Positions 1 to 64,000 of a stretch of DNA of 64,000 nt are shown here, piece after piece. Location: the NCBI GenBank assembly GCA_000752215.1, contig CCFG01000014.1:1-64000 (forward strand), written 5' to 3'. Within the stretch, counting starts at the first letter, position 1; each line of letters opens with the position of its first letter. The translations under genes were made by a program, and so were the position numbers. The notes below the pieces were generated by a model that was not told the DNA's origin, did no database searches, and saw only the letters and a list, made by a program, of their open reading frames with translations. The DNA comes from a bacterium MS4 (lineage in GTDB: Bacteria; Bacillota; Clostridia; Oscillospirales; Acutalibacteraceae).

Positions 1-11
1 AAACTCTCTAA
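1..11 (-). rRNA. 5' end of 16S rRNA (partial, runs off the window)
   Basis: Read on the minus strand, the first bases end in AGAGAGTTT, which matches the start of bacterial 16S rRNA (normally followed by GATCCTGG). Only about ten bases are inside the window, so the call rests mainly on the leader and tandem promoters behind it. The exact mature end cannot be set from this. Confidence 0.55.
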
Positions 12-239
12 AATATTGTATATAATCGCCCGGAGGCGTTTATATCAAAATACTCAGAGTTTTTGAAGAGCTCTAAATACGATACACTAACGTGTATTTT
101 CGTTGTCTTTTAAAGTGACAACCAACTTCGTCCGAAAGTACATTCTATACTCTCAAGTTCATTACGGGTTCCTTAATTCTATCGTTGTTTAATTTTCAAG
201 GTCCTGTCTCCGTCAAACTGTACAAGGAGAACGCTTTGA
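12..239 (-). other. rRNA operon leader region
   Basis: This AT-rich, gene-free stretch lies between the rRNA promoters and the apparent 16S start. Read on the minus strand it contains ACCTTGAAAATTAAACAACG near 185-204, a sequence type common in Firmicute rRNA leaders and spacers. No open frame of note is present. It is the likely transcribed leader carrying processing and antitermination signals (inference). Confidence 0.5.
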
Positions 240-268
240 AGTCTATCATATTTCAGTGGACTTGTCAA
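240..268 (-). promoter_or_regulatory. rRNA promoter P2
   Basis: On the minus strand a -35 TTGACA (263-268) and a -10 TAGACT (240-245) are separated by exactly 17 bases. It is the downstream member of a tandem pair in front of the rRNA leader. Confidence 0.75.
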
Positions 269-300
269 GCATTTTGTTCCCGTTTTTCGACGGCTTCACT

Positions 301-329
301 ATAATACCACTTCCATTATACATTGTCAA
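301..329 (-). promoter_or_regulatory. rRNA promoter P1
   Basis: On the minus strand -35 TTGACA (324-329) and -10 TATTAT (301-306) are 17 bases apart, about 60 bp upstream of P2. Tandem SigA-type promoters are typical of rRNA operons. Confidence 0.75.
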
Positions 330-374
330 CGCCTTTTTCAGTATTTTATGAAACTTTCAAGATTTTGCTGTATA

Positions 375-403
375 TTGCAGGATTTATAGATGTTTGGTAT
401 AAT
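375..403 (+). promoter_or_regulatory. metA promoter
   Basis: TTGCAG (375-380), a 17-base spacer and a perfect -10 TATAAT (398-403), with an extended -10 TG at 395-396. The metA start is 35 bases downstream, leaving no room for a SAM riboswitch or T-box in the leader. Confidence 0.7.
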
Positions 404-437
404 AAACCTATTGTCTCTATTAACAGGAGGGCAGACT

Positions 438-1361
438 ATGCCAATCAAAATACAGGAAAACCTTCCGGCAGTGGAAGTGCTGGAGTCGGAAAATATATTT
501 GTTATGACGCATCAGCGCGCGATCACACAGGATATCCGCCCGCTGAAAATCGTAATCCTCAATCTGATGCCCACAAAGATCGATACGGAAACACAGCTTC
601 TGCGGCTTTTGGGAAATTCCCCTTTACAGGTGGATGTCGAACTGATGCAGATGGCGACGCATATTTCCAAGAATACTTCGGCGTCGCATCTCAATACCTT
701 CTATAAAACATTTGACGAATTGAAGGACGAAAAATTCGACGGTATGATTATTACGGGTGCCCCTGTCGAAAACCTGACGTTTGAAGAAGTCGATTATTGG
801 GACGAGCTCTGCAAAATCATGGACTGGAGCAGGCGCAACGTTTATTCCACTCTGCACATCTGCTGGGGAGCTCAGGCCGGCCTTTATTATCACTTCGGAG
901 TGCCGAAATATCAGCTGCCCGAAAAGCTTTCCGGCGTATTTCTTCACCATCTGCTCGACTGCCGGCATCCGCTGGTCCGCGGCTTTGACGACGATTTCTT
1001 TTCGCCGCATTCCAGAAATACCGAAGTCAGGATGGAGGATATTGAAAAAATAGAGAATTTGATTGTCCTGACCGCTTCGGAGGAAGCCGGAGTCCATATT
1101 ATCGCCAGAAAGAACGGCAGGCAGTTCTTTGTCACCGGCCACCTGGAGTACGACTGCAACACGCTGTCCAATGAATATTTCCGGGACCTGAGAAAAGGGA
1201 TCCATCCCCATATTCCAAAACATTATTTCCCGAATGACGACGTCACGCAGGAACCTCCCTTTGTCTGGCGCAGCCACGCAAACCTTTTGTTTATCAACTG
1301 GCTGAACTACTATGTATACCAGCAGACGCCGTACGATCTGAAAGATCTTACCGATAACTGA
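438..1361 (+). CDS. metA: homoserine O-acetyltransferase (MetA family)
   Basis: This 307-aa enzyme acylates L-homoserine in the cytoplasm, the first committed step of methionine synthesis. The start at 438 is chosen because AGGAGG (425-430) sits just upstream and the protein then begins [10 protein letters not shown] as in the family. With this start the catalytic Cys falls at residue 142 (HICWGAQ) and the His-x-Glu pair lies in GHLEYD. Residue 111 is Glu in GAPVENLTF. In this family Glu111 goes with acetyl-CoA use and Gly111 with succinyl-CoA, so the acetyl form is predicted despite the common annotation as succinyltransferase. It is monocistronic, with its own promoter and terminator. Confidence 0.95.
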
Positions 1362-1362
1362 A

Positions 1363-1399
1363 AAGAGCTCTCCGCCAGCAGCGGAGAGCTCTTTTTTTA
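1363..1399. terminator. bidirectional terminator between metA and sigF
   Basis: A 13-bp perfect stem (1363-1375 with 1381-1393) and a 5-base loop are followed by a T-run on the plus strand. The minus strand ends in TTTTC, so it can serve convergent metA and the spoIIA operon. Confidence 0.85.
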
Positions 1400-1413
1400 G
1401 TTTATGCTGAAAC

Positions 1414-2064
1414 TCACGACAATTTTTCGCGCAATTGATTCAAAATCACTTTTTCACGCCGGGACACCTGTACCTGCGTCATGCCGAGCGCCTCTGCGGT
1501 CTGCGTCTGCGTCCGGCTTTTGAAATAGCGGAAGACGATGATGCTTCGGTCTTTGGGCGGAAGCTCCGTAACGACCTGCTTTAAGGAAAGCAGCTCCGCG
1601 ATTTTGTCGTCGCCGCTTTCCACACTCACATCGATCTGGCCTCCTCCCTCTTCCGGAGAGGCGGTGAGCGAAAGCGGAAGCTGGGAAGCCCCGAGCGCCT
1701 GGGCGGCCTCGGCGGGTTCCACATCCAGAAGCTCCGCAAGCTCGCTGACAGTCGGTGTGCGTCCTTCCCGTTCGCTGAAGGCAGACGATTCGCGCGCGGC
1801 GCGCATGGCCAGTTCTTTCAGCCCCCTGCCGACCTTGATTGCGCCCCCGTCACGGAAAAGGCGTCTGATTTCCCCCAGAATGACCGGGACGGCATAAGTG
1901 GAAAACCTGACCCCACGCTCACTGTCGAAATTGTCCACAGCCTTGACAAGGCCCAGACAACCGGCCTGAAAAAGGTCGTCGTATTCCACCCCGCGTCCTT
2001 TGAAATGCTTAACGCAGGCGTGTACAAGACCGATATTATCGTTTATTGTCTGCTCTCTGTCCAT
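1414..2064 (-). CDS. sigF: RNA polymerase sporulation sigma factor SigF
   Basis: This 216-aa protein is the first forespore-specific sigma factor (SpoIIAC), directing RNA polymerase in the prespore after asymmetric division. Region 2 reads YDDLFQAGCLGLVKAVDNFD with RFSTYAVPVILGEIRRLFRD, and region 4 has LPPKDRSIIVFRYF followed by the helix-turn-helix TQTQTAEALGMTQVQVSRRE. Its length fits the family. It is the last gene of spoIIAA-spoIIAB-sigF, starting within a few bases of the spoIIAB stop, so it is probably translationally coupled. SpoIIAB holds it inactive until SpoIIAA releases it. Confidence 0.96.
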   Translation of the reverse strand: MDREQTINDNIGLVHACVKHFKGRGVEYDDLFQAGCLGLVKAVDNFDSERGVRFSTYAVPVILGEIRRLFRDGGAIKVGRGLKELAMRAARESSAFSEREGRTPTVSELAELLDVEPAEAAQALGASQLPLSLTASPEEGGGQIDVSVESGDDKIAELLSLKQVVTELPPKDRSIIVFRYFKSRTQTQTAEALGMTQVQVSRREKVILNQLREKLS

Positions 2065-2065
2065 A

Positions 2066-2515
2066 TTAATGGTTCTTTTCCGTCCGGCGGCGCTGGATGG
2101 TTTTACTCATGGTAACCGATGTTCCGCGCCCCGGCTTGGAGGTCACTCTCAGAACATCCATGAAGCTCTCCATAACGGCAAAACCCAGCCCCGCGCGTTC
2201 TTCGTCCTCGGAAGTGCTGAACAGCGGCTGCATGGCCTGTTCGATATCTTCGATGCCGCAGCCCTTGTCCCGGATGCGGATGCTGATTCTGCCGTTCTCG
2301 TATAATTTACAGGTTATGTATATGGTTCCTAAGGTGTTGCGGTAGGCGTGGACAATGCAGTTGGTAACCGCTTCTGAAACCGCTGTTTTAATATCGCTCA
2401 GTTCATCGATCGTAGGGTCAAGCTGTGCGGCAAACGCCGCGACCGCTGCCCTTCCGAAGGATTCGTTTGCCGAACAGCTTGGGAAGGAGACCGTCATTTC
2501 ATTAATTGGCTTCAT
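2066..2515 (-). CDS. spoIIAB: anti-sigma F factor / serine kinase SpoIIAB
   Basis: This 149-aa GHKL-fold ATPase binds SigF and keeps it inactive, and it phosphorylates SpoIIAA on a serine. N-box residues are visible in DIKTAVSEAVTNCIVHAY and the G-boxes in IRDKGCGIEDIEQAM and RAGLGFAVMESFMD, the usual Bergerat ATP-binding layout. The start overlaps the 3' end of spoIIAA by 14 bases, which suggests coupled, stoichiometric synthesis. Family and gene order leave little doubt. Confidence 0.96.
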   Translation of the reverse strand: MKPINEMTVSFPSCSANESFGRAAVAAFAAQLDPTIDELSDIKTAVSEAVTNCIVHAYRNTLGTIYITCKLYENGRISIRIRDKGCGIEDIEQAMQPLFSTSEDEERAGLGFAVMESFMDVLRVTSKPGRGTSVTMSKTIQRRRTEKNH

Positions 2516-2834
2516 GAATCTTCACATCCTTTACAATACTGCATAGCTGGTTTAAACCTGCAAGCGAAACGATTTTTTCTATTTTCGGCTGTAGATTTGC
2601 AATTCTGACACTGCCGCCCCAAATCTGCATCAGCTTGCAGCGCCCCATAATCAGCCCCACACCGGAACTGTCCATAAACTGCACCCCTGAAAAATCAAGC
2701 GTCAGCAGTTTCGGCTTTACTTTCGACGCCGCCTCGTCAATGGCGCCGCGGATTTCCCGTGCGGAATGATGGTCGATCTCGCCGCTCAGCACAGCGGTCA
2801 TCTCGCCATCCTTCAGTATTAGTCTGACACCCAT
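2502..2834 (-). CDS. spoIIAA: anti-sigma F factor antagonist SpoIIAA
   Basis: This 110-aa STAS-domain protein, when dephosphorylated by SpoIIE, binds SpoIIAB and frees SigF in the forespore. The phosphorylation motif FMDSSGVGLI is at residues 53-62 and the overall STAS pattern is intact. It is the first gene of the operon and is preceded by GGAGGG at a good distance. SpoIIE and the upstream dacF seen in some Bacilli are not next to it here; folC is the upstream neighbour. Confidence 0.95.
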   Translation of the reverse strand: MGVRLILKDGEMTAVLSGEIDHHSAREIRGAIDEAASKVKPKLLTLDFSGVQFMDSSGVGLIMGRCKLMQIWGGSVRIANLQPKIEKIVSLAGLNQLCSIVKDVKIHEAN

Positions 2835-2865
2835 GCGGATCCCTCCATGATATATGTAATCTTAT

Positions 2866-2895
2866 TAGTATCGGCAGATTTAAGACCTGTTATTC
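2866..2895 (-). promoter_or_regulatory. possible SigF-type promoter of the spoIIA operon
   Basis: On the minus strand GAATA (2891-2895), a 15-base spacer and GCCGATACTA (2866-2875) match the forespore SigF pattern GWATA-N15-GGnnAnAnTR with one mismatch. It lies about 30 bases upstream of spoIIAA. I see no clear SigH or SigA promoter here. This is a pattern match only. Confidence 0.35.
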
Positions 2896-2913
2896 ATGAA
2901 TTTAGAAAATCGG

Positions 2914-2952
2914 CAATAAAAAAAGCCCTTAACTATAAAGATAAGGGCTTTT
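2914..2952 (-). terminator. terminator of folC
   Basis: Read on the minus strand, AAAGCCCTTA pairs with TAAGGGCTTT around a 10-base loop and is followed by a run of T. It separates folC from the spoIIA operon. Confidence 0.8.
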
Positions 2953-2990
2953 GTGTAAAATTTTACTCGAAATTTGCGGACAGGCTGTTT

Positions 2991-4283
2991 TTATTTTGCA
3001 TGAAGCAGATCAACAATGCGCGGCCGGATATCGCCCGCAAGGTAGAGTGAGCCGCAGATCAGCAGCGCGCTGTTCCCATCCAGCAGGGAAAATGCCTTTG
3101 CGAGGGCCGCGTCGGCGGTTTGCGCGGGCTCCGCGTCCGCACCGATTTTTCGAAAATGCTCCGCGAGCGATTGTGCGTCCAGCGCGCGGGGACTGGACGG
3201 CGCCAGCGTAAACACCTTGGAAAACAGCCCCGTAAAATTCCGTACGGCGCCGGTAACGTCCTTGTCGGCAAGCATGCCCACAATGGCTATGATTTTCCGA
3301 TCACCGAAATATTTTCCGACCGCTTTCGCCAGCGCGGCGGTGCCGCCGGGATTGTGCGCACCGTCCAGCACGATCAGCGGGTCGGCGGAAAGCACCTCCA
3401 TCCGGGCGGGGAAGCTTGCCGAAGAAAATCCCGCTTCAATGCTGTGGTCGGCAATCTGGTATCCCTGTTTTTTCAGTTCCTCGATCACAGCCAGTGCGGT
3501 CACCGCGTTTTTGACCTGGTGCTCCCCGAGGAACGGCAGACTGACCAGAAGCCCGCGGTACTCGAGCCCGGTTCCGCTGATATTCATAGACAGCACTTCC
3601 ACGCTGTCCGTATCGGCCGGGACAAAGCGGTTTTTGCGCTCTTCCGCCGTACTCCTGATGACCGCAAGCGCTTCCGGATTCTGTCCGGGCGAGCACACGG
3701 TCACGCCGTTTTCCTTGATAATGCCGCATTTTTCATAGGCGATTTTTGCGAGAGTATCGCCCAAAATCGCGGTGTGGTCAAGAGAAATTGACGTAATGAC
3801 GGACACAAGCGGGGTGGAAATGACGTTCGTCGCGTCCAGACGGCCGCCGAGCCCTACCTCAAGCACGACGATATCGCACTGGTTCTCTGCGAACCATTCC
3901 ATTGCCAGCGCGGTAATCAGTTCAAACTCCGTAATGATTTCGCCGTTCTCCGCCATCTGCTCCACAAGGGGAAAGATTTTTTCCACAAGGGCGCTCAGCT
4001 CCTCACGACCGATCATTTCGCCGTTGATCTGCATTCTTTCACAGAAATCCGTGACAAAAGGAGAAATAAACAGCCCTGTTTTATACTGGGATTTTTTCAC
4101 CACCGAGGCAATCAGCGCACAGGTGGAGCCTTTCCCGTTGGTGCCGGCCACGTGAACGAATTTCAGTCTGTCCTGCGGATTTCCGAGCAGGGCAAGAAGC
4201 TTCTCCACCCTTTCGAGCCCCGGTCTGGAGCCGAAGCGGAGCAGGCTTTCTATCTTTTGAAGCGCTTCCTCATACGTTATCAT
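2991..4283 (-). CDS. folC: bifunctional folylpolyglutamate synthase / dihydrofolate synthase
   Basis: This 430-aa Mur-ligase-family enzyme adds glutamate to dihydropteroate and extends folate polyglutamate tails in the cytoplasm. The ATP loop VAGTNGKGSTCALIASV is near residues 45-61, LEVGLGGRLDATNV is the conserved metal/folate-binding stretch, and LDGAHNPGGTAAL marks the C-terminal domain. Length is normal for FolC. It lies between valS and the spoIIA operon, all on the minus strand, with terminators on both sides, so it is probably its own transcription unit. Valyl-tRNA synthetase next to folC is a common Firmicute arrangement. Confidence 0.95.
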   Translation of the reverse strand: MITYEEALQKIESLLRFGSRPGLERVEKLLALLGNPQDRLKFVHVAGTNGKGSTCALIASVVKKSQYKTGLFISPFVTDFCERMQINGEMIGREELSALVEKIFPLVEQMAENGEIITEFELITALAMEWFAENQCDIVVLEVGLGGRLDATNVISTPLVSVITSISLDHTAILGDTLAKIAYEKCGIIKENGVTVCSPGQNPEALAVIRSTAEERKNRFVPADTDSVEVLSMNISGTGLEYRGLLVSLPFLGEHQVKNAVTALAVIEELKKQGYQIADHSIEAGFSSASFPARMEVLSADPLIVLDGAHNPGGTAALAKAVGKYFGDRKIIAIVGMLADKDVTGAVRNFTGLFSKVFTLAPSSPRALDAQSLAEHFRKIGADAEPAQTADAALAKAFSLLDGNSALLICGSLYLAGDIRPRIVDLLHAK

Positions 4284-4312
4284 TTTTACGCCTACTTTTC
4301 TGAAAATATATA

Positions 4313-4414
4313 TTACAGCAATTCCATTTCAGTTTGCGAGACAAAACACGTTTTTCCCCGCCTTTGGCAGGAAAAAAACGCAAACTTGTTGCAGAATCAA
4401 CTGGAAATGATGTA
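4313..4414. repeat. palindromic intergenic repeat, copy 1 (long form)
   Basis: About 102 bp with imperfect terminal inverted repeats (TACAGCAATTCCA at one end, TGGAAATGATGTA at the other) and an inner inverted repeat around CCCCGCCTTTGGCAGG. The same element recurs near 22.3 and 23.7 kb, and shorter forms near 26.3 and 42.9 kb. It lies between folC and valS and has no coding content. Confidence 0.85.
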
Positions 4415-4426
4415 AGAAAGACGGAA

Positions 4427-4448
4427 AAGGCGGACAAACGTCCGCCTT
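4427..4448 (-). terminator. terminator of valS
   Basis: A 9-bp perfect stem (4427-4435 with 4440-4448, loop AAAC) is followed on the minus strand by TTTTCC, just downstream of the valS stop. Confidence 0.75.
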
Positions 4449-4452
4449 ACGA

Positions 4453-7077
4453 TTATTTTAAAGCTCCGATACCGGACTGGATCAGTGCAATATGGTCGCG
4501 CAGCTTGTCGGCGTTCTGTCTGACGCCTTCCACTACGTTCGCAGGAGCCTTCGACATGAATTTCTCGTTGGCAAGCTTCTCCTGTGCGTTCTGATACTGC
4601 TTCTGTGCGGATTCCAGCTCTTTGGTCAGGCGCTCAAGCTCCGCCTTTTTGTCCACCAGCTCGGACATGGGGATGTACAGCTTCGCATTGGCCGTGACAA
4701 TGGTCGCCGCGCCGTCGAGTTGATAATCGGCCCCGATTTCCACCTCCGTGGCATAGGCGAGCTTTTTGATGATTTCCCTGCCATCTTCAAACATGGCGGC
4801 GTCGCCGGTGACAATATAGAGATGGGTTTTGCGTGAAGGCGGCACGTTCATTTCGGAACGGCGGTTGCGGACGGCACGCACTGCTTCCATAATGCTGCGC
4901 ATGTTCTCCGCGGCCTGCGGGAAGCAATGGCTTTCCTCGTACTGCGGCCAGCGGGACACCATGATGGATTCGCCCTCGTGCGGAAGCGTCTGCCAGATTT
5001 CCTCGGTAATATACGGCATAAACGGATGCAGCAGCTTCAGGGTGCCGCTCATGACCCAGACAAGCACCTGACGCACGCCCTGTGCGGTTTCCCGGTCATC
5101 GGAATTCAGGCGGATTTTCGCAATTTCAATATACCAGTCGCAGAATTCGTCCCAGAGGAAATCGTAAAGCTTCTGTACGGCGATCCCGAGTTCGAAGTGC
5201 TCCAGGTTTTCCGTGATCTCCTTCGTCACGCGGTTGAAGGAATCGATGATCCACCGATCTTCCATCGCAAGGTTCGCGGGAAGCTCATTCTTTACGTCAT
5301 GACCGTCGATATTCATGAGGATAAAGCGCGAGGCGTTCCAGATTTTATTGGCAAAATTGCGGCTGGACTCCACCTTCTCGTCGGAAAAACGCATGTCGTT
5401 TCCGGGGCTGTTGCCCGTTGCGAGCGTAAAGCGAAGCGCGTCCGCGCCGAATTTTTCAATGATTTCAAGCGGGTCTATCCCGTTGCCCAGCGACTTGCTC
5501 ATTTTTCTGCCCTTTGCGTCGCGGACAAGTCCGTGAATCAGGACGGTATGGAACGGGACCTCTCCCATCTGCTCAATGCCGGAGAAAATCATGCGGGCTA
5601 CCCAGAAGAAAATGATATCGTAGCCGGTGACAAGGGTATCGGTCGGATAGAAGTATTTCAGGTCCTCGGTTTTGTCCGGCCAGCCGAGGGTGGAAAACGG
5701 CCAGAGCGCGGAGCTGAACCAGGTGTCAAGGGTGTCCTCGTCCTGTTTGAGATTTTTAGAACCGCATTTCGGGCAGGTGTGGGGCTCTTCGCGGGAAACG
5801 ACCGTTTCCCCGCAGTCCTGGCAGTACCACGCGGGAATGCGGTGGCCCCACCAAAGCTGGCGGGAAATACACCAGTCCTTGATGTTTTCCATCCAGTGGT
5901 CGTAAATCTTTTCAAAACGGTCGGGAACAAATTTTACTTTCCCGTCCTTTACTTCCTGAAGAGCGGGCTGAGCCAGCGGCTTCATTTTTACAAACCACTG
6001 CTTGGAAACGCGCGGCTCCACAACGGTGCCGCAGCGGTAGCAGGAGCCGACATTGTGCTTGATCGGTTCGACCTCGACAAGAAAGCCCTGTGCCTTCAGG
6101 TCCTCCACGATCTGTTTGCGGGCCTCCAAGGCGGGCATACCGGCGTATTTCCCGGCATTCTCATTCATATTGCCTCCGTCATCCATGACATTGATGATCG
6201 GCAGATCGTGGCGCAGACCGACTTCAAAGTCGTTCGGGTCGTGGGCCGGGGTGATTTTCACCACGCCGGTTCCGAAATCGCGCTCAACATAAGTATCCGC
6301 AATCACCGGGATTTCCCGGTTCACAAGAGGAAGAACCAGCGTCTTCCCCACCAGACCCGCATAGCGTTCGTCTTCGGGATGTACCGCGACCGCGGTATCG
6401 CCAAGCATCGTTTCCGGACGGGTGGTAGCCAGCTGAATGTAGCCGCTGCCGTCCTTGAAAGGATAGCGCAGGTGCCAGAAGAAGCCGTCGTGCTCGCTGA
6501 ACTCCACTTCCGCGTCGGAAATAGAGGTGCGGCAGTGCGGGCACCAGTTGATGATGCGTTCCCCGCGGTAGATCAGGTCCTTTTCGTACAGTCTTACAAA
6601 AACCTCCCGGACGGCTTTGGAGCAGCCCTCGTCCAGAGTAAAGCGCTCACGTTCCCAGTCGCAGGAGGAACCCAGCTTTTTCAGCTGTTCAATGATTCTT
6701 CCGCCGTATTTTTCCTTCCACTTCCACGCGCGTTCCAAAAAAGCCTCGCGGCCGATTTCGTCTTTGGTAATGCCCTCTTTGCGCATCGCCTCAACGATTT
6801 TCGCCTCTGTGGCAATGGAAGCGTGGTCGGTTCCCGGCAGCCAGAGCGCCAAATAGCCCTGCATCCTTCTCCAGCGGATCAGAATATCCTGCAGGGTTTC
6901 GTCCAGGGCATGTCCCATATGAAGCTGGCCGGTAATGTTCGGGGGCGGAATCACAATGGTATATGGCTGCTTCTCGGGGTCCGGCTCGGCGTGGAAATAG
7001 CCGCCGGAGAGCCAGAAGTCATAAATTCTGTCCTCCACTTCCTGTGGGTCATAGGTTTTTGCAAGTTCCCTGCTCAT
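4453..7077 (-). CDS. valS: valyl-tRNA synthetase
   Basis: This 874-aa class I synthetase charges tRNA-Val in the cytoplasm. The HIGH motif appears as [17 protein letters not shown] near residues 44-60. The KMSKS loop is in [15 protein letters not shown]. The editing domain carries [17 protein letters not shown], with zinc-type cysteine pairs in the middle and a C-terminal coiled-coil arm rich in Glu, Lys and Gln that contacts tRNA. Length is typical. GGAGG lies upstream of the start. It is transcribed from its own promoter with a leader of about 90 nt that contains a GC-rich hairpin but no T-box. Confidence 0.97.
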
Positions 7078-7132
7078 ATATTTTCCTCCTGAATTTTATC
7101 CCTTAAAATGATGGCATACCCCTTCATTCCCC

Positions 7133-7153
7133 GCGGCGCGCCTGGTGCGCCGC
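7133..7153 (-). other. GC-rich hairpin in the valS leader
   Basis: GCGGCGC (7133-7139) and GCGCCGC (7147-7153) form a 7-bp stem inside the valS 5' UTR. No T-run follows, so it is not a terminator. The T-box core (GGTGGTACCGCG-like) is absent. Function unknown. Confidence 0.4.
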
Positions 7154-7172
7154 CACGGAAAGCAACTTGTTT

Positions 7173-7201
7173 ATTATGGCATTCCATGGGTCGTTTGTCA
7201 A
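7173..7201 (-). promoter_or_regulatory. valS promoter
   Basis: On the minus strand TTGACA (7196-7201), a 17-base spacer and CATAAT (7173-7178). It lies immediately downstream of the LURP-one gene, whose stop is at 7207. Confidence 0.75.
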
Positions 7202-7206
7202 TTTTT

Positions 7207-7698
7207 TCAGCTTGCCGGAACCGGTTTGACGGAGCCGCCGATCACGGTGCTGTCAAGGATGACGGCAATGCAAAGGCACAGCAGGACATTGGACTGATTG
7301 GCGATATCGACGGCGAAGCAGTCGCCGTTTTCGTTCCAGCACCGGCCGTGCGTCATCACGACAGTGGAGTCCACGTCGATCAGATCGTAGGAACGCGTCA
7401 GAAGGTCGCCGCGGAAGCTCCAGCCGACGCCTTTGATTTTAATGGGCTGCTTTGACGAGGCAAGGTTCAGCGTCACGCGCGCGCGCTCCTTGTCCCCGAT
7501 AAAAACGGAGTACCTCGACATGGCCGAAATCCCCAGACTGAAGATGCGGGCCGCCTCGTTTTGGTTGTTGTCAATCAGGTAGACCTTGCTGCCGATGGAC
7601 AACGAATCACCGGTAACACTGTAGACAGACTGACCAAGAGCATCTATTACGGTAAAAAGAGCTTCCGTACCGGTGCTCTGTTTAATGTAAAATTTCAT
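7207..7698 (-). CDS. LURP-one-related family protein
   Basis: This 163-aa protein has the pattern of the LURP-one/Tubby-like (DUF567) family: MKFYIKQS at the start, an early ALGQSVYSVTGD strand, then SIGSKVYLID, repeated strands and WSFRGDLLTRSYDLID. The family folds as a beta-barrel around a central helix. Bacterial members have no settled function; phospholipid binding has been suggested for the fold. No signal peptide is seen, although the C-terminus has a hydrophobic stretch (VLLCLCIAVILDSTVI). It is a single gene, read toward valS. Confidence 0.8.
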   Translation of the reverse strand: MKFYIKQSTGTEALFTVIDALGQSVYSVTGDSLSIGSKVYLIDNNQNEAARIFSLGISAMSRYSVFIGDKERARVTLNLASSKQPIKIKGVGWSFRGDLLTRSYDLIDVDSTVVMTHGRCWNENGDCFAVDIANQSNVLLCLCIAVILDSTVIGGSVKPVPAS

Positions 7699-7859
7699 GC
7701 GCCGGCCTCCCTGTTTGAAATCGATTATTAATGCTTATCATATCATTTTTGTACCGTATAGGCAACCGCCTTTCCGTATAAATATGGAAAAGGCAGAGCG
7801 GATTTCCATTGACGTACCTGTGCGGATATACTACAATAAACGGGATCGGAGGTGCTGTT

Positions 7860-8966
7860 TTGAAAAAATTCCTTCCTCTCAGGCGAATCCGGCTCCTTGC
7901 GTTTGCGCCGGCCGCCTTGCTGCTTACCCTTGCCGCGCAAAACCGTCCCGATTTTGCGGAATGGTACGCAAACACCATTTATCCCGTCTTGTCACGCGGG
8001 GTAAACCGCGTCACTTCCCTTGTCCCGTTTTCCGTTATGGAGGCCCTGATTGTCCTTCTTTGCGCGGGCGCCGTTTTTTATATGATTTTCTTTATTGCCA
8101 AAATCATACATAACCGTGGAAAACGAAGAAAAATATTTTCTCTTTTCGCAATTAACCTGATATGCATTGCCAGTGTGCTGTATTTTGTGTTCGTGGTTTC
8201 CTGCGGAATCAATTATTACCGCTATCCCTTCGCGCAGACCTGCGGGCTGGAAATCCGTCCTTCGTCCAAGGCCGAGCTGACAGCGCTCTGTACCGACCTT
8301 GCCGATCGGGCAAACGAGCTGCGCAAAGGAGTCCAAACCGACCGGAACTCCGTTATGCGGCTGAACACGGAGGATATTGAGACAACGGCAAAAAAGGCGA
8401 GAACGGCGTTTGACGCGGTCAGCGGGGACTATCCGCTTCTGCGCGCGGGATACGGCCCACCGAAGCCGGTGTTTTTCTCCCGGCTGATGTCCTACTGCGA
8501 CACTACGGGCATTTTTTTCCCGTTTACCTTTGAAGCGAATGTCAACGTGGACATCCCGGATTATTCCATCCCGCTGACAATGTGCCACGAGCTTTCCCAT
8601 CTTCGCGGATATATGCGCGAGGACGAGGCGAATTTCATCGGCTACCTTGCCTGTGAAAAAAGCGGGGACGCGGATTTCCGGTATTCGGGTACGATGCTTG
8701 CCTATATCTATGCTTCCAACGCGCTTTACGGCACCGACCCATCGGCGGCAAATCAGATTTACGGAACCCTGAGCGACGGCGTCAGACGCGATCTGGAAAA
8801 CAATTCCGCGTACTGGAAGCAGTTTGAGGGACCGGTTGCCACCGCTGCCGAACATGTCAACGATTCTTATCTGAAGGCCAACAAACAGACGGACGGCATA
8901 AAAAGCTACGGTCGGATGGTCGACCTGCTGCTCGCCGAATACCGCACAAAAAAAGGAGCCGGCTGA
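7860..8966 (+). CDS. DUF3810 membrane-associated metallopeptidase-like protein
   Basis: This 368-aa protein matches DUF3810. I place the start at TTG 7860 because GGAGG (7848-7852) precedes it; the frame is open upstream to an ATG at 7809. N-terminal hydrophobic segments (LLAFAPAALLLTLAAQ and two more by about residue 120) indicate membrane anchoring. The C-terminal part contains MCHELSHLRGYMREDEANF, an HExxH zinc-peptidase-like motif with a downstream Glu. Known family members are uncharacterised; protease activity is inferred from the motif. It is a single gene with its own terminator. Confidence 0.85.
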   Translation: MKKFLPLRRIRLLAFAPAALLLTLAAQNRPDFAEWYANTIYPVLSRGVNRVTSLVPFSVMEALIVLLCAGAVFYMIFFIAKIIHNRGKRRKIFSLFAINLICIASVLYFVFVVSCGINYYRYPFAQTCGLEIRPSSKAELTALCTDLADRANELRKGVQTDRNSVMRLNTEDIETTAKKARTAFDAVSGDYPLLRAGYGPPKPVFFSRLMSYCDTTGIFFPFTFEANVNVDIPDYSIPLTMCHELSHLRGYMREDEANFIGYLACEKSGDADFRYSGTMLAYIYASNALYGTDPSAANQIYGTLSDGVRRDLENNSAYWKQFEGPVATAAEHVNDSYLKANKQTDGIKSYGRMVDLLLAEYRTKKGAG

Positions 8967-8981
8967 AAGGCTCCTTTTTTA
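8947..8981. terminator. bidirectional terminator
   Basis: AAAAAAAGGAGCC and GGCTCCTTTTTT form a stem with flanking A and T runs on both sides, between the convergent DUF3810 and pseudokinase genes. Confidence 0.85.
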
Positions 8982-9018
8982 ATCGATACTCAAAACCGCT
9001 GTTCAGGCAGCGCCGCAC

Positions 9019-10719
9019 TCAGGGAGCCGAATCGGAAGCAGTCTCGGAAGCGCCGTCCGGTGCAGGCCCTTTGCTGACAACAATGGAGACCTGAGACCCG
9101 TAGGCCATCTGACTGCCCTCCTGCACATCCTTGTAGCCGATGACCATTCCTTTTTCCACCCCGGAGCTGTATTCCTCCGTTTTGGTGGGCGTAAAGCCGG
9201 CCGAGGTGACCGCTTCCGAAGCTTCCGCAAGCGTTTTCCCCGCGATCGGCGGAAGAGTGCGCACGGCGGCCCCTTCGCTGACAACGACTACGATCGCCGT
9301 TCCCCTTGCCATTTTCGTGCCCGCGGCGGGCGACTGGGAAATGATGCTGCCCTCGGGAATGGTATCGCTGAACTGCTTGCTGGACAGAAGCACCTGATAA
9401 TCCTGGCTGGAGGAGGATTCGCCCGAATTGGTCTGCTCCTGAAATACCTGGCCGACCAGATTGGGCGCCTCGATCAGATTCGGGTCGGCGGAATCGGCAG
9501 AATCCACGGAATCCAATGTCATTTCCAGCGAGCCCGCGGTTGCGGACTCAACCTGAGAGGTTTCCGAGGCGAGCGTTTCCGTATCACCCCGCCCGGTGTT
9601 GGAAATCCAGATAATCCCGACGATGGTGAACACGATCAGGGCCGCCACACAGGTCAGAATGACCCATACAAAATTGGGAACGCCCTTTTTGCCGTCGTCC
9701 TCCTCCGGCTCAGGGGCGGACCTGTGAATCCTCTGGGTATCCTCAATGGTCGCCGTGACGGTCGGCGCGGCGGAAAGCTCGGCGCGGAGCCGCTCAAAAG
9801 TGGGAGTGCGTTTGTCCGGGGAAACCTGCAGCGCGTTGGCCATCGCCGTTACCACATGGGGCGGCAGGCTGCGCATAATGCTGGTCGGAATCAAAAGCCG
9901 CATATCGTTGCGCCTTTTTAAGGCCTCCTGCGGCATGGTGCCCGTCAGGGCAAAAAACAGGGACGCGGCAAAGCCATAGACATCCGTCGACTCATTGGGG
10001 ACATAGTCCATCACATACTGCTCTATGGCGGCGCAGCCGGGAACGAGGTCCGGCGGCAAATCCGTGTCCATCCGGCGGACGGCGCTGATGCAGAAGCTGC
10101 CGAGCTTCATCCTGCCGTCCTGCATGATATTCAGGGTATCGGGAGAAATGCCAAGATGCCGGATTCCCGCCGCCTGCATCGAGCTGAGCGCGGACAGAAC
10201 GGGCATAAAGAGCTGCCTTGCGGCGTTCCAGCTGAGGTTGCCGCCGCTGCGCTCGACAAAATAGCGGAGCGTAATGCTTTCGCTCCACTCGGAAACGGTA
10301 TAGGCCGTATGATTTTCCTCAAAGATATCGTAAATCTGTACAATGGCGGAAAGCTCGCGCATGTGCGCGATCTCTCTGGAATAATTCAGAAAAGCGGCGA
10401 GACATTCGTCAAAGATGATCTCGCTGCCGCCGATCACACGGATATCCGTCCCGTTGGCGGGTCTTTCGCACAGGGTCTGCGGAAAAAACTCGCGCAGTTC
10501 AATCGGTATGTTCAGAACCGTATCGTAGCCGATATAGGTGATTCCCTCGCCGTTGCTCTTTTTCGCGCGGCCGACGATATACCGGTTCTGCAGTCTGGTC
10601 CTGTACGGAAGCGCATGGCGCATTTGTGGCTCGGAAGAACTGAAGCCGCAGTTGGAACATTCGGTTTTGCCGTTTGTATCGGACATGCAGTTCATGCATA
10701 GATTGTCAAAGCCAGTCAT
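9019..10719 (-). CDS. membrane PASTA-domain protein with degenerate kinase domain (pseudokinase)
   Basis: This 566-aa protein starts at ATG 10719, behind GGAGGAA, with an N-terminal zinc ribbon (Cys 8, 11, 21, 24). A kinase-like fold follows (about 40-310), then one membrane span (FVWVILTCVAALIVFTIVG, near 355-375) and two extracellular PASTA repeats. It resembles PknB/PrkC-type Ser/Thr kinases, but the catalytic residues are gone: the VAIK Lys is Arg76, HRD is HLG (188-190) and DFG is replaced by SFC (208-210). The P-loop region NGEGITYIGYD is partly kept. It is therefore likely a sensor or scaffold for peptidoglycan fragments rather than an active kinase. It follows yebC by 48 bases on the same strand. 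Confidence 0.85.
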   Translation of the reverse strand: MTGFDNLCMNCMSDTNGKTECSNCGFSSSEPQMRHALPYRTRLQNRYIVGRAKKSNGEGITYIGYDTVLNIPIELREFFPQTLCERPANGTDIRVIGGSEIIFDECLAAFLNYSREIAHMRELSAIVQIYDIFEENHTAYTVSEWSESITLRYFVERSGGNLSWNAARQLFMPVLSALSSMQAAGIRHLGISPDTLNIMQDGRMKLGSFCISAVRRMDTDLPPDLVPGCAAIEQYVMDYVPNESTDVYGFAASLFFALTGTMPQEALKRRNDMRLLIPTSIMRSLPPHVVTAMANALQVSPDKRTPTFERLRAELSAAPTVTATIEDTQRIHRSAPEPEEDDGKKGVPNFVWVILTCVAALIVFTIVGIIWISNTGRGDTETLASETSQVESATAGSLEMTLDSVDSADSADPNLIEAPNLVGQVFQEQTNSGESSSSQDYQVLLSSKQFSDTIPEGSIISQSPAAGTKMARGTAIVVVVSEGAAVRTLPPIAGKTLAEASEAVTSAGFTPTKTEEYSSGVEKGMVIGYKDVQEGSQMAYGSQVSIVVSKGPAPDGASETASDSAP

Positions 10720-10767
10720 CTTGCTTCCTCCATGTTTCACAAATATGGAAAAACTTTCTATATATTC

Positions 10768-11508
10768 TTAGTCGTCCATATCCGGATTATCCCAGTTGTG
10801 CCAAACATTTTGCACGTCGTCGTTGTCCTCAAGGGCATCGAGCAGACGCTGCATTTTTGTAATGGATTCTTCGTCGGTCAGCGTGGTATAGGTGTTCGGC
10901 ACCATCTCCACTTCCGCGGAAACAAACTCATAGCCTTTCTTTTCAAGGTCGTCGCGCACGCCGCTGAAATCCTCCGGCTCGGTATCAATTTCAAAGACGT
11001 CCTCGTCGGCCTGAAAATCAGACGCACCCGCTTCCAGGCTGTCCTCCATGACCTTGTCTTCCTCAAGGCCTTCCCTTTCGACGACGATCAAACCCTTTTG
11101 GGCGAACATAAACGAAACACAACCGGTGGTGCCGAGGTTGCCGCCGAATTTGTCGAAATAATGGCGGACGTCGCCGGCGGTACGGTTGCGGTTGTCGGTC
11201 AGCGTTTCCACAATGACCGCGATGCCGTTCGGGCCGTATCCTTCGTATGTAATGTTTTCATACTTGGTATCGTCCCCGTCTCCGGCAGCTTTTTTGATAA
11301 TGCGTTCAATATTGTCATTAGGCACATTGTTGGCCTTCGCCTTGGCAACGCAGTCCTTTAATTTCGAGTTGGTGTTGGGGTCCGGGCCGCCGCCCTCTTT
11401 TACCGCTACGGCAAGCTCGCGGCCGATTTTTGTAAATACTTTCGCCTTTGCGCCGTCTGTCTTTTCTTTTTTACGTTTGATATTATTCCATTTTGAATGG
11501 CCAGACAT
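10768..11508 (-). CDS. yebC: YebC/PmpR family protein
   Basis: This 246-aa protein begins [19 protein letters not shown], the family signature; GGGAGGAA upstream fixes the start at 11508. The rest is typical: [43 protein letters not shown], and an acidic C-terminus. The family is reported both as DNA-binding regulators and as ribosome-associated translation factors, so its role here is not decided by sequence. It is upstream of the PASTA pseudokinase on the same strand and may be co-transcribed with it. Confidence 0.95.
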
Positions 11509-11546
11509 ATTTTTTCCTCCCAAATAATAGGTTACATTTTATAATA

Positions 11547-12275
11547 TCACAATTCACATTCTATGGCAAGCGCCAGCTCCCGGGCGGAATTCCGCGCTTT
11601 TTCAAACGTTTCGCGGCCTTCGTCAAAATCCGTTCCCGGCCAGACAGCCATGCCCGCGATTGAGGTATTGATGACGGAAAACGCCAGCTTCAGCTGGCGG
11701 GCAATGATTTGTGCGCCCTCACAGTCCTTTGAGCCGCAGGTAACCAGTACGGCGGCCAGCTTATGCTTTTCGACCGGGTTCCTGATGCCGAGGGAAAACC
11801 GAGCCGCGAAATACCGTTGCGTCCGGTCGACAATCGCCTTGAGCGGCGCGGGCAGGCTGAGGTTGTAAACCGGCGTGGCGACGACGATCACGTCCGCGGC
11901 GCGGATCAGCGCGTCGATATCGTCAAAGTCCGGCTGCGAGCATCTTTCTTCCCCGACACAGACGTTGCAGGCAATACAGGGCGCAATGTTCCGCTCGTAG
12001 GCGCTGACGGTCTCGATCCGCGTATTTCCTTCCAGCGGTTTCAGAAATTCGTTCAGAAGTCTCGCGGTGGCCCCGTTCCTGTTGGGGGAACCGAAAAAGA
12101 CAAGCACCAGCTTCTGCTCCTCCGCATTTTCCCGCAAAGCATCCGTATGCAAACCGACCACCCCTTTCACAAGAACGAAAGCCGATCCGGTTTTTCCGTC
12201 CGGCCGAATAATAAGGTCCAGGCACCCGGACAATGTTAAGCCTGCTTTAAACGTTTGTAAAATATCGTTTATCAT
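11547..12275 (-). CDS. NADPH-dependent FMN reductase / flavodoxin-like oxidoreductase
   Basis: This 242-aa frame has a flavodoxin-like fold: the FMN phosphate loop FFGSPNRNGATARLL near residues 60-74, a CIACNVCVGEERC cysteine stretch, VVATPVYNLSLPAPLKAIVDR, and a C-terminal Rossmann pattern. Such proteins reduce flavins, quinones or metals using NAD(P)H. The first 50 or so residues are extra compared with most family members. A later start at a GTG or TTG near 12130-12155 is possible. It is divergent from the dehydratase activase gene. Confidence 0.8.
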   Translation of the reverse strand: MINDILQTFKAGLTLSGCLDLIIRPDGKTGSAFVLVKGVVGLHTDALRENAEEQKLVLVFFGSPNRNGATARLLNEFLKPLEGNTRIETVSAYERNIAPCIACNVCVGEERCSQPDFDDIDALIRAADVIVVATPVYNLSLPAPLKAIVDRTQRYFAARFSLGIRNPVEKHKLAAVLVTCGSKDCEGAQIIARQLKLAFSVINTSIAGMAVWPGTDFDEGRETFEKARNSARELALAIECEL

Positions 12276-12443
12276 CTGATTTCAGGAATAACAATATTTA
12301 GCATTCTATTATAATAATTGTACCATACAGCCCCGCCGGTGGGAAGAGCAAACCTGTCGAAATCCGTGCGCCGCCGCGGGAGGGATGAAAATTTTCACCG
12401 ACGGAAAGGCGCGGAACACCCAAAGATTTATAAAGTCTGTCGC

Positions 12444-12473
12444 TTGACAATGTGGACTATTTTAGGCTAAAAT
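12444..12473 (+). promoter_or_regulatory. promoter of the dehydratase activase operon
   Basis: TTGACA (12444-12449) and TAAAAT (12468-12473) are 18 bases apart, about 50 bp upstream of the activase start. Confidence 0.6.
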
Positions 12474-12521
12474 GTATTATTATCGTTCATGGAATAATAT
12501 AATCAGAAACGGTGGCATTTT

Positions 12522-15416
12522 ATGAAAATCGGCTTAGATGTCGGCTCCACCACGATCAAATGCGTGGTGCTGGACGACGGCAATCAAATCATATATCAAT
12601 CTTATGAGAGGCATTTTTCCCAGATTACGCAAAAAATGTCGGAGCTTCTCACAAGAATCAATCAGGAACTCCTCAAAGGCGCGAAGGCCCGGCTTACGGT
12701 TTCCGGTTCCGCCGGAATGGGAATTTCGCAGTCCTGCAAGCTGCCGTTTATTCAGGAGGTTTACGCGACCCGCGTGGCGATCGGGAAGCTGATTCCCGAC
12801 GCGGACGTCATCATTGAGCTCGGCGGAGAGGACGCGAAAATGCTGTTTTTATCCGGCGGCATGGAGGTCCGCATGAACGGCTCCTGTGCCGGAGGCACCG
12901 GCGCTTTTATTGACCAGATGGCGACTCTTTTGAATATTTCGCTGGACGAAATGGACCGGCTGGCGGAACAGTACGAGAAAATATACACCATTGCCTCGCG
13001 CTGCGGCGTGTTCGCAAAGTCGGACGTGCAGCCCCTGCTGAATCAGGGCGCGCGCAAAAGCGATATTTCGGCGAGCATCTTCGCCGCCGTGGCGAACCAG
13101 ACGATCGCGGGGCTGGCACAGGGCCGGAAAATCGCCGGCAAAGTGATTTATCTGGGCGGGCCGCTCACCTTTTTGCCGCAGCTGCGCGCAAGCTTTGACC
13201 AGGCGCTGAAAACACAGGGCGTATGCCCCGAAAATTCCCTTTATTATGTAGCAATGGGGGCAGCGCTGAGCAGCGACACCGAAATCGACCTAAAAACCGC
13301 TCTGGAAAGCATCGCCGCCTACGGCAATACGGCAAACTTTCTTTCCATTCCCCCGCTGTTTGAAACACAGGCGGATTACGACGCCTTTACCCACCGCCAC
13401 TCCGAATGCAAAGCGCCGCGCGGCAGCGCGGAAACCTACACGGGCGACGCCTACCTGGGGATCGACGCGGGTTCAACCACGGTAAAGGCCGTTTTGCTTG
13501 GCAAGGACGGCGAAGTGCTGGATTCCATTTACCGCAGCAATTCGGGCAACCCGGTGCCGATCATCCGGGAATACCTGCTCAGCGTTTCCGACCGCTTCCC
13601 GAAAATCCGGATCGCCGCGGGCGCCGTGACGGGTTACGGCGAAGAGCTTCTGAAAAACGCCTTCAATATTGACTTTGGCATCGTGGAAACGGTGGCGCAC
13701 TTTACGGCAGCCAAATGTTTTCTGCCCAACGTCGATTTTGTCATCGACATCGGCGGACAGGATATGAAATGCTTTAAAATCCGCAACGGAGCAATCGATA
13801 ATATTTTTTTGAACGAAGCCTGCTCCTCCGGCTGCGGTTCTTTTTTACAGACCTTCGCCAACACGCTCGGCTATGAGATAGAAGATTTCGCGAAGCTGGG
13901 CCTGTTTGCGAAGCACCCGGTGGATTTGGGTTCCCGCTGCACCGTGTTCATGAACTCGCAGGTCAAGCAGGCGCAGAAGGACGGCGCGACCACCGAGGAT
14001 ATTTCCGCCGGCCTTTCCGTCAGCGTGGTGAAAAACGCGATCTACAAGGTCATCCGCGCGGCTTCAGCCGAGGAGCTGGGCCGAAACATTGTGGTACAGG
14101 GCGGCACCTTCCTGAACGACGCGGTGCTGCGTGTGTTTGAAAACGAGCTGGGCGTCAACGTTTCCCGCCCGGATATTTCCGGCCTGATGGGCGCTTACGG
14201 AGCGGGAATCTACGCCAGAGCCCATTCAAACGGGCAGAGCGCGATCATCGGCAGGGAGGAATTGGAAAACTTCCAGCACGACGTCAGGGTCACCTCCTGC
14301 GGGCTGTGCAACAACCACTGCCGGCTGACCATCAACATTTTCGGCGGAAACCGGCGCTTTATCGGCGGAAACCGCTGCGAAAAGCCGGTGACGAAGCGCA
14401 CGTCGGAGGATGAGCTCAACATGTACGCCTATAAGCTCGGGGTGCTGCGCTCTTACCAGCCCATACCGGGCAGAAGGGGCAAAATCGGCATTCCGATGGG
14501 GCTGAATCTCTATGAGCTTCTCCCCTTCTGGCACACCTTTTTTACCAGGCTCGGCTTTGAGGTAACGCTCTCTCCCCTTTCCAGCAGAGAGCTTTACATC
14601 GAGGGCCAGAGCACCATTCCTTCCGATACGGTGTGTTTCCCCGCAAAGCTGATGCACGGGCATGTGCAGGCTTTGATCGACGAGGGCGTCAGAAATATTT
14701 TTTACCCCTGCATGTCGTATAATTTCGACGAGGGTCTGGGCGACAATCACTACAACTGCCCCGTCGTTGCCTATTATCCGGAGGTCATTTCCGCAAACAT
14801 GAGCATGCCGGAAGGCTTCCACTTTATCCACGACTATGTGGGAATCCACAGAAAACGCGACTTCCCGAAAAAGATGCACGGGATTCTTTCCGGATATTTT
14901 GACGATATCTCCCTTTCTGAGGTGAAAGAAGCGGCAAAAGAAGCATACCGCGAATATGACGGCTATTTTGCGAAAATACACGAAAAGGGCGACCAGATCA
15001 TTGCCGAAGCGCAGAAGCAGCAGAAGCCGATCATCGTCCTGAGCGGAAGGCCCTACCATCTTGACCCGGAAATCAACCACGGCATCGACAAGCTGATCGT
15101 CAGCCTGGGCGCGGCGGTCATCTCGGAAGACGTGCTGAGCGATAAGGTAAAACGCTTCCACACCACGGTTCTGAACCAGTGGACCTATCACGCAAGGCTG
15201 TACGCGGCCGCCGAATATATCGGCGACAAGCCCGACATGAACCTTGTCCAGCTCGTTTCGTTCGGCTGCGGCGTAGACGCTATTACCACCGACGAGGTGC
15301 GCAGCATTCTGGAAGCGAACGACAAAATTTACACACAGATCAAAATCGATGAAATTACGAATCTCGGCGCGGTAAAGATCAGGCTGCGCAGCCTCTTTGC
15401 CGCTCTGGAGAAATGA
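12522..15416 (+). CDS. 2-hydroxyacyl-CoA dehydratase activase, tandem BadF/BcrA ATPase plus DUF2229
   Basis: This 964-aa protein has two ASKHA-type ATPase domains. The first (1 to about 255) starts GLDVGSTTIKCVVLD and carries GGEDAK and NGSCAGGTGAF. The second (about 312-580) starts LGIDAGSTTVKAVLL and carries IDIGGQDMK and NEACSSGCGSF. A DUF2229 region (about 625-860) follows, with CGLCNNHCRLTINIFGGNRR. Activators of this family use ATP to push an electron from a [4Fe-4S] cluster to a dehydratase. The tandem arrangement supplies both halves of the usual homodimer. The substrate is not known. Its stop codon is in frame with the next gene, which carries the dehydratase-like part. Confidence 0.9.
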   Translation: MKIGLDVGSTTIKCVVLDDGNQIIYQSYERHFSQITQKMSELLTRINQELLKGAKARLTVSGSAGMGISQSCKLPFIQEVYATRVAIGKLIPDADVIIELGGEDAKMLFLSGGMEVRMNGSCAGGTGAFIDQMATLLNISLDEMDRLAEQYEKIYTIASRCGVFAKSDVQPLLNQGARKSDISASIFAAVANQTIAGLAQGRKIAGKVIYLGGPLTFLPQLRASFDQALKTQGVCPENSLYYVAMGAALSSDTEIDLKTALESIAAYGNTANFLSIPPLFETQADYDAFTHRHSECKAPRGSAETYTGDAYLGIDAGSTTVKAVLLGKDGEVLDSIYRSNSGNPVPIIREYLLSVSDRFPKIRIAAGAVTGYGEELLKNAFNIDFGIVETVAHFTAAKCFLPNVDFVIDIGGQDMKCFKIRNGAIDNIFLNEACSSGCGSFLQTFANTLGYEIEDFAKLGLFAKHPVDLGSRCTVFMNSQVKQAQKDGATTEDISAGLSVSVVKNAIYKVIRAASAEELGRNIVVQGGTFLNDAVLRVFENELGVNVSRPDISGLMGAYGAGIYARAHSNGQSAIIGREELENFQHDVRVTSCGLCNNHCRLTINIFGGNRRFIGGNRCEKPVTKRTSEDELNMYAYKLGVLRSYQPIPGRRGKIGIPMGLNLYELLPFWHTFFTRLGFEVTLSPLSSRELYIEGQSTIPSDTVCFPAKLMHGHVQALIDEGVRNIFYPCMSYNFDEGLGDNHYNCPVVAYYPEVISANMSMPEGFHFIHDYVGIHRKRDFPKKMHGILSGYFDDISLSEVKEAAKEAYREYDGYFAKIHEKGDQIIAEAQKQQKPIIVLSGRPYHLDPEINHGIDKLIVSLGAAVISEDVLSDKVKRFHTTVLNQWTYHARLYAAAEYIGDKPDMNLVQLVSFGCGVDAITTDEVRSILEANDKIYTQIKIDEITNLGAVKIRLRSLFAALEK

Positions 15417-15425
15417 GGTGATTCT

Positions 15426-16724
15426 TTGGCAGAACTGAAATTCAGCAAGGACGGACGCTTGCTTTTCACGAAGGAAATGAAAAAGGAATATACCATTCTC
15501 TGCCCCATGATGGCTCCCATCCATTTTCAGCTGATCGTAAACGTGCTGAACAACTGCGGATACCATATTGAGCTTTTGACGAACGACGGCCCGAACGTTG
15601 TGCAGGAGGGCCTGAAATATGTCCATAACGACACCTGCTACCCCGCTTTGCTGGTCATCGGCCAGTTTATCGATGCGCTTCACTCCGGGAAATACGACCT
15701 GGACCGCACCGCGCTGATTATTACCCAGACAGGCGGCGGCTGCCGCGCGTCCAACTATATCCATCTTCTGCGCAAGGCGCTGAAAAAGGCCGGGCTGGAA
15801 CGGGTGCCGGTTGTTTCGCTCAATATGTCCGGGCTGGAAAGCAACCCCGGATTTACGCTGACCCTGCCGATGCTGCGGAAATTTATCGCGGGGCTTGTCT
15901 ACGGCGACGCGCTGATGCAGCTGGACAACCAGACGAAGGCATATGAAACTATCCCCGGCGAAAGCGGCCGGATGGTCAAAAAATGGACGGACGCCCTGAC
16001 AGAGCAGTTCAATCAGGGGCAGGGTCTGTCGCTGAAACAGCTGAAAGAAAACCTCCATCAAATCGTTCACGATTTCGCACAGATCGAAATCGACCGCAGG
16101 CCGAAAATCAAGGTCGGCATTGTCGGGGAAATCTATGTGAAATATTCCGCGCTGGGCAACAATCATCTGGAGGATTTCCTCGCGGAACAGGATTGTGAGG
16201 TAAACGTGCCGGGCCTCCTGAATTTCGGGCTTTTCAAGGTCGACAACCGGCTGGAGGATATCAAGCTGTACGGCGGGAACAAGGCAAAGTACGTGGTCGT
16301 CAAGGCATTGATGGACTATCTGCTGAAAATGCAGGACATCCTGATCCGCGCGGTGAAAACCGAGCCCCGCTTTCTGGCGCCGGAGCCCTACGCCCACACG
16401 AAAAGCCTGGTGAAAAACGTCATCGGCTACGGCAACAAGATGGGCGAAGGCTGGCTTCTGACCGCGGAAATGCTGGAGCTGGTCGAACAGGGTTATGAGA
16501 ATATCGTGTGCACACAGCCGTTCGGCTGCCTGCCGAACCACATCTGCGGCAAAGGCATGATTCACCGGATTAAAGCGGTGGACGAACGGTCCAATATTGT
16601 CCCCATCGATTATGACCCGAGCGCGACGCGTGTCAATCAGGAAAACCGGATCAAGCTGATGCTGGCCGTTGCCAGGGAGAAGCTTGCCGCGCAAACGAAT
16701 GAAGAGACGGAGAAAAGATCATGA
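15426..16724 (+). CDS. 2-hydroxyacyl-CoA dehydratase-like (HgdB/FldB-type) protein
   Basis: This 432-aa protein starts at TTG 15426, three codons after the TGA of the preceding gene and in the same frame; GAGGTG at the stop can serve as ribosome site. It has the HGD-D pattern: [54 protein letters not shown] and [19 protein letters not shown], with cysteines that could bind an iron-sulfur cluster. In many Clostridia this region is fused to the activase as one protein of about 1,400 aa. Here it is split or terminated. The gene overlaps mscL by ATGA. Confidence 0.85.
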
Positions 16725-17128
16725 AAAAATTAGTCAGTGAATTTAAAGAATTTGCCATGCGCGGAAACGTCATGGATATGGCGGTCGGCGTTGTCATAGG
16801 CGCTGCGTTCGGAAAAATCGTGTCTTCGCTGGTAGCCGACATCATTATGCCCGTGCTTTCGCTGGTTACCGGCAGAATCAATTTGACGGCTTTGGCGGTG
16901 ACCATTCCCGCGGCGATGGGAAGTCCCAAACCGATTATCATTACTTACGGAAATTTCCTGCAGACGGTGCTGGATTTCATCGCTGTCGCTTTTTCCATTT
17001 TCCTTGTCATTAAGGCATCCAACCGCCTGAAACGGAAAAAGGAAGAGACCCCGCCCGCCGCCCCGGAAATCAGCCGGGAAGAAGCGCTGCTGACGGAAAT
17101 CCGCGACCTGCTGAAAAAGGAAAACTGA
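16721..17128 (+). CDS. mscL: large-conductance mechanosensitive channel MscL
   Basis: This 135-aa inner-membrane pore opens under membrane tension to release solutes during osmotic down-shock. It begins [34 protein letters not shown], the conserved first helix, with a second membrane helix ([20 protein letters not shown]) and a charged C-terminal bundle ([18 protein letters not shown]). Length is standard. The start overlaps the previous stop (ATGA), so it is translationally coupled to the dehydratase gene, an arrangement with no obvious functional link. Confidence 0.96.
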
Positions 17129-17150
17129 CAGAAAAACACCGTGTAAAACA

Positions 17151-17187
17151 CATCCCCAGCCGGCATTGCTGTCGGCTGGGGATTTTT
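17151..17187. terminator. terminator after mscL
   Basis: An 11-bp stem (17151-17161 with 17172-17182) is followed by ATTTTTATC. It lies between convergent mscL and the metallo-hydrolase gene. Confidence 0.8.
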
Positions 17188-17206
17188 ATCGTTCTGTTAA
17201 CGCGGA

Positions 17207-18811
17207 TTACCGGTTCCATTTCTCGCTCAGCGCGTTGATCTGGTCGGCAAATTTGGCAAGGTCCTTGTTCGCGCCGCCCTCGTTTCGCTGTATCACCTGT
17301 ACCAGCCGCTTTCCAGCCTCCGTCAGGCGAGCAAACGGAGCGGAAAATTTCTTTCCCCTGTCCTCCCTGCGCGGGCTGCGCAGCTCCGGCGCGACGCCCT
17401 CTTCCAGAATGCTGTTTTCCGCCAGGTCAAAGGAGGCTTCAAAATTGGGGACAATCGCGTTGTAGCCCAGCTGCCGCAGGGTGTCGCCGAACATCTCGCT
17501 GACCTGCAGTTCCCCGTGAACCACGAACACGCGCTTCGGTTTGGGGTCAAACGCCTGAATCCACTGAATCAGGCCAGCCCGGTCTGCGTGCGCGGAAAGC
17601 GCCCGGAAATTGTAAATATGCGCCTGTACCGTGATTTCTTCGCCGAAAAGCTTCACCTGATCGATCCCGTCGACCAGCATTCTGCCCAGGGTGCCGTTGG
17701 CCTGATAGCCCACAAACACGACCGCGCATTCCGGCCGCCACAGATTATGCTTGAGGTGGTGGCGGATTCGTCCGGCTTCGCACATCCCGCTGGAGGAAAT
17801 GATGACCTTGGGTACGTTGTCCATATTCAGCGCTTTGGATTCCTCCACGCTGGCGCAGATATTCAGGTTAGAAAAACGAATCGGCTCAAATCCGGCCCTG
17901 ATGACCTTGACGGCGGCATCGTCGGCGTAACCGTCCAGATTGCCGCCGTAGATTTTGGTTGCTTCCGCCGCAAGCGGGCTGTCCACATAAACCGGGAAAT
18001 CCGGGTTGCTCCTGACAAGGCCGCGTTCCTTCATCTCACGGATATAGTAAAGCAGCTCCTGCGTGCGGCCGACCGCAAAGCTGGGGATGACCACGTTGCC
18101 CCCGGCAGAAAGGGTTTTATCGAAAACCTCGGCGAGCTTCGGGACATAGTCGTCCATCTTCTCGTGATCGCGGTCGCCGTAGGTCGATTCCATCACCACA
18201 TAATCCGCTTCCCGGATATACTGCGGGTCACGGATGATCGGCTGGTTTTTGTTGCCGATGTCCCCGGAAAAGACGATTTTTTTCGTCTTGCCGTGCTCCG
18301 TCAGCCACATTTCCACCGCCGCGGAGCCGAGCAGGTGACCGGCGTCCGTAAAGCGGAACCGGACCCCTTCGCAAAGCTCCACCATTTCCCCGTAGGAAAA
18401 CGGGACCAGCCGGTTCAGCGTTTCCTGCGCGTCCTCCACGGTGTAAATCGGCTCTTCCGGTTCGCGCCCGGCACGCCTTCCCTTCCGGTTCTCGTTGATC
18501 GCGTCCATCTCCTGTATATGGGCGCTGTCGCGCAGCATGATGGAAAGCAGCTTGCAGGTCGCCCCGGTCGCGTACATTTTCCCGTCATAGCCGTTTTTGA
18601 CCAGAAGCGGCAGCCGTCCGCTGTGGTCAATATGCGCGTGTGTTACGATGACATAATCGATCTGGGACGCATAAAAAGGCAGCCTGTGGTTGTCGTCCTC
18701 GTCGGCGCCCTGCTGCAGGCCGCAGTCGATCAGTATTTTTCTTCCGTTTACAAGTAAGCAGTGGCAGCTTCCGGTGACCTCTTTGTCCGCACCGTAAAAT
18801 ATCAGTTGCAT
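17207..18811 (-). CDS. MBL-fold beta-CASP metallo-hydrolase (RNA-processing type)
   Basis: This 534-aa enzyme has the metallo-beta-lactamase motifs THAHIDHSGRLP (near residues 56-67), DAGHLLGSAAVEMW and FSGDIGNKNQP. The beta-CASP insert includes VMESTYGDRDHEK and PSFAVGRTQELLYYI, and the C-terminal motifs are SSSGMCEAGRI and VHGELQV. It matches the CPSF/YSH1-like group of bacterial RNA hydrolases; zinc ions would be bound by the His/Asp set. It differs from RNase J in overall order and length. RNA cleavage is family knowledge; its targets here are unknown. It is followed 3 bases away by exoA-like DNA repair on the same strand. Confidence 0.88.
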   Translation of the reverse strand: MQLIFYGADKEVTGSCHCLLVNGRKILIDCGLQQGADEDDNHRLPFYASQIDYVIVTHAHIDHSGRLPLLVKNGYDGKMYATGATCKLLSIMLRDSAHIQEMDAINENRKGRRAGREPEEPIYTVEDAQETLNRLVPFSYGEMVELCEGVRFRFTDAGHLLGSAAVEMWLTEHGKTKKIVFSGDIGNKNQPIIRDPQYIREADYVVMESTYGDRDHEKMDDYVPKLAEVFDKTLSAGGNVVIPSFAVGRTQELLYYIREMKERGLVRSNPDFPVYVDSPLAAEATKIYGGNLDGYADDAAVKVIRAGFEPIRFSNLNICASVEESKALNMDNVPKVIISSSGMCEAGRIRHHLKHNLWRPECAVVFVGYQANGTLGRMLVDGIDQVKLFGEEITVQAHIYNFRALSAHADRAGLIQWIQAFDPKPKRVFVVHGELQVSEMFGDTLRQLGYNAIVPNFEASFDLAENSILEEGVAPELRSPRREDRGKKFSAPFARLTEAGKRLVQVIQRNEGGANKDLAKFADQINALSEKWNR

Positions 18812-18814
18812 CCT

Positions 18815-19591
18815 CTATTCTCCTGTCTGTGTATTTTTCATGGACAAAATAAGCTCGACCGGGCAATGATCGCTGCCCATCACCTCCGGGTGTATGTTGC
18901 TGGCCTCGACTCTGTCGCGGATGGAGTCGGACACAAGAAAATAATCGATCCGCCACCCCGCGTTTTTCTCCCTTGCCTTGAACATATAAGACCACCACGT
19001 ATAGGCGCCTGTTTCCTCCGGGTGCAGGTAACGGAAGGTGTCCGTAAACCCGGCGGCAAGCAGTTCCGACATCTTTTCGCGTTCCTCGAAGGAGAAGCCC
19101 GCGTTGCCGACATTGGTTTTCGGATTTTTCAGATCGATCTCATTGTGCGCCACATTCATGTCCCCGCACACAACGACCGGTTTTTTCGCGTCGAGCTGTT
19201 TCAGATAGGCGCGGAAGGCGTCCTCCCAGCGCATCCGGTACTCAATGCGCACCAGATCCCGCTGGGAATTGGGCGTATACACCGTTACAAGGTAAAAATC
19301 CTCAAATTCCAGCGTGATGGAACGCCCTTCGCCGACATGCTCCGGGTCGTCGATATCATAACCGACGGAAAGAGGTTCTATTCTGGTGAAAACAGCCGTG
19401 CCGGAGTAGCCCTTCTTTTCCGCGGAATTCCAGTACTGCCGGTAACCCGGCAAAATGATTTCCGCCTGCTCCGGCTGCATTTTCGTTTCCTGAATGCACA
19501 CGGCGTCGGCGTCGGCCGACTGAAAATAGTCCGTAAAGCCCTTGTTCAAACAGGCGCGAAGCCCGTTGACATTCCATGATATCAGCTTCAA
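18815..19591 (-). CDS. xth: exodeoxyribonuclease III (AP endonuclease)
   Basis: This EEP-fold nuclease cleaves DNA at abasic sites and degrades 3' ends. Motifs are MKLISWNVNGLRACL at the start, DAVCIQETKMQ, NVAHNEIDLKNPK (GDMNVAHNEID) and the C-terminal SDHCPVELIL. I place the start at TTG 19591, which gives the family's usual MKLISWNVNGL and has GGGAG upstream; the alternative ATG 19606 adds MGDEG. The resulting length is 258 aa, close to the family's usual length. It lies 3 bases from the metallo-hydrolase and probably forms an operon with it. Confidence 0.93.
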   Translation of the reverse strand: MKLISWNVNGLRACLNKGFTDYFQSADADAVCIQETKMQPEQAEIILPGYRQYWNSAEKKGYSGTAVFTRIEPLSVGYDIDDPEHVGEGRSITLEFEDFYLVTVYTPNSQRDLVRIEYRMRWEDAFRAYLKQLDAKKPVVVCGDMNVAHNEIDLKNPKTNVGNAGFSFEEREKMSELLAAGFTDTFRYLHPEETGAYTWWSYMFKAREKNAGWRIDYFLVSDSIRDRVEASNIHPEVMGSDHCPVELILSMKNTQTGE

Positions 19592-19779
19592 TCCTTCATC
19601 TCCCATTTTTTATTTCCGTCTCCGGCCTGCCGGAGGAACCATTCATTTTCGGTTGAGCAAACACTTTTTGAGTATTATACCATATTCATATCGAAAAGAG
19701 TAAATAATTTTCCTCAGGCCTTCGGTGAAAAGCATAAGAGGCGGTGAAAGCGCAATACTTCTTCTATCAAAAATATGCC

Positions 19780-19808
19780 TTGAACGAAGCCTGCATTCCC
19801 GCTATAAT
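19780..19808 (+). promoter_or_regulatory. cyclophilin gene promoter
   Basis: TTGAAC (19780-19785), a 17-base spacer and a perfect TATAAT (19803-19808), 38 bases upstream of the start codon. Confidence 0.7.
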
Positions 19809-19846
19809 AGGGATATGACTTTTTACAGAATTGATGGAGGAAGATT

Positions 19847-20362
19847 ATGAAAAATCCAATTGTTACCATTCAAACAGGCCGCGGCACGATCAAAATGGAG
19901 CTTTATCCCGAAATTGCTCCGAACACCGTAAAGAACTTTATTTCCCTTGTCAAAAAAGGATTTTATGACGGAACCATCTTTCACCGCGTGATCCCCGGAT
20001 TCATGATTCAGGGAGGCGACCCGGAAGGCACCGGAATGGGCGGCCCCGGCTACAGCATCAAGGGCGAATTCCGCTCCAACCGTTTTCAGAACGACCTGAA
20101 GCACTCGAAGGGCGTCATTTCCATGGCGAGGTCCATGAGCCCGAACAGCGCGGGGTCCCAGTTCTTTATCATGGTCGCCGACGCGCCGCACCTTGACGGG
20201 GAATACGCCGCCTTCGGCAAGGTGATCGAGGGAATGGAGGAAGCGGACCGCATTGTGTCGGTTCGCCGCGACTACAGGGATAAGCCGTATGAAGACGAAA
20301 TGATGAAGAGCGTTACTGTCGATACGTTCGGAGAGGAATACGGCGAACCCGAAAAACAGTAA
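19847..20362 (+). CDS. ppiB: peptidyl-prolyl cis-trans isomerase, cyclophilin type
   Basis: This 171-aa protein catalyses proline isomerisation in folding proteins. Cyclophilin motifs are FYDGTIFHRVIPGFMIQGGD, SAGSQFFIMVADAPHLDGEY and FGKVIEGMEEADRI. No signal peptide, so cytoplasmic. GGAGG precedes the start. It lies 27 bases upstream of the ABC exporter and may share its transcript. Confidence 0.95.
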   Translation: MKNPIVTIQTGRGTIKMELYPEIAPNTVKNFISLVKKGFYDGTIFHRVIPGFMIQGGDPEGTGMGGPGYSIKGEFRSNRFQNDLKHSKGVISMARSMSPNSAGSQFFIMVADAPHLDGEYAAFGKVIEGMEEADRIVSVRRDYRDKPYEDEMMKSVTVDTFGEEYGEPEKQ

Positions 20363-20389
20363 CGGAAGAAATGATATTAGGAGCATGCA

Positions 20390-22129
20390 ATGTCGATTTT
20401 TAAAAAATTTATAAGATACTATCAACCGTACCGGGGAATGTTTTACTTCGATATGTTCTGCGCGCTGATCGTGTCGGCGGTTGACGTCGCGTTTCCGCAG
20501 ATTCTGAACTTTCTGACCAAGGGTCTGTTTGCACAGGAAGCGCACACCATTTTGAAGAATCTCCCATGGATTGCCGCGGGCCTTCTGGTCATGGAGCTGA
20601 TCCGCCTCGGCTGCCAGTACTACATTACCAGCTGGGGCCACGTCATGGGCGCCAGAATGGAAAGTGACATGAGACAGGACCTGTTTGACCACCTGCAGCG
20701 CCTTTCCTTTTCGTATTACGACCGCAACAACACCGGGGAAATGATGAGCAAGCTTGTGTCCGACCTGTTCGACATCAGCGAACTTGCCCACCACGGGCCG
20801 GAAAACATTCTGATTTCGCTTTTGAAAATTGTGGGAAGCTTTGCGCTGATGATGATCATCAACGTCCCGATGACCCTGATTCTGCTGGGAGTAACGCTGA
20901 TTATGATTGTTTTCAGCATCCACCAGAACCGGAAAATGCGTGCGGTGTTCATGGACAACCGCAAAAAAATCGCGGGTGTCAATTCCCGCGTGCAGGACAG
21001 TCTGGCCGGCATCCGGGTGGTAAAAAGCTTTGGCAACGAGGAGCTGGAGCAGGCAAAATTCAACGATAGCAATCTGAAATTTCTGGACTCAAAAGAGAGC
21101 AGCTACCGGGTGATGGGAAGCTTCCGCGCGGGTACCTCGTTCTTCGAGGGACTTCTCTTTCTGACCGTACTGGTCAGCGGCGGCCTGTTTATTGCGCAGG
21201 GTTCCCTGCACGTTGTCGATCTGGCCGTCTACGCCCTGTACATCAACATTATTATCAACCCCATTGACATACTGATCGAATTTACCGAACAGTTCCAGAA
21301 GGGCTACTCCGGCTTCAAGCGCTTTATCGAAGTGGTGGAAACGGAGCCGGAGATTGTCGACCGGCCCGGCGCGGCCGAGCTGAAGGACGTGAAAGGCGAC
21401 ATCCGGTATCAAAACGTTTCGTTCAGCTACGATTCCACGAACGACGTGCTGGAAAATATCAATATTTCGATTGCGGCGGGAAAAACCGTGGCGCTGGTCG
21501 GGCCTTCGGGCGGCGGCAAAACCACCCTTTGCTCCCTTTTGCCCCGTTTTTACGACGTGACCGCCGGAAGCGTAACGATCGACGGCACGGATGTGCGCGA
21601 TATCAAGCTGAAATCCCTGCGCAGCGCGATCGGGATCGTCCAGCAGGACGTCTACATGTTTGCGGGCAGCATCAAAGAAAACATTGCCTACGGCAAACCG
21701 GACGCGACGGAGGAGGAAATCATCGCCGCCGCAAAGAGCGCGAATATCCACGACTTTATCGCGGGGCTTGACGACGGCTACGACACCTATGTCGGCGAAC
21801 GCGGCACGCGCCTTTCCGGCGGGCAGAAGCAGCGTCTGGCCATTGCCCGCGTCTTTCTGAAGAATCCGAAAATCCTGATTCTGGACGAAGCGACCAGCGC
21901 GCTGGACAACGAAAGCGAGCGACATATCCAGAATTCGCTGGAGGAGCTGTCCAAGGACAGGACCACCATTGTGATTGCCCACCGGCTCAGCACCATCAGC
22001 AACGCGGATGAAATCATTGTGATCGGCGACGAAGGCATTGAGGAACGCGGCACCCATCAGGAACTGATTGAGAAAAACGGCATCTACGCAAAATACTACA
22101 ATATGCAGTTTGAAGGGCTGGACGCTTAA
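20390..22129 (+). CDS. ABC exporter, fused permease and ATPase
   Basis: This 579-aa half-transporter has six predicted membrane helices (about 15-310) and a C-terminal ATPase (about 335-575). Walker A is GPSGGGKTTLC, the signature LSGGQKQRLAIARVFL, Walker B ILILDEATSALD and the H-loop VIAHRLSTI. It would work as a homodimer, since no second half-transporter is adjacent. It belongs to the MsbA/multidrug-exporter-like group; the substrate cannot be told from sequence. Confidence 0.92.
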   Translation: MSIFKKFIRYYQPYRGMFYFDMFCALIVSAVDVAFPQILNFLTKGLFAQEAHTILKNLPWIAAGLLVMELIRLGCQYYITSWGHVMGARMESDMRQDLFDHLQRLSFSYYDRNNTGEMMSKLVSDLFDISELAHHGPENILISLLKIVGSFALMMIINVPMTLILLGVTLIMIVFSIHQNRKMRAVFMDNRKKIAGVNSRVQDSLAGIRVVKSFGNEELEQAKFNDSNLKFLDSKESSYRVMGSFRAGTSFFEGLLFLTVLVSGGLFIAQGSLHVVDLAVYALYINIIINPIDILIEFTEQFQKGYSGFKRFIEVVETEPEIVDRPGAAELKDVKGDIRYQNVSFSYDSTNDVLENINISIAAGKTVALVGPSGGGKTTLCSLLPRFYDVTAGSVTIDGTDVRDIKLKSLRSAIGIVQQDVYMFAGSIKENIAYGKPDATEEEIIAAAKSANIHDFIAGLDDGYDTYVGERGTRLSGGQKQRLAIARVFLKNPKILILDEATSALDNESERHIQNSLEELSKDRTTIVIAHRLSTISNADEIIVIGDEGIEERGTHQELIEKNGIYAKYYNMQFEGLDA

Positions 22130-22172
22130 AGCCCTCCGGCCTTTCCCGCCACAGGCTGTCAGTTACAGCATA

Positions 22173-22210
22173 AAAGGTATCCCCCGCAGCCAGTGGAGGA
22201 TACCTTTTTC
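22173..22210 (+). terminator. terminator of the ABC exporter
   Basis: AAAGGTATCC (22173-22182) and GGATACCTTT (22198-22207) form a 10-bp stem followed by TTTC. Confidence 0.8.
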
Positions 22211-22313
22211 GTTTTATTGGGACCGGAATGTGACCTGATCACCGAATCGGAAGGTTTTATATGTTATTATGAATACACATACTTTGGAAAAGAACTAAAT
22301 GGAAAATACAAGT

Positions 22314-22418
22314 TTACGGTATTTACGGTTGATTCTGCAACAAGATTGTGTTCTTTCCCCCGCCTTCGGCGGGGGAAAGAACATGTTTTATCTCGCAAAT
22401 TGAAATGGAATCGCTGTA
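22314..22418. repeat. palindromic intergenic repeat, copy 2 (long form)
   Basis: This copy matches copy 1 in inverse orientation. GATTCTGCAACAAGATTGTG opens it, a perfect GC hairpin (TTTCCCCCGCC-TTC-GGCGGGGGAAA) fills the middle, and TGAAATGGAATCGCTGTA closes it. It lies directly upstream of ccdA and could end or shape transcription there. Confidence 0.85.
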
Positions 22419-22436
22419 GGAAAGAAAGGAGAGGCC

Positions 22437-23108
22437 ATGGATTATCTGATTTCATTTCTGGAAGGGATCATCACATTTATTTCTCCCTGTCTCTTGCCCA
22501 TGCTACCGATCTACATCTCCTATTTTGCCGGACAGGAAACTCAGAAGCAAAAGGCCCCGGTGATTCGGAATTCCCTTGGATTCGTGCTTGGCTTCACCCT
22601 GGTATTCACGGCAATGGGGGCTTTCGCGGGAACGGTCGGGAGCTTTCTGAAAGAATATCATACCGCGGTGAATCTTGTCACCGGTATGGTCGTCATCCTA
22701 TTCGGGTTAAACTTCATGGGGCTGATCAGAATCCCTTTTCTGAATGGAAACCGGCAGCTGAACTTTAAAAAACCGAATATGAATTTCGGGACTTCCGTGC
22801 TGTTCGGCGTGATCTTTTCCATTGGCTGGACCCCTTGTGTGGGCGCGTTTTTAGGCTCCGCTTTGATGCTTGCCGCGTCGAGTGGAGAAAGTATGAAAGG
22901 CATTTTTATGCTTCTCTCGTTTTCGCTCGGATTGGGGATTCCGTTTCTTGCCAGCGCCGTTTTGATCGACCGCCTGATGTCCGCGTTCGACTTTATCAAA
23001 AGGAACTACCGGATCATCAGCCTGATTTCGGGCGGATTGCTCGTCGTCGTCGGCCTGATGATAGCGACCGGGCTCATGGGCTACTTTTTGTCCTTATTTA
23101 CTTTTTGA
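22437..23108 (+). CDS. ccdA: cytochrome c biogenesis protein CcdA
   Basis: This 223-aa membrane protein passes electrons from cytoplasmic thioredoxin across the membrane to extracytoplasmic thiol proteins. Six hydrophobic helices are visible, and the redox cysteines sit in FISPCLLPMLPIY near the N-terminus and GWTPCVGAFLGSA in the middle. The following gene, a membrane-anchored TlpA-type thioredoxin 10 bases downstream, is its probable partner. A role in cytochrome c maturation is not supported by neighbours; general thiol reduction is more likely. Confidence 0.94.
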   Translation: MDYLISFLEGIITFISPCLLPMLPIYISYFAGQETQKQKAPVIRNSLGFVLGFTLVFTAMGAFAGTVGSFLKEYHTAVNLVTGMVVILFGLNFMGLIRIPFLNGNRQLNFKKPNMNFGTSVLFGVIFSIGWTPCVGAFLGSALMLAASSGESMKGIFMLLSFSLGLGIPFLASAVLIDRLMSAFDFIKRNYRIISLISGGLLVVVGLMIATGLMGYFLSLFTF

Positions 23109-23118
23109 GGAGAACGAT

Positions 23119-23688
23119 ATGAAAACAAACGGAAAAATTTTGCTGGGATTTCTCGCGTTCGTGGTGTTTTTCGCCGTCGTATACTATGCTTACAACACGT
23201 TATCCAGCCGGTTCCGGCCAAATCTGCCGGCATCGTCCGAAACAGGCGGCTCCGCGGGAGAAAGCGGAAAAACACAGGCTCCCGATTTTACCGTATACGA
23301 TGAAAAAGGCAACAAGGTCAAGCTGTCGGACTTCCAGGGAAAACCCGTTGTGCTGAACTTCTGGGCCTCCTGGTGCCCGCCGTGCAAGGGGGAAATGCCG
23401 CATTTCGACAGTCAGTACCAGAAGGAAAAAGACAACGTGGTCTTTCTGATGATCGATCTGGTGGACGGTCAGCGGGAAACACAGGAAAAAGGGCAGAATT
23501 ATGTAAAAGAGCAGGGATTTGCGTTTCCCGTTTATTTTGACAAGGAGCAGGAAGCCGCGAATACTTACGGAATTTCAGCCATCCCGGACACGGTCTTTAT
23601 CGACCGGAACGGCTATATTGTAAACGCTTATCAGGGAGCGATCGACGAGGCGACTTTGGCTGCCGGAATCGAATCGATCAAAAAATAA
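23119..23688 (+). CDS. TlpA-family thioredoxin-like protein, membrane anchored
   Basis: This 189-aa protein has an uncleaved-looking N-terminal helix (ILLGFLAFVVFFAVVYYA, 7-24), then a thioredoxin fold with NFWASWCPPCKGEMPHF (Cys 86 and 89) and cis-Pro in ISAIPDTVFIDRNG. It would act outside the membrane as a thiol reductase or isomerase kept reduced by CcdA. GGAG lies before the start. Confidence 0.93.
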   Translation: MKTNGKILLGFLAFVVFFAVVYYAYNTLSSRFRPNLPASSETGGSAGESGKTQAPDFTVYDEKGNKVKLSDFQGKPVVLNFWASWCPPCKGEMPHFDSQYQKEKDNVVFLMIDLVDGQRETQEKGQNYVKEQGFAFPVYFDKEQEAANTYGISAIPDTVFIDRNGYIVNAYQGAIDEATLAAGIESIKK

Positions 23689-23716
23689 GGAAAATCCCCA
23701 CTCCCAGCCTTACTAT

Positions 23717-23818
23717 TACAACATTTCCAGTCGATTCTGTAACAGGATTGCGTTTCTCCCCCACCTTGGGCGGGGGAGAAACGCGTTTTGTCTCGCAAAC
23801 TGAAATGGAATTACTATA
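23717..23818. repeat. palindromic intergenic repeat, copy 3 (long form)
   Basis: This full-length copy lies between the TlpA-type gene and pdp, ends TGAAATGGAATTACTATA, and has a central hairpin around CCCCCACCTTGGGCGGGGG. It is in the same orientation as copy 2. The arms TTTGTCTCGCAAACTGAAAT are nearly identical to copy 1 read in reverse. Confidence 0.85.
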
Positions 23819-23852
23819 GGGCCCTTACTGAAAAATTCAGTAAGGGCCCTGA
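23819..23852. terminator. terminator between convergent TlpA-type gene and pdp
   Basis: GGGCCCTTACTGAA and TTCAGTAAGGGCCC form a 14-bp perfect stem with an AAA loop. T-runs on both sides are weak. Confidence 0.65.
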
Positions 23853-23861
23853 ATTTGTTTC

Positions 23862-25181
23862 CTATTTTTCTACGCCGTCCACGGTCACCCGGCCGTGAAT
23901 CACCGGGACAAACGCGGGTTTTTCCGGGCGGATGGAAACCGCGCTTTCAAACAGCTTCTCCGCTTCCCTGCACTTGTCCGGAGAGGAAGAGTAGAACTCC
24001 GCGATCACTTCGCCTTTTTTGACATAATCCCCGATCTTTTTGCGGAGCAGAATGCCCGCGCTGAAATCGATGGAATCCTCTTTCTTCTCGCGCCCCGCGC
24101 CCAGCTCGACGGAAGCGATCCCGCACTGCTCCGTATTCATGGAGTACAGATATCCTTCGCTCAGTGCCGGAACGTCATATTTGACCTTTGCCTGCTCAAA
24201 TTTTGCGCCGTCGTCCAGAACGGCAGTGTCGCCGCCCTGCGCCGCGACCATTTCCTTCAGCTTTGCAAAGGCCTCGCCGTTGTCGATCTGGCGTCCGGCA
24301 AGCTTTTTACACTCTTCCATACTTCCCTTGCCTGCCAGAAACAGCATATTGGCGGCAAGCTCCAGACAGATTTGCGTAAGGTCCCCGGGCCCGTGACCCT
24401 TGAGCGTTTCACACACCTCCCTGATTTCCAGCGAGTTGCCGATGGCGTTTCCGAGCGGACGGTCCATGTCGGTAATCAGCGCGATGGTCTTTCTCCCGAC
24501 ATGCTCGCCGATCGCCACCATTGCCTGCGCCAGCCGGATGGAATCGTCCACCGTCTTCATGAAAGCGCCGCTCCCTGTTTTGACGTCCAGCAGGATACAG
24601 TCGGAGCCGGCCGCGATTTTTTTGCTCATGATGCTGGAAGCAATCAGAGGAATGCTTTCGATCGTCGCGGTCACGTCGCGCAGCGCGTAAAGCTTTTTGT
24701 CCGCGGGCACCAGATTGCCGGACTGGCCGATCACGCTGACGCCCACCTTCCGTACAATATCGAAGAATTTTTCACGGTCAATGGAGGTCTGCATTCCCGG
24801 AATGGCTTCCATTTTATCCACTGTGCCGCCGGTGTGTCCCAGCCCGCGCCCGCTCATTTTTGCGACGCGCACCCCCAGGGACGCGACGATCGGAGAAATA
24901 ATCAGCGTGGTCTTATCGCCGACTCCGCCGGTGCTGTGTTTATCCACCTTGATGCCGTCTATGGAGGACAAATCCACGGTTTCGCCAGAGTTGGCCATGC
25001 ACATGGTCAGAGAGGCTGTTTCCCTGTCCGTCATCCCCCGAAAATAAATCGCCATCAGCAGAGCGGATACCTGATAATCGGGGATCTGCCCTTTGACATA
25101 GCCGTTGATAAAGAACCGGATTTCCTCATCGGAGAGCGCCCCGCCGTCGCGCTTTTTCGCAATGATATCATACATTCTCAT
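23862..25181 (-). CDS. pdp: pyrimidine-nucleoside phosphorylase
   Basis: This 439-aa enzyme splits uridine, thymidine and deoxyuridine with phosphate, giving the base and (deoxy)ribose-1-phosphate. It begins MRMYDIIAKKRDGGALSDEE. The phosphate-binding KHSTGGVGDKTTLII and the family signature SGRGLGHTGGTVDKMEAIPG are intact, as is the C-terminal domain. Length matches the family. It is the last gene of the minus-strand nucleoside cluster. Confidence 0.96.
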   Translation of the reverse strand: MRMYDIIAKKRDGGALSDEEIRFFINGYVKGQIPDYQVSALLMAIYFRGMTDRETASLTMCMANSGETVDLSSIDGIKVDKHSTGGVGDKTTLIISPIVASLGVRVAKMSGRGLGHTGGTVDKMEAIPGMQTSIDREKFFDIVRKVGVSVIGQSGNLVPADKKLYALRDVTATIESIPLIASSIMSKKIAAGSDCILLDVKTGSGAFMKTVDDSIRLAQAMVAIGEHVGRKTIALITDMDRPLGNAIGNSLEIREVCETLKGHGPGDLTQICLELAANMLFLAGKGSMEECKKLAGRQIDNGEAFAKLKEMVAAQGGDTAVLDDGAKFEQAKVKYDVPALSEGYLYSMNTEQCGIASVELGAGREKKEDSIDFSAGILLRKKIGDYVKKGEVIAEFYSSSPDKCREAEKLFESAVSIRPEKPAFVPVIHGRVTVDGVEK

Positions 25182-25193
25182 TTTCAGTCACCT

Positions 25194-25820
25194 TCATACG
25201 ATCATTTTATCCGGCAGGAAGATTCCGTTTTCCTGAAGGGCCGTACGGAGCACGTCCGGGTCCCCTTCGTAGCAGTGCCCTTCCATACCGAGTCTTCTTC
25301 CCGCTTCCACATTGTCCGCGCGGTCGTCGATAAAGTAACACTCGCGCGGATCGAGTGAAAACTCCTTAAAAAACTTCCGATAGATTTCCTCATCCGGCTT
25401 GATGCAATCGTGATCCGCCGAAAAGAAAATACCGGAAAAATACTGCAGAGCCGTAATTCTGGGCGTCAAGCTGTGAATTTTTTTTCCCGCGTTGGACAGC
25501 AGATACAGCGAATAACCGTTTTCCTTCAGCTCGCGCACCAGCGGCAGAATATTATCCATGATCCGCATATGGTCCATCCAGTTCAGCAGCAGCTTCGTCG
25601 CGGCACCGTGCAGGCGCTCCGGCAGGCGCGCGCAGGCCGGCTCGATCAGGTCCTCCTCCGTAATGGTGCCCCGGTCGATTTCCGTCCACTCGCTCGTTTC
25701 AAACACCGCGATACGAATCAGGTGGATATCCTCCGGATCTTTGGTATAATGGCTGACGAAAAAGTCCGGATCAAAATCCACCAGCACCTGGCCCATATCG
25801 AAAACAATATTTTTTATCAT
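25194..25820 (-). CDS. HAD-superfamily phosphatase
   Basis: This 208-aa protein has the HAD nucleophile motif FDMGQVLVDFD at residues 6-16, Thr/Ser motif II in LYLLSNAGKKI, and motif IV in ECYFIDDRADNVEAGRRLGM. A small alpha-helical cap lies between motifs I and II. Its position between cdd and pdp, with gaps of 1 and 12 bases, suggests a sugar-phosphate or nucleotide substrate in nucleoside salvage (inference). The YihX-like alpha-glucose-1-phosphatase group looks closest. Confidence 0.88.
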   Translation of the reverse strand: MIKNIVFDMGQVLVDFDPDFFVSHYTKDPEDIHLIRIAVFETSEWTEIDRGTITEEDLIEPACARLPERLHGAATKLLLNWMDHMRIMDNILPLVRELKENGYSLYLLSNAGKKIHSLTPRITALQYFSGIFFSADHDCIKPDEEIYRKFFKEFSLDPRECYFIDDRADNVEAGRRLGMEGHCYEGDPDVLRTALQENGIFLPDKMIV

Positions 25821-25821
25821 T

Positions 25822-26241
25822 CTATTCCTCCATATTTTTCTTGCTGAACCCGAGCGGAAGCAAATCCCTCAGCGTGAAAACCTCCCACTGCTCCGGATTC
25901 TTCCCGAGAATGATCCGAAAGGTCGCCGGGTCGCAGAATTCCATCATGACCTGACGGCAGACCCCGCAGGGCGGACAAAGCCCGCTGACGGGTTCCCCAG
26001 CTCTGCCGCCGACAATCGCGATGCAGTCGAACTCCGTCTCCCCCTCGCTGACCGCTTTGAAAAAAGCCGTGCGCTCGGCGCAGTTCGTGGGGGTAAAGGT
26101 CGCGTTTTCAATGTTGCAACCTTTGTAAATCTTTCCGCTCTTCGCCAGCAGCGCCGCGCCCACTCCGAATCCCGAGTAGGGGGTGTAAGCCATTTCCCTT
26201 GCGGAAATAGCCGCCGCAACCAATTCCTTATAATCGTCCAT
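25822..26241 (-). CDS. cdd: cytidine deaminase
   Basis: This 139-aa zinc enzyme converts cytidine and deoxycytidine to uridine forms. CNIENATFTPTNCAERTAFF holds the first zinc ligand and catalytic Glu (CAE), and PCGVCRQVMMEF the other two Cys. The start at 26241 follows AGGTGAAGAG and gives MDDYKELVAAA; the frame continues 15 codons upstream without a better site. It feeds uridine to Pdp, encoded two genes downstream. Confidence 0.95.
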   Translation of the reverse strand: MDDYKELVAAAISAREMAYTPYSGFGVGAALLAKSGKIYKGCNIENATFTPTNCAERTAFFKAVSEGETEFDCIAIVGGRAGEPVSGLCPPCGVCRQVMMEFCDPATFRIILGKNPEQWEVFTLRDLLPLGFSKKNMEE

Positions 26242-26258
26242 CTCTTCACCTTTCTTCC

Positions 26259-26308
26259 TATAGCATTTCCAATTGTTTCGTCTCACAAGCTGAATGAAAT
26301 TGCTGTAG
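26259..26308. repeat. palindromic intergenic repeat, copy 4 (short form)
   Basis: A 50-bp form, TATAGCATTTCCAATTG at one end and TGAATGAAATTGCTGTA at the other, lacks the central GC hairpin of the long copies. It sits between deoC and cdd within the nucleoside cluster, so it would be transcribed as an RNA hairpin inside the operon. Confidence 0.7.
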
Positions 26309-26367
26309 ATAGAATTGAGGAACGGCTGCCGCCGCTCCTCAGAATTTTCATATTTGCCGGGAGCCGG

Positions 26368-27033
26368 TCAATATCCGTGCGCCTCTTCATTTTTTATGAT
26401 TTTGATAATCCTGCTCGTGCCGAGGCGGGAAGCCCCGAGCGATACGAATTTCTCCGCGTCGTCCATGGTTTTGATGCCGCCGGCGGCTTTGATTCTGACC
26501 TTCGGCCCGATATGGGCGGCAAAGAGCGCGACGTCTTCAAACGTAGCGCCAACCGTCGAAAAGCCGGTCGAGGTCTTGATGAAATCCGCACCGGATTCGG
26601 TCACTACCCCGCACATCTTGATCTTTTCTTCCTTCGTCAGCAGGCAGGTTTCAATAATGACCTTCAGGATGCGCGTGCCGCAGGCGGCCTTTACCTGCCG
26701 GATTTCGTCCAGCTGTAAATCGAAAAGCCCGTCCTTCACCCAGCCGATATTGACGACCATATCGATTTCATCGGCGCCGTTCTGAATCGCGTCCTTCGTT
26801 TCAAACACCTTGACCGCCGTCGTGGAATAGCCGTTCGGAAAACCGATCACGGTGCAGACCGCCATTTTGTCGCCGACGTATTCCTTCGCGCGCTTCACGT
26901 ACGCGGCGGGGATGCAGACCGACGCGGTGCGGTATTTGACCGCGTCGTCGCAGATCTGCTTGATTTCTTCCCATGTCGCGGTCTGTGTCAGCAGGGTATG
27001 ATCTACTTTCTCCAGTATTTCCTGGTGATCCAT
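26368..27033 (-). CDS. deoC: deoxyribose-phosphate aldolase
   Basis: This 221-aa TIM-barrel aldolase splits deoxyribose-5-phosphate into acetaldehyde and glyceraldehyde-3-phosphate. The Schiff-base Lys is in [15 protein letters not shown], and [15 protein letters not shown] and [12 protein letters not shown] are family stretches. I use ATG 27033, nine bases from AAGGAG; ATG 27039 is an alternative. It completes the pathway begun by DeoD, Pdp and DeoB in the same cluster. Confidence 0.95.
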
Positions 27034-27067
27034 TTTCATGATCTCCTTTTTTATTTTCAATGCTGCG

Positions 27068-27988
27068 TTATCTTACGCCCTTTTCATAGGGCTCGCCGTC
27101 CGCCTTCGGGGCTACCGAGCGACCGACGAACAGAATCAGGACCACAATGGTCAGAATGTACGGAAGCATTGCAAGAATCTGTGACGGAACGGCAAAGTCG
27201 CCGCCGCCCAGCACAATCGTCAGAGCCTGTGCAAAACCGAAGAGCAGGCATGCGCCGTAAGCGCCGAACGGAGTCCATTTTCCGAAGATAACGGCTGCCA
27301 GCGCGATGAAACCCTGCCCGCTGATCGCGGTCGGCGTAAACTGAGAGATGATGGCAAGCGTCATGGAAGCGCCGCCGAAACCGGCCAGAATGCCCGATAC
27401 GAACACGCACAGGTAACGGACGCGGCTGACATTAATGCCAAGAGTGTCGGCCGCGGCGGGATGCTCGCCCACCGAGCGCACATGGAGTCCCCATTTGGTC
27501 CGGTAAAGGAAGAACCACATGGCGGCGGACACCGCCAGCGCAAGCACGACCGTGACGTCCACGTTCAGATTTTTCAGAGGGCTGTCGGCAAACCCGCTTT
27601 CTCCAAACAGCTTCGGCAGTGTTTTTGCCGGAAGCGTCATGGTCGCGTCGTCGAACATCAGGCGGCAGAAAAACAGCGCCAGCCCCGGCCCGATCAGATT
27701 GATAGCGATACCGGAAATGGTCTGGTCCGCCTTAAAGGTGACGGAAGCCACCGCGTGCAAAAGGGAGATCAGGCCGCCCGCCGCACCGGCCGCAAGCAGG
27801 CCGAGCCACGGATTGCCGGTAAAATAACTGACCGCGGCCGCCGTGAACGCGCCTACCGTCATCATTCCCTCAATCCCGATGTTGACGACGCCGGAGCGCT
27901 CCGAAATAACGCCGCCCAAAGCGCCGAACACCAGGGGAGTCGAGTACATCAGCGTAATACCGAGCAACAGAAGAATTTTACTTAACAC
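27068..27988 (-). CDS. nupQ: nucleoside ABC transporter permease (NupQ-like)
   Basis: This 306-aa membrane protein starts at GTG 27988 (AGAGGTG upstream) and overlaps the preceding permease gene by 11 bases. Eight to ten hydrophobic segments are present, with the BPD_transp_2 pattern [22 protein letters not shown] near the N-terminus and [21 protein letters not shown] in the middle. It pairs with NupP to form the channel of a BMP-type nucleoside importer. Confidence 0.92.
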
Positions 27989-29108
27989 GGTGAGCACCTC
28001 TCTTTTCAAGCCTGTCGGCAAGTGACGGCACAATTTTCGTCAGAGCCACAAAGAATACGATGGTGCCGATCATGATGTTGATAATCTCCGTCGGCGCTCC
28101 GACATCCTGCTGTACGCTCTGCCCGCCGTAAAGCAGGCCGCCGAACAAAAGCCCGGCAAAGATACAGCCTATCGGAGAGGAACCGGCGATCAGCGCGACG
28201 GACAGGCCGTTGAAGCCGTTGTTTTCAAACGCCGCCATCTGGGAAATTTTGTGCGGCGAGGTCCCCGTAATCGCCAGCGCGCCCGCAAGGCCCGCCAGCG
28301 CCCCCGCAATCAGCATCGCCTGGGTGATGTTGCGGCCCACGTTGATGCCGGCGAATTCCGCGGCGTCGCGGTTAAAGCCGACCGCGCGCAGCTCGTAGCC
28401 CTTTGTGGAGCGGTAAAGCAGCACCCAGATAACGAGGGCCATGACCACGGCGATCAGAATACCGAAATTCACATCGGTTTTCAGCATCATTTCATACAGC
28501 CACTGGTGCGGCTTCAGCGCGGCCATGCCAGCCTTGGAGGTTTTCCAGTTCGGCAGGAGCATGGTGAAGCTCGAGTCGTTCACCGCGAAGGAGCTTGTGG
28601 AATTCGGCTGATGGTAAGCCGCCGTATTGACAATAAAGTTGGAAAGGTAAAGGCCGATCCAGTTCAGCATGATGCTGGTAATGACCTCATGAATGCCGAA
28701 CCGCGCCTTCAGATAGCCGATGATCCCGCCGAAAATTGCTCCGGCAAGCACGCCGGAAAGCACCACAAGCGGAATCTGAATCACGGGGGCAAAGTTAAAC
28801 TTGACGCCGACGCAGACGGCGGCGATGGTCCCCGCTATGTACTGGCCCTCGGCACCGATATTGAACATGCCGGTTTTAAAGGCAAACGCAACGCTCAGTC
28901 CGGTCAATATGATGGGTGTGGCCTTGATAATGACGTTGGAAATGTACTTCGGCTTTGCGAAGATTCCCTGGAACAGCGCCCCGAAGGACTCCCATGGATT
29001 GTAGCCCGCAAAGACGAGCACGACCGCGGCAACCAGAAAACCGAACAGAATCGCAATAAAGGTGGAGGTAATCGGTTTTTTAAGAATTTTGACTGTTGTT
29101 TTCATCAA
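27978..29108 (-). CDS. nupP: nucleoside ABC transporter permease (NupP-like)
   Basis: This 376-aa permease begins MMKTTVKILKKPITSTFIAI and has the pattern AFAFKTGMFNIGAEGQYIAG typical of BMP-family transporters, followed by IINIMIGTIVFFVALTKIV at the C-terminus. It overlaps the ATPase gene by 29 bases at its start and nupQ by 11 bases at its end, so all three are probably translated from one message. Confidence 0.92.
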   Translation of the reverse strand: MMKTTVKILKKPITSTFIAILFGFLVAAVVLVFAGYNPWESFGALFQGIFAKPKYISNVIIKATPIILTGLSVAFAFKTGMFNIGAEGQYIAGTIAAVCVGVKFNFAPVIQIPLVVLSGVLAGAIFGGIIGYLKARFGIHEVITSIMLNWIGLYLSNFIVNTAAYHQPNSTSSFAVNDSSFTMLLPNWKTSKAGMAALKPHQWLYEMMLKTDVNFGILIAVVMALVIWVLLYRSTKGYELRAVGFNRDAAEFAGINVGRNITQAMLIAGALAGLAGALAITGTSPHKISQMAAFENNGFNGLSVALIAGSSPIGCIFAGLLFGGLLYGGQSVQQDVGAPTEIINIMIGTIVFFVALTKIVPSLADRLEKRGAHRVK

Positions 29109-30630
29109 GCTTACCTCCCGCCATCAAAAGTCCTATCGTTTTTTCGTCGACCTCTCCCTGCTTGAAGCTGTCGACAATCGTTCCCGCGTAAATCACGTCG
29201 ATGGTATCCGCGACATTCATGACCTCGTCAAGCTCCAGGGAAATCAGAAGGATTGCCCTGCCCCTGTCCCGTTCGCGTATCAGCGTCTTATGTACGTATT
29301 CAATCGCCCCTACGTCCAGCCCGCGGGTCGGCTGGACAGCGATCAGAAGATCGGGCTCGTTCGATATTTCACGAGCAAGAATGACCTTCTGCTGGTTTCC
29401 CCCCGAAAGCCCGCGTACCGGCTGGCTTTCGCAGTTATCCGGGCGGATATCGTATTCTTTGATCAGGTTCTTCGTGTAGGAAAGGATTTCGCTCCTGTTG
29501 AGCATACCGCTTTTGCTGTACGGCGGACGGCGGTATTTTTCGACCACCATATTTTCCGCCACCGTAAACGGAAGCACCAGTCCACGCTTCTGCCGGTCCT
29601 CATGCACCGTGGAGATTTTATGGTCGATAACGTTGCGCGGCGTTGTGTTCTGGATTTCGGCGCCGTTGATTTTGATGGTGCCGCTCACCGCCCTTGTCAG
29701 GTTGGTGATGGCTTCGACCAGCTCTTTCTGGCCGTTTCCGTCAATGCCCGCCACGCCTACGATTTCGCCTTTGCGCACCTTCAGCGACAGATTTTTGACC
29801 GCCTCCAGCTTCCGTTCGTCCCTGACCGTCAGATTGTCGATTTCAAAGACGACCTCGCCCGGATCTGCCGGAGATTTTTCGACCACAAGCTGGACCGCGT
29901 GGCCGACCATCTTGGTGGCAAGCTCCTCCTGGTCCACATCGGCGACGTTTACTGTGTCGATATACTCGCCGCGGCGGATGATGGTGCAGACGTCCGAGGA
30001 GGCTTTGATCTCCTTTAGCTTATGAGTGATGATGATGATCGTTTTCCCATCCGCTATCAGATTGCGCATGATCTGAATCAGGTCATCGATTTCCTGCGGA
30101 GTAAGGACCGCCGTGGGCTCATCCAGGATGAGCAGGTCGACTCCGCGGTAGAGTGCCTTTAATATTTCAACACGCTGCTGCATACCAACGGAAATATCTT
30201 CGATTTTTTCGTCCGGATCCACTTCCAGCCCGTATTTCTTTACGATTTCAAGAATTTCCTCGCGTGCTTTTTTCATGTTTAATACGCCGAACTGATTGGT
30301 CACTTCGTTGCCCAGAATAATGTTCTGGGTTACGGTGAAATTGTCTACCAGCATAAAGTGCTGATGGACCATGCCGATTCCGTGTTCAATGGCAATATTC
30401 GGGTTTTTGATATTGACCTTTTCCCCATTCAGGAAGATTTCCCCCGCTTCGGCCTGGTACAGGCCGTACAGAACATTCATCAATGTACTTTTTCCGGCGC
30501 CGTTCTCGCCCAATATGGCATGAATCGTACCCTTCTTAACATCGAGACTGACGTCATTCAGAGCGCAAAAGGAGCCGAACATTTTTGTAATACCGTGCAT
30601 CTGCACCGCGTATTCCCGGTTGACTTCCAT
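29080..30630 (-). CDS. nupO: nucleoside ABC transporter ATP-binding protein, two ATPase domains (NupO-like)
   Basis: This 516-aa protein has two ATPase modules. The first has Walker A GENGAGKSTLMNVLYG, SVGMQQRVEILKALYRG and LLILDEPTAVLTPQE. The second (from about residue 265) has the degenerate Walker A GIDGNGQKELVEAI, LSGGNQQKVILAREI and VQPTRGLDVGAI. This is the standard BMP/ribose-type importer layout, powering uptake through NupP and NupQ. A 13-bp hairpin separates it from the binding-protein gene upstream. Confidence 0.94.
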   Translation of the reverse strand: MEVNREYAVQMHGITKMFGSFCALNDVSLDVKKGTIHAILGENGAGKSTLMNVLYGLYQAEAGEIFLNGEKVNIKNPNIAIEHGIGMVHQHFMLVDNFTVTQNIILGNEVTNQFGVLNMKKAREEILEIVKKYGLEVDPDEKIEDISVGMQQRVEILKALYRGVDLLILDEPTAVLTPQEIDDLIQIMRNLIADGKTIIIITHKLKEIKASSDVCTIIRRGEYIDTVNVADVDQEELATKMVGHAVQLVVEKSPADPGEVVFEIDNLTVRDERKLEAVKNLSLKVRKGEIVGVAGIDGNGQKELVEAITNLTRAVSGTIKINGAEIQNTTPRNVIDHKISTVHEDRQKRGLVLPFTVAENMVVEKYRRPPYSKSGMLNRSEILSYTKNLIKEYDIRPDNCESQPVRGLSGGNQQKVILAREISNEPDLLIAVQPTRGLDVGAIEYVHKTLIRERDRGRAILLISLELDEVMNVADTIDVIYAGTIVDSFKQGEVDEKTIGLLMAGGKLDENNSQNS

Positions 30631-30670
30631 TACAACAGACCCCCTGCCCGTTAATCAATTCTTTTTAAGC

Positions 30671-30706
30671 GCAACGGGGCGCAATAACACTTATGCGCCC
30701 CGTTGC
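30671..30706 (-). other. intercistronic hairpin between nupN and nupO
   Basis: A 13-bp perfect stem (30671-30683 with 30694-30706, 10-base loop) lies in the 100-bp gap after the binding-protein gene. There is no T-run directly after it on the minus strand, so it looks like a message-stabilising or partial-stop element. It would favour binding protein over transporter subunits (inference). Confidence 0.7.
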
Positions 30707-30729
30707 CCAAAAGAATAAAAGAGTAATAA

Positions 30730-31809
30730 TTATTTAAGTCCTTTTTCGAACTCTGCGAATTCATCCTTATTCGCCGGAGGAGTGATCGTCTTATCCTTGA
30801 TCTTGCTTTCGAGCGCGATTGCCGCGTTATAGGTGTCGTCGCCCATGAGCTTGTGCTCTTCCGGAATCCCGACAGCATCCTCGGTCAGACCGTAGGTGTA
30901 AGTTTTTCCGCCGATTTCCTTGCCGTCCATAGCTTCCTTGGAAACAAGCTCGACAGCCTGGTTAACCAGCTTCAAAGCAGAGGTAAGAACGTTTTCGGGT
31001 GCAAGATAAGCCTGGTCGCGGTCAACGCCGATCGCGTACTTCTTGGCTTCCTTGGCTGCTTCGATAACGCCGACCCCGACGCCGCCCGCGGCATGGAACA
31101 CAACGTCGCAGCCGTTGGAGAACATCTTTGTCGCAATTGCCTTGCCTTTTGCGGAATCCGTAAAGCTCTCCGCGTACTGAGAGTCAACAGTAATGGTTTT
31201 GCCGAGTTCCTTTGCAGCGTAAGCAACGCCGGCTTTGTAGCCGTACTCAAACTGGTCGATGATGGCGCTGGTCATGCCGCCGACAAAACCGACTTTGTTT
31301 GTCTTTGTTGTTTTGGCCGCAATGTAGCCGACCAGGAAAGAAGGCTCCTGAGCACGGAACATTACGCCGGTTACGTTTGCAGGGGTGGTTTCATATGCAT
31401 TATCGATAATCGCATAGTTGATGTCCGGATTCTGTTTTGCGGAATTGAGGATGGCGTCGGCCATTGCAAAGCCGATGCCCCAGATCAGATTGTTGCCGTC
31501 GTCGGCAGCTTTGTCCAGGTTTGTCGCGTAGTCGGACTCCTGCTTGGATTCAGAATACTTGACTGTGACGCCCGTATCCTTGGAAAGCTTCTGAAGGCCT
31601 TCCCACGCGGACTGGTTGAAGGACTGGTCGTTGACACCGCCGGTATCCGTTACCATGCCGATTTTAAAATCGGTCGCTGCCGCGGATTCCGCCTTGCTTT
31701 CGGCAGCTGAGCTGGCCGCTTCTGAACTGGCTGCCGGTGCGTTGGAAGCGCAGGCGGTCGCAGAAACTGCCATCATAACTGCAAGAAAAAGTGCTACAAT
31801 CTTCTTCAT
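30730..31809 (-). CDS. nupN: nucleoside-binding lipoprotein, BMP family (NupN-like)
   Basis: This 359-aa lipoprotein starts at ATG 31809 behind GGAGG. The signal peptide MKKIVALFLAVMMAVSATAC ends at lipidated Cys20, followed by a Ser/Ala/Glu-rich linker. The BMP domain shows KIGMVTDTGGVNDQSFNQSA, FRAQEPSFLVGYIAA and AIGVDRDQAYLAPENVLTSA. It would sit on the outer face of the membrane and hand nucleosides to NupOPQ. It has its own promoter although deoD is immediately upstream. Confidence 0.95.
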   Translation of the reverse strand: MKKIVALFLAVMMAVSATACASNAPAASSEAASSAAESKAESAAATDFKIGMVTDTGGVNDQSFNQSAWEGLQKLSKDTGVTVKYSESKQESDYATNLDKAADDGNNLIWGIGFAMADAILNSAKQNPDINYAIIDNAYETTPANVTGVMFRAQEPSFLVGYIAAKTTKTNKVGFVGGMTSAIIDQFEYGYKAGVAYAAKELGKTITVDSQYAESFTDSAKGKAIATKMFSNGCDVVFHAAGGVGVGVIEAAKEAKKYAIGVDRDQAYLAPENVLTSALKLVNQAVELVSKEAMDGKEIGGKTYTYGLTEDAVGIPEEHKLMGDDTYNAAIALESKIKDKTITPPANKDEFAEFEKGLK

Positions 31810-31850
31810 TAATTTTTCCTCCTGATTATTTTTTTGGATATATGGAATAC

Positions 31851-31862
31851 CACGTAAACGTG
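31851..31862. promoter_or_regulatory. inverted repeat in the nupN leader
   Basis: CACGT-AA-ACGTG, extended by flanking ATA and TAT half-matches, lies between the -10 box and the start of nupN. It could be an operator. It differs from the LacI-type palindrome at 34898. Confidence 0.4.
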
Positions 31863-31896
31863 ATATTACTCCCATTCTCGTTTCGCGCCGAAAATT

Positions 31897-31925
31897 ATCT
31901 TACTTTATTTTAACGCATTTTGCAA
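31897..31925 (-). promoter_or_regulatory. nupN promoter
   Basis: On the minus strand TTGCAA (31920-31925), a 17-base spacer and TAAGAT (31897-31902). Confidence 0.5.
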
Positions 31926-31942
31926 TCAATTTTTCTATGAAG

Positions 31943-32653
31943 TCAGGCGATTTCCAATGCGATTTCCATCATCTGGGTAAATCCGGTCTGGCGCTCCTGT
32001 GCCGAAAGGGATTCCCCGGTAAACGGGCAGTCGGAGATCGTAAGAAGGCAGAGCGCGTTTTTATTCGCCCTTGCGGCGTTCATATAGAGAGCCGCGGCTT
32101 CCATCTCCACCGCCAGCACGCCCATCTTTTTCCACGAAGCCAGCGCATTTTCGTTGTCGTCGTAGAAGGTATCCGAAGACAGCACATTGCCCACGACCGT
32201 ATGCACGCCCAGTTTTTCCGCAGCGTCAACCGCGTTTCTGAGAAGGCCATAGCTGGCAATGGGCGCAAACGTACCCGGCAGATTGTACTGCGCCGCATAG
32301 TTGGAATTAGTGCAGGCACCCATGCCGACCACGACGTCGCGCACATGCACATTGTCGGCGATCCCGCCGGCGGAACCGATGCGGATGATGTTTTCCACCC
32401 CGTAGAAATTGAAAAGCTCGTAGGTGTAAATCCCCACGGAGGGGATTCCCATTCCTCCGCCCATGACGGACACGCGTTTGCCGCGGTACGTTCCGGTGTA
32501 GCCGAGCATATTGCGCACGGTGTTAAAGCAGACCGGGTCGGTCAGATAGGTTTCGGCGATGAATTTGGCGCGGAGCGGATCGCCCGGCATCAAGACGGTT
32601 TTTGCGATTTCTCCTTCTCTGGCCCCGTTATGGGGCGTTGGTACGTTAGACAT
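31943..32653 (-). CDS. deoD: purine-nucleoside phosphorylase, DeoD type
   Basis: This 236-aa enzyme phosphorolyses purine (deoxy)nucleosides to base and (deoxy)ribose-1-phosphate. The start at 32653 follows AGGAGGAG and gives [49 protein letters not shown] and [11 protein letters not shown] (nucleoside-binding Met-Glu) are the hexameric-PNP signatures. It lies 13 bases after deoB. Confidence 0.95.
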
Positions 32654-32666
32654 AGTCTCCTCCTGT

Positions 32667-33836
32667 TCAGTCGACAATATTTTTCAGCCGGGACGTGCCG
32701 GTAATTTCCGGCTTCACCCCGAAATAATCAAGAATCGTGGCCGCGATATCGGCAAAGGTCGGCAGAGTCCCCAGATTGGCACCTGCCTTTACCTGTTTGC
32801 CGTAAATCACCCAAGGCGTGTACTCGCGCGAGTGGTCGGTAGAGGGCGTGATCGGGTCGCAGCCGTGGTCCGCGGTAATCATCAGCAGGTCGTCCTCGCG
32901 AAGGCCCGCCAGAATTTCAGGCAGCTTTTCGTCAAAATAGGTCAAGCCTTTGGCGTAACCGTCCACGTCGTTGCGGTGGCCGTAAAGCATATCGAAATCG
33001 ACCAGATTGATAAAGCACAGGCCGTTGAAGGTTTCCTTTGTCAGCTCGATCGTGCGGTCAATGCCCTCCGCGTTGCCCTTTGTCCTCATAAACCGGGTAA
33101 TCCCCTTGCCGGCGAAAATATCGTTGATCTTGCCGACGGCAATCACGTCATAGCCGCTTTCCTTCAGCTGGTCCAGCATTGTTGTCTTCGGGGGAAGCAG
33201 CGAGAAGTCGTGGCGGTTCGTGGTGCGGGTGTAATCCGGATAGGTCCCGACAAAGGGCCTTGCGATCACCCGGCCGACGCCGTGCTCGCCCGCCAGCAGT
33301 TCCCTTGCGATCTGGCAGTAGCGGTAAAGCTCTTCCACCGGCACGAGCTCTTCATTCGCCGCGATCTGGAATACGCTGTCCGCGGAGGTATAAACGATGA
33401 GCGCGCCCGTTTCGGCATGCTCCCTGCCGTAATCCCGGATGACATCGGTGCCGGAATAGGGCTTGTTGCAGATGACCCTGCGGCCCGTTTTTTCTTCAAA
33501 CGCGCGGATGACCTCCGGCGGAAAGCCGTCCGGATAAGTCGGCAGCGGTTTGGGCGAATTGATTCCCGCAATTTCCCAGTGGCCGATCGTGGTATCCTTG
33601 CCCTTGGAAATCTCCCTCATGCGCGCAACCGCGCCCGCGGGATGCTCCGCCCCCGGGCGGCAGGTGACGCCGTCGATGTTGAAAAGGCCCAGCTTCTGCA
33701 TGTTGGGCATATCAAAATACTTGCTTGTCGCGGCGGCGGCAAGCGTATTGCTCCCTTCGTCGCCGTACTCCGCGGCGTCCGGCTCTTCGCCGATACCGAC
33801 ACTGTCGAGTACAATCAAAAAAACACGTTTATTCAT
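32667..33836 (-). CDS. deoB: phosphopentomutase
   Basis: This 389-aa alkaline-phosphatase-fold enzyme interconverts (deoxy)ribose-1-phosphate and the 5-phosphate, linking both phosphorylases to DeoC. It begins [21 protein letters not shown] with the metal-binding Asp, and has [14 protein letters not shown] with the phosphorylated Thr and [20 protein letters not shown] with the remaining metal ligands. Length is normal. Confidence 0.96.
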
Positions 33837-33851
33837 AGTATCCGCCTTTCT

Positions 33852-34847
33852 TCATTTGCGCATTCTTGTCGTCTGCCCCATTTTGAGAGAAACAGGCAAC
33901 ACGTTCTCTCTGGAGCTAAGCTTCCCATTTGCAACCTGATCGATAATCAGTTTTGCCGCAAGCCGCCCGATTTCCTCAATCGGCTGTACGACGGTGGTCA
34001 GCGCAGGCGTCATCAAAGAGCTGAGCTCCACTCCGTCGTATCCCACAATCATGATGTCCTCCGGAACCTTTTTATCCTGCTCGCACAGCACCTTATACAG
34101 GGACAGCGCGGTCATATCGCTCAGGGCCAGAATCCCGTCCACATGCGGAAAGCGTTTCAGAAGCTCGCGCGAGCTTTCGACCGCGTCGAAGCTGTACTGG
34201 CTTTCCATGAACAAAGGCTGAATGCCGTGTTCGTTGCAGACATCCACATAGCCCAGAAAGCGCTGGCTTCCGCTGGAATATTTCTGCGGCCCGCGCATGA
34301 GGACGATATGGCGGCACCCGCACTCGATCAGATGCTCGGTGGCAAGGCGCCCTCCCGAATAATTGTCGGACTGGACCACCGCAGTATAACGGCTGCCTGC
34401 GTCCTTATCCAGAGCGACAACAGGCAGCGGGCAGTTGCGGATTTCTTCGTCCAGATTATCATTATTGGCGGTAATAATAATGCCGTCCGCATTCATGGCG
34501 GTAAGCATATTGATATAGGCGACTTCCTTTTTCGGATTTTCGTCCGAATTGCACAGAATCATCTTATAGCCGTTCTGAAACGCCTCGTCCTCAATCGCCC
34601 GGCCGATCTCGGTCAGGAAAACGTTCAGGATGCTCGGCACAATGTAACCAATGATTTTAGAAGACTTTTTATAGAGCGAACGCGCGATTTCATTTGGTTT
34701 GAAACCGGTTGCATCGATTGCTTCCAAAACGCGTTTTACTTTTTCGTCACTTACCTTTGCCGTCCCGTTGATGACACGAGACACAGTCGCCGACGAAACA
34801 CCGGCTAATCTCGCCACATCACTGATCTGAGCCAAAATCATCACCAT
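33852..34847 (-). CDS. LacI-family transcriptional regulator of nucleoside catabolism
   Basis: This 331-aa repressor has an N-terminal helix-turn-helix (ISDVARLAGVSSATVSRVINGTA) and a hinge helix (KPNEIARSL), then a periplasmic-binding-like effector domain. ATG 34847 is chosen because AGGAAAGCT precedes it; the frame extends upstream without a site. It is first in the deoB-deoD-nup-deoC-cdd-pdp cluster, so a nucleoside or sugar phosphate is the likely effector (inference). A 16-bp perfect palindrome at its own promoter suggests autoregulation. Confidence 0.9.
   Translation of the reverse strand: MVMILAQISDVARLAGVSSATVSRVINGTAKVSDEKVKRVLEAIDATGFKPNEIARSLYKKSSKIIGYIVPSILNVFLTEIGRAIEDEAFQNGYKMILCNSDENPKKEVAYINMLTAMNADGIIITANNDNLDEEIRNCPLPVVALDKDAGSRYTAVVQSDNYSGGRLATEHLIECGCRHIVLMRGPQKYSSGSQRFLGYVDVCNEHGIQPLFMESQYSFDAVESSRELLKRFPHVDGILALSDMTALSLYKVLCEQDKKVPEDIMIVGYDGVELSSLMTPALTTVVQPIEEIGRLAAKLIIDQVANGKLSSRENVLPVSLKMGQTTRMRK
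34699..34714. promoter_or_regulatory. near-copy of the LacI operator inside the regulator gene
   Basis: TTGAAACCGGTTGCAT matches the promoter palindrome at 13 of 16 positions and lies in the codons for the hinge region (TGFKPN). It could be an auxiliary site for looping, or a coincidence of the coding sequence. Confidence 0.25.
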
Positions 34848-34897
34848 AGCTTTCCTGTTAAAAATGCGGTTGAACCGGACCTTGTTCCTTTCCAATT

Positions 34898-34913
34898 TTG
34901 AAACCGGTTTCAA
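34898..34913. promoter_or_regulatory. LacI-family operator
   Basis: TTGAAACCGGTTTCAA is a perfect 16-bp palindrome with the central CG typical of LacI-family sites. It starts about 10 bases downstream of the -10 box, over the predicted transcription start. Confidence 0.75.
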
Positions 34914-34922
34914 GGTATTTCC

Positions 34923-34951
34923 ATTCTACATCAAAGTGATCTGATTGTCAA
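34923..34951 (-). promoter_or_regulatory. promoter of the LacI regulator and nucleoside cluster
   Basis: On the minus strand TTGACA (34946-34951), a 17-base spacer and TAGAAT (34923-34928). Confidence 0.75.
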
Positions 34952-35099
34952 TATTATTTCACACTAACAATGTTTTTTGTTTATAATGACCATCGAACAA
35001 GCTTTTTTATCTTGCGAAAACTGTCTGATTCCTCATAATTATATTACAGCGAGCAAAATAGTTCCAGTACTTTTTGAAATTATTTTCAAAAGAAGGTTT

Positions 35100-36005
35100 T
35101 TACAGTATTTTCTTCTTTTTGAAAAAAAGAATACAGAGGACCACAAAAGCAATTGAAAGACCCGCGGCAAAAACATAGCCGTACGGCCACTGAAGCTCCG
35201 GCATATACTTGAAATTCATGCCGTACCAGCCAACCAGAAGCGTAAGCGGAAGAAAAATAGCGGTAATAACGGTAAACAGCTTCATAATCGCGTTCAGCCC
35301 GATGTCCACCTGCGACTGATACGCCTCGCGCACCTGTGTGATATAGTCGCGCAGGTTGAGGACGCTCCGGTTCAGTCGGTCCACCCGGGCCGTAAACATC
35401 TTGAAATAGCGCAGCGCGCCGGAGGACAGAATCCCGTTGGAGTTTTCCTCGATGCTCTCCGCGACATCCAGCAGCTGCTCATAATATTTTTTATAGAACA
35501 TCAGCCTTTTCCGCATCGCGATGATGTCCTTGATAAAATCCTCGTTCGCGCCCTCCATGACCCGCTCCTCCAGCGCGGAGATTTCCTCTTCCAGCGCTTC
35601 CAGCTCCTCCGAATCATGAATGGTCAGGTTGTTGAAAAATGCGTAAAGAATCCGCGTGATATTCAGGTTGGATGTTTTGCCGCCCGCAAACGCATCCAGC
35701 ACATCCTGTACCGCGCGATTTTCCCTGTTGCCGACAAAGACAATCCGGTCCGGCATGATATACAGCCCGATCCGGTGGGTCAGATATCGTTCGTTGTCGT
35801 TGACGACATTCAGAAGAATAAAGTCATACCCGTCGTACGCTTCCAGCTTGGCGGGTCCCGGGTTCCCGCACTCGTCGAACGTGTGCGGAGCCGCGCAGAA
35901 ATGACCGGCGCGCAACTCCTCCGGCGTACAGACGCAGACGGTATCCGGCGTAAACGGAGTTTCCGCTTCCTCAAGCGTTTCTTTCGTAATCCGATAACAC
36001 TTCAT
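35100..36005 (-). CDS. corA: CorA-family magnesium/metal transporter
   Basis: This 301-aa protein starts at ATG 36005 behind GGGAG. A cytoplasmic helical domain with long coiled-coil helices (about 120-230) leads to two C-terminal membrane helices. The pore signature is in VGWYGMNFKYMPELQWPYGY: GMN is present, and the second helix ends in lysines. CorA pentamers admit Mg2+ or other divalent ions. The sequence fits the CorA-like group; the exact ion is not decided. It is monocistronic. Confidence 0.9.
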   Translation of the reverse strand: MKCYRITKETLEEAETPFTPDTVCVCTPEELRAGHFCAAPHTFDECGNPGPAKLEAYDGYDFILLNVVNDNERYLTHRIGLYIMPDRIVFVGNRENRAVQDVLDAFAGGKTSNLNITRILYAFFNNLTIHDSEELEALEEEISALEERVMEGANEDFIKDIIAMRKRLMFYKKYYEQLLDVAESIEENSNGILSSGALRYFKMFTARVDRLNRSVLNLRDYITQVREAYQSQVDIGLNAIMKLFTVITAIFLPLTLLVGWYGMNFKYMPELQWPYGYVFAAGLSIAFVVLCILFFKKKKIL

Positions 36006-36116
36006 AGCCATACTCCCTATTTTTTCTTTTCCCACTCTTCTGCGGCTGTTTCGCAGCGGCGGGTTTCGATGGAATTAATCCTATTGTAGCAAAATACATT
36101 CCTTATTTCAACGCTA

Positions 36117-36150
36117 AAACACCTGCACGGATTTCTCCGCGCAGGTGTTT
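36117..36150. terminator. terminator of the metNIQ operon
   Basis: AACACCTGC and GCAGGTGTT form the stem (36118-36149) with T-tracts on both sides, just after the metQ stop on the minus strand. Confidence 0.75.
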
Positions 36151-36167
36151 CTTATCATTGCTTTCGC

Positions 36168-37034
36168 TTATTTTACCGGAACAACAGCTCCGCTGAACGT
36201 ATTGGTGATAAAGGTTTTGATTTCCTCGCTCTTGAGCACTTCTACCAGCGCCTTGATGTCCTCGCGGTTTTCGTCGCCCTCGCGGACAGCGATAATGTTG
36301 GCGTATGTGGTCGCCGCAAGGGAGTCATCCGCTTCCACTGCCAACGCGTCGGAAACCTTCAGATTTCCTTCAAGCGCATAGTTGCCGTTGATGACGGCCA
36401 GATCCACGTCGGGCAGGGTACGGACCAGCTGAGCGGCTTCAATTTCCGTAAACTTCAGCTTCTTCGGGTTTTCTGCAATATCCTTCTGCGTAGCGGTGAT
36501 CCCGGCGCCGTCCTTCAGCTTGATCAGTCCCTGATCCTGGAGCAGCAGGAGCGCTCTGGCCTCATTGGAAGTATCGTTCGGAACCGCGATGGTGGCGCCT
36601 TCCTTCAGATCGGCAAGGGCTTTGGTTTTTCCGGCGTAAATGCCGAACGGCTCATAGTGGATGGAGCCCGCGGAAACGATCTTGGTTCCATTTTCCTTGT
36701 TGAATTCATCCAGATACGGCTGATGCTGGAAGTAGTTGGCGTCCAGATCCTTGCTGTCCAGAGCCTTATTGGGCAGAACATAATCGGAGAATTCCTTGAT
36801 CTCAAGCTCGTATCCCTTGTCTTTCAGCAGCTTGGCGGCTTCCTTCAAAATAATCGCGTGCGGTGTCGGGGACGCGCCGATGACAATTTTCTTGGCGGCC
36901 GCCGTGCTTGCCGCTTCGCTGGCGGCAGCAGCCGAGGAAGCGGCCGCAGAGGAAGCAGGTGCGGAAGTCGAGCAGCCGGCAAATACGGAAGCAGAAAGCG
37001 CCGCAATTAAGATCGCTGATAATAACTTTTTCAT
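36168..37034 (-). CDS. metQ: methionine-binding lipoprotein, NlpA/MetQ family
   Basis: This 288-aa lipoprotein captures methionine outside the membrane. The signal peptide MKKLLSAILIAALSASVFAG leads to lipidated Cys21, then an Ala/Ser linker. The mature domain starts KIVIGASPTPHAIILKEAA and has ANYFQHQPYLDEFNKENGT, YEPFGIYAGK and VPNDTSNEARALLLL, all MetQ family stretches. GGAGG precedes ATG 37034. It is third in metN-metI-metQ. Confidence 0.94.
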   Translation of the reverse strand: MKKLLSAILIAALSASVFAGCSTSAPASSAAASSAAAASEAASTAAAKKIVIGASPTPHAIILKEAAKLLKDKGYELEIKEFSDYVLPNKALDSKDLDANYFQHQPYLDEFNKENGTKIVSAGSIHYEPFGIYAGKTKALADLKEGATIAVPNDTSNEARALLLLQDQGLIKLKDGAGITATQKDIAENPKKLKFTEIEAAQLVRTLPDVDLAVINGNYALEGNLKVSDALAVEADDSLAATTYANIIAVREGDENREDIKALVEVLKSEEIKTFITNTFSGAVVPVK

Positions 37035-37074
37035 TAATAAAACCTCCAAAATTCAGATAGAAACCGTTTATCGT

Positions 37075-37737
37075 TTAATTTTTTCTTTTGTCGCTCAGTC
37101 CGGCCGCCTTCATCCCGATGCCCTGAAGCACCTGAACGATCACAACCAGCAGGATAGTGGCGATCAGCATCATTTCGCCCTGCCAGCGGTAAAGGCCGTA
37201 ATTGATTGCAATGGTACCCAGCCCGCCGCCGCCGACAACGCCGGCCATGGCGGAATATCCCAGAATGGTAGTCGCCGCAATGGCGCAGCCCACAATCAGG
37301 GACGGTCTGGATTCGGGAAGCAGGACCTTCCAGATAATCTGGAAGTCGGACGCGCCCATGGACTGCGCGGCTTCAATAACACCGATGTCGATCTCTTTGA
37401 GCGAGGACTCGACGAGCCTCGCGATAAAGGGCGCCGCCGACAGGGTCAGCGGAACGATGGTCGCCGTGGCGCCGATGGCGCTGCCCGTCACCAGCCTTGT
37501 AAACGGAAAGATGGCGATCATCAGAATCAGGAACGGGATGGAACGGGTCAGATTGACGATCACATCCAGCACCTTATACAGAGAAGCGTGCGGGCGGATC
37601 CCGTCCTTTGCGCTGGTGAACAGCAGGATTCCCACAGGCAATCCGATAATATAGGCAAACAGTGTGGAAGTCAGAACCATATACAGGGTTTCACCAATGC
37701 CCTGCAGCAGCATGCTCAGCGTCGACTCATCCCACAT
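37075..37737 (-). CDS. metI: methionine ABC transporter permease
   Basis: This 220-aa protein with five predicted membrane helices forms the homodimeric channel of the methionine importer. The coupling-helix motif EAAQSMGASDFQIIWKVLLPE is intact. It overlaps metN by 11 bases and is followed by metQ after about 40 bases. Confidence 0.94.
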   Translation of the reverse strand: MWDESTLSMLLQGIGETLYMVLTSTLFAYIIGLPVGILLFTSAKDGIRPHASLYKVLDVIVNLTRSIPFLILMIAIFPFTRLVTGSAIGATATIVPLTLSAAPFIARLVESSLKEIDIGVIEAAQSMGASDFQIIWKVLLPESRPSLIVGCAIAATTILGYSAMAGVVGGGGLGTIAINYGLYRWQGEMMLIATILLVVIVQVLQGIGMKAAGLSDKRKN

Positions 37738-38740
37738 AACCGTTCACCTCCTCAGCGGACAGCCCCTTCGCGCGTACATAGTCAAACATTTTCTGCGCCA
37801 GAGCCTCGTCCTGCGGCAGCTGGACCACCATTTGGCCAAATGCCTTGCCGTCTATGTCTTTGGTGTCTGCGTACAGGATATTGACGGGCGCCTTACAGTC
37901 GAGGACCATATTCGCAATGATCGGCTCAAAAGAAGAATTTCCATCAAACACAATGCGCATACATCGCTTGCTGATCATTTTATCGGGATGTTTCCCTTCG
38001 GGATAGACCAGTTTCTGCGCCGCCGCCGTCTGAGGCCTGTGGAAAATATCCTCCACAGAACCGGATTCGGCAATCCGGCTGTCGTCAATAATGGCGACGC
38101 GGTTGCAGATTTCCTCTATTACGCTCATCTGGTGCGTGATAATGACAATGGTGATGCCCATCCGGCGGTTGATATCCTTCAGCAGCGCCAGGATCGACGT
38201 GGTGGTGGTGGGGTCAAGGGCACTGGTGGCTTCGTCGCACAAAAGCACCTTCGGATTGGTCGCGAGCGCGCGGGCAATCGCCACACGCTGTTTCTGGCCG
38301 CCGGAAAGCTGGGCGGGGTAAGCCCGGGCCCTGTCGGCCAGGCCGACGAGCTCCAGAAGCTCTTTCGCCCTTTTTTTTGCGGATGCCTTGTCAGCGCCGG
38401 CCAGCTCCAGAGGAAAACAGATATTCTGCTCCGCCGTGCGCTGCATCAAAAGATTGAACTGCTGGAAAATCATTCCCATGGACCGGCGAACCGTGCGCAG
38501 GTCCTTGTCGGAAAGGGCGGACAAGTCGCGCCCGTCGAACAGGACAGTTCCCTCCGACGGTTTTTCCAGCATGTTGATACATCGTACCAACGTGCTCTTA
38601 CCGGCGCCGCTCATGCCGATAATGCCAAAAATATCGCCTTTTTCAATCGTCAGGTCAATATTGCTCAAAGCCCGCACCTCGGAGTCCTTCGTGTGGAAGG
38701 TTTTGCTCAACGATTGAATTTCGATGATCGCCTCGCCCAA
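37727..38740 (-). CDS. metN: methionine ABC transporter ATP-binding protein
   Basis: This 337-aa ATPase starts at TTG 38740 with GGGGGTG upstream. Walker A is GMSGAGKSTLVR, the signature LSGGQKQRVAIARAL and Walker B VLLCDEATSALDP. The C-terminal NIL domain (about 260-337) binds methionine for feedback inhibition in this family. It is the first gene of the operon, behind a strong promoter with a leader of only about 35 nt, so no riboswitch is present. Confidence 0.95.
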   Translation of the reverse strand: MGEAIIEIQSLSKTFHTKDSEVRALSNIDLTIEKGDIFGIIGMSGAGKSTLVRCINMLEKPSEGTVLFDGRDLSALSDKDLRTVRRSMGMIFQQFNLLMQRTAEQNICFPLELAGADKASAKKRAKELLELVGLADRARAYPAQLSGGQKQRVAIARALATNPKVLLCDEATSALDPTTTTSILALLKDINRRMGITIVIITHQMSVIEEICNRVAIIDDSRIAESGSVEDIFHRPQTAAAQKLVYPEGKHPDKMISKRCMRIVFDGNSSFEPIIANMVLDCKAPVNILYADTKDIDGKAFGQMVVQLPQDEALAQKMFDYVRAKGLSAEEVNGYVG

Positions 38741-38779
38741 GCCGACACCCCCTCAAATAACATTACTAAACATATAGGA

Positions 38780-38808
38780 ATTATAGTGAATATTGCATAA
38801 TTTGTCAA
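38780..38808 (-). promoter_or_regulatory. metNIQ promoter
   Basis: On the minus strand a consensus promoter: TTGACA (38803-38808), 17 bases, TATAAT (38780-38785). Confidence 0.85.
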
Positions 38809-38819
38809 TGCATATTGCA
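38790..38819. promoter_or_regulatory. direct repeats around the metNIQ -35 box
   Basis: ATATTGCA occurs at 38790-38797 and 38812-38819, a 22-bp (two-turn) period bracketing the -35 box. This is a plausible regulator site, perhaps for methionine control. The identity of the regulator is unknown. Confidence 0.45.
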
Positions 38820-38837
38820 AAAATAAATAAAACAATC

Positions 38838-39500
38838 TTATTCTCCCGTCCACCGGGCGACAAGCGCCTTGATTTTTATGCCCTTTTCCATGAACATTTT
38901 TTCATGTTCGGTCAGCACATTTTCCTGCTGACCGCCGCCGTGCAGATCGTAGGTCACAGACAGAATCGTAAACCCGCTTTCTTCAAAGTACACCAGCGAA
39001 TCGTCAAAAAGGACGTCGTCATCCGTTTTAAAGTGGATTTCTCCGCCCTTTTCCAGAATCTTCTTGTAATTCTCAAGCTGGCGGGGATAGGTCAGCCGCC
39101 GTTTGTGATGCTTGGCCTTCGGCCACGGATTGCAAAAATGAATATAGATTCTCTCCACCGTATCTTCGGCATTCATCACGGTGAGAATCCGCTCAATATC
39201 CTGCGCCATCAGTACGACGTTGTCCGGCTCCGCGTTCCGCTCCCGGAACGCCTGTTCAATATTCCGTTTGGCCGGGCCGAGAACGGTATCCTTCAAATCG
39301 ATGCCCATATAATTGATCTGCGGATTTTGCGGGGCAAGCCCGGCGATAAAAAGGCCCTTACCGCAGCCGAGCTCCAGGTGGATGGGCTGCCGCCGACGGA
39401 AAAAGCTGTGCCATTTTCCAATATACTGTGCGGGATCGCGGACAAAAAAGCCGCACGCATCCAGTTCCGGCGCGGCCCACGGTTTATTGCGCATTCTCAT
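38838..39500 (-). CDS. trmB: tRNA (guanine-N7)-methyltransferase
   Basis: This 220-aa SAM-dependent enzyme makes m7G46 in tRNA variable loops. The SAM loop is LELGCGKGLFIAGLA, with YMGIDLKDTVLGPA and the family signature IYIHFCNPWPKAKHHKRRLTY. Length is typical. It lies 12 bases after the YbaK-family gene on the same strand; both act on tRNA. Confidence 0.95.
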   Translation of the reverse strand: MRMRNKPWAAPELDACGFFVRDPAQYIGKWHSFFRRRQPIHLELGCGKGLFIAGLAPQNPQINYMGIDLKDTVLGPAKRNIEQAFRERNAEPDNVVLMAQDIERILTVMNAEDTVERIYIHFCNPWPKAKHHKRRLTYPRQLENYKKILEKGGEIHFKTDDDVLFDDSLVYFEESGFTILSVTYDLHGGGQQENVLTEHEKMFMEKGIKIKALVARWTGE

Positions 39501-39512
39501 GACGGTAAACCC

Positions 39513-40004
39513 CTATTCTTTTTCCTGTAGATCCTGCCAGTTTTTGCAGACGTCCACCCATTTTACACTTTGGGAAACGTTGAAAAGCTCATCACAGCTC
39601 AGCTCCACACAGGAGCTTGCGCTGCCGCCCGCGGGAAAAATTTTGGAGAAGCGTTTCAGCGAAACGTCGCAGTACACCTTTGCGCAGGGCGGATTTCCAA
39701 ACGGACAGACACCCCCGACCCGGTACCCGGTCAGCTGCTCCACCTCGTCGGGAGCAAGCATTTTCGCCTTTGTGTTGAACTCCGCCTTGAATTTTGCGTT
39801 GTCCACCTTGGCGTCTCCCGCGGCGACGACAATCACGCAGCCGCCGTCGCTGTGAAAAGAGATCGATTTTGCAATGCGCGCTTCCTCAACCTTCAGCGCC
39901 TGCGCGGCCAGCTCCACCGTCGCGCTCGAAACCGAAAACTCGTGCAGGCGTTCTTCCATCCCGTATAATTTTAAATAATCCTTTACTTTCTGAACCGACA
40001 TCAT
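39513..40004 (-). CDS. YbaK/EbsC-family aminoacyl-tRNA deacylase
   Basis: This 163-aa protein has the YbaK/ProX fold: an early AQALKVEEARIAKSISFHSD, VIVVAAGDAKVDNAKFKAEF, and GYRVGGVCPFGNPP with the catalytic-region Gly-Gly-Val. Family members hydrolyse mischarged Cys-tRNA-Pro or Ala-tRNA-Pro; which one cannot be told here. The start may be either of two adjacent Met codons (40004 or 40001). Confidence 0.9.
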   Translation of the reverse strand: MMSVQKVKDYLKLYGMEERLHEFSVSSATVELAAQALKVEEARIAKSISFHSDGGCVIVVAAGDAKVDNAKFKAEFNTKAKMLAPDEVEQLTGYRVGGVCPFGNPPCAKVYCDVSLKRFSKIFPAGGSASSCVELSCDELFNVSQSVKWVDVCKNWQDLQEKE

Positions 40005-40492
40005 TTCCTCCGGCTTTCCAAATAATTGATAGGTATCTATCTGAGCATGTCGAACATGCGGACTGTCGAAAATCGCAGGATTCCCCCGCTCTATCCTGAT
40101 AAATTACTGAATTCTTATAGTATAGCATACTGCGTGAAAGTAAAAAGTATTTTTATTCAAATTTGTAATAAGACACAAATTTCACTGGATTCTTTTCCCG
40201 TTTTATGTATCTGTTTCCCTATGCCGAAAATCCGGGGATTTCCGCTTCCCAACCCGCATTGGCGGTAAGCCGGACATCGCATAATGCCGCCGTCATTTGC
40301 ATAAAGATTATCACTCGCGAAGCGCAGGGTGTACCCTGAATCCCCTTTTTCCGTTAGATTATTACAATTTATTCTTTATATATAATTATTTTTATGAAAA
40401 TAAATCATTGTACACGAAAATAAAATAGTGTATATTTTATTTAATGTCATCTGCTGTTTTTTCAATAATGCTATTGGAAAGGACGTGAGCAT
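40005..40492. other. 488-bp intergenic region between divergent ybaK-type and GGDEF genes
   Basis: AT-rich region without a convincing gene. It holds two TGTCGAA boxes (40048-40054, 40064-40070) and, on the minus strand, an extended -10 TGCTATACT (TATACT at 40119-40124) that could serve the YbaK-family gene. It also holds a 14-bp palindrome CAGGGTGTACCCTG (40325-40338) and the promoter of the cyclase gene near 40408-40436. Confidence 0.5.
40408..40436 (+). promoter_or_regulatory. promoter of the GGDEF gene
   Basis: TTGTAC (40408-40413), 17 bases, TATATT (40431-40436), about 57 bp before the start codon. Confidence 0.5.
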
Positions 40493-42751
40493 GTGAAAAC
40501 AAATCCAAAGCTGAAAACGGTTTTGATTCTTGCCATTTCCTGCTCTGTTCTGACCACTTCCTTCACTGTATTTGCCTTTCAGCTAAAAAAAGATATCCGG
40601 AATTTTGTCGATCAGGAAATTGAAGAAAGCGAACAGCAGAATTCCGAGGCATTGTCCGGCCAGTTCAGCGAAAAATTTGCGGTTTTAGGTTCCCTGGCGT
40701 CTCTGATTGGCAGCAGGGAGGTCCAAAGCGATGCAGTTGTTACAGAAGCGATGCGCTCTTTTGCCAAAAACGGCGCGTTCGTACAGACCGCCATTGCGGA
40801 TTTGAACGGAGACAGCACTTCGGACAGCGGCGAAAAAAGCAATGTGGCGGAATATGATTTTTTTAAAAAGTCCTTAACTGGTCAAAAAGCAGTCTGCGGC
40901 TTTGCTTTTTACGGAAAAAAGAGCTTGCTTTTTTCCGTACCGGTCTATCAAAAAGAAGCCGTAACCGGCGTCCTGATAGGGATTTCCGACACCGGGCCGC
41001 TGACGGACGCCCTCAGCACAGCCGTGTACGGCGGCTCCGGCTCCCGCCTTCTGCTCGGGCGCGACGGCAGCGTCATTCTTCAGTCGGACACGCCGTTTGA
41101 CAGCAAAAGCGAAAATCTGTTCTCCTGTCTGCTGAACAGAAGCCAGGGCAACCGGGACAGCATTGACCGCATCCGCGGGATTATGGACCGTTCGGAAAGC
41201 GGTACCGTAGAGTACAGGACCGGCGGTTCTTACGGCTATCTTTACTTTGCTCCCGTTACGGGGACGGACTGGTACCTGGCCGCCTCGGTTCCGGGTGACG
41301 CGGTTTTTTCCAGATTCGGGCGTATTCTGCTGCTGTGCGCAATTCCTGTGGCGGGGACCGCGCTGACTTTTCTTCTGCTCGGAACTTACTTTGTCGTTCT
41401 CCTGCGCCGGAAAAACGCCGACGTCAGAAAAGGGATTCAGGAGCTGAAAGCGCTGACCGCCAATATCCCCGGCTGCGTGCAGCACTGCAAATACGACAGC
41501 TCCCTTACGATCGTGTACTGCAGCGACGGCTTTCCGCAGCTGACCGGATATACCACGGAAGAAATCGGGCGGTGCTTTCACAACCGGTTTCTCCCCATGA
41601 TTTATGAGCCCGACCGCGAGGTCGTTCAGCGGAGCATAGACGCCCAGCTTCAGAACGGCAGCGTCATCGACGTGCAGTACCGCCTGTTAAGAAAGGACGG
41701 CTCCCTGATCTGGATTCTCGACAAGGGACAGCTGATGGCCGAAAGCGGCATGGAGCCCGAGCTTTACTGCCTGCTGACGGACATTACCGGCCAGCGGGAA
41801 ATCATGCAGGAGCTGGAAATCAGCAATGAGCGCTATCAAATCGTACTGGACCAGTCGGACAGTATGATTTTTGAATACGATATCGTCAACGGGACGGTAT
41901 CCAACAGCACAAGCGGCCTTTCTGTGTTCGGCGGCGGCAGCGCAATCCGGGACTTTCCTGAAAGTGTGCTGGAAAGCGAAAGGATTCACCCCGACGACCT
42001 CGGCCTGTTCCGCTCCATGTTTACCAGCGTCAAAAACGGAGCGCACAGCGCGGAAGGCGAATACCGGCTGAAGGACCAGCAGGGCTCCTATCTCTGGTAC
42101 AGCATGAAGATCACTACGATTTTTAATCAGAACGGCGAGCCGGTCCGGGCCATCGGCAGGATCAGCGACATCACCTGCCAGAAGGAAGCCACCCAAAAGC
42201 TGGTGCAGAAAGCGCAGCGCGACGGGCTGACCGGGCTGCTGAACAAATCCGCCACAAAAGTGTATATTGAACAGGCGCTGGCCGGCAACGAGCTTTGCGC
42301 ACTGTATATCATCGACGTCGATCATTTCAAAGATATCAACGATCACCTTGGCCATATGTTCGGCGACACGGTGCTGGCGGAAATCGGCGGCAAGCTGAAA
42401 AAGCTGTTCCGTACCTCCGATGTGGTGGGACGTGTCGGCGGGGATGAATTCATGGTGCTTCTGAAAAGCATCGGCGACCTGTCCCTGGTGGCCGAAAAGG
42501 CGGACGCCATTCACCGGAGCCTGCAGCAGACTTTCGAAAACGGGCCGAAACAGTATTCCATCTCCGGCAGCATCGGTATCGCAATTTATCCGAAAGACGG
42601 CAGAACCTACGCGGACTTATACAAAAAAGCGGACGCCGCCCTTTACGAAGCGAAGCGCTGCGGCAGAAGCCGGTTTGTCGTTTTTGACAGCCAGCTTGAA
42701 ACATCCGGGCACATAAACGGCGCACCCGAACAATATGATCCCCCTCAGTAA
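40493..42751 (+). CDS. membrane sensor diguanylate cyclase (Cache-like, PAS-PAS-GGDEF)
   Basis: This 752-aa protein starts at GTG 40493 behind AAAGGA. A first membrane helix (about 8-28), an extracellular sensor region and a second helix (about 275-297) are followed by two PAS domains (about 325-560) and a GGDEF domain (about 575-735). The active site reads GRVGGDEFMVL, and the product-inhibition I-site RTSD lies exactly five residues before it, so an active, feedback-controlled cyclase making c-di-GMP is predicted. The outer region resembles Cache-type ligand sensors. Monocistronic. Confidence 0.92.
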   Translation: MKTNPKLKTVLILAISCSVLTTSFTVFAFQLKKDIRNFVDQEIEESEQQNSEALSGQFSEKFAVLGSLASLIGSREVQSDAVVTEAMRSFAKNGAFVQTAIADLNGDSTSDSGEKSNVAEYDFFKKSLTGQKAVCGFAFYGKKSLLFSVPVYQKEAVTGVLIGISDTGPLTDALSTAVYGGSGSRLLLGRDGSVILQSDTPFDSKSENLFSCLLNRSQGNRDSIDRIRGIMDRSESGTVEYRTGGSYGYLYFAPVTGTDWYLAASVPGDAVFSRFGRILLLCAIPVAGTALTFLLLGTYFVVLLRRKNADVRKGIQELKALTANIPGCVQHCKYDSSLTIVYCSDGFPQLTGYTTEEIGRCFHNRFLPMIYEPDREVVQRSIDAQLQNGSVIDVQYRLLRKDGSLIWILDKGQLMAESGMEPELYCLLTDITGQREIMQELEISNERYQIVLDQSDSMIFEYDIVNGTVSNSTSGLSVFGGGSAIRDFPESVLESERIHPDDLGLFRSMFTSVKNGAHSAEGEYRLKDQQGSYLWYSMKITTIFNQNGEPVRAIGRISDITCQKEATQKLVQKAQRDGLTGLLNKSATKVYIEQALAGNELCALYIIDVDHFKDINDHLGHMFGDTVLAEIGGKLKKLFRTSDVVGRVGGDEFMVLLKSIGDLSLVAEKADAIHRSLQQTFENGPKQYSISGSIGIAIYPKDGRTYADLYKKADAALYEAKRCGRSRFVVFDSQLETSGHINGAPEQYDPPQ

Positions 42752-42769
42752 AAGCCATTGGAAACCACA

Positions 42770-42814
42770 GGAAGCCAGCTTCCGGCAACTGCGCCGGCGA
42801 CCGGCTTCCCTTTT
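42770..42814 (+). terminator. terminator of the GGDEF gene
   Basis: GGAAGCC (42770-42776) pairs with GGCTTCC (42803-42809), with an inner CCGGC/GCCGG stem, then CTTTTC. Confidence 0.7.
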
Positions 42815-42861
42815 CATAAATCACCGAAATCCTTGAAATAACCCCAAATCGTGATATAATT

Positions 42862-42910
42862 CTATAGCAATTCCATTTTAGTGTTGCAGAATCAACTGGA
42901 AATGCTGTAA
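42862..42910. repeat. palindromic intergenic repeat, copy 5 (short form)
   Basis: A 49-bp form, TATAGCAATTCCATTTTAG to GAATCAACTGGAAATGCTGT, is equivalent to copy 1 with the central 55 bp deleted. It lies 24 bp upstream of apbE. Confidence 0.8.
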
Positions 42911-42933
42911 GCAGTTATGCAAGGGAGGTAACA

Positions 42934-43983
42934 ATGGATAAAAACAAAAAAATTATTCTGACGCTCAGCGTCCTGCTAGCCGCCGTCATCGTCTGTCTGG
43001 CCTTCCTCTGGATCAGATTCGGACAGCGCGCGGACAGCTACGAATGTACGAACTTCGCAATGGGAACTTATGTCCAGCAGACCGTTTACGGAAAAAATGC
43101 GGAAACGGCGGCAACCGCCGCGGCTAAAAAAATAGGCGAACTGGAAGACCTGATTTCATGGAGAATCGCGGACTCTGATATCGACAAGCTGAATCAGGCT
43201 TCCGGTTCCAGTTGGGTCAAGCTCGACGCGAGGACCGTCGCTCTGCTTCAAAAAAGCCTTACCGTCGCTCAGAAGTCCGGCGGAGCCTTTGACCCTACCA
43301 TCCTGCCGATTACCTCCCTATGGGATTTCGGAGGAGAGAATCAGCGTGTTCCCTCTAAGGCGGAAATCGATACCTATTTAAAATACGTGGACTATAACAA
43401 TTTAAGAGTAAACGAACAGGATTCCACCGCGTCCCTGAAGCTGCACTACACCGCGGTCGAGCTGGGCGCGATCGGAAAGGGCGCCGCCTGTGACGAAGCA
43501 GTCGCCGCCTACCGGCAGGCCGGAGCGGACTGCGGAATCATCGCCGTCGGCGGCAGCGTGGGAGTATTCGGAACCAAGCAAGACAAATCGCCCTGGCGTG
43601 TGGCGGTGCGCGATCCCAACAGTTTCGAAACACAGAGCGCTTCCATGGGTACGATTGACCTGGCCTCCGGCTTTGTGTCCACTTCCGGTACATATGAAAA
43701 AAATTTTACAGAAAACGGCGTTACCTATCACCATCTTTTAAACCCGAAAACCGGCTATCCGGAAAACAACGGCCTGCTTTCCGTCACAGTGGTCTGTGAC
43801 AACGGCGCGCTGAGCGACGGGCTCTCCACCGCCTGTTTTGTTTTGGGAAAAGAGAAAGGGACCGCCCTTCTGAAAGAATTCAACGCCGGCGGAATCTTTA
43901 TCAACAGTGATCATCAGGTATTCGTAACGGATAATCTTGCAAATTGCTTTAAAATTATTCAAAAGAAATATAGTTTGATATAG
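42934..43983 (+). CDS. apbE: FAD:protein FMN transferase
   Basis: This 349-aa enzyme attaches FMN covalently to Thr/Ser of target proteins outside the membrane. An N-terminal helix (IILTLSVLLAAVIVCLAFLW) anchors it. Conserved stretches are TNFAMGTYVQQTVYG, FDPTILPITSLWDFGG, ELGAIGKGAACDEAV, HHLLNPKTGYPENNG and SDGLSTACFVLGKEKG. The next operon encodes RnfD and RnfG, which carry the Thr/Ser sites it modifies, so it probably matures the Rnf complex. GGGAGG lies before the start. Confidence 0.94.
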   Translation: MDKNKKIILTLSVLLAAVIVCLAFLWIRFGQRADSYECTNFAMGTYVQQTVYGKNAETAATAAAKKIGELEDLISWRIADSDIDKLNQASGSSWVKLDARTVALLQKSLTVAQKSGGAFDPTILPITSLWDFGGENQRVPSKAEIDTYLKYVDYNNLRVNEQDSTASLKLHYTAVELGAIGKGAACDEAVAAYRQAGADCGIIAVGGSVGVFGTKQDKSPWRVAVRDPNSFETQSASMGTIDLASGFVSTSGTYEKNFTENGVTYHHLLNPKTGYPENNGLLSVTVVCDNGALSDGLSTACFVLGKEKGTALLKEFNAGGIFINSDHQVFVTDNLANCFKIIQKKYSLI

Positions 43984-44154
43984 ATTGAGTAAAATTAGAA
44001 TATCAGAATTTTCTTCTCCTTTTAAGTATGTTCCGGCAGCATTGGTTTTCCCGCGGCACGTCTGTGAACAAACTTTGCAGGCGTGTTTTCTTTATATATC
44101 AGAACCGTTTTCCGGTTTGATAGCAGATTGAGTAAATTATATGGAGGAAAAAAC

Positions 44155-45498
44155 ATGGAATTGACATTTCCGGCCAGGCCATTCAAAACGCATGGCGGTG
44201 CGGACGTTCCCCACCATAAGAACACGGCGCAAATTGAGTCTGCCGTGATGCCGCCTCCGGCGCAGGTGGTGCTGCCCATGCAGCAGCATGCAGGCGCTCC
44301 CTGCACCCCGCTTGTAAAAGTTGGCGAAACCGTTTTGGTGGGACAGAAAATTGCAGACAGCGGCGCATTCATCAGCGCTCCGATTCATGCGAGTGTCTCG
44401 GGAAGAGTCAGCGCGATCAAAAAAGTCATGCTGCCCGGAGGGCAGTACACCGATGCGGTTGTCATCGACTCCGACGGCCAGATGACCGTTTCCCCGGACA
44501 TAAAACCGCCGGTAATGGAAACACCGGAAGCGTTTACGAAAGCGATCCGGGAATCAGGGCTGGTAGGGCTTGGCGGCGCGGGGTTTCCGGCGCACGTAAA
44601 GCTCCATGTTCCGAAGGATAAAAAGCTCGACACCATGATTGTCAATGCGGCGGAATGTGAGCCGTACATAACAGCGGACAACCGCGAGGCGATTGAAAAT
44701 TCCTGGGACGTGCTTTCGGGGATTTACGCCGTGGTGGATCTGCTGAAGCTGGAACGCGTGATCATTGCCGTTGAAGACAACAAGCCCGACGTCATTGAGA
44801 TTCTGAAAAAAATCGCGGACAGCGAGACAAACGATCCGGACGACCGCGTGCGCATTCTTCCTCTGCATGCGCGTTATCCGCAGGGTGCTGAAAAGGTGCT
44901 TATCAAGGCCTGTACGGACCGCGAAATCCCGATGGGAAAACTGCCGGCTGACGTGGGCTGCCTCGTAATGAACATTACCTCTGTTGCATTTATTGCCAAA
45001 TACCTGAAAACTGGGATGCCGCTTGTGACAAAGAGGGTCACCATTGACGGGTCGGCGATCCGGAATCCGCAAAATGTCATTGTCCCGATCGGCACAAAGA
45101 TCGCCGACATGATTGAATTCTGCGGGGGATACCAGTCGGAACCGAAAAAGCTTTTGATGGGCGGCCCCATGATGGGCCTTGCCCTGGCTAGTGACGGACT
45201 GCCCGTTCTCAAGCAGAACAACGGCATCCTCGCGTTCGGGGAAAAGGAAGCCCGGATGAACGCGCCGACCGCCTGCATCCGCTGCGGCCGCTGTGTGGAC
45301 GGCTGTCCTATGAATCTGATCCCCACGCAGCTTGAAAAATACTCCAATGCCAAGGATGTTGAAAAGCTTCAGGAATACGACGTCATGACCTGCATGGAAT
45401 GCGGCACCTGTGCTTTCAACTGCCCGGCGGGCAGGCCTCTGGTACAGGCCATCCGGCTCGGCAAGGGACTGGTAAAAGCGGGAGGTAAAAAACAATGA
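44155..45498 (+). CDS. rnfC: Rnf complex subunit RnfC
   Basis: This 447-aa peripheral subunit starts at ATG 44155 behind GGAGG. It has an FMN/NADH-binding SLBB-type middle (GLGGAGFPAHVKLHVPKDKK) and two [4Fe-4S] sites, CIRCGRCVDGCPMNLIP and CMECGTCAFNCPAGRP. Rnf couples electron flow from reduced ferredoxin to NAD+ with export of Na+ or H+ across the membrane; RnfC is the NAD side. It is first of rnfCDGEAB. Confidence 0.95.
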   Translation: MELTFPARPFKTHGGADVPHHKNTAQIESAVMPPPAQVVLPMQQHAGAPCTPLVKVGETVLVGQKIADSGAFISAPIHASVSGRVSAIKKVMLPGGQYTDAVVIDSDGQMTVSPDIKPPVMETPEAFTKAIRESGLVGLGGAGFPAHVKLHVPKDKKLDTMIVNAAECEPYITADNREAIENSWDVLSGIYAVVDLLKLERVIIAVEDNKPDVIEILKKIADSETNDPDDRVRILPLHARYPQGAEKVLIKACTDREIPMGKLPADVGCLVMNITSVAFIAKYLKTGMPLVTKRVTIDGSAIRNPQNVIVPIGTKIADMIEFCGGYQSEPKKLLMGGPMMGLALASDGLPVLKQNNGILAFGEKEARMNAPTACIRCGRCVDGCPMNLIPTQLEKYSNAKDVEKLQEYDVMTCMECGTCAFNCPAGRPLVQAIRLGKGLVKAGGKKQ

Positions 45499-46448
45499 CA
45501 GAGAAATTGATCGTATCGTCTTCTCCCCATATCAGAAGCGGCGTAACGACCCCCAAAATCATGCTGGACGTTATTTTGGCGCTGACTCCGGCGGCAATCG
45601 CTTCCGTGATTATCTTCGGATTCAAGGCCCTCGTGCTTATCCTCTGCTCCGTTGCCTCCTGCGTCCTCAGCGAATATATCTGCAGAAAGGTCATGAAGCG
45701 TGAAAATACCATCGGCGACCTGAGCGCCGCAGTAACCGGAATTCTGATTGCGTTTAACGTACCCGTGGGCGTCAGCCCGTTCATTGTCATCTTCGGCGGA
45801 GTTGCCGCCATTGTGGTGGTAAAGCAGATGTTCGGCGGAATCGGACAGAATTTTGTAAATCCGGCGCTGACCGCGCGCATCATCCTGATGTCTTCCTTTC
45901 CCGCCCAGATGAGCAGCTGGAACACCCCGTTTTATTATCTGCACAGCACCGACGCGATGACCACCGCTTCCCCGCTCGGCATTTTGAAGGAGGGCGCAAG
46001 CGGCACCATGCCGACGCTGCTCAATATGCTGGTTGGCGTCCGCGCGGGATGCCTTGGGGAGACCTGTGCAGTGGCGCTGATTCTCGGCGGTATCTATCTG
46101 GTGGTGCGCGGGGTCATCAGCCCCGTCATCCCGCTGTGCTATATCGGCTCCGTTGCCGTGATCTCTCTGATCGCGGGAAGGAATGTTCTGTTCGACCTGC
46201 TCGCGGGCGGCCTGCTGCTCGGCGCCATCTTCATGGCAACCGATTACGCCACCTCCCCGATCAACCTGAAGGGCAAGATCGTCTTTGCCGTCGGTGCGGG
46301 CATCATTACCATGCTGATCCGTATTTTCGGACAGCTTCCGGAGGGTGTGTCCTTCTCCATTATCCTTATGAACCTTCTGGTACCGCATATCGAGCGCTTA
46401 ACACGTCCTACGGCATTCGGAAAGGAGCGTGTGAAAGTTGAGGATTGA
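45495..46448 (+). CDS. rnfD: Rnf complex subunit RnfD
   Basis: This 317-aa membrane subunit with nine or ten hydrophobic segments carries a covalent FMN in its family. The flavinylation site is DAMTTASPLG (residues 153-162); here the expected acceptor position reads Ser159 where many members have Thr. It overlaps rnfC by ATGA and rnfG by 11 bases. Confidence 0.94.
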   Translation: MTEKLIVSSSPHIRSGVTTPKIMLDVILALTPAAIASVIIFGFKALVLILCSVASCVLSEYICRKVMKRENTIGDLSAAVTGILIAFNVPVGVSPFIVIFGGVAAIVVVKQMFGGIGQNFVNPALTARIILMSSFPAQMSSWNTPFYYLHSTDAMTTASPLGILKEGASGTMPTLLNMLVGVRAGCLGETCAVALILGGIYLVVRGVISPVIPLCYIGSVAVISLIAGRNVLFDLLAGGLLLGAIFMATDYATSPINLKGKIVFAVGAGIITMLIRIFGQLPEGVSFSIILMNLLVPHIERLTRPTAFGKERVKVED

Positions 46449-46992
46449 CAAAAAAGAGGTGCTCACCCCCGCCCTCACACTGTTTGTGATCTGTCTGGTC
46501 ACCGCGGTTCTGCTGGCTGGCACAAACCTGATGACGCGCGATAAAATCGTGGAGATCAACAAACAGTCCGAAGCTGCTTCCCGCCAGCTTGTACTTCCTT
46601 CCGCGAAGGCTTTTGAGAATTCAAAAGACGGTTCCTACGCCATCGGCAAAGACGGAAACGAGCTTACCGGATATGTGTTTACCACCAAGACAAAAAGCTA
46701 CGGCGGCGATCTGAAGGTAATGACCGGCATTGACAAGGACGGCAAAATCACCGGCGTTGTCCTGCTGACCATCGGAGATACGCCGGGCCTCGGCCTGAAT
46801 GCGGAAAAAGAAAGCTTCCGCGATCAGTACAAAAAGGCCGTCCCCGAAAACGGGTTTGAAGTGATTAAATCCGGTACCGCGTCGGATACACAGATCGAGG
46901 CGATGACGGGCGCCACCATTACGAGCAAAGCTGTCACCACATGCGTGAACGACGCAATCAAACAATATCAGAAAGTAAAGGGGGGCGAATAA
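46438..46992 (+). CDS. rnfG: Rnf complex subunit RnfG
   Basis: This 184-aa subunit has one N-terminal membrane helix (LTLFVICLVTAVLLAGTNLM) and an outer FMN-binding domain. The flavinylation motif is EAMTGATITSKAV with acceptor Thr160, modified by ApbE. It begins at TTG 46438 inside the 3' end of rnfD. Confidence 0.94.
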   Translation: MRIDKKEVLTPALTLFVICLVTAVLLAGTNLMTRDKIVEINKQSEAASRQLVLPSAKAFENSKDGSYAIGKDGNELTGYVFTTKTKSYGGDLKVMTGIDKDGKITGVVLLTIGDTPGLGLNAEKESFRDQYKKAVPENGFEVIKSGTASDTQIEAMTGATITSKAVTTCVNDAIKQYQKVKGGE

Positions 46993-46993
46993 A

Positions 46994-47683
46994 ATGGCGA
47001 AAACTCCATGGCAGGAATTCAGCAAAGGTATCATCAAGGAGAATCCCGTTCTTCGCCTTGTGCTTGGTACCTGTGCTACGCTTGCGCTGAGTACCTCCGC
47101 AAGCAACGCGATCGGCATGGGCCTTGCCACGACCTTTGTGCTGGTGGGATCGAACACGGTTATTTCCCTACTGCGCAGGGTCATCCCGGACAAGGTGCGT
47201 ATCCCCTGCTATATCACGTTGATCGCGGGCTTTGTCACCATTGTGCAGATGCTGATCGAGGCGTATTCCCCGAGCCTGAAAGCGGCGCTCGGCATCTACC
47301 TGCCTCTGATCGTTGTCAACTGCATCATTTTGGGCAGGGCCGAAATGTTCGCGAACAAAAATAAAGTCCTTCCGTCCGTTTTGGACGCCCTGGGGATGGG
47401 CGTCGGCTTTACCGCCACGCTGCTGGTGATGGGTATCATCCGCGAGCTTCTGGGCGCCGGAACGGTTTTCGGCTTTCCGATTACTGCCGGGTTTGTGTCA
47501 CCCATTATCATCTTCCTTCTCCCTCCGGGAGGCTTCTTCGTGTTTGGTATGATGATTGCGCTTGCAAACAAATTTGCTGCTGAAAAGGGCGCCGAACCGG
47601 CTGAGCTGGGCTGCCAGAACTGTCCTCTCTGCGGAAGCTGCTCAATGATGGCTGAAAAAGAAAAGGAGTGTGCGGGAAAATGA
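46994..47683 (+). CDS. rnfE: Rnf complex subunit RnfE
   Basis: This 229-aa membrane subunit has six hydrophobic helices; family motifs are KENPVLRLVLGTCATLALS, GIYLPLIVVNCIILGRAEMF and DALGMGVGFTATLLVMG. An unusual Cys-rich tail (CQNCPLCGSCSMMAEKEKEC, near 210-228) ends it, which could bind metal or an iron-sulfur centre. It overlaps rnfA by 16 bases. Confidence 0.94.
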   Translation: MAKTPWQEFSKGIIKENPVLRLVLGTCATLALSTSASNAIGMGLATTFVLVGSNTVISLLRRVIPDKVRIPCYITLIAGFVTIVQMLIEAYSPSLKAALGIYLPLIVVNCIILGRAEMFANKNKVLPSVLDALGMGVGFTATLLVMGIIRELLGAGTVFGFPITAGFVSPIIIFLLPPGGFFVFGMMIALANKFAAEKGAEPAELGCQNCPLCGSCSMMAEKEKECAGK

Positions 47684-48288
47684 TCAAGGGATTAGTCGCC
47701 ATTTTTTTGGCTGCCATACTAACCGAAAACTACATTCTTAATAAATTCCTGGGCATCTGCCCCTTTCTGGGCGTTTCCAAAAAGCTAGACACCGCAACCG
47801 GCATGAGCATTGCGGTTACCGTCGTCATGGTGATTTCCACCGCGGTGACATGGCCGATTTATACCTATGTACTGGTTCCGCTCAACCTTGCGTATTTGCA
47901 GACAATCGTCTTTATTCTGATTATCGCGGCCCTCGTTCAGTTTATTGAGACGGTACTGAAAAAATATATTCCATCGCTGTACAATGCGCTCGGCATATAC
48001 CTTCCCCTCATTACCACCAACTGCGCCGTGCTCGGCGTAACCATGCTGGTCATTGAGAAAGGCCAGTCCGACCCGACCTTTGGATTTATCCAGTCGCTTG
48101 TAAACGCGTTTGGCTCCGGTATCGGTTTTCTGGTGGCCATGGTCATCTTCGCGGGAGTGCGGGAAAGAATTGAAAACAACGATATTCCGAAATCCCTTCA
48201 GGGCTTGCCGATCACACTGGTTGCCGCGTCGCTGACAGCCGTGTCGTTTCTCGGCTTTCAGGGCCTTGTTGACGGCATGCTGGGTTAG
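47668..48288 (+). CDS. rnfA: Rnf complex subunit RnfA
   Basis: This 206-aa membrane subunit pairs with RnfE, its paralogue, in the ion channel. It begins MCGKMIKGLVAIFLAAILTENYILNKF; ATG 47680, giving MIKGLVAIF, may be the true start since GGAGTGTG lies close before it. ALGIYLPLITTNCAVLGV and NAFGSGIGFLVAMVIFAG are conserved, including the Cys that holds the membrane iron-sulfur centre in this family. Confidence 0.93.
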   Translation: MCGKMIKGLVAIFLAAILTENYILNKFLGICPFLGVSKKLDTATGMSIAVTVVMVISTAVTWPIYTYVLVPLNLAYLQTIVFILIIAALVQFIETVLKKYIPSLYNALGIYLPLITTNCAVLGVTMLVIEKGQSDPTFGFIQSLVNAFGSGIGFLVAMVIFAGVRERIENNDIPKSLQGLPITLVAASLTAVSFLGFQGLVDGMLG

Positions 48289-48299
48289 GAGATGCAGAT

Positions 48300-49094
48300 A
48301 TGAATGAAATATTGACTCCGGTCCTGATTGTGGCCGGGATCGGCCTCTTGTCAGGCCTCATCCTTGCGATTGCGTCGATCGTCATGGCCGTGCCCAAGGA
48401 CGAAAAAGCCGAAGCAATCCGCGACATGCTCCCGGGAGCCAACTGCGGCGCCTGCGGATATTCCGGCTGTGACGGCTACGCAAAGGCGTTGTCCTCGGGC
48501 GAGGCGAAACCCGGACTCTGTCCTGTGGGCGGCGCGGCGGTAGCAAAAACTATTTCCGAATACCTTGGCTGCGCCCCGGGTGACGTGGAAGCAAAGGTGG
48601 CCTTGGTCCACTGCCTTGGCAGCTATGACAATACGACCGATAAGGTGGAGTACGAAGGAATTGCGACCTGCGCGGGGGCGGCGATCGTCGCCGGCGGCGT
48701 GGCAAGCTGTCAGTACGGCTGCATGGGCCTGGGCGACTGTATGAATGCCTGCCAATATGGCGCGATCAGCGTTTGCAACGGTGTTGCCAAAATTGATCCG
48801 GTCAAGTGCAGAGGCTGTTCCATGTGTGTAAAAGCCTGCCCGAAACACCTGATTTCGTTTGTCCCCGCAACAAAGCAGGCGGTGGTCCGGTGCAGCAACT
48901 GCGATAAGGGCGCCCTGACCGGCAAAGTTTGCAAGGTCGGCTGTATCGGCTGTATGAAATGTGAAAAAACCTGCCAGTACGACGCCATCCATGTCGCAAA
49001 TTTCCTTGCAGCCGTCGATCCTTCTAAATGTGTCGGCTGCGGCGAGTGCGCCGGCGTTTGCCCAAGGCATTGCATTACCATGTTCGGAGTGTAA
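48300..49094 (+). CDS. rnfB: Rnf complex subunit RnfB
   Basis: This 264-aa ferredoxin-oxidising subunit has an N-terminal membrane helix (about 5-28). A GANCGACGYSGCDGYA cluster site follows, and more cysteine sets come after it: CQYGCMGLGDCMNAC, CRGCSMCVKACP, CIGCMKCEKTC and CVGCGECAGVCP. Several [4Fe-4S] clusters are therefore expected. It is the last gene of the operon. Confidence 0.95.
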   Translation: MNEILTPVLIVAGIGLLSGLILAIASIVMAVPKDEKAEAIRDMLPGANCGACGYSGCDGYAKALSSGEAKPGLCPVGGAAVAKTISEYLGCAPGDVEAKVALVHCLGSYDNTTDKVEYEGIATCAGAAIVAGGVASCQYGCMGLGDCMNACQYGAISVCNGVAKIDPVKCRGCSMCVKACPKHLISFVPATKQAVVRCSNCDKGALTGKVCKVGCIGCMKCEKTCQYDAIHVANFLAAVDPSKCVGCGECAGVCPRHCITMFGV

Positions 49095-49111
49095 ACAATA
49101 GAACGAAAAAC

Positions 49112-49145
49112 GGGGTGTAACCCGGCCAGCCGGGATGCACCCCAA
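49112..49145 (+). terminator. possible terminator of the rnf operon
   Basis: GGGGTG...CACCCC with an inner CCCGG/CCGGG stem is followed by AATTTATT, which is a weak T-tract. Confidence 0.5.
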
Positions 49146-49172
49146 TTTATTCAACTTTCATAAAGGTTTATA

Positions 49173-49201
49173 TTGCTTTTTCTATGAGTTTATTATATAA
49201 T
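49173..49201 (+). promoter_or_regulatory. tRNA-Leu promoter
   Basis: TTGCTT (49173-49178), a 17-base spacer and TATAAT (49196-49201). It points at the truncated tRNA copy at 49217, so that copy holds the original promoter. Confidence 0.7.
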
Positions 49202-49216
49202 ATAACACGTTGTTCA

Positions 49217-49259
49217 TGCCGGTGTGATGGAATTGGCAGACGTAGTGGACTCAAAATCC
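49217..49259 (+). pseudogene. truncated 5' half of tRNA-Leu (attachment-site remnant)
   Basis: 43 bp identical to the start of the complete tRNA-Leu at 49418, breaking off inside the 3' side of the anticodon stem. The following bases do not continue a tRNA. This is a duplication typical of site-specific integration at a tRNA gene. Confidence 0.85.
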
Positions 49260-49417
49260 GTTATCCCCATTTTTTCCGGAAGTAGATTAATACGCCACGA
49301 ACCCGCGTGGTTCCTGATTTCCTAAAAAGTGAATAAACCATCTTGCTTTCAACATCCCTTACTTCCATCCCTTAATTATCTGAGGGCTGAATTTCAAGGA
49401 GATTTGAAAATAGATTT
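49260..49417. other. 158-bp segment between the partial and complete tRNA-Leu
   Basis: AT-rich DNA with one short hairpin (CCACG / CGTGG, 49296-49311). It has no coding gene except the antisense 3' tail of the serine recombinase frame (stop at 49372). It may be a residual element end. Confidence 0.4.
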
Positions 49418-50949
49418 GCCGGTGTGATGGAATTGGCAGACGTAGTGGACTCAAAATCCACCGGTAGCGATACCGTGCCGGTTCGAGTCCGGCCACCGGC
49501 ACCATCAATATGTACGCCGATTTCTACGGTGAAAGACCCGTCGGGATTGGCGTATATTTTTGTCACAAATTCCTGCACAATCCGCTTTGATTCAGTGTCC
49601 CAATGGTCCATAGCGCGGTTTAACCGCGCTATTATTTTATCTGGATTAACTTTTTTTCCGTTGCTCTCTTTATGCTTAATTATGTCCTCCAGCTCACTTT
49701 TGCGGGTACGGAGCCGATCTATTTCATTCTGCAGCTCCGGAATATCCATACCGGAAATAACAGCCCTTACCCCATTTGCAATCTTCTTCAATATGTCCGT
49801 AAGTTCTGCTTTTTCTTTGGCACAGTCTGGTGCAGCCGAATTCACCGCGTCTGCAATCCGATTGGCGGTTTCCTTAAAATCGATCTCCAGTAGATAAGCT
49901 TTTAACTGCTGAACGACGAAGGTTTCTATCATATTAGCATTAATATTCTTCGCTTTACAATTGTGGGTACGATATTTATTACCGCACTCGTAATAACGGG
50001 TTTCACGCTTACTTCCGTCTTTACGGCGGTTAATGCTGGTATGCCCAACAAAGGTAGCTCCACATTCTACGCACTCAATCAGGCCTGATAAGAGATATTC
50101 CCGAGTCGCCTTATTTTCCGCTCTGCGATTTCTCTGAATCATTCTGCTTCGCACTCTCCCCCATGTTTCCATATCTATAATTGGCGGGATAACCCCCTCA
50201 ATTCTGATAACATTTGGATTAAGTTTCCCCCCAGCGTATTTTCTCATGATACGCATAGTGCGTTTGTTCCAGGTATATACCCCTATGTATCTCTCGTTTT
50301 GCAGGATGTCGCACAAGCTGTTTTTTCCTAGTGGGCTGCCATACTTCCCCGGCCTACCGTTAAGCTTGTCCACGATTGCATTGTAGCTTGCGCCGGCAGT
50401 GTATTCTTCAAATACAATCCGCACCGTTTCGGCTTCCTGCTCATTGATTACATACTTCCCGTCAATGACGTCATATCCCAGAGGGGGAAGCCCGCCGCAG
50501 AAAATTCCCTTCTTTGCCCTTTCGGCCGTTCCTGCAATCGACTTCTGTCGAGTATCAAGCACCTGATGTTCGCCGAGGCCAACGCTGATCAGTTCCACAA
50601 GGAAGTCATTCGGGTTTGTAATGTCCCCCAGCTTTTGCGTTGCAGAAATCACTTGGATGTCAAGACGGAGCATTTGCTTTCGGAAAGCAAACCAATCCCC
50701 TACATCACGGGAGCCTCTGGAAATATCGTAAATTATAACAGCATCAAACTCATGTCGGACCGCGGCAGCCACCATATCAATAAATCCTTGCCGGTCCATA
50801 TTGGTTCCGGACTCCGCCTCGTCGCTATAGAAAGAAACAATTTGAATACTGTTCTTTGCACAATACTCCTGAATCTTGTTAAACTGATATGCTATACTGT
50901 TTTCTGTCTGCTTATCAGTACTAAATCGTGCGTATGCAGCCGCTTTCAT
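49372..50949 (-). CDS. large serine recombinase (integrase of the element)
   Basis: This 525-aa site-specific recombinase catalyses integration and excision. The N-terminal resolvase domain has the nucleophile in KAAAYARFSTDKQ (Ser10) and IYDISRGSRDVGDW. A recombinase domain, a zinc ribbon (CVECGATF to YYECGNKYRTHNC) and a coiled-coil segment follow. ATG 50949 follows GGGGGC. The last 44 or so residues (GGRTRTGTVSLPVDFES...) are antisense to tRNA-Leu, so the natural C-terminus was probably replaced on integration. It marks the left end of the prophage. Confidence 0.93.
   Translation of the reverse strand: MKAAAYARFSTDKQTENSIAYQFNKIQEYCAKNSIQIVSFYSDEAESGTNMDRQGFIDMVAAAVRHEFDAVIIYDISRGSRDVGDWFAFRKQMLRLDIQVISATQKLGDITNPNDFLVELISVGLGEHQVLDTRQKSIAGTAERAKKGIFCGGLPPLGYDVIDGKYVINEQEAETVRIVFEEYTAGASYNAIVDKLNGRPGKYGSPLGKNSLCDILQNERYIGVYTWNKRTMRIMRKYAGGKLNPNVIRIEGVIPPIIDMETWGRVRSRMIQRNRRAENKATREYLLSGLIECVECGATFVGHTSINRRKDGSKRETRYYECGNKYRTHNCKAKNINANMIETFVVQQLKAYLLEIDFKETANRIADAVNSAAPDCAKEKAELTDILKKIANGVRAVISGMDIPELQNEIDRLRTRKSELEDIIKHKESNGKKVNPDKIIARLNRAMDHWDTESKRIVQEFVTKIYANPDGSFTVEIGVHIDGAGGRTRTGTVSLPVDFESTTSANSITPANLFSNLLEIQPSDN
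49418..49504 (+). tRNA. tRNA-Leu (anticodon CAA)
   Basis: An 87-nt complete cloverleaf: acceptor GCCGGTG pairs with CACCGGC (49494-49500), then discriminator A and an encoded CCA (49502-49504). Anticodon stem GTGGA/TCCAC holds the loop CTCAAAA with CAA at 49452-49454. A long variable arm (GGTAGCGATACC) fits class II Leu tRNA, and GTTCGAGTC is the T-loop. Confidence 0.95.
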
Positions 50950-50966
50950 TATAATATAGCCCCCTA

Positions 50967-50995
50967 TTGATTTTGGAGGGCTGAACTGGTACAAT
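50967..50995 (+). promoter_or_regulatory. promoter of a candidate small RNA
   Basis: TTGATT (50967-50972), 17 bases, TACAAT (50990-50995), on the plus strand, divergent from the recombinase. Confidence 0.6.
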
Positions 50996-51001
50996 ATGGT
51001 T

Positions 51002-51081
51002 GCGTGTTTATCGTACTGTCAGCCCTGCTGATGGTGAGCCGCTCGTTCCGGGTACCAGCCGGGGCGGGCGGCTTTTTTTTA
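51002..51081 (+). ncRNA. candidate 80-nt small RNA
   Basis: A plus-strand promoter at 50967-50995 and a strong intrinsic terminator delimit a transcript of about 80 nt. The terminator is a 15-bp stem from AGCCGCTCGTTCCGG and CCGGGGCGGGCGGCT, loop GTACCAG, followed by T8 at 51073-51080. No convincing frame with a ribosome site is inside. It is divergent from the recombinase and convergent with the lipoprotein gene, whose stop it touches. Prediction from signals only. Confidence 0.5.
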
Positions 51082-51645
51082 TCCTAACTTTGTAATATCA
51101 AAGTTCTTTGTAACTTTCTGCTCACTAAGACCTAGAAAATCCGTAACATCAGCTTCTATTGGAGAAGATGTATTTGAAAGTGCGAATGCTTTTTCGACCT
51201 CAAGCGAAACACCTTTTTTAATTTCACGAAGGCCGTCGTCTGTATTATAGGCTTTATCCTCGATGCTAAATGCGGGATCCAGCTGAACTCCATCTTGAAA
51301 CACTTGTTGGTTAAGAGCACCTTCAAAAGAGTTTGCATCATCGCTGTTATTTGTCCATTTATATTTTATAATAGCGACAGGTTTTGATTGATAATCTTTC
51401 GCTAATCTTGCAGACTCAATTGTTACACTATAATCTCCAATAGTACCACTGTCAGAATTTTGAACTTCAGATGCTGCTGAAGAAGCTGCGGCTATAGATG
51501 ACGCTGATACATCAGAAGACGGCGGCGGTGTCGAACTTTCAGATGTGGAACTCGAAGGGGATGAAGAACTAGTGGGGGTGCTTGAACAAGCTACTAAAGA
51601 TGCAGAGATTGCCGCAATTAAAATTAGTGCCAAAACCTTTTTCAT
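51079..51645 (-). CDS. DUF5067-type lipoprotein of the element
   Basis: This 188-aa protein has a signal peptide MKKVLALILIAAISASLVAC with lipidated Cys20, a Ser/Pro/Thr-rich linker (20-60) and a beta-sandwich-like domain (SVTIESARLAKDYQSKPVAI, VAIIKYKWTNNSDDA, VSLEVEKAFAL) matching DUF5067. It would sit on the cell surface. In a lysogen, such a gene near the repressor is often a moron that changes the host surface (inference). A 19-bp palindrome lies 17 bases upstream of its start. Confidence 0.85.
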   Translation of the reverse strand: MKKVLALILIAAISASLVACSSTPTSSSSPSSSTSESSTPPPSSDVSASSIAAASSAASEVQNSDSGTIGDYSVTIESARLAKDYQSKPVAIIKYKWTNNSDDANSFEGALNQQVFQDGVQLDPAFSIEDKAYNTDDGLREIKKGVSLEVEKAFALSNTSSPIEADVTDFLGLSEQKVTKNFDITKLG

Positions 51646-51661
51646 TTACGTCCCTCTTTCT

Positions 51662-51680
51662 ATTGACAAAATTTGTCAAT
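51662..51680. promoter_or_regulatory. palindromic operator before the lipoprotein gene
   Basis: ATTGACAAAATTTGTCAAT is perfect apart from its centre base, and T/A flanks extend it to 21 bp. The half-site TTGACAAA also occurs in the switch region at 52651-52657 and as GACAAAA at 52612-52618, suggesting the same repressor. Confidence 0.6.
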
Positions 51681-51727
51681 AAGATATAATATTTTTAGAG
51701 AATTCCACGCCGGAATTTTTCATTTTG

Positions 51728-51758
51728 CCCCTTTCGCTATTCGCAGTAGCGGGAGGGG
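51728..51758. other. hairpin after immA-type gene
   Basis: CCCCT/AGGGG outer and CGCTA/TAGCG inner stems; no strong T-run on the minus strand. Possibly a weak terminator for the repressor transcript. Confidence 0.4.
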
Positions 51759-51763
51759 ATTTC

Positions 51764-52186
51764 TTATGCCAACTTTCTTTGCTTTGCTATGGTGTAGTAA
51801 TCCAAAGTTTTTTCAATAAATGGCTCCGGCATACCAAAATATTCAGCCAACTGCCAGCGCTCAGAATATCCGTCCTCCATAGCAATTTTTAAAGATTCAA
51901 ACGGTATGTATCTCTCAATCGCCCACCGGTTGGCCTTATATTCATGCTTCTCAATCAGGTCCAGCGGACTGCTAACCTTTTGCGTGCAACCAGTAGCGCA
52001 ATGCCCTAACTCGTGAGCTAATATGCCCTTGTACTTTGAAATAGTGTCAAAACAGGATAAATCTAAAAATATACCGTACTCTCCACTTATTTCTATAGTT
52101 GCCGCATCTGCAAAACCGATATCCTGAGTAAACAACTGTATGCCTCTGTTTTCAATATCCTTATACATAGCCGACAATTCGACCAT
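51764..52186 (-). CDS. ImmA/IrrE-family metallopeptidase
   Basis: This 140-aa protein contains the zinc-peptidase motif LAHELGHCATG (His58, Glu59, His62) and a conserved EYKANRWAIERYIP. ImmA-type proteases cleave the partner repressor to induce the element. The repressor gene lies 18 bases upstream on the same strand, the classical arrangement. Confidence 0.92.
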   Translation of the reverse strand: MVELSAMYKDIENRGIQLFTQDIGFADAATIEISGEYGIFLDLSCFDTISKYKGILAHELGHCATGCTQKVSSPLDLIEKHEYKANRWAIERYIPFESLKIAMEDGYSERWQLAEYFGMPEPFIEKTLDYYTIAKQRKLA

Positions 52187-52204
52187 TCCCCGTCCCCCGT
52201 TTTA

Positions 52205-52552
52205 TTATTTATCTTTATGCTCTTGACCCAGTTTAAACAGACGAGCCATTTCCAAAAGCCTCTGTTTGTTTTCTTCTGTAAGATCCTGCGTTTCTGCGTG
52301 AAGCGCATAAGTAAAATCGTCAAAGGTAATATCCTTGTCAGACTGAACAGAATCATCACCAAGTAATGTATTCAGTGGTACGCCCAGTTTATCCGCATAT
52401 TCATTTGCGACAGTAATTTTAGGAGTTCGCTGATTCTTTTCATACCTGCTGATTACCTGTTTTGATGTACCCAACAATTGAGCCAATTCTTCTTGTGACA
52501 TATTGCGGTCTAATCGAATTTGCTTTAAACGGTCACCAAATGAATTATTCAT
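52205..52552 (-). CDS. XRE-family phage repressor
   Basis: This 115-aa protein has an N-terminal helix-turn-helix (LKQIRLDRNMSQEELAQLLG, SKQVISRYEKNQRTPK) and a short C-terminal helical region, without a LexA-like peptidase domain, which fits ImmA-dependent cleavage. ATG 52552 follows AGGTGAT; a codon at 52561 is an alternative. It is divergent from the Cro-like gene across an operator region. Confidence 0.92.
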   Translation of the reverse strand: MNNSFGDRLKQIRLDRNMSQEELAQLLGTSKQVISRYEKNQRTPKITVANEYADKLGVPLNTLLGDDSVQSDKDITFDDFTYALHAETQDLTEENKQRLLEMARLFKLGQEHKDK

Positions 52553-52582
52553 TGTTATCACCTATTTTTCTTTGATGCTTAT

Positions 52583-52611
52583 ATTAAAGCATATTTTGTC
52601 ACCAATTTCAA
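52583..52611 (-). promoter_or_regulatory. leftward (repressor) promoter
   Basis: On the minus strand TTGAAA (52606-52611), 17 bases, TTTAAT (52583-52588). Confidence 0.55.
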
Positions 52612-52618
52612 GACAAAA
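52594..52618. promoter_or_regulatory. switch operator O1
   Basis: TTTTGTC and GACAAAA, inverted, with 11 bases between, cover the -35 of the leftward promoter. Confidence 0.6.
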
Positions 52619-52639
52619 TTTATTATTTTCAAAAATAAA

Positions 52640-52656
52640 TCACCAAAGTATTGACA
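52640..52656. promoter_or_regulatory. switch operator O2
   Basis: TCACCAAAGTATTGACA; its TTGACA is also the -35 of the rightward promoter. Confidence 0.6.
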
Positions 52657-52679
52657 AATTAAATGACAGATGATATCAT
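52651..52679 (+). promoter_or_regulatory. rightward (early) promoter
   Basis: TTGACA (52651-52656), 17 bases, TATCAT (52674-52679), driving the Cro-like gene and early operon. Confidence 0.65.
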
Positions 52680-52687
52680 TACGTTAG

Positions 52688-52704
52688 TCACCAAACGATT
52701 GACA
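52688..52704. promoter_or_regulatory. switch operator O3
   Basis: TCACCAAACGATTGACA matches O2 in 15 of 17 positions and overlaps the expected rightward start site. A partial copy (GTCACCAAATGAG) recurs at 52927-52939. Confidence 0.6.
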
Positions 52705-52720
52705 GAAAGGAAGTGCAGTA

Positions 52721-52957
52721 GTGCAAAAAGTTAGAGAGCTTCGCGGTCTTATCTATAGTCAATTTGATTCTGAAACCGAGTTTGCAAAGGCCATTGGGTG
52801 GCCCAGACAGCGAGTTAACAAAATTACTAATGGGACTAAGGAGCCAAACATAGATGAATTAAGCGTTCTTGCAAAAGCGCTTAACAAATCCGTCGGAGAA
52901 ATAGCGCAAATTTTTTTGCGTTGTAAGTCACCAAATGAGCAACAAATCAAATCGTAG
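52721..52957 (+). CDS. Cro-like helix-turn-helix protein
   Basis: This 78-aa protein starts at GTG 52721 with AAAGGA upstream. The helix-turn-helix lies in SETEFAKAIGWPRQRVNKITNGTKEPNIDE. It is the first rightward gene of the element, so a Cro-type or early regulator role is likely (inference). Confidence 0.85.
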   Translation: MQKVRELRGLIYSQFDSETEFAKAIGWPRQRVNKITNGTKEPNIDELSVLAKALNKSVGEIAQIFLRCKSPNEQQIKS

Positions 52958-52971
52958 TGCAAGCCACAGAG

Positions 52972-53003
52972 CAGATCGAGATTCATGAAGGCTGACCGAT
53001 CTG
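52972..53003. other. inverted repeat after the Cro-like gene
   Basis: CAGATCG and CGATCTG with an 18-base loop; no T-run. Could slow or stop early transcription. Confidence 0.3.
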
Positions 53004-53092
53004 TGAAATAGTATAGCACAAATGTTCTGTTTTACAATCCCTCAAAATTTTGCAGTCCCGTTTATGGTACCGCGTGAAAGGAGGACAACCAT

Positions 53093-53260
53093 ATGCCGGC
53101 GAAATCAAAAACCCCATCTAGCAACATTATGATCCGCAATGACGCGAAGTCCCTCTCCCCTGACCTCATGGCAAGGATATTCTTTGGGCTCCCTTTGGAC
53201 AGGCTGGTCGAGGATATCAGGAACAACCCCGGCGGCAAATATGATGACCTGTACGCATGA
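53093..53260 (+). CDS. small phage protein, 55 aa, unknown function
   Basis: Begins MPAKSKTPSSNIMIRNDAKS behind GGAGGACAACC and ends GGKYDDLYA. The region SLSPDLMARIFFGLPLDRL looks helical. I do not recognise a family. Its stop overlaps the next start (ATGA), so it is coupled to the zinc-ribbon gene. Confidence 0.65.
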   Translation: MPAKSKTPSSNIMIRNDAKSLSPDLMARIFFGLPLDRLVEDIRNNPGGKYDDLYA

Positions 53261-53406
53261 CCGCCCTGTGCTCCCGCTGCGGCAAGCGCTGGATAATCAG
53301 TATCCTGCAGCACATCCCCCGGAGCGGTTACATATGCCCGCACTGTGCCGTGAGGGACAGGCTGGTTAGGGCGGGGATTATTAAGGAAGGAGGGGAACGG
53401 GATTGA
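53257..53406 (+). CDS. small zinc-ribbon protein, 49 aa
   Basis: MTALCSRCGKRWII then GYICPHCAVRD: two Cys-x-x-Cys knuckles that would bind zinc, followed by a basic tail. It overlaps both neighbours by a few bases (ATGA before, TTGA after), a strong sign of real coupled genes. Confidence 0.65.
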   Translation: MTALCSRCGKRWIISILQHIPRSGYICPHCAVRDRLVRAGIIKEGGERD

Positions 53407-53525
53407 AAATAGGTGAAAAAGACTGCGACCAAGTCGTCGTTACTTCCGATAGCGGCGAAGTGATCGCAGTGGTGTCCGACAAAGAAATTATCGAACACGA
53501 CGGATACAAAGTGAAACTATCCTAA
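53403..53525 (+). CDS. small phage protein, 40 aa
   Basis: Starts at TTG 53403 behind AAGGAGGGG and reads LKIGEKDCDQVVVTSDSGEV to IIEHDGYKVKLS, a compact acidic beta-rich protein. No family recognised. It is the third of three overlapping tiny genes. Confidence 0.55.
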   Translation: MKIGEKDCDQVVVTSDSGEVIAVVSDKEIIEHDGYKVKLS

Positions 53526-53729
53526 ATTGTTTCCCTTGCTCCGATCGGGATTTGAACACGGAGTATCAACGTTGTTAATCTTCCGAACATGATAGTCATC
53601 GTAATTGCCATTATTAATCGACTTTACAAACTGTTCGCGATTCATATTTCGTCCGGTCTGATTATCATGAAAGGTCTGGTTTCTTCCGTTTGAATCCTCT
53701 GTGTTTACGGTAACCCTAGGTTTTCCCAT
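53517..53729 (-). CDS. DUF3892 family protein
   Basis: This 70-aa protein, MGKPRVTVNTEDSNGRNQTF to DRSKGNNLG, matches DUF3892, a small family of unknown function; the stretch MNREQFVKSINNGNYDDYHV is typical. A very strong ribosome site (GGGAGGGAGGTGAT) precedes it. It is on the strand opposite to the early operon, together with the 53-aa gene just upstream of it, so it may be an independently expressed accessory gene. Confidence 0.75.
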   Translation of the reverse strand: MGKPRVTVNTEDSNGRNQTFHDNQTGRNMNREQFVKSINNGNYDDYHVRKINNVDTPCSNPDRSKGNNLG

Positions 53730-53754
53730 TATGTATCACCTCCCTCCCAGCAAG

Positions 53755-53916
53755 TTAGCTCTTATATATCGCCAGTAAAAACTGAGCAGATTCCACAATG
53801 GTTTCCTTAGCATATGAGGCTAAAACAGGATGATCCCAAACATTCTGATAGCTTCCGGATTCAATGTCATTAACTGCAATAATTAAGTCGCGTATACAAT
53901 TTGAATCTATTTCCAT
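53755..53916 (-). CDS. small protein, 53 aa, unknown function
   Basis: Reads MEIDSNCIRDLIIAVNDIES to AQFLLAIYKS, with AGGGGTG before the start. Mostly helical in appearance. It lies 25 bases upstream of the DUF3892 gene on the same strand and likely shares its message. No family recognised. Confidence 0.6.
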   Translation of the reverse strand: MEIDSNCIRDLIIAVNDIESGSYQNVWDHPVLASYAKETIVESAQFLLAIYKS

Positions 53917-53979
53917 TTCAACACCCCTGCCAAATTATAGCGCCAAAAGAAATATATTTCAAGAAGGAGGGACAACCTC

Positions 53980-55122
53980 ATGCCACAGAATTGTATTGAA
54001 CGCATGAAATCAATTAACGCCAAAAAGAAAATCGCAGATTTTCATGTCAAGCAGAAACAGCCTTATGAATTCAAAAAGAATTACGCATATCGCAGGGCCT
54101 GGGAGTTCGCTGAAGAATGTGATAAGCGAGGGCTTAATTATCACGTTTCGATCGGAGGGCTTGACAGTATCACGCTATATTTGTTCTTGAAAAGTATTGG
54201 GTTACACGTGCCCGGGATATCAGCTTCCTATCTGGAAGACAAGAGTATTCAAGCGATACATAATCAACTTAAAATTGAATGCTTAAAATCCGCTCCAAAA
54301 CCGCACGGAGGCCACTGGAATAAAGCAGAGGTCATTCAACAGTTTGGGTTCCCTGCTCTCTCAAAAGAAACCGCCTCAAAAATTGAACTGCTCCAGCATC
54401 CCACACCGGACAATGCCACAGTAAGGCACGCGATCATAACAGGAGAAACCGGGGATTACGGCGGGAACAGAAAGGGCACTCGCATGAAGATGGCTCAGAA
54501 GTGGCTGAATCTCTTTGCCGGTGGTGAAAATGAGCGGGAGAATGTCAATTATCAATGCGCCCCATTTTTAGTATCGTCCAAATGTTGTTATTACCTGAAA
54601 GAAAAGCCGTGCGACGATTGGGCGAGAGAGCACAATAGCGTTCCCTATCTAGGCCTGATGGCATCAGAGGGAGGACGCCGACAGAAATCCCTCATGATAA
54701 ACGGATGCAACTATTTTGGAAAATCCGTTATACGGTCTGCTCCATTTGCGATTTTTAATCGCCAGGACATCTTGCAGCTCGCAATCGATCTGGACGTCCC
54801 GGTTCCAAAGATTTACGGAACCATTGAAAGAAAGCCGGATGGCACGCTTTACACGACGCGCGCTCAACGGACAGGCTGCAGTATGTGCGGATTTGGTATT
54901 CAGCTTGAAAAACGCCCTAACCGCTTCGATCGGCTGTATGAGGACAACCCGAAAGAATGGGATTACTGGATGAACCGGTGTTGCACTGATGAAAACGGCA
55001 TTACATATGGGTGGGGCCTTGTGCTGGATTATATTGGCATTCACTGGACACCGGAAACGCTTGCCGAAGACATAGCCAAACAGGAAGCGAAGAAAAAGAA
55101 GAAAAGGAGGCCCACCCCATGA
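53980..55122 (+). CDS. phage PAPS-reductase-like PP-loop protein
   Basis: This 380-aa protein has the PP-loop YHVSIGGLDSITLYLFLKS (SGG-DS type, residues 57-63), ITGETGDYGGNRKGTR, an internal NYQCAPFLVSSKCCYYLK, and a C-terminal Cys motif RTGCSMCGFGIQLEK. PP-loop ATPases of this family activate substrates with ATP; relatives reduce PAPS or, as in DndC, put sulfur into DNA. Here no sulfate or dnd genes are adjacent. A DNA- or nucleotide-modification role in the phage is a guess. GGAGGGA precedes the start. Confidence 0.85.
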   Translation: MPQNCIERMKSINAKKKIADFHVKQKQPYEFKKNYAYRRAWEFAEECDKRGLNYHVSIGGLDSITLYLFLKSIGLHVPGISASYLEDKSIQAIHNQLKIECLKSAPKPHGGHWNKAEVIQQFGFPALSKETASKIELLQHPTPDNATVRHAIITGETGDYGGNRKGTRMKMAQKWLNLFAGGENERENVNYQCAPFLVSSKCCYYLKEKPCDDWAREHNSVPYLGLMASEGGRRQKSLMINGCNYFGKSVIRSAPFAIFNRQDILQLAIDLDVPVPKIYGTIERKPDGTLYTTRAQRTGCSMCGFGIQLEKRPNRFDRLYEDNPKEWDYWMNRCCTDENGITYGWGLVLDYIGIHWTPETLAEDIAKQEAKKKKKRRPTP

Positions 55123-55436
55123 AGCATTTTTACGCCGCCCTGTTTGGCGCCGGTTTAATCGGTCTATACATATCTGCCGGAGCAGCCGAGGTTCAGCCGC
55201 TTCTCCCGTGTGCGCTCGCTGCATTAATCTGCACCGTTGCTGCGGGGATTGGATCGATAGGCTACAACCACACGGAGAGGAGGGACAAGCCTTGTACGAC
55301 CCATGCGAGCGCTGCCCGTGCATCCTGCGGCAAGAAGTCTGCAAGCAATTCTGTACCTTACATAAAATCGCCGTTGCGGAGCTCGGCAGAAAATCAGCCT
55401 ATGCACAGCGATCTGACTCCATTGCAAAGGCGGTGA
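55119..55436 (+). CDS. small membrane protein, up to 105 aa
   Basis: Starts MKHFYAALFGAGLIGLYISA, overlapping the previous stop by ATGA. Two hydrophobic helices are followed by a basic low-complexity tail that overlaps the next gene in another frame by 145 bases. The helical part looks real; the tail may be a by-product of the overlap. Confidence 0.5.
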   Translation: MKHFYAALFGAGLIGLYISAGAAEVQPLLPCALAALICTVAAGIGSIGYNHTERRDKPCTTHASAARASCGKKSASNSVPYIKSPLRSSAENQPMHSDLTPLQRR

Positions 55437-55447
55437 GAAAAAAGTGA
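55292..55447 (+). CDS. small Cys-rich protein, 51 aa
   Basis: Starts at TTG 55292 behind GAGAGGAGGGAC: YDPCERCPCILRQEVCKQFC with five Cys close together, a probable zinc or Fe-S knuckle, then a basic helix ending VRKK. The strong ribosome site and GTGA overlap with the next gene support it. Confidence 0.6.
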   Translation: MYDPCERCPCILRQEVCKQFCTLHKIAVAELGRKSAYAQRSDSIAKAVRKK

Positions 55448-55776
55448 TTCACTGGACACCCGAAGAACTCGCTGATATGGCCCGGTATGACGTGGAGATC
55501 GACGCACTCGATCATGTGGCCCCCGAGAATACAGCCGCTTATCTGCCTAAGAAATCGCCCCGTCTCAGTCCCCGGGCTGCGAAGAACAAACGGGAATATG
55601 AAAAAGCTTACCAGAAGACGCACCGGGAGCAGTATAACCAACGCCGCCGTGAATGGTATCAGCGAAACCGTACGGCGTATCTTGCTTCTTTAGCCGACCG
55701 CCGAAAGCAGAAAAAAGCCGCCTCAAGTGCTGCGAACACTCGAAACGGCCGACTTTATCAATCACCAACAGTATAA
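55444..55776 (+). CDS. phage protein, 110 aa, basic helical
   Basis: Starts at GTG 55444 overlapping the previous stop. MIHWTPEELADMARYDVEID opens it, then a long Arg/Lys/Gln/Tyr-rich helical stretch (EYEKAYQKTHREQYNQRRRE). Nucleic-acid binding is plausible from composition. No family recognised with confidence. Confidence 0.7.
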   Translation: MIHWTPEELADMARYDVEIDALDHVAPENTAAYLPKKSPRLSPRAAKNKREYEKAYQKTHREQYNQRRREWYQRNRTAYLASLADRRKQKKAASSAANTRNGRLYQSPTV

Positions 55777-55796
55777 CACAAAGGAAGGAATTGTCA

Positions 55797-55919
55797 ATGC
55801 CAGAACATTGTCCGATCTGTGCAAGCATCGATATCATTGCCGGCCGCTGTCAGCATTGCGGCAGCCCGGCCAAGAAAGGAGAGAACCATGAAAAACGTAA
55901 AGATGTCCGTCACGGATAA
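55797..55919 (+). CDS. small zinc-ribbon protein, 40 aa
   Basis: MPEHCPICASIDIIAGRCQHCGSPAKKGE: two Cys-x-x-Cys knuckles. AAGGAAGG lies upstream. It overlaps the next start by about 30 bases in another frame. Confidence 0.6.
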   Translation: MPEHCPICASIDIIAGRCQHCGSPAKKGENHEKRKDVRHG

Positions 55920-56070
55920 CAAGCTGCTGATCGAGGTTGATTTATCCCAGAGTTTCGGCCAGTCATCCAGCGGCAAGTCTATAACCGTTGCATCCACCGA
56001 GGGGAACAAAACCGTTCCCGGTACGGAGGATTTCAAAATCGGCTTGAACGTGTACAAGCCCAACAAATAA
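55888..56070 (+). CDS. small phage protein, 60 aa
   Basis: MKNVKMSVTDNKLLIEVDLS to KIGLNVYKPNK, behind AAAGGAGAG. A beta-rich protein seen beside DUF2800 genes in clostridial prophages, function unknown (recollection of context, not a search). Confidence 0.75.
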   Translation: MKNVKMSVTDNKLLIEVDLSQSFGQSSSGKSITVASTEGNKTVPGTEDFKIGLNVYKPNK

Positions 56071-56082
56071 GGAGGAAATATT

Positions 56083-56643
56083 ATGTCAAACCTTGTAATT
56101 GAAATCGTAGCCCCCACCATCGTTGCAGTCATTGAGAAGCTGATCGAGGTGTTGTCTCCTAAGACAGTCGCCTTTAATCAGACTTTACCGCAGACTCCCG
56201 TCGAACAGGCAGTACGTCAGCAGGTTGTTCCCGCGCCCGCACCACAGCCGCCAACGTATGCCGCCCCTGCACCGCAGTACCGGTATGCCGCACCCGTAAA
56301 CCCTACCCCTGCGCTGCAGCAGGCCGCGCCTGCGGTTCCTGTAGTTGCCGCGCCGATTGCCCCGACGCCCCCCAATGCAGTGACTTCGGCAATGCCTGCC
56401 GCGCCTGCTACAACATACGGTGCTCCTACAGTAACGCCGGGTAACTCCGCGCCCGTCGCGGCGGCTCCCACCTATCAAATTGACGACCTTGCCAGAGCAG
56501 CGGCGCAGCTCATGGACGCGGGGAAGCAGAAAGAGTGCCTCGCACTGCTCGCGCAGTTTCAGGTACAGGGGCTGAACGACCTCAAACCTGAGCAGTTCGG
56601 AGCGTTTGCCACTGCACTGAGGCAGATGGGGGCGAAGCTGTAA
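56083..56643 (+). CDS. phage protein with Pro/Ala-rich linker, 186 aa
   Basis: An N-terminal helix (MSNLVIEIVAPTIVAVIEKL), a Pro/Ala/Gln/Tyr-rich unstructured middle (about 50-130) and a C-terminal helical domain (DDLARAAAQLMDAGKQKECL onward). GGAGG precedes it and its stop overlaps the DUF2800 start (TAATG). The linker layout suggests a scaffolding or partner protein for the replication proteins downstream (inference). Confidence 0.75.
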   Translation: MSNLVIEIVAPTIVAVIEKLIEVLSPKTVAFNQTLPQTPVEQAVRQQVVPAPAPQPPTYAAPAPQYRYAAPVNPTPALQQAAPAVPVVAAPIAPTPPNAVTSAMPAAPATTYGAPTVTPGNSAPVAAAPTYQIDDLARAAAQLMDAGKQKECLALLAQFQVQGLNDLKPEQFGAFATALRQMGAKL

Positions 56644-57836
56644 TGCCTACACAACATGCCCTCCTGACAGCTTCCGGCGCGCACCGGTGGATGCACTGCA
56701 CCCCATCGGCACGGCTGGAAGAGGCCCTGCCGGACAGCACCAGCGAATACGCCGCGGAGGGAACACTTGCGCATAGTATCGCGGAGCTGAAAGTCCGGAA
56801 GATGTTCGTTGAAGCTATGGGTACCCGGTCATTCAACAGCAAAATGAAGAAGTTGGAAGCCGACCCTCTCTATCAGACAGAAATGCAGACAACCACCGAC
56901 GAATACCTGGACTACATCACTGGCATTGCAATGTCGTATCCTACCCGCCCTTACATAGCGGTAGAGCGCCGCCTTGACTTTTCCCGGTACGTCCCGGAGG
57001 GCTTCGGCACCGGTGACTGTATCATCATCGGCGGCGACACCCTTCATGTCATTGATTACAAGCACGGCAAAGGCGTCGTTGTGGATGTAGAGAATAACCC
57101 TCAGCTTATGCTGTACGGTCTCGGCGCGCTGGAAGCCTACAGCGTACTGTACAACATTAAGCACGTCGCTCTGACCGTCGTACAGCCCCGCGCGGACGGT
57201 GATTCCATCAAGGAGTGGACAATTGACCGGGACAAGCTGCTTGACTGGGGTGTATTTACGGTCCGTCCGGTAGCGGAAAAGGCTTTCGCCGGTGAAGGGG
57301 AATTCTGCGGCGGTGACTGGTGTCGGTTCTGCCGGGCACGGAACACCTGCCGGACCAGAGCCGGACAGTATACCGCTCTGGAGGACTTCGGCAGCAAAAC
57401 AGATACCGGCAAGTTACCGGTACCGCCGCTGCTGTCCGATGCCGAAGTCGGTGAAGTCCTCAAAATAGCAGTCGACCTTGAGAAGTGGGTCTCAGATCTC
57501 AAAGAATACGCGCTTACTGCTTGCCTCGAAGGTAAGGAAATCCCCGGCTGGAAAGCAGTTGAGGGCCGTAGCTCTCGATCGTGGGATAACCAAGATGAAG
57601 CATTCAATGTTCTTTCTACCGGAGGGATAGAAGAAGCGATGCTCTGGCACCGTGAACCATACTCTGTGGCACAGATTGAAAAGGAACTTGGTAAAAAGAC
57701 ATTTAATGACCTCGTTGGGGCCCATGTTCTTAAAACACCCGGCAAACCTACCCTCGCGCTGGAATCTGATAATCGCGAAGCAATTACAATGAAGCCAAGT
57801 GCCTCAGAAGACTTTGGAGGCGAACGAATTGGGTGA
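56643..57836 (+). CDS. DUF2800 protein, Cas4/RecB-like nuclease
   Basis: This 397-aa protein is DUF2800. PD-(D/E)XK-type residues appear in FGTGDCIIIGG and LHVIDYKHGKGV. A Cas4/AddB-like iron-sulfur pattern can be read: Cys19 at the N-terminus (HRWMHC), then Cys222, 227, 230 and 236 (CGGDWCRFCRARNTC). A phage recombination exonuclease working with the DUF2815 protein next door is likely (inference). Confidence 0.85.
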   Translation: MPTQHALLTASGAHRWMHCTPSARLEEALPDSTSEYAAEGTLAHSIAELKVRKMFVEAMGTRSFNSKMKKLEADPLYQTEMQTTTDEYLDYITGIAMSYPTRPYIAVERRLDFSRYVPEGFGTGDCIIIGGDTLHVIDYKHGKGVVVDVENNPQLMLYGLGALEAYSVLYNIKHVALTVVQPRADGDSIKEWTIDRDKLLDWGVFTVRPVAEKAFAGEGEFCGGDWCRFCRARNTCRTRAGQYTALEDFGSKTDTGKLPVPPLLSDAEVGEVLKIAVDLEKWVSDLKEYALTACLEGKEIPGWKAVEGRSSRSWDNQDEAFNVLSTGGIEEAMLWHREPYSVAQIEKELGKKTFNDLVGAHVLKTPGKPTLALESDNREAITMKPSASEDFGGERIG

Positions 57837-57924
57837 TATCGCAGATAGCTATATCGACCGCATGCTCGATATGAGAGCCCCCGTTGGTCACTATAAAAAC
57901 ATACATAAAAAGGAGAAACATTTT

Positions 57925-58671
57925 ATGCCAAACACAAATCCCGCACATATTGTCCTGAGGAACGTCCGCCTATCTTACACGCACCTGGATAAGCCCTACG
58001 CCTCACAGCCGGGGCAGGAGCCGAAATATTCAGCGACCGTCCTCGTGCCGAAGAACCCGGCCAACAACAGGGCACTGATCGACGCGGCAGCCGCCGCGGC
58101 CACGCAGAAAGCAATTGAGAAATACGGCAAGGCGTTCCCCCCGACGCCGAAAGTCAGTGTGCATGATGGCGACGGCGTCCGGCCTTCTGACGGCCAGCCA
58201 TTCGGCGACGAGTGCAAAGGTTGCTGGGTGTTCACTGCATCCAGTAAAACCCCGGTCAAGATTGTTGACCTCAACCTGCAGGACATCTTGGACGCCACAC
58301 AGATTTATTCCGGTATGTACGCCAATGTCGGCGTTACGTTTTTCGGCTACAATGCCCCGCAGAACAAGGGAATCGGCGTAGCCCTCGACAATGTCCAGAA
58401 AACCGCGGACGGTGAGCCCCTCGGCGGCCAGCGTGCAAGTGCGGAGGATGACTTTGGCGGCGCAGAGCCGCAGGTATCCGTTCCTTACATTCCTCCGTAC
58501 CCCGCGCAAGCTCCGGCGGCTCCCCAGTATCCGCAATATGCACAGCAGCCTGTAGCCCCCGCATATCCCCAGTACACACCGGCGCCGACGCAGTCATACC
58601 CCGATATGCCGCAGGGTTACCCGCAATACCCCGCCGTGGACCCGATTACCGGCGTACCCCTCACCAGATAA
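57925..58671 (+). CDS. DUF2815 protein, probable single-strand DNA-binding protein
   Basis: This 248-aa protein starts at ATG 57925 behind AAAAAGGAGAAAC. The DUF2815 core (about 5-165) has NPAHIVLRNVRLSYTHLDKP and GVTFFGYNAPQNKGIGVALD. A Pro/Gln/Tyr-rich tail (about 170-248) resembles the flexible tails of SSB proteins. The frame is open upstream to about 57799 without a good site. Confidence 0.85.
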   Translation: MPNTNPAHIVLRNVRLSYTHLDKPYASQPGQEPKYSATVLVPKNPANNRALIDAAAAAATQKAIEKYGKAFPPTPKVSVHDGDGVRPSDGQPFGDECKGCWVFTASSKTPVKIVDLNLQDILDATQIYSGMYANVGVTFFGYNAPQNKGIGVALDNVQKTADGEPLGGQRASAEDDFGGAEPQVSVPYIPPYPAQAPAAPQYPQYAQQPVAPAYPQYTPAPTQSYPDMPQGYPQYPAVDPITGVPLTR

Positions 58672-58689
58672 CACCGCAGCTCGTTCCTC

Positions 58690-58714
58690 GCGGGGTCACC
58701 GTATAAGGCCCCGC
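58690..58714 (+). other. GC hairpin between DUF2815 gene and 58745 gene
   Basis: GCGGGG/CCCCGC stem with a 13-base loop; followed by AATTTAATTTT. It may be a partial terminator or mRNA processing site. Confidence 0.35.
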
Positions 58715-58744
58715 CCCGAAAATTTAATTTTAGGAGGGATCAAG

Positions 58745-59038
58745 TTGACTTTACAAAACCTAAAAGCCAATCTGTTGGGTGCCATTGAAATATACAACGG
58801 AAAGCGGGTCGGCGTGGGAGAAATTCGAGTGGATTTTATGGCACGTGATTGCTACAACTGCATTATTGATTTAGAAAAAGAAAATGCCAATCTAAAAGAC
58901 GAGCTGAAAACTGTCTATGACTTTGCTGACGAAATGGCTGATCAAGCTCTGAACAATGCAAATCCATACGACAAAGCAATTGAATATACGGATTGGTACA
59001 ACGCGGGGAATGCCACACGAGAGAAGACTGATCCATGA
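58745..59038 (+). CDS. phage protein, 97 aa, coiled-coil
   Basis: TTG start at 58745 behind AGGAGGG. IIDLEKENANLKDELKTVYD is a heptad-type coiled coil. It overlaps the polymerase start by 4 bases (ATGA), so it is translationally coupled to it. Family not recognised. Confidence 0.75.
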   Translation: MTLQNLKANLLGAIEIYNGKRVGVGEIRVDFMARDCYNCIIDLEKENANLKDELKTVYDFADEMADQALNNANPYDKAIEYTDWYNAGNATREKTDP

Positions 59039-61047
59039 TCCATCATCTGAACGTTGACCTTGAAACCTATTCTTCCGTCCCGATCGGCAAGGCGGGGCTG
59101 TACAAATATGTGCAGTCCCCAGATTTTCAAATCCTGCTGTTTGGCTATTCGCTCGATGGTACGCCGCCAGTTGTGCTGGATTTGACGCAAGGCGCTCAAA
59201 TTCCAAATGATATCGGGCTTCTACTCTTTGATAGTCATTGCATCAAACATGCATACAACGCAGCTTTTGAGTGGTACTGCCTAAGTAAGCATTATCGACT
59301 GATCCCTGGCTTGTGGTACATAAATAACTGGCTTTCCCAATGGCGCTGCACAATGCTCCATGGTCTTTACTGTGGGTATACCGCCGGTCTGGACGCCACC
59401 GGCAAAGCGCTGGGACTCCCAGAGGACAAGCGCAAGCTGGCAACCGGCAAAGCCCTTATTAAATTGTTCTGCACACCTACGACCCCGACAGCGCGTAATG
59501 GCGGCAGGACCCGAACAATGCCGCACCATGAGCCGGAGAAATGGGGCCTGTTTAAAACCTATAACGCCGGTGATGTCGTTGCCGAACAGGAGATCGAACG
59601 CCGATTATCCCCATTCCCGGTGCCACCGGAAGTGCAGCGCCAGTGGGAAACCGATCTGCGCATTAATGCCCGAGGTGTGGCCGTTGACCTTGACCTGATC
59701 CATGGAGCGCTGGAATGCTCCGATACGGTAACCTCCGCTTTGACCGAAGAGGCCGTACAGCTTACCGGCTTAAATAATCCGAACAGCGTCGCGCAGCTCT
59801 CCAATTGGTTGGCCAAAGAAACCGGAGAAAATATTGCCGACCTGCGGAAAGACACTGTAAAAACAATGCTGGGCGGCGTCCTTGAAAGCGACGATGCCCG
59901 CAGGGCACTTGAAATCCGGCAGGAGCTCAGCAAGACCAGCGTAAAAAAATACACGGCCATGACCGACGCTGTGTGCGACGATGGACGTGTACGAGGATTA
60001 TTACAGTTCTATGGCGCCAACCGTACCGGGCGCTGGGCGGGGCGTATTATCCAACCGCAAAACCTTCCACAGACCCATATTTACGACGGTATGCTCGATC
60101 TTGCCCGCGATCTGGTCAAAGGCCGCAAGATCGATACTCTGAAGCTGATTTACGGCAGTGTGCCGGATACCCTTTCGCAGCTTATCCGCACTGCACTGAC
60201 TCCGGCACCGGGGCATAAATTCGTCGACGCAGATTTCAGTGCCATAGAAGCCCGCGTGATTGCCTGGCTGGCCGGTGAGGACTGGGTACTGAACGTATTC
60301 CGCGGTCACGGCAAAATTTATGAAGCAACAGCGTCGCAGATGTTCGGGGTGCCAATTGAGAAAATCGTGAAAGGCGAATCGGAATATGCCCTGCGGCAGA
60401 AAGGTAAGGTTGCAACCCTCGCACTGGGATATCAGGGCGCGGCCGGAGCACTGATCAACATGGGTGCTCTGAAAATGGGAATCCCCGAAGAAGACCTTCC
60501 CGATATCGTCCGCCGCTGGCGGGACAGCAACCGACGCATTGTTGATCTTTGGTATTCGGTCGAGAACACCGCAATCGGTGTCGTGCAGACAGGGCGGCCG
60601 GCAGGAGTACACGGCCTGATGTTTGCTTTGGAAGGGGACCATGGCACCGATCAATACTTCCTGACAATTACACTGCCGTCCGGTCGGAAACTCTACTATG
60701 CAAAACCATTCCTCTCTCCGAATCAGTGGGGCAACGATTCCCTTCATTACTATGGTATGAACCAGACAACAAAGAAATGGGAAGTCGTTGATACATACGG
60801 CGGGAAGCTTGTTGAAAACTGCGTACAGGCCATTGCACGCGACTGTTTGGCCGAAAACATCGAACGGCTGGAAGCTGCCGGATATCCCGTTGTCTTTCAC
60901 GTGCATGATGAAGTGGTAATTGACATAGAAAACGAAAAGGCAGACCTTGACGCGGTCTGCCAAATCATGGGGCAACCTATACCATGGGCGCCCGGGCTTC
61001 CACTCAAGGCCGACGGCTGGGTTGGAGATTATTATACGAAGGACTAA
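59035..61047 (+). CDS. family A DNA polymerase (phage replicative)
   Basis: This 670-aa polymerase has a 3'-5' exonuclease domain (NVDLETYSS, Asp8 and Glu10, plus SHCIKHAYNAAFEWY) and a palm/fingers domain. Motif A is DADFSAIEARVIAWLAG (near 399), motif B RQKGKVATLALGYQG (near 453) and motif C FHVHDEVVID (near 624). No 5'-3' exonuclease domain. It replicates the element's DNA. Confidence 0.95.
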   Translation: MIHHLNVDLETYSSVPIGKAGLYKYVQSPDFQILLFGYSLDGTPPVVLDLTQGAQIPNDIGLLLFDSHCIKHAYNAAFEWYCLSKHYRLIPGLWYINNWLSQWRCTMLHGLYCGYTAGLDATGKALGLPEDKRKLATGKALIKLFCTPTTPTARNGGRTRTMPHHEPEKWGLFKTYNAGDVVAEQEIERRLSPFPVPPEVQRQWETDLRINARGVAVDLDLIHGALECSDTVTSALTEEAVQLTGLNNPNSVAQLSNWLAKETGENIADLRKDTVKTMLGGVLESDDARRALEIRQELSKTSVKKYTAMTDAVCDDGRVRGLLQFYGANRTGRWAGRIIQPQNLPQTHIYDGMLDLARDLVKGRKIDTLKLIYGSVPDTLSQLIRTALTPAPGHKFVDADFSAIEARVIAWLAGEDWVLNVFRGHGKIYEATASQMFGVPIEKIVKGESEYALRQKGKVATLALGYQGAAGALINMGALKMGIPEEDLPDIVRRWRDSNRRIVDLWYSVENTAIGVVQTGRPAGVHGLMFALEGDHGTDQYFLTITLPSGRKLYYAKPFLSPNQWGNDSLHYYGMNQTTKKWEVVDTYGGKLVENCVQAIARDCLAENIERLEAAGYPVVFHVHDEVVIDIENEKADLDAVCQIMGQPIPWAPGLPLKADGWVGDYYTKD

Positions 61048-61059
61048 TCAGGTGTGTAT

Positions 61060-61563
61060 TTAATCCGATAATCCAATTTCATTTTTAATCAATCTTATTA
61101 TATCATTTCGTGCCAGCCTAATGGCCATACGTAAAGTCCTAACCTTTTCTTCATCTAGATCCTCTTTCAAAATTTCATGTAAGTAATCACTTGTCAAAGA
61201 AGCACACGTCATAAATAGACGCATCACCTCCTTGCTTGCATAAAGTTGCATATACATTGAATTTTCGTTAATAAAATTCCGTTCAGCTTCTAAAAATTCA
61301 CTAACGTCTTTAACAACCTGATTTTTATCAGAAAGATTTTCATTGGCTTCTGCAAACACAGAGGATTTTATAACTCGCATAATTTCAATATATAATGCTT
61401 TGCGCGCATCCATTGCATCCTTTTCTCTTATATCTTTCTTTTGCTTTTCTTGAATATAATTCTGCTGTAAGAAGGTTAATACAGAACCTAAAGCAACTCC
61501 AATTAGTGCGAATACCCCCGATAAAATATATCCCTGCATGCTATTTGTTTGAGATAATAACAC
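61060..61563 (-). CDS. membrane-anchored helical protein, accessory gene
   Basis: About 167 aa. GTG 61563 is preferred because GGGGGTG lies five bases before it; GTG 61569 is also open. One N-terminal membrane helix (YILSGVFALIGVALGSVLTF) is followed by a long charged helical domain (KDIREKDAMDARKALYIEIM, and so on). It is antisense to the operon, is AT-richer than its neighbours, and sits between polymerase and primase, so it is probably an independently expressed moron. A defence or superinfection role is possible but not shown. Confidence 0.7.
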   Translation of the reverse strand: MLLSQTNSMQGYILSGVFALIGVALGSVLTFLQQNYIQEKQKKDIREKDAMDARKALYIEIMRVIKSSVFAEANENLSDKNQVVKDVSEFLEAERNFINENSMYMQLYASKEVMRLFMTCASLTSDYLHEILKEDLDEEKVRTLRMAIRLARNDIIRLIKNEIGLSD

Positions 61564-61627
61564 TCTCACACCCCCTATGTTTATTCATTTTATTCTATAT
61601 TTTTCATTCTGTAAAGGATTGAGAACA

Positions 61628-61885
61628 ATGAAAAAATTATTTTGGTTTTTATATACAAGAATCCGTTTATGGTACTTATATCGAAAAGATATTCCTCTCT
61701 GGGAATCACCGTGCTATTACCAATGCCCAACCTGCTTTTGGGATAGCACGGATGCGGAATTAGACGACGACTGTTATATAGGCGCCTCTAATATTCACTA
61801 TGGATATGAGGGCGCTCAATACTGGACGGAGCACTGGAAATGCCCGCGGTGCGGTACCTTGTTTGAGGTTGACAATAGCAATTAA
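61628..61885 (+). CDS. small zinc-ribbon protein, 85 aa
   Basis: ATG 61628 behind AAAGGATTG. An N-terminal aromatic/basic stretch (MKKLFWFLYTRIRLWYLYRK) leads to YYQCPTCFWDSTD and WKCPRCGTLFEVD, a two-knuckle zinc ribbon. It is divergent from the minus-strand membrane protein across about 60 bp, so the pair may share a regulatory region. Confidence 0.7.
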   Translation: MKKLFWFLYTRIRLWYLYRKDIPLWESPCYYQCPTCFWDSTDAELDDDCYIGASNIHYGYEGAQYWTEHWKCPRCGTLFEVDNSN

Positions 61886-61899
61886 GGAGGCTCCCTGAA

Positions 61900-64000
61900 A
61901 TGCTCCAATATGACCGACAAATAACCATCAGCGCCGCCGGCAGCCGCAACGCGACCCGCTGGCCCGCGCAGGCCCTATACATATCTGATCTGTACGATAA
62001 GCTCCGCACCTCGCTGCGCAGTACCGAAACCCTCACGGCCTACCTGCGGCTGAATAAACCCCAGCAGGATAGCCTGAAGGACGTCGGCGGGTTCGTGGGT
62101 GGCATCGTCCATGGCGGCGGCCGGCGCAAGGGTAACGCTATCGACGGACGCGATATCCTCACCCTCGACCTTGACCACATCCCCGCCGGCGGGACAGACG
62201 ACGTACTGCGCCGGGTGGACGGGCTCGGCTGCGGGTATGCAGTATACTCCACCCGCAAGCACTCCCCGGACGTCCCCCGTCTGCGCATCATTCTGCCACT
62301 GGACCGCACAGTCACCGCAGACGAATATGAACCGATTGCCCGGATGGCCGCGAAGCTGATCGGTATTGAAATGTGCGACCCGTCCACCTTCGAGCCGTCG
62401 CGGCTCATGTACTGGCCGTCCTGCTGCTCTGATAGTCAATTTGTTTACACCTACGGAGATAAGCCGTTTCTCTCCGCTGACGGCGTACTCGGGCTGTATC
62501 CTGACTGGCACGACTATACCGCTTGGCCACAGGTGCCGGGCATCCAGGACGCACACAAGCGCCTTGCAGCCAAACAGGGCGACCCGACGCAGAAAAGCGG
62601 AGTGGTCGGTGCATTCTGCCGTACATACAACGTTTACGCTACTATGGACAAATTCCTGCCAAGCATCTATGAGCCGGTGGACAACGGGTCCGACCGTTAC
62701 ACCTTCACCGGCGGAAGCACGACCGGCGGCGCGGTGGTGTACGACGATGGCAACTTCATATTCAGCCACCACGCCACCGATCCTGCGGGCGGGAAGCTCT
62801 GCAACGCCTTTGACCTGGTCCGCTACCACCTGTTCGCCGACAAAGACGACACGGTACAGCCGGGCACCCCGACCAACCGGCTACCGTCCTATACGGCTAT
62901 GTGTGAGCTGGCCGTAGCGGACGCCGGAGTCGCAGCATTGCTTAACCGAGAGCGCTACGAAGAAGCGACGAAAGATTTCACCGCGTCGGAAGAATTGGAC
63001 ACCGCACCCGAGGATTGGATGAAGCTGCTGCAGGTGAGCCCGCAGACAGGCGTTCCCGCAAAGACGGCAGACAACGTGCTGGTCATCCTCGAAAACGATC
63101 CGCTGCTGAAAGGCAGAATCCTCTATGATGAATTCGCCAAAAGGGGTATTGTCTCGGAGACCATGCCATGGGACCTAACCCATCCCGGATTTCGTGTCTG
63201 GAACGACAACGACGACAAGGGTGCCCGCTGGTACATGGAGAAAATCTATAACATTACTGGCAGGGACAAGGTCACCGACGCACTCGGCCTTTGTGGAAAT
63301 AACCATGCATATAACGAGGTCAAGGACTATCTGAACAGTCTTTCATGGGACGGGGTTCCACGGCTGGATACTCTTTTCATTGACTACCTGGGTGCAGCTG
63401 ATACGCCTTATGTCCGTGCCGTTGCCCGTAAATCCTTCACTGCCGCCGTAGCCCGCGCTTTGGACTCCGGATGCAAATACGATACAATGCCTATTCTGAC
63501 GGGCCCGCAGGGCCTCGGGAAATCTACTCTGCTCAATAAGATGGGCCGCAAGTGGTTCACGGACGGCCTGAAAACCTTCGAAGGAAAAGAAGCTTGCGAG
63601 CTGATCCAAGGTGTCTGGATCGTTGAGATAGGCGAACTGGAAGCCTTTAATAAATCAGAAGTCGGACGGATTAAGCAATTCCTCAGCCAGCGCATAGACC
63701 GGTTCCGCGCGGCCTATGGCCGGCATGTGCAGGAGTGCCCGCGGTGCTGCGTGTTCTTCGGCACGTCTAATAATGGTGAATACCTGCGGGACCCAACTGG
63801 CGGCCGGCGGTTCTGGCCGGTTGATCTGGCGGTCATGCAGCCAACAAAAAGCGTATTCAAAGACCTTGATGACGAAATAGACCAGCTATGGGCAGAAGCA
63901 GTTACCCGCTGGAAACTCGGGGAGCCCCTTTATTTATCCGGTGAGCTGGAAGCCGCTGCAAAGGAAGAACAGGAGAGCCACCGGGAACACAGTACCCGTG
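61900..64000 (+). CDS. PrimPol-VapE primase/helicase (partial, no stop in window)
   Basis: Open for 700 codons from ATG 61900 (AAGGAGG upstream) to the edge. The N-terminal archaeo-eukaryotic primase domain shows ILTLDLDHIP (DxD), YSTRKHSP (sxH) and RLRIILPL. The C-terminal virulence-associated E (VapE) ATPase has Walker A LTGPQGLGKSTLLNK (P-loop near 535-543), IVEIGELEAF as Walker B, and FFGTSNNGEYLRDPTGGRRF. The two together would prime and unwind the element's origin, working with the polymerase upstream. Confidence 0.92.
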   Translation, partial: MLQYDRQITISAAGSRNATRWPAQALYISDLYDKLRTSLRSTETLTAYLRLNKPQQDSLKDVGGFVGGIVHGGGRRKGNAIDGRDILTLDLDHIPAGGTDDVLRRVDGLGCGYAVYSTRKHSPDVPRLRIILPLDRTVTADEYEPIARMAAKLIGIEMCDPSTFEPSRLMYWPSCCSDSQFVYTYGDKPFLSADGVLGLYPDWHDYTAWPQVPGIQDAHKRLAAKQGDPTQKSGVVGAFCRTYNVYATMDKFLPSIYEPVDNGSDRYTFTGGSTTGGAVVYDDGNFIFSHHATDPAGGKLCNAFDLVRYHLFADKDDTVQPGTPTNRLPSYTAMCELAVADAGVAALLNRERYEEATKDFTASEELDTAPEDWMKLLQVSPQTGVPAKTADNVLVILENDPLLKGRILYDEFAKRGIVSETMPWDLTHPGFRVWNDNDDKGARWYMEKIYNITGRDKVTDALGLCGNNHAYNEVKDYLNSLSWDGVPRLDTLFIDYLGAADTPYVRAVARKSFTAAVARALDSGCKYDTMPILTGPQGLGKSTLLNKMGRKWFTDGLKTFEGKEACELIQGVWIVEIGELEAFNKSEVGRIKQFLSQRIDRFRAAYGRHVQECPRCCVFFGTSNNGEYLRDPTGGRRFWPVDLAVMQPTKSVFKDLDDEIDQLWAEAVTRWKLGEPLYLSGELEAAAKEEQESHREHSTR

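Follow-up and report, generated by a model that had tools for sequence, protein, structure and literature searches.

How the integrase is kept silent in lysogens of Clostridia, amid repressor genes that are expressed, is poorly known. The window analysed here, a stretch of 64,000 nucleotides from the Acutalibacteraceae bacterium MS4 (GCA_000752215.1, contig CCFG01000014.1, positions 1 to 64,000), poses this question at a single locus. Its surroundings are those of a prophage, with an exonuclease, an annealing protein and a DNA polymerase further to the right. On the minus strand, a cI-type repressor (52205-52561) and an ImmA-type metallopeptidase (51764-52186), which presumably form a lysogeny operon (51764..52561), share the orientation of the integrase, a large serine recombinase of 525 aa (49372..50949; Resolvase, Recombinase and Zn_ribbon_recom; integrase by PHROG). 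Directly upstream of the integrase, and again in its direction, lies a DUF5067 lipoprotein-like gene (51079..51645, minus strand). The integrase comes last in this row of repressor, ImmA, lipoprotein and integrase, such that transcription of the lysogeny genes would continue into it.

An antisense RNA that is conserved and lies between the lysogeny genes and the integrase would be a concrete and testable answer. The initial annotation had pointed to a candidate, a small RNA divergent from the recombinase that might act on the recombinase, the lipoprotein or host messages. From the comparison of sequences across genomes, we put the probability at about 0.7 that this plus-strand RNA, the proposed target of which is the integrase, is a cis-encoded antisense RNA that represses it via a switch in its leader.

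A candidate small RNA and its relatives

The promoter that had been proposed for this RNA, TTGATT and TACAAT separated by 17 nucleotides, is present on the plus strand at 50967-50995, with the -35 box at 50967-50972, the -10 box at 50990-50995 and a TGG preceding the latter; 9/12 positions match the consensus. Judging from the -10 box, transcription would start at about 51002, which gives an RNA of approximately 79 nt (51002..51080, plus strand); the initial annotation had put it at 80 nt. The predicted RNA has two hairpins, stem 1 at 51015..51035 (ACUGUCAGC-CCU-GCUGAUGGU) and an intrinsic terminator at 51036..51080 (stem 51036-51074, T8 51073-51080). The T8 is as had been described; for the stem, our scan counts 16 pairs where 15 had been given. 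The end of the sRNA touches the lipoprotein stop, as had been said: the lipoprotein reading frame ends at 51079, inside the T run. Judged from sequence and conservation, the predicted sRNA has its own promoter, lies on the strand opposite the leader of its proposed target and ends at an intrinsic terminator.

The 82 nt from 51000 to 51081 fold considerably better than dinucleotide shuffles (z -5.58, 0/200 as low). Promoter-like sites number 15 in 4 kb, where 9.1 are expected, and the match of the window promoter is ordinary by itself; terminator-like sites number 9 against 4.2 expected. What lifts the sRNA locus above chance is its conservation, the motif matches alone being unremarkable. With Rfam 15 at the gathering cutoff, a tRNA was the sole hit across the window. 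Relaxing the search to E values up to 10 gave nothing credible at the sRNA locus, where the best weak matches were BcKCsr2 (24.5 bits, cutoff 40) and then ctRNA_pGA1 (21.5 bits, cutoff 45).

A blastn search with the 161-nt region returned a match in 14 of 300 genomes of the family, the window's own included, with 17 further loci. One of these (L014 in genome G101) matched with its terminator only and was removed, leaving 17 of the 18 loci in the MAFFT alignment (A1). Promoter, stem 1 and terminator are conserved in this alignment. Altogether 96.8% of the cells pair, both sides have changed in 13/23 pairs, and 0/500 shuffles reach any of the five measures, a test in which the relatedness among the loci is uncorrected. 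For stem 1, 97.4% of the cells are paired and 3/9 pairs have changed on both sides; for the terminator, the values are 96.3% and 10/14.

The initial annotation had recommended a covariance search for relatives beside serine recombinases, and had made conservation of promoter and hairpin in related elements its own test. Such conservation was found. The covariance model R1 matches in 59/398 genomes of the family and 13/394 of the order, and the model R2, which was built from 76 matches, in 27/391 of the class and 9/398 of the phylum; the window's own genome is counted in every one of them, and the searches of the wider groups also count some genomes of the closer groups. In an alignment of 76 sequences, which is fitted to the model, 96.9% pair, 22/22 pairs have changed on both sides and 0/500 shuffles come as far, again with relatedness uncorrected. 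Both helices of the predicted sRNA covary strongly. Furthermore, at 98/98 loci the plus-strand version of the predicted sRNA has the better fold of the two strands; loci found by a plus-strand model lean to plus-strand structure, and those found by BLAST agree with the plus bias.

Of 110 R1 matches, we used 106, omitting L099 (three matches, in the same place as L034) and L068:7519. The 17-nt spacer is the best in 89/106 of these hits, a count biased by the fact that R1 itself contains the promoter. The analyses of the leader took the first 88 of the 106, and, minus the duplicates L068 and L019, 86 loci remained. Among these, 74 have a divergent open reading frame of more than 100 aa and make up the family set; the 12 others (L017, L039, L052, L076, L077, L080, L082, L094, L107, L108, L109 and L113) were omitted; in one of these, L017, the start resembles that of a serine recombinase. 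For the pairing tests, 24 of the 34 loci of the wider set were taken, chosen by eye for a divergent reading frame resembling a recombinase, and this choice is therefore not blind. At some loci at contig edges (e.g., L121), the assumed position of the match is probably wrong.

With these sets, the placement that had been noted for the window recurs, in that promoter, two hairpins and terminator of the putative sRNA are conserved beside recombinases. The gene that starts on the far side of the promoter, divergent from the sRNA, is nearly always a site-specific recombinase: it matches Phage_integrase in 53/74 and Resolvase in 14/74 loci of the family set, and in 14/32 and 8/32 loci, respectively, of the wider set.

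Outside the family, the sequence of the sRNA changes wholesale and its architecture stays (e.g., L114, L115, L138), a pattern that does not point to a fixed target in the host; host messages as targets have no support. We consider it highly improbable that a prophage sRNA acts in trans on host mRNAs, for example via a C-rich CCCU segment, and that its antisense overlap with the integrase is incidental. The GUCAGCCCU segment, whose strong conservation in the closest relatives would speak for such an activity, turns over completely in other families, where the pairing with the own leader stays, and the placement beside recombinases is too regular. The lipoprotein could be a target only via its stop codon in the terminator. 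The recombinase is favoured, because the sRNA is antisense to the recombinase leader and because the competing hairpins of this leader are conserved.

Predicted competing hairpins in the integrase leader

In the minus-strand leader, hairpin 1:2 has element 1 (51009..51026) as its 5′ arm and element 2 (50977..50996) as its 3′ arm. The sRNA covers element 1 over its full length and leaves element 2 uncovered. The 3′ part of element 2 doubles as the 5′ arm of a further hairpin, 2:3 (50958..50982, minus strand; AGCCCUCC / AGGGGGCU). The loop of 2:3 is the complement of the -35 box, and its 3′ arm holds the ribosome-binding site of the integrase. The sRNA promoter overlaps the recombinase leader in antisense, as the initial annotation described, and the predicted start at 51002 falls between elements 1 and 2, so that the ON arm is covered and the other arm is free.

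What the comparison of sequences shows is the sRNA with its fold on the plus strand, its location next to recombinases and the predicted competition between pairings of the leader. For the switch that we propose, we infer that both transcripts exist, that they pair in the cell and in which direction this would act. In the ON fold of the leader, element 1 would pair with element 2; in the OFF fold, element 2 would pair with element 3, and the resulting hairpin would mask the ribosome-binding site in the window, and would be followed at other loci by a U run in the manner of an intrinsic terminator. The sRNA, with its predicted start in the loop of 1:2, is the complement of element 1 and of all leader sequence upstream of that element, and not of element 2. 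Upon binding, it would remove element 1 and free element 2, such that 2:3 closes and the integrase is off, while the repressor would stay on. The likely purpose would be to uncouple the integrase from the repressor genes that are read in the same direction.

In the window, the 1:2 duplex has an energy of -22.1 kcal/mol (0/300 shuffles as low) and the 2:3 duplex one of -14.9 kcal/mol, with a shuffle p of 0.073, which is above 0.05. At p<=0.05, 1:2 beats its shuffles at 63/74 loci of the family set, 23/24 of the wider set and 6/60 random window positions. The corresponding figures for 2:3 are 38/74, 14/24 and 3/60, the duplex test thus failing at 36/74 and 10/24 loci, and both hairpins do so together at 34/74, 14/24 and 0/60; in these shuffle tests, too, relatedness is uncorrected. 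Hairpin 2:3, which has the complement of the -35 box at its centre, reaches a median folding z of -2.2 over the 86 loci, and 63% lie below -1.5. The 5′ arms of 2:3 end in 65 different hexamers over these 86 loci. The 3′ arm is the ribosome site in the window and at many loci, and elsewhere a U run such as AUUUUU follows it.

How the two hairpins would compete can be computed by blocking the site of the sRNA. With this block, 2:3 pairing increases at 52 of the 74 loci and decreases at 2, and access to the ribosome site goes down in 34 and up in 5. The mean number of 2:3 pairs is 5.60 with the native leader, 8.83 with a shuffled upstream half and 10.45 with the sRNA site blocked, and at 62/74 loci the native upstream half lowers 2:3 pairing below that seen with shuffled upstream halves. 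The half of the leader that is covered by the sRNA therefore seems built to hold 2:3 open. For the window itself, the expected 2:3 pairs rise from 1.5 to 12.0 upon blocking, and 0/20 shuffled upstream halves give 2:3 pairing as low as the native one. Already in the absence of the sRNA, most of its ribosome site is predicted to be in pairs, the unpaired fraction being 0.12 in the free and 0.03 in the bound state.

Within the sRNA, stem 1 keeps G-U pairs, for example at two positions (G-U in 15/17, U-G in 10/17). These correspond to A-C mismatches in the leader and would leave element 1 free there, which fits the model.

In terms of folding energy, neither strand is preferred for hairpin 1:2 over the 98 loci (the minus strand is lower in 41, the plus strand in 54, and 3 are equal), and this element might therefore be an inverted repeat of the DNA. 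The conserved repeat would then be an operator or a recombination site, for instance for the recombinase or its directionality factor, and the plus-strand RNA would arise incidentally or act as a terminator that guards against antisense transcription; an integrase promoter that overlaps a recombination site is known in other prophages (PMC2951348). We regard such a DNA site as unlikely, since the module is found in front of both tyrosine and serine recombinases, which are unrelated and would not share one. Also, the spacing of the half-sites varies in alignment A1, the sequence of the repeat changes wholesale outside the family, and the body of the sRNA covaries as a plus-strand RNA.

With respect to the RNA switch in the leader, hairpin 2:3 is more stable on the minus strand at 61 of the 98 loci, on the plus strand at 31 and equally so at 6. 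For hairpin 1:2, the G-U counts favour the minus strand in the 36 best rows (14 vs 7 and 39 vs 11), and hardly do so for P1 in all 76 rows (37 vs 33). A variant layout was seen by eye at some loci, for example L045, L083, L086 and L088, where a GGGUGCAA-like element 1 has, beyond the terminator-like hairpin, UUGCRCCC as a possible partner in place of element 2.

A minus-strand promoter feeding the integrase leader was not identified. The plus-strand promoter spans this leader and faces incoming minus-strand transcription, and promoter and terminator could in principle block polymerase arriving from the lipoprotein gene, with the RNA having no role. That transcription interference of this kind accounts for the locus is very unlikely in our view, because it requires neither stem 1, nor the covariation of stem 1, nor the competing hairpins in the leader.

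Relation to known RNA controls

Phage P4, with the immunity conferred by its CI RNA, and lambda, with the retroregulation of int by sib, hold phage genes or int at a low level in lysogeny by means of RNA. Unlike the window sRNA, the P4 CI RNA is not encoded in antisense and is cut from the leader on which it acts; sib works through RNase III from a position downstream of int. A parallel to the antisense RNA proposed here comes from plasmids, where RNAI/repC of pT181 is an antisense transcription attenuator. In the general features of such attenuators (PMC3753616), as in our model, an antisense RNA that is short and carries a promoter and a terminator of its own meets a leader that can adopt two folds and drives it into the OFF fold. 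However, the target in pT181 is a plasmid replication gene and here it would be the integrase of a prophage or another integrated element. Furthermore, the OFF hairpin of the window masks a ribosome site and has no U-run ending, and the parallel is one of design. RNAII/repB of pMV158 is another likeness, in that an antisense RNA cuts translation of a key gene of a mobile element, as proposed here (PMC4485353), though its target gene and leader design differ, and the conservation beside recombinases has no counterpart in pMV158. The general principle of the antisense attenuator (PMC3753616, PMC7430163) matches the proposed switch. We considered the class of plasmid countertranscript RNAs for the sRNA and rejected it, since the proposed targets here are recombinases (53 + 14 of 74) and not plasmid replication initiators.

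For prophages, intS of KplE1 resembles our locus in that the integrase is low in the lysogen and is associated with a tRNA; the control there is by proteins (IntS, TorI) acting on DNA, in contrast to an RNA (PMC2951348). Candidate structured RNAs often near integrase domains were described in a human-microbiome study, e.g., HMP2_7457 with 67 bp from Firmicutes (PMC8040213), which is not known to have been given an antisense or switch mechanism. By its description, HMP2_7457 could be a piece of the sRNA module, and the structure may have been seen before without its function. A search of the open-access literature found no antisense RNA attenuator of an integrase.

Neighbouring genes and possible exchange between elements

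At 52/74 loci, an upstream reading frame of at least 70 codons reads toward the integrase and has its stop at most 15 nt from the end of the sRNA. The upstream gene varies from locus to locus: among 55 such reading frames, 9/55 encode M78 (ImmA-type) peptidases, and the other products include several HTH and S24 proteins, Abi_2, YoeB, ion channels and zinc-ribbon proteins. Together with the flanking recombinase, these gene types place the module usually between a lysogeny or cargo gene and an integrase. In eight genomes, an R1 module lies within 1.8 kb of 15/75 PF00589 and 4/73 PF07508 matches, which means that most recombinases in these eight genomes have no module recognised by R1; conversely, 7/26 modules there have no recombinase match nearby. 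Second copies of the module, with weaker scores of 25.7 to 38.1 bits, precede the cargo gene by which they are separated from the integrase module (L028:1999-2126, L031:2195-2317, L039:2467-2595, L072:1879-2003 and L073:10324-10449). The module is therefore not only for integrases.

As for the element itself, an identical integrase is found on an IMG/VR contig of 40,013 bases. Protein comparison gave relatives of the integrase at two genome loci and three viral loci. One of these (L021) is the same prophage, with an integrase that is 100% identical; another (L019) carries the module. Two (L022, L023) have no model match, and L020 was outside that search. The 161-nt region had no blastn match in the phage collection or in 72,556 plasmid records. 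With 3.5 kb as a query against phages, 19 records were hit, and, among the matches listed, all lie in the tRNA-Leu part.

In genome G234, three modules (L027, L015, L074) are 91-93% identical, and the integrases that they precede are almost unrelated (best 38% over 84 aa). Similarly, the window module, which stands before a serine recombinase, is nearest, with 87%, to one that stands before a tyrosine integrase. These two cases raise the tentative and rather doubtful idea that the sRNA-leader pair may be an exchangeable cassette of unrelated mobile elements, and that the sRNA of one resident element could silence the integrase of another with a similar cassette. This would be an RNA-based cross-element integration immunity, a counterpart of plasmid incompatibility. 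Counting against exchange, the nearest module shares the recombinase class in 56/73 cases. If the cassettes were to cross-react, resident elements could decide which newcomers integrate. If the antisense switch proves true, control of the plasmid type would extend to tyrosine and serine integrases alike, and anaerobic bacteria would be a source of RNA switches for their own use that are both natural and compact.

The plus strand carries a second promoter (51663-51690), a perfect TTGACA-16-TATAAT, and a terminator-like stem (51728-51758) in the gap that separates the stop of ImmA from the start of the lipoprotein gene. The place is of the same type as that of the main module. Nevertheless, we do not count 51663-51758 as a member, because R1 gives it only 14.6 bits (E 0.31) and both pairing tests fail (p 0.96 and 0.86). 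By eye, a TTGACAAAATTTGTCAA palindrome covers its -35 box (51663-51680) and resembles repeats near the repressor gene (52594-52616 and 52651-52679); palindrome and repeats are possible operators of the repressor. Another weak R1 match is seen on the minus strand at 55706-55813 (15.9 bits, E 0.17) and is mostly a terminator.

An exact search with 14-mers of the tRNA region (49381-49560, same strand) revealed no att repeat in the next ~42 kb. The tRNA-Leu (caa) gene region is at 49418-49504, and its first 43 nt (49417-49459) recur exactly 200 nt upstream (49217-49259). This repeat is likely the trace of an earlier integration. Since the integrase reading frame (49372-50949, minus strand) runs antisense through the whole tRNA-Leu, the last residues of the integrase are encoded by the complement of the tRNA.
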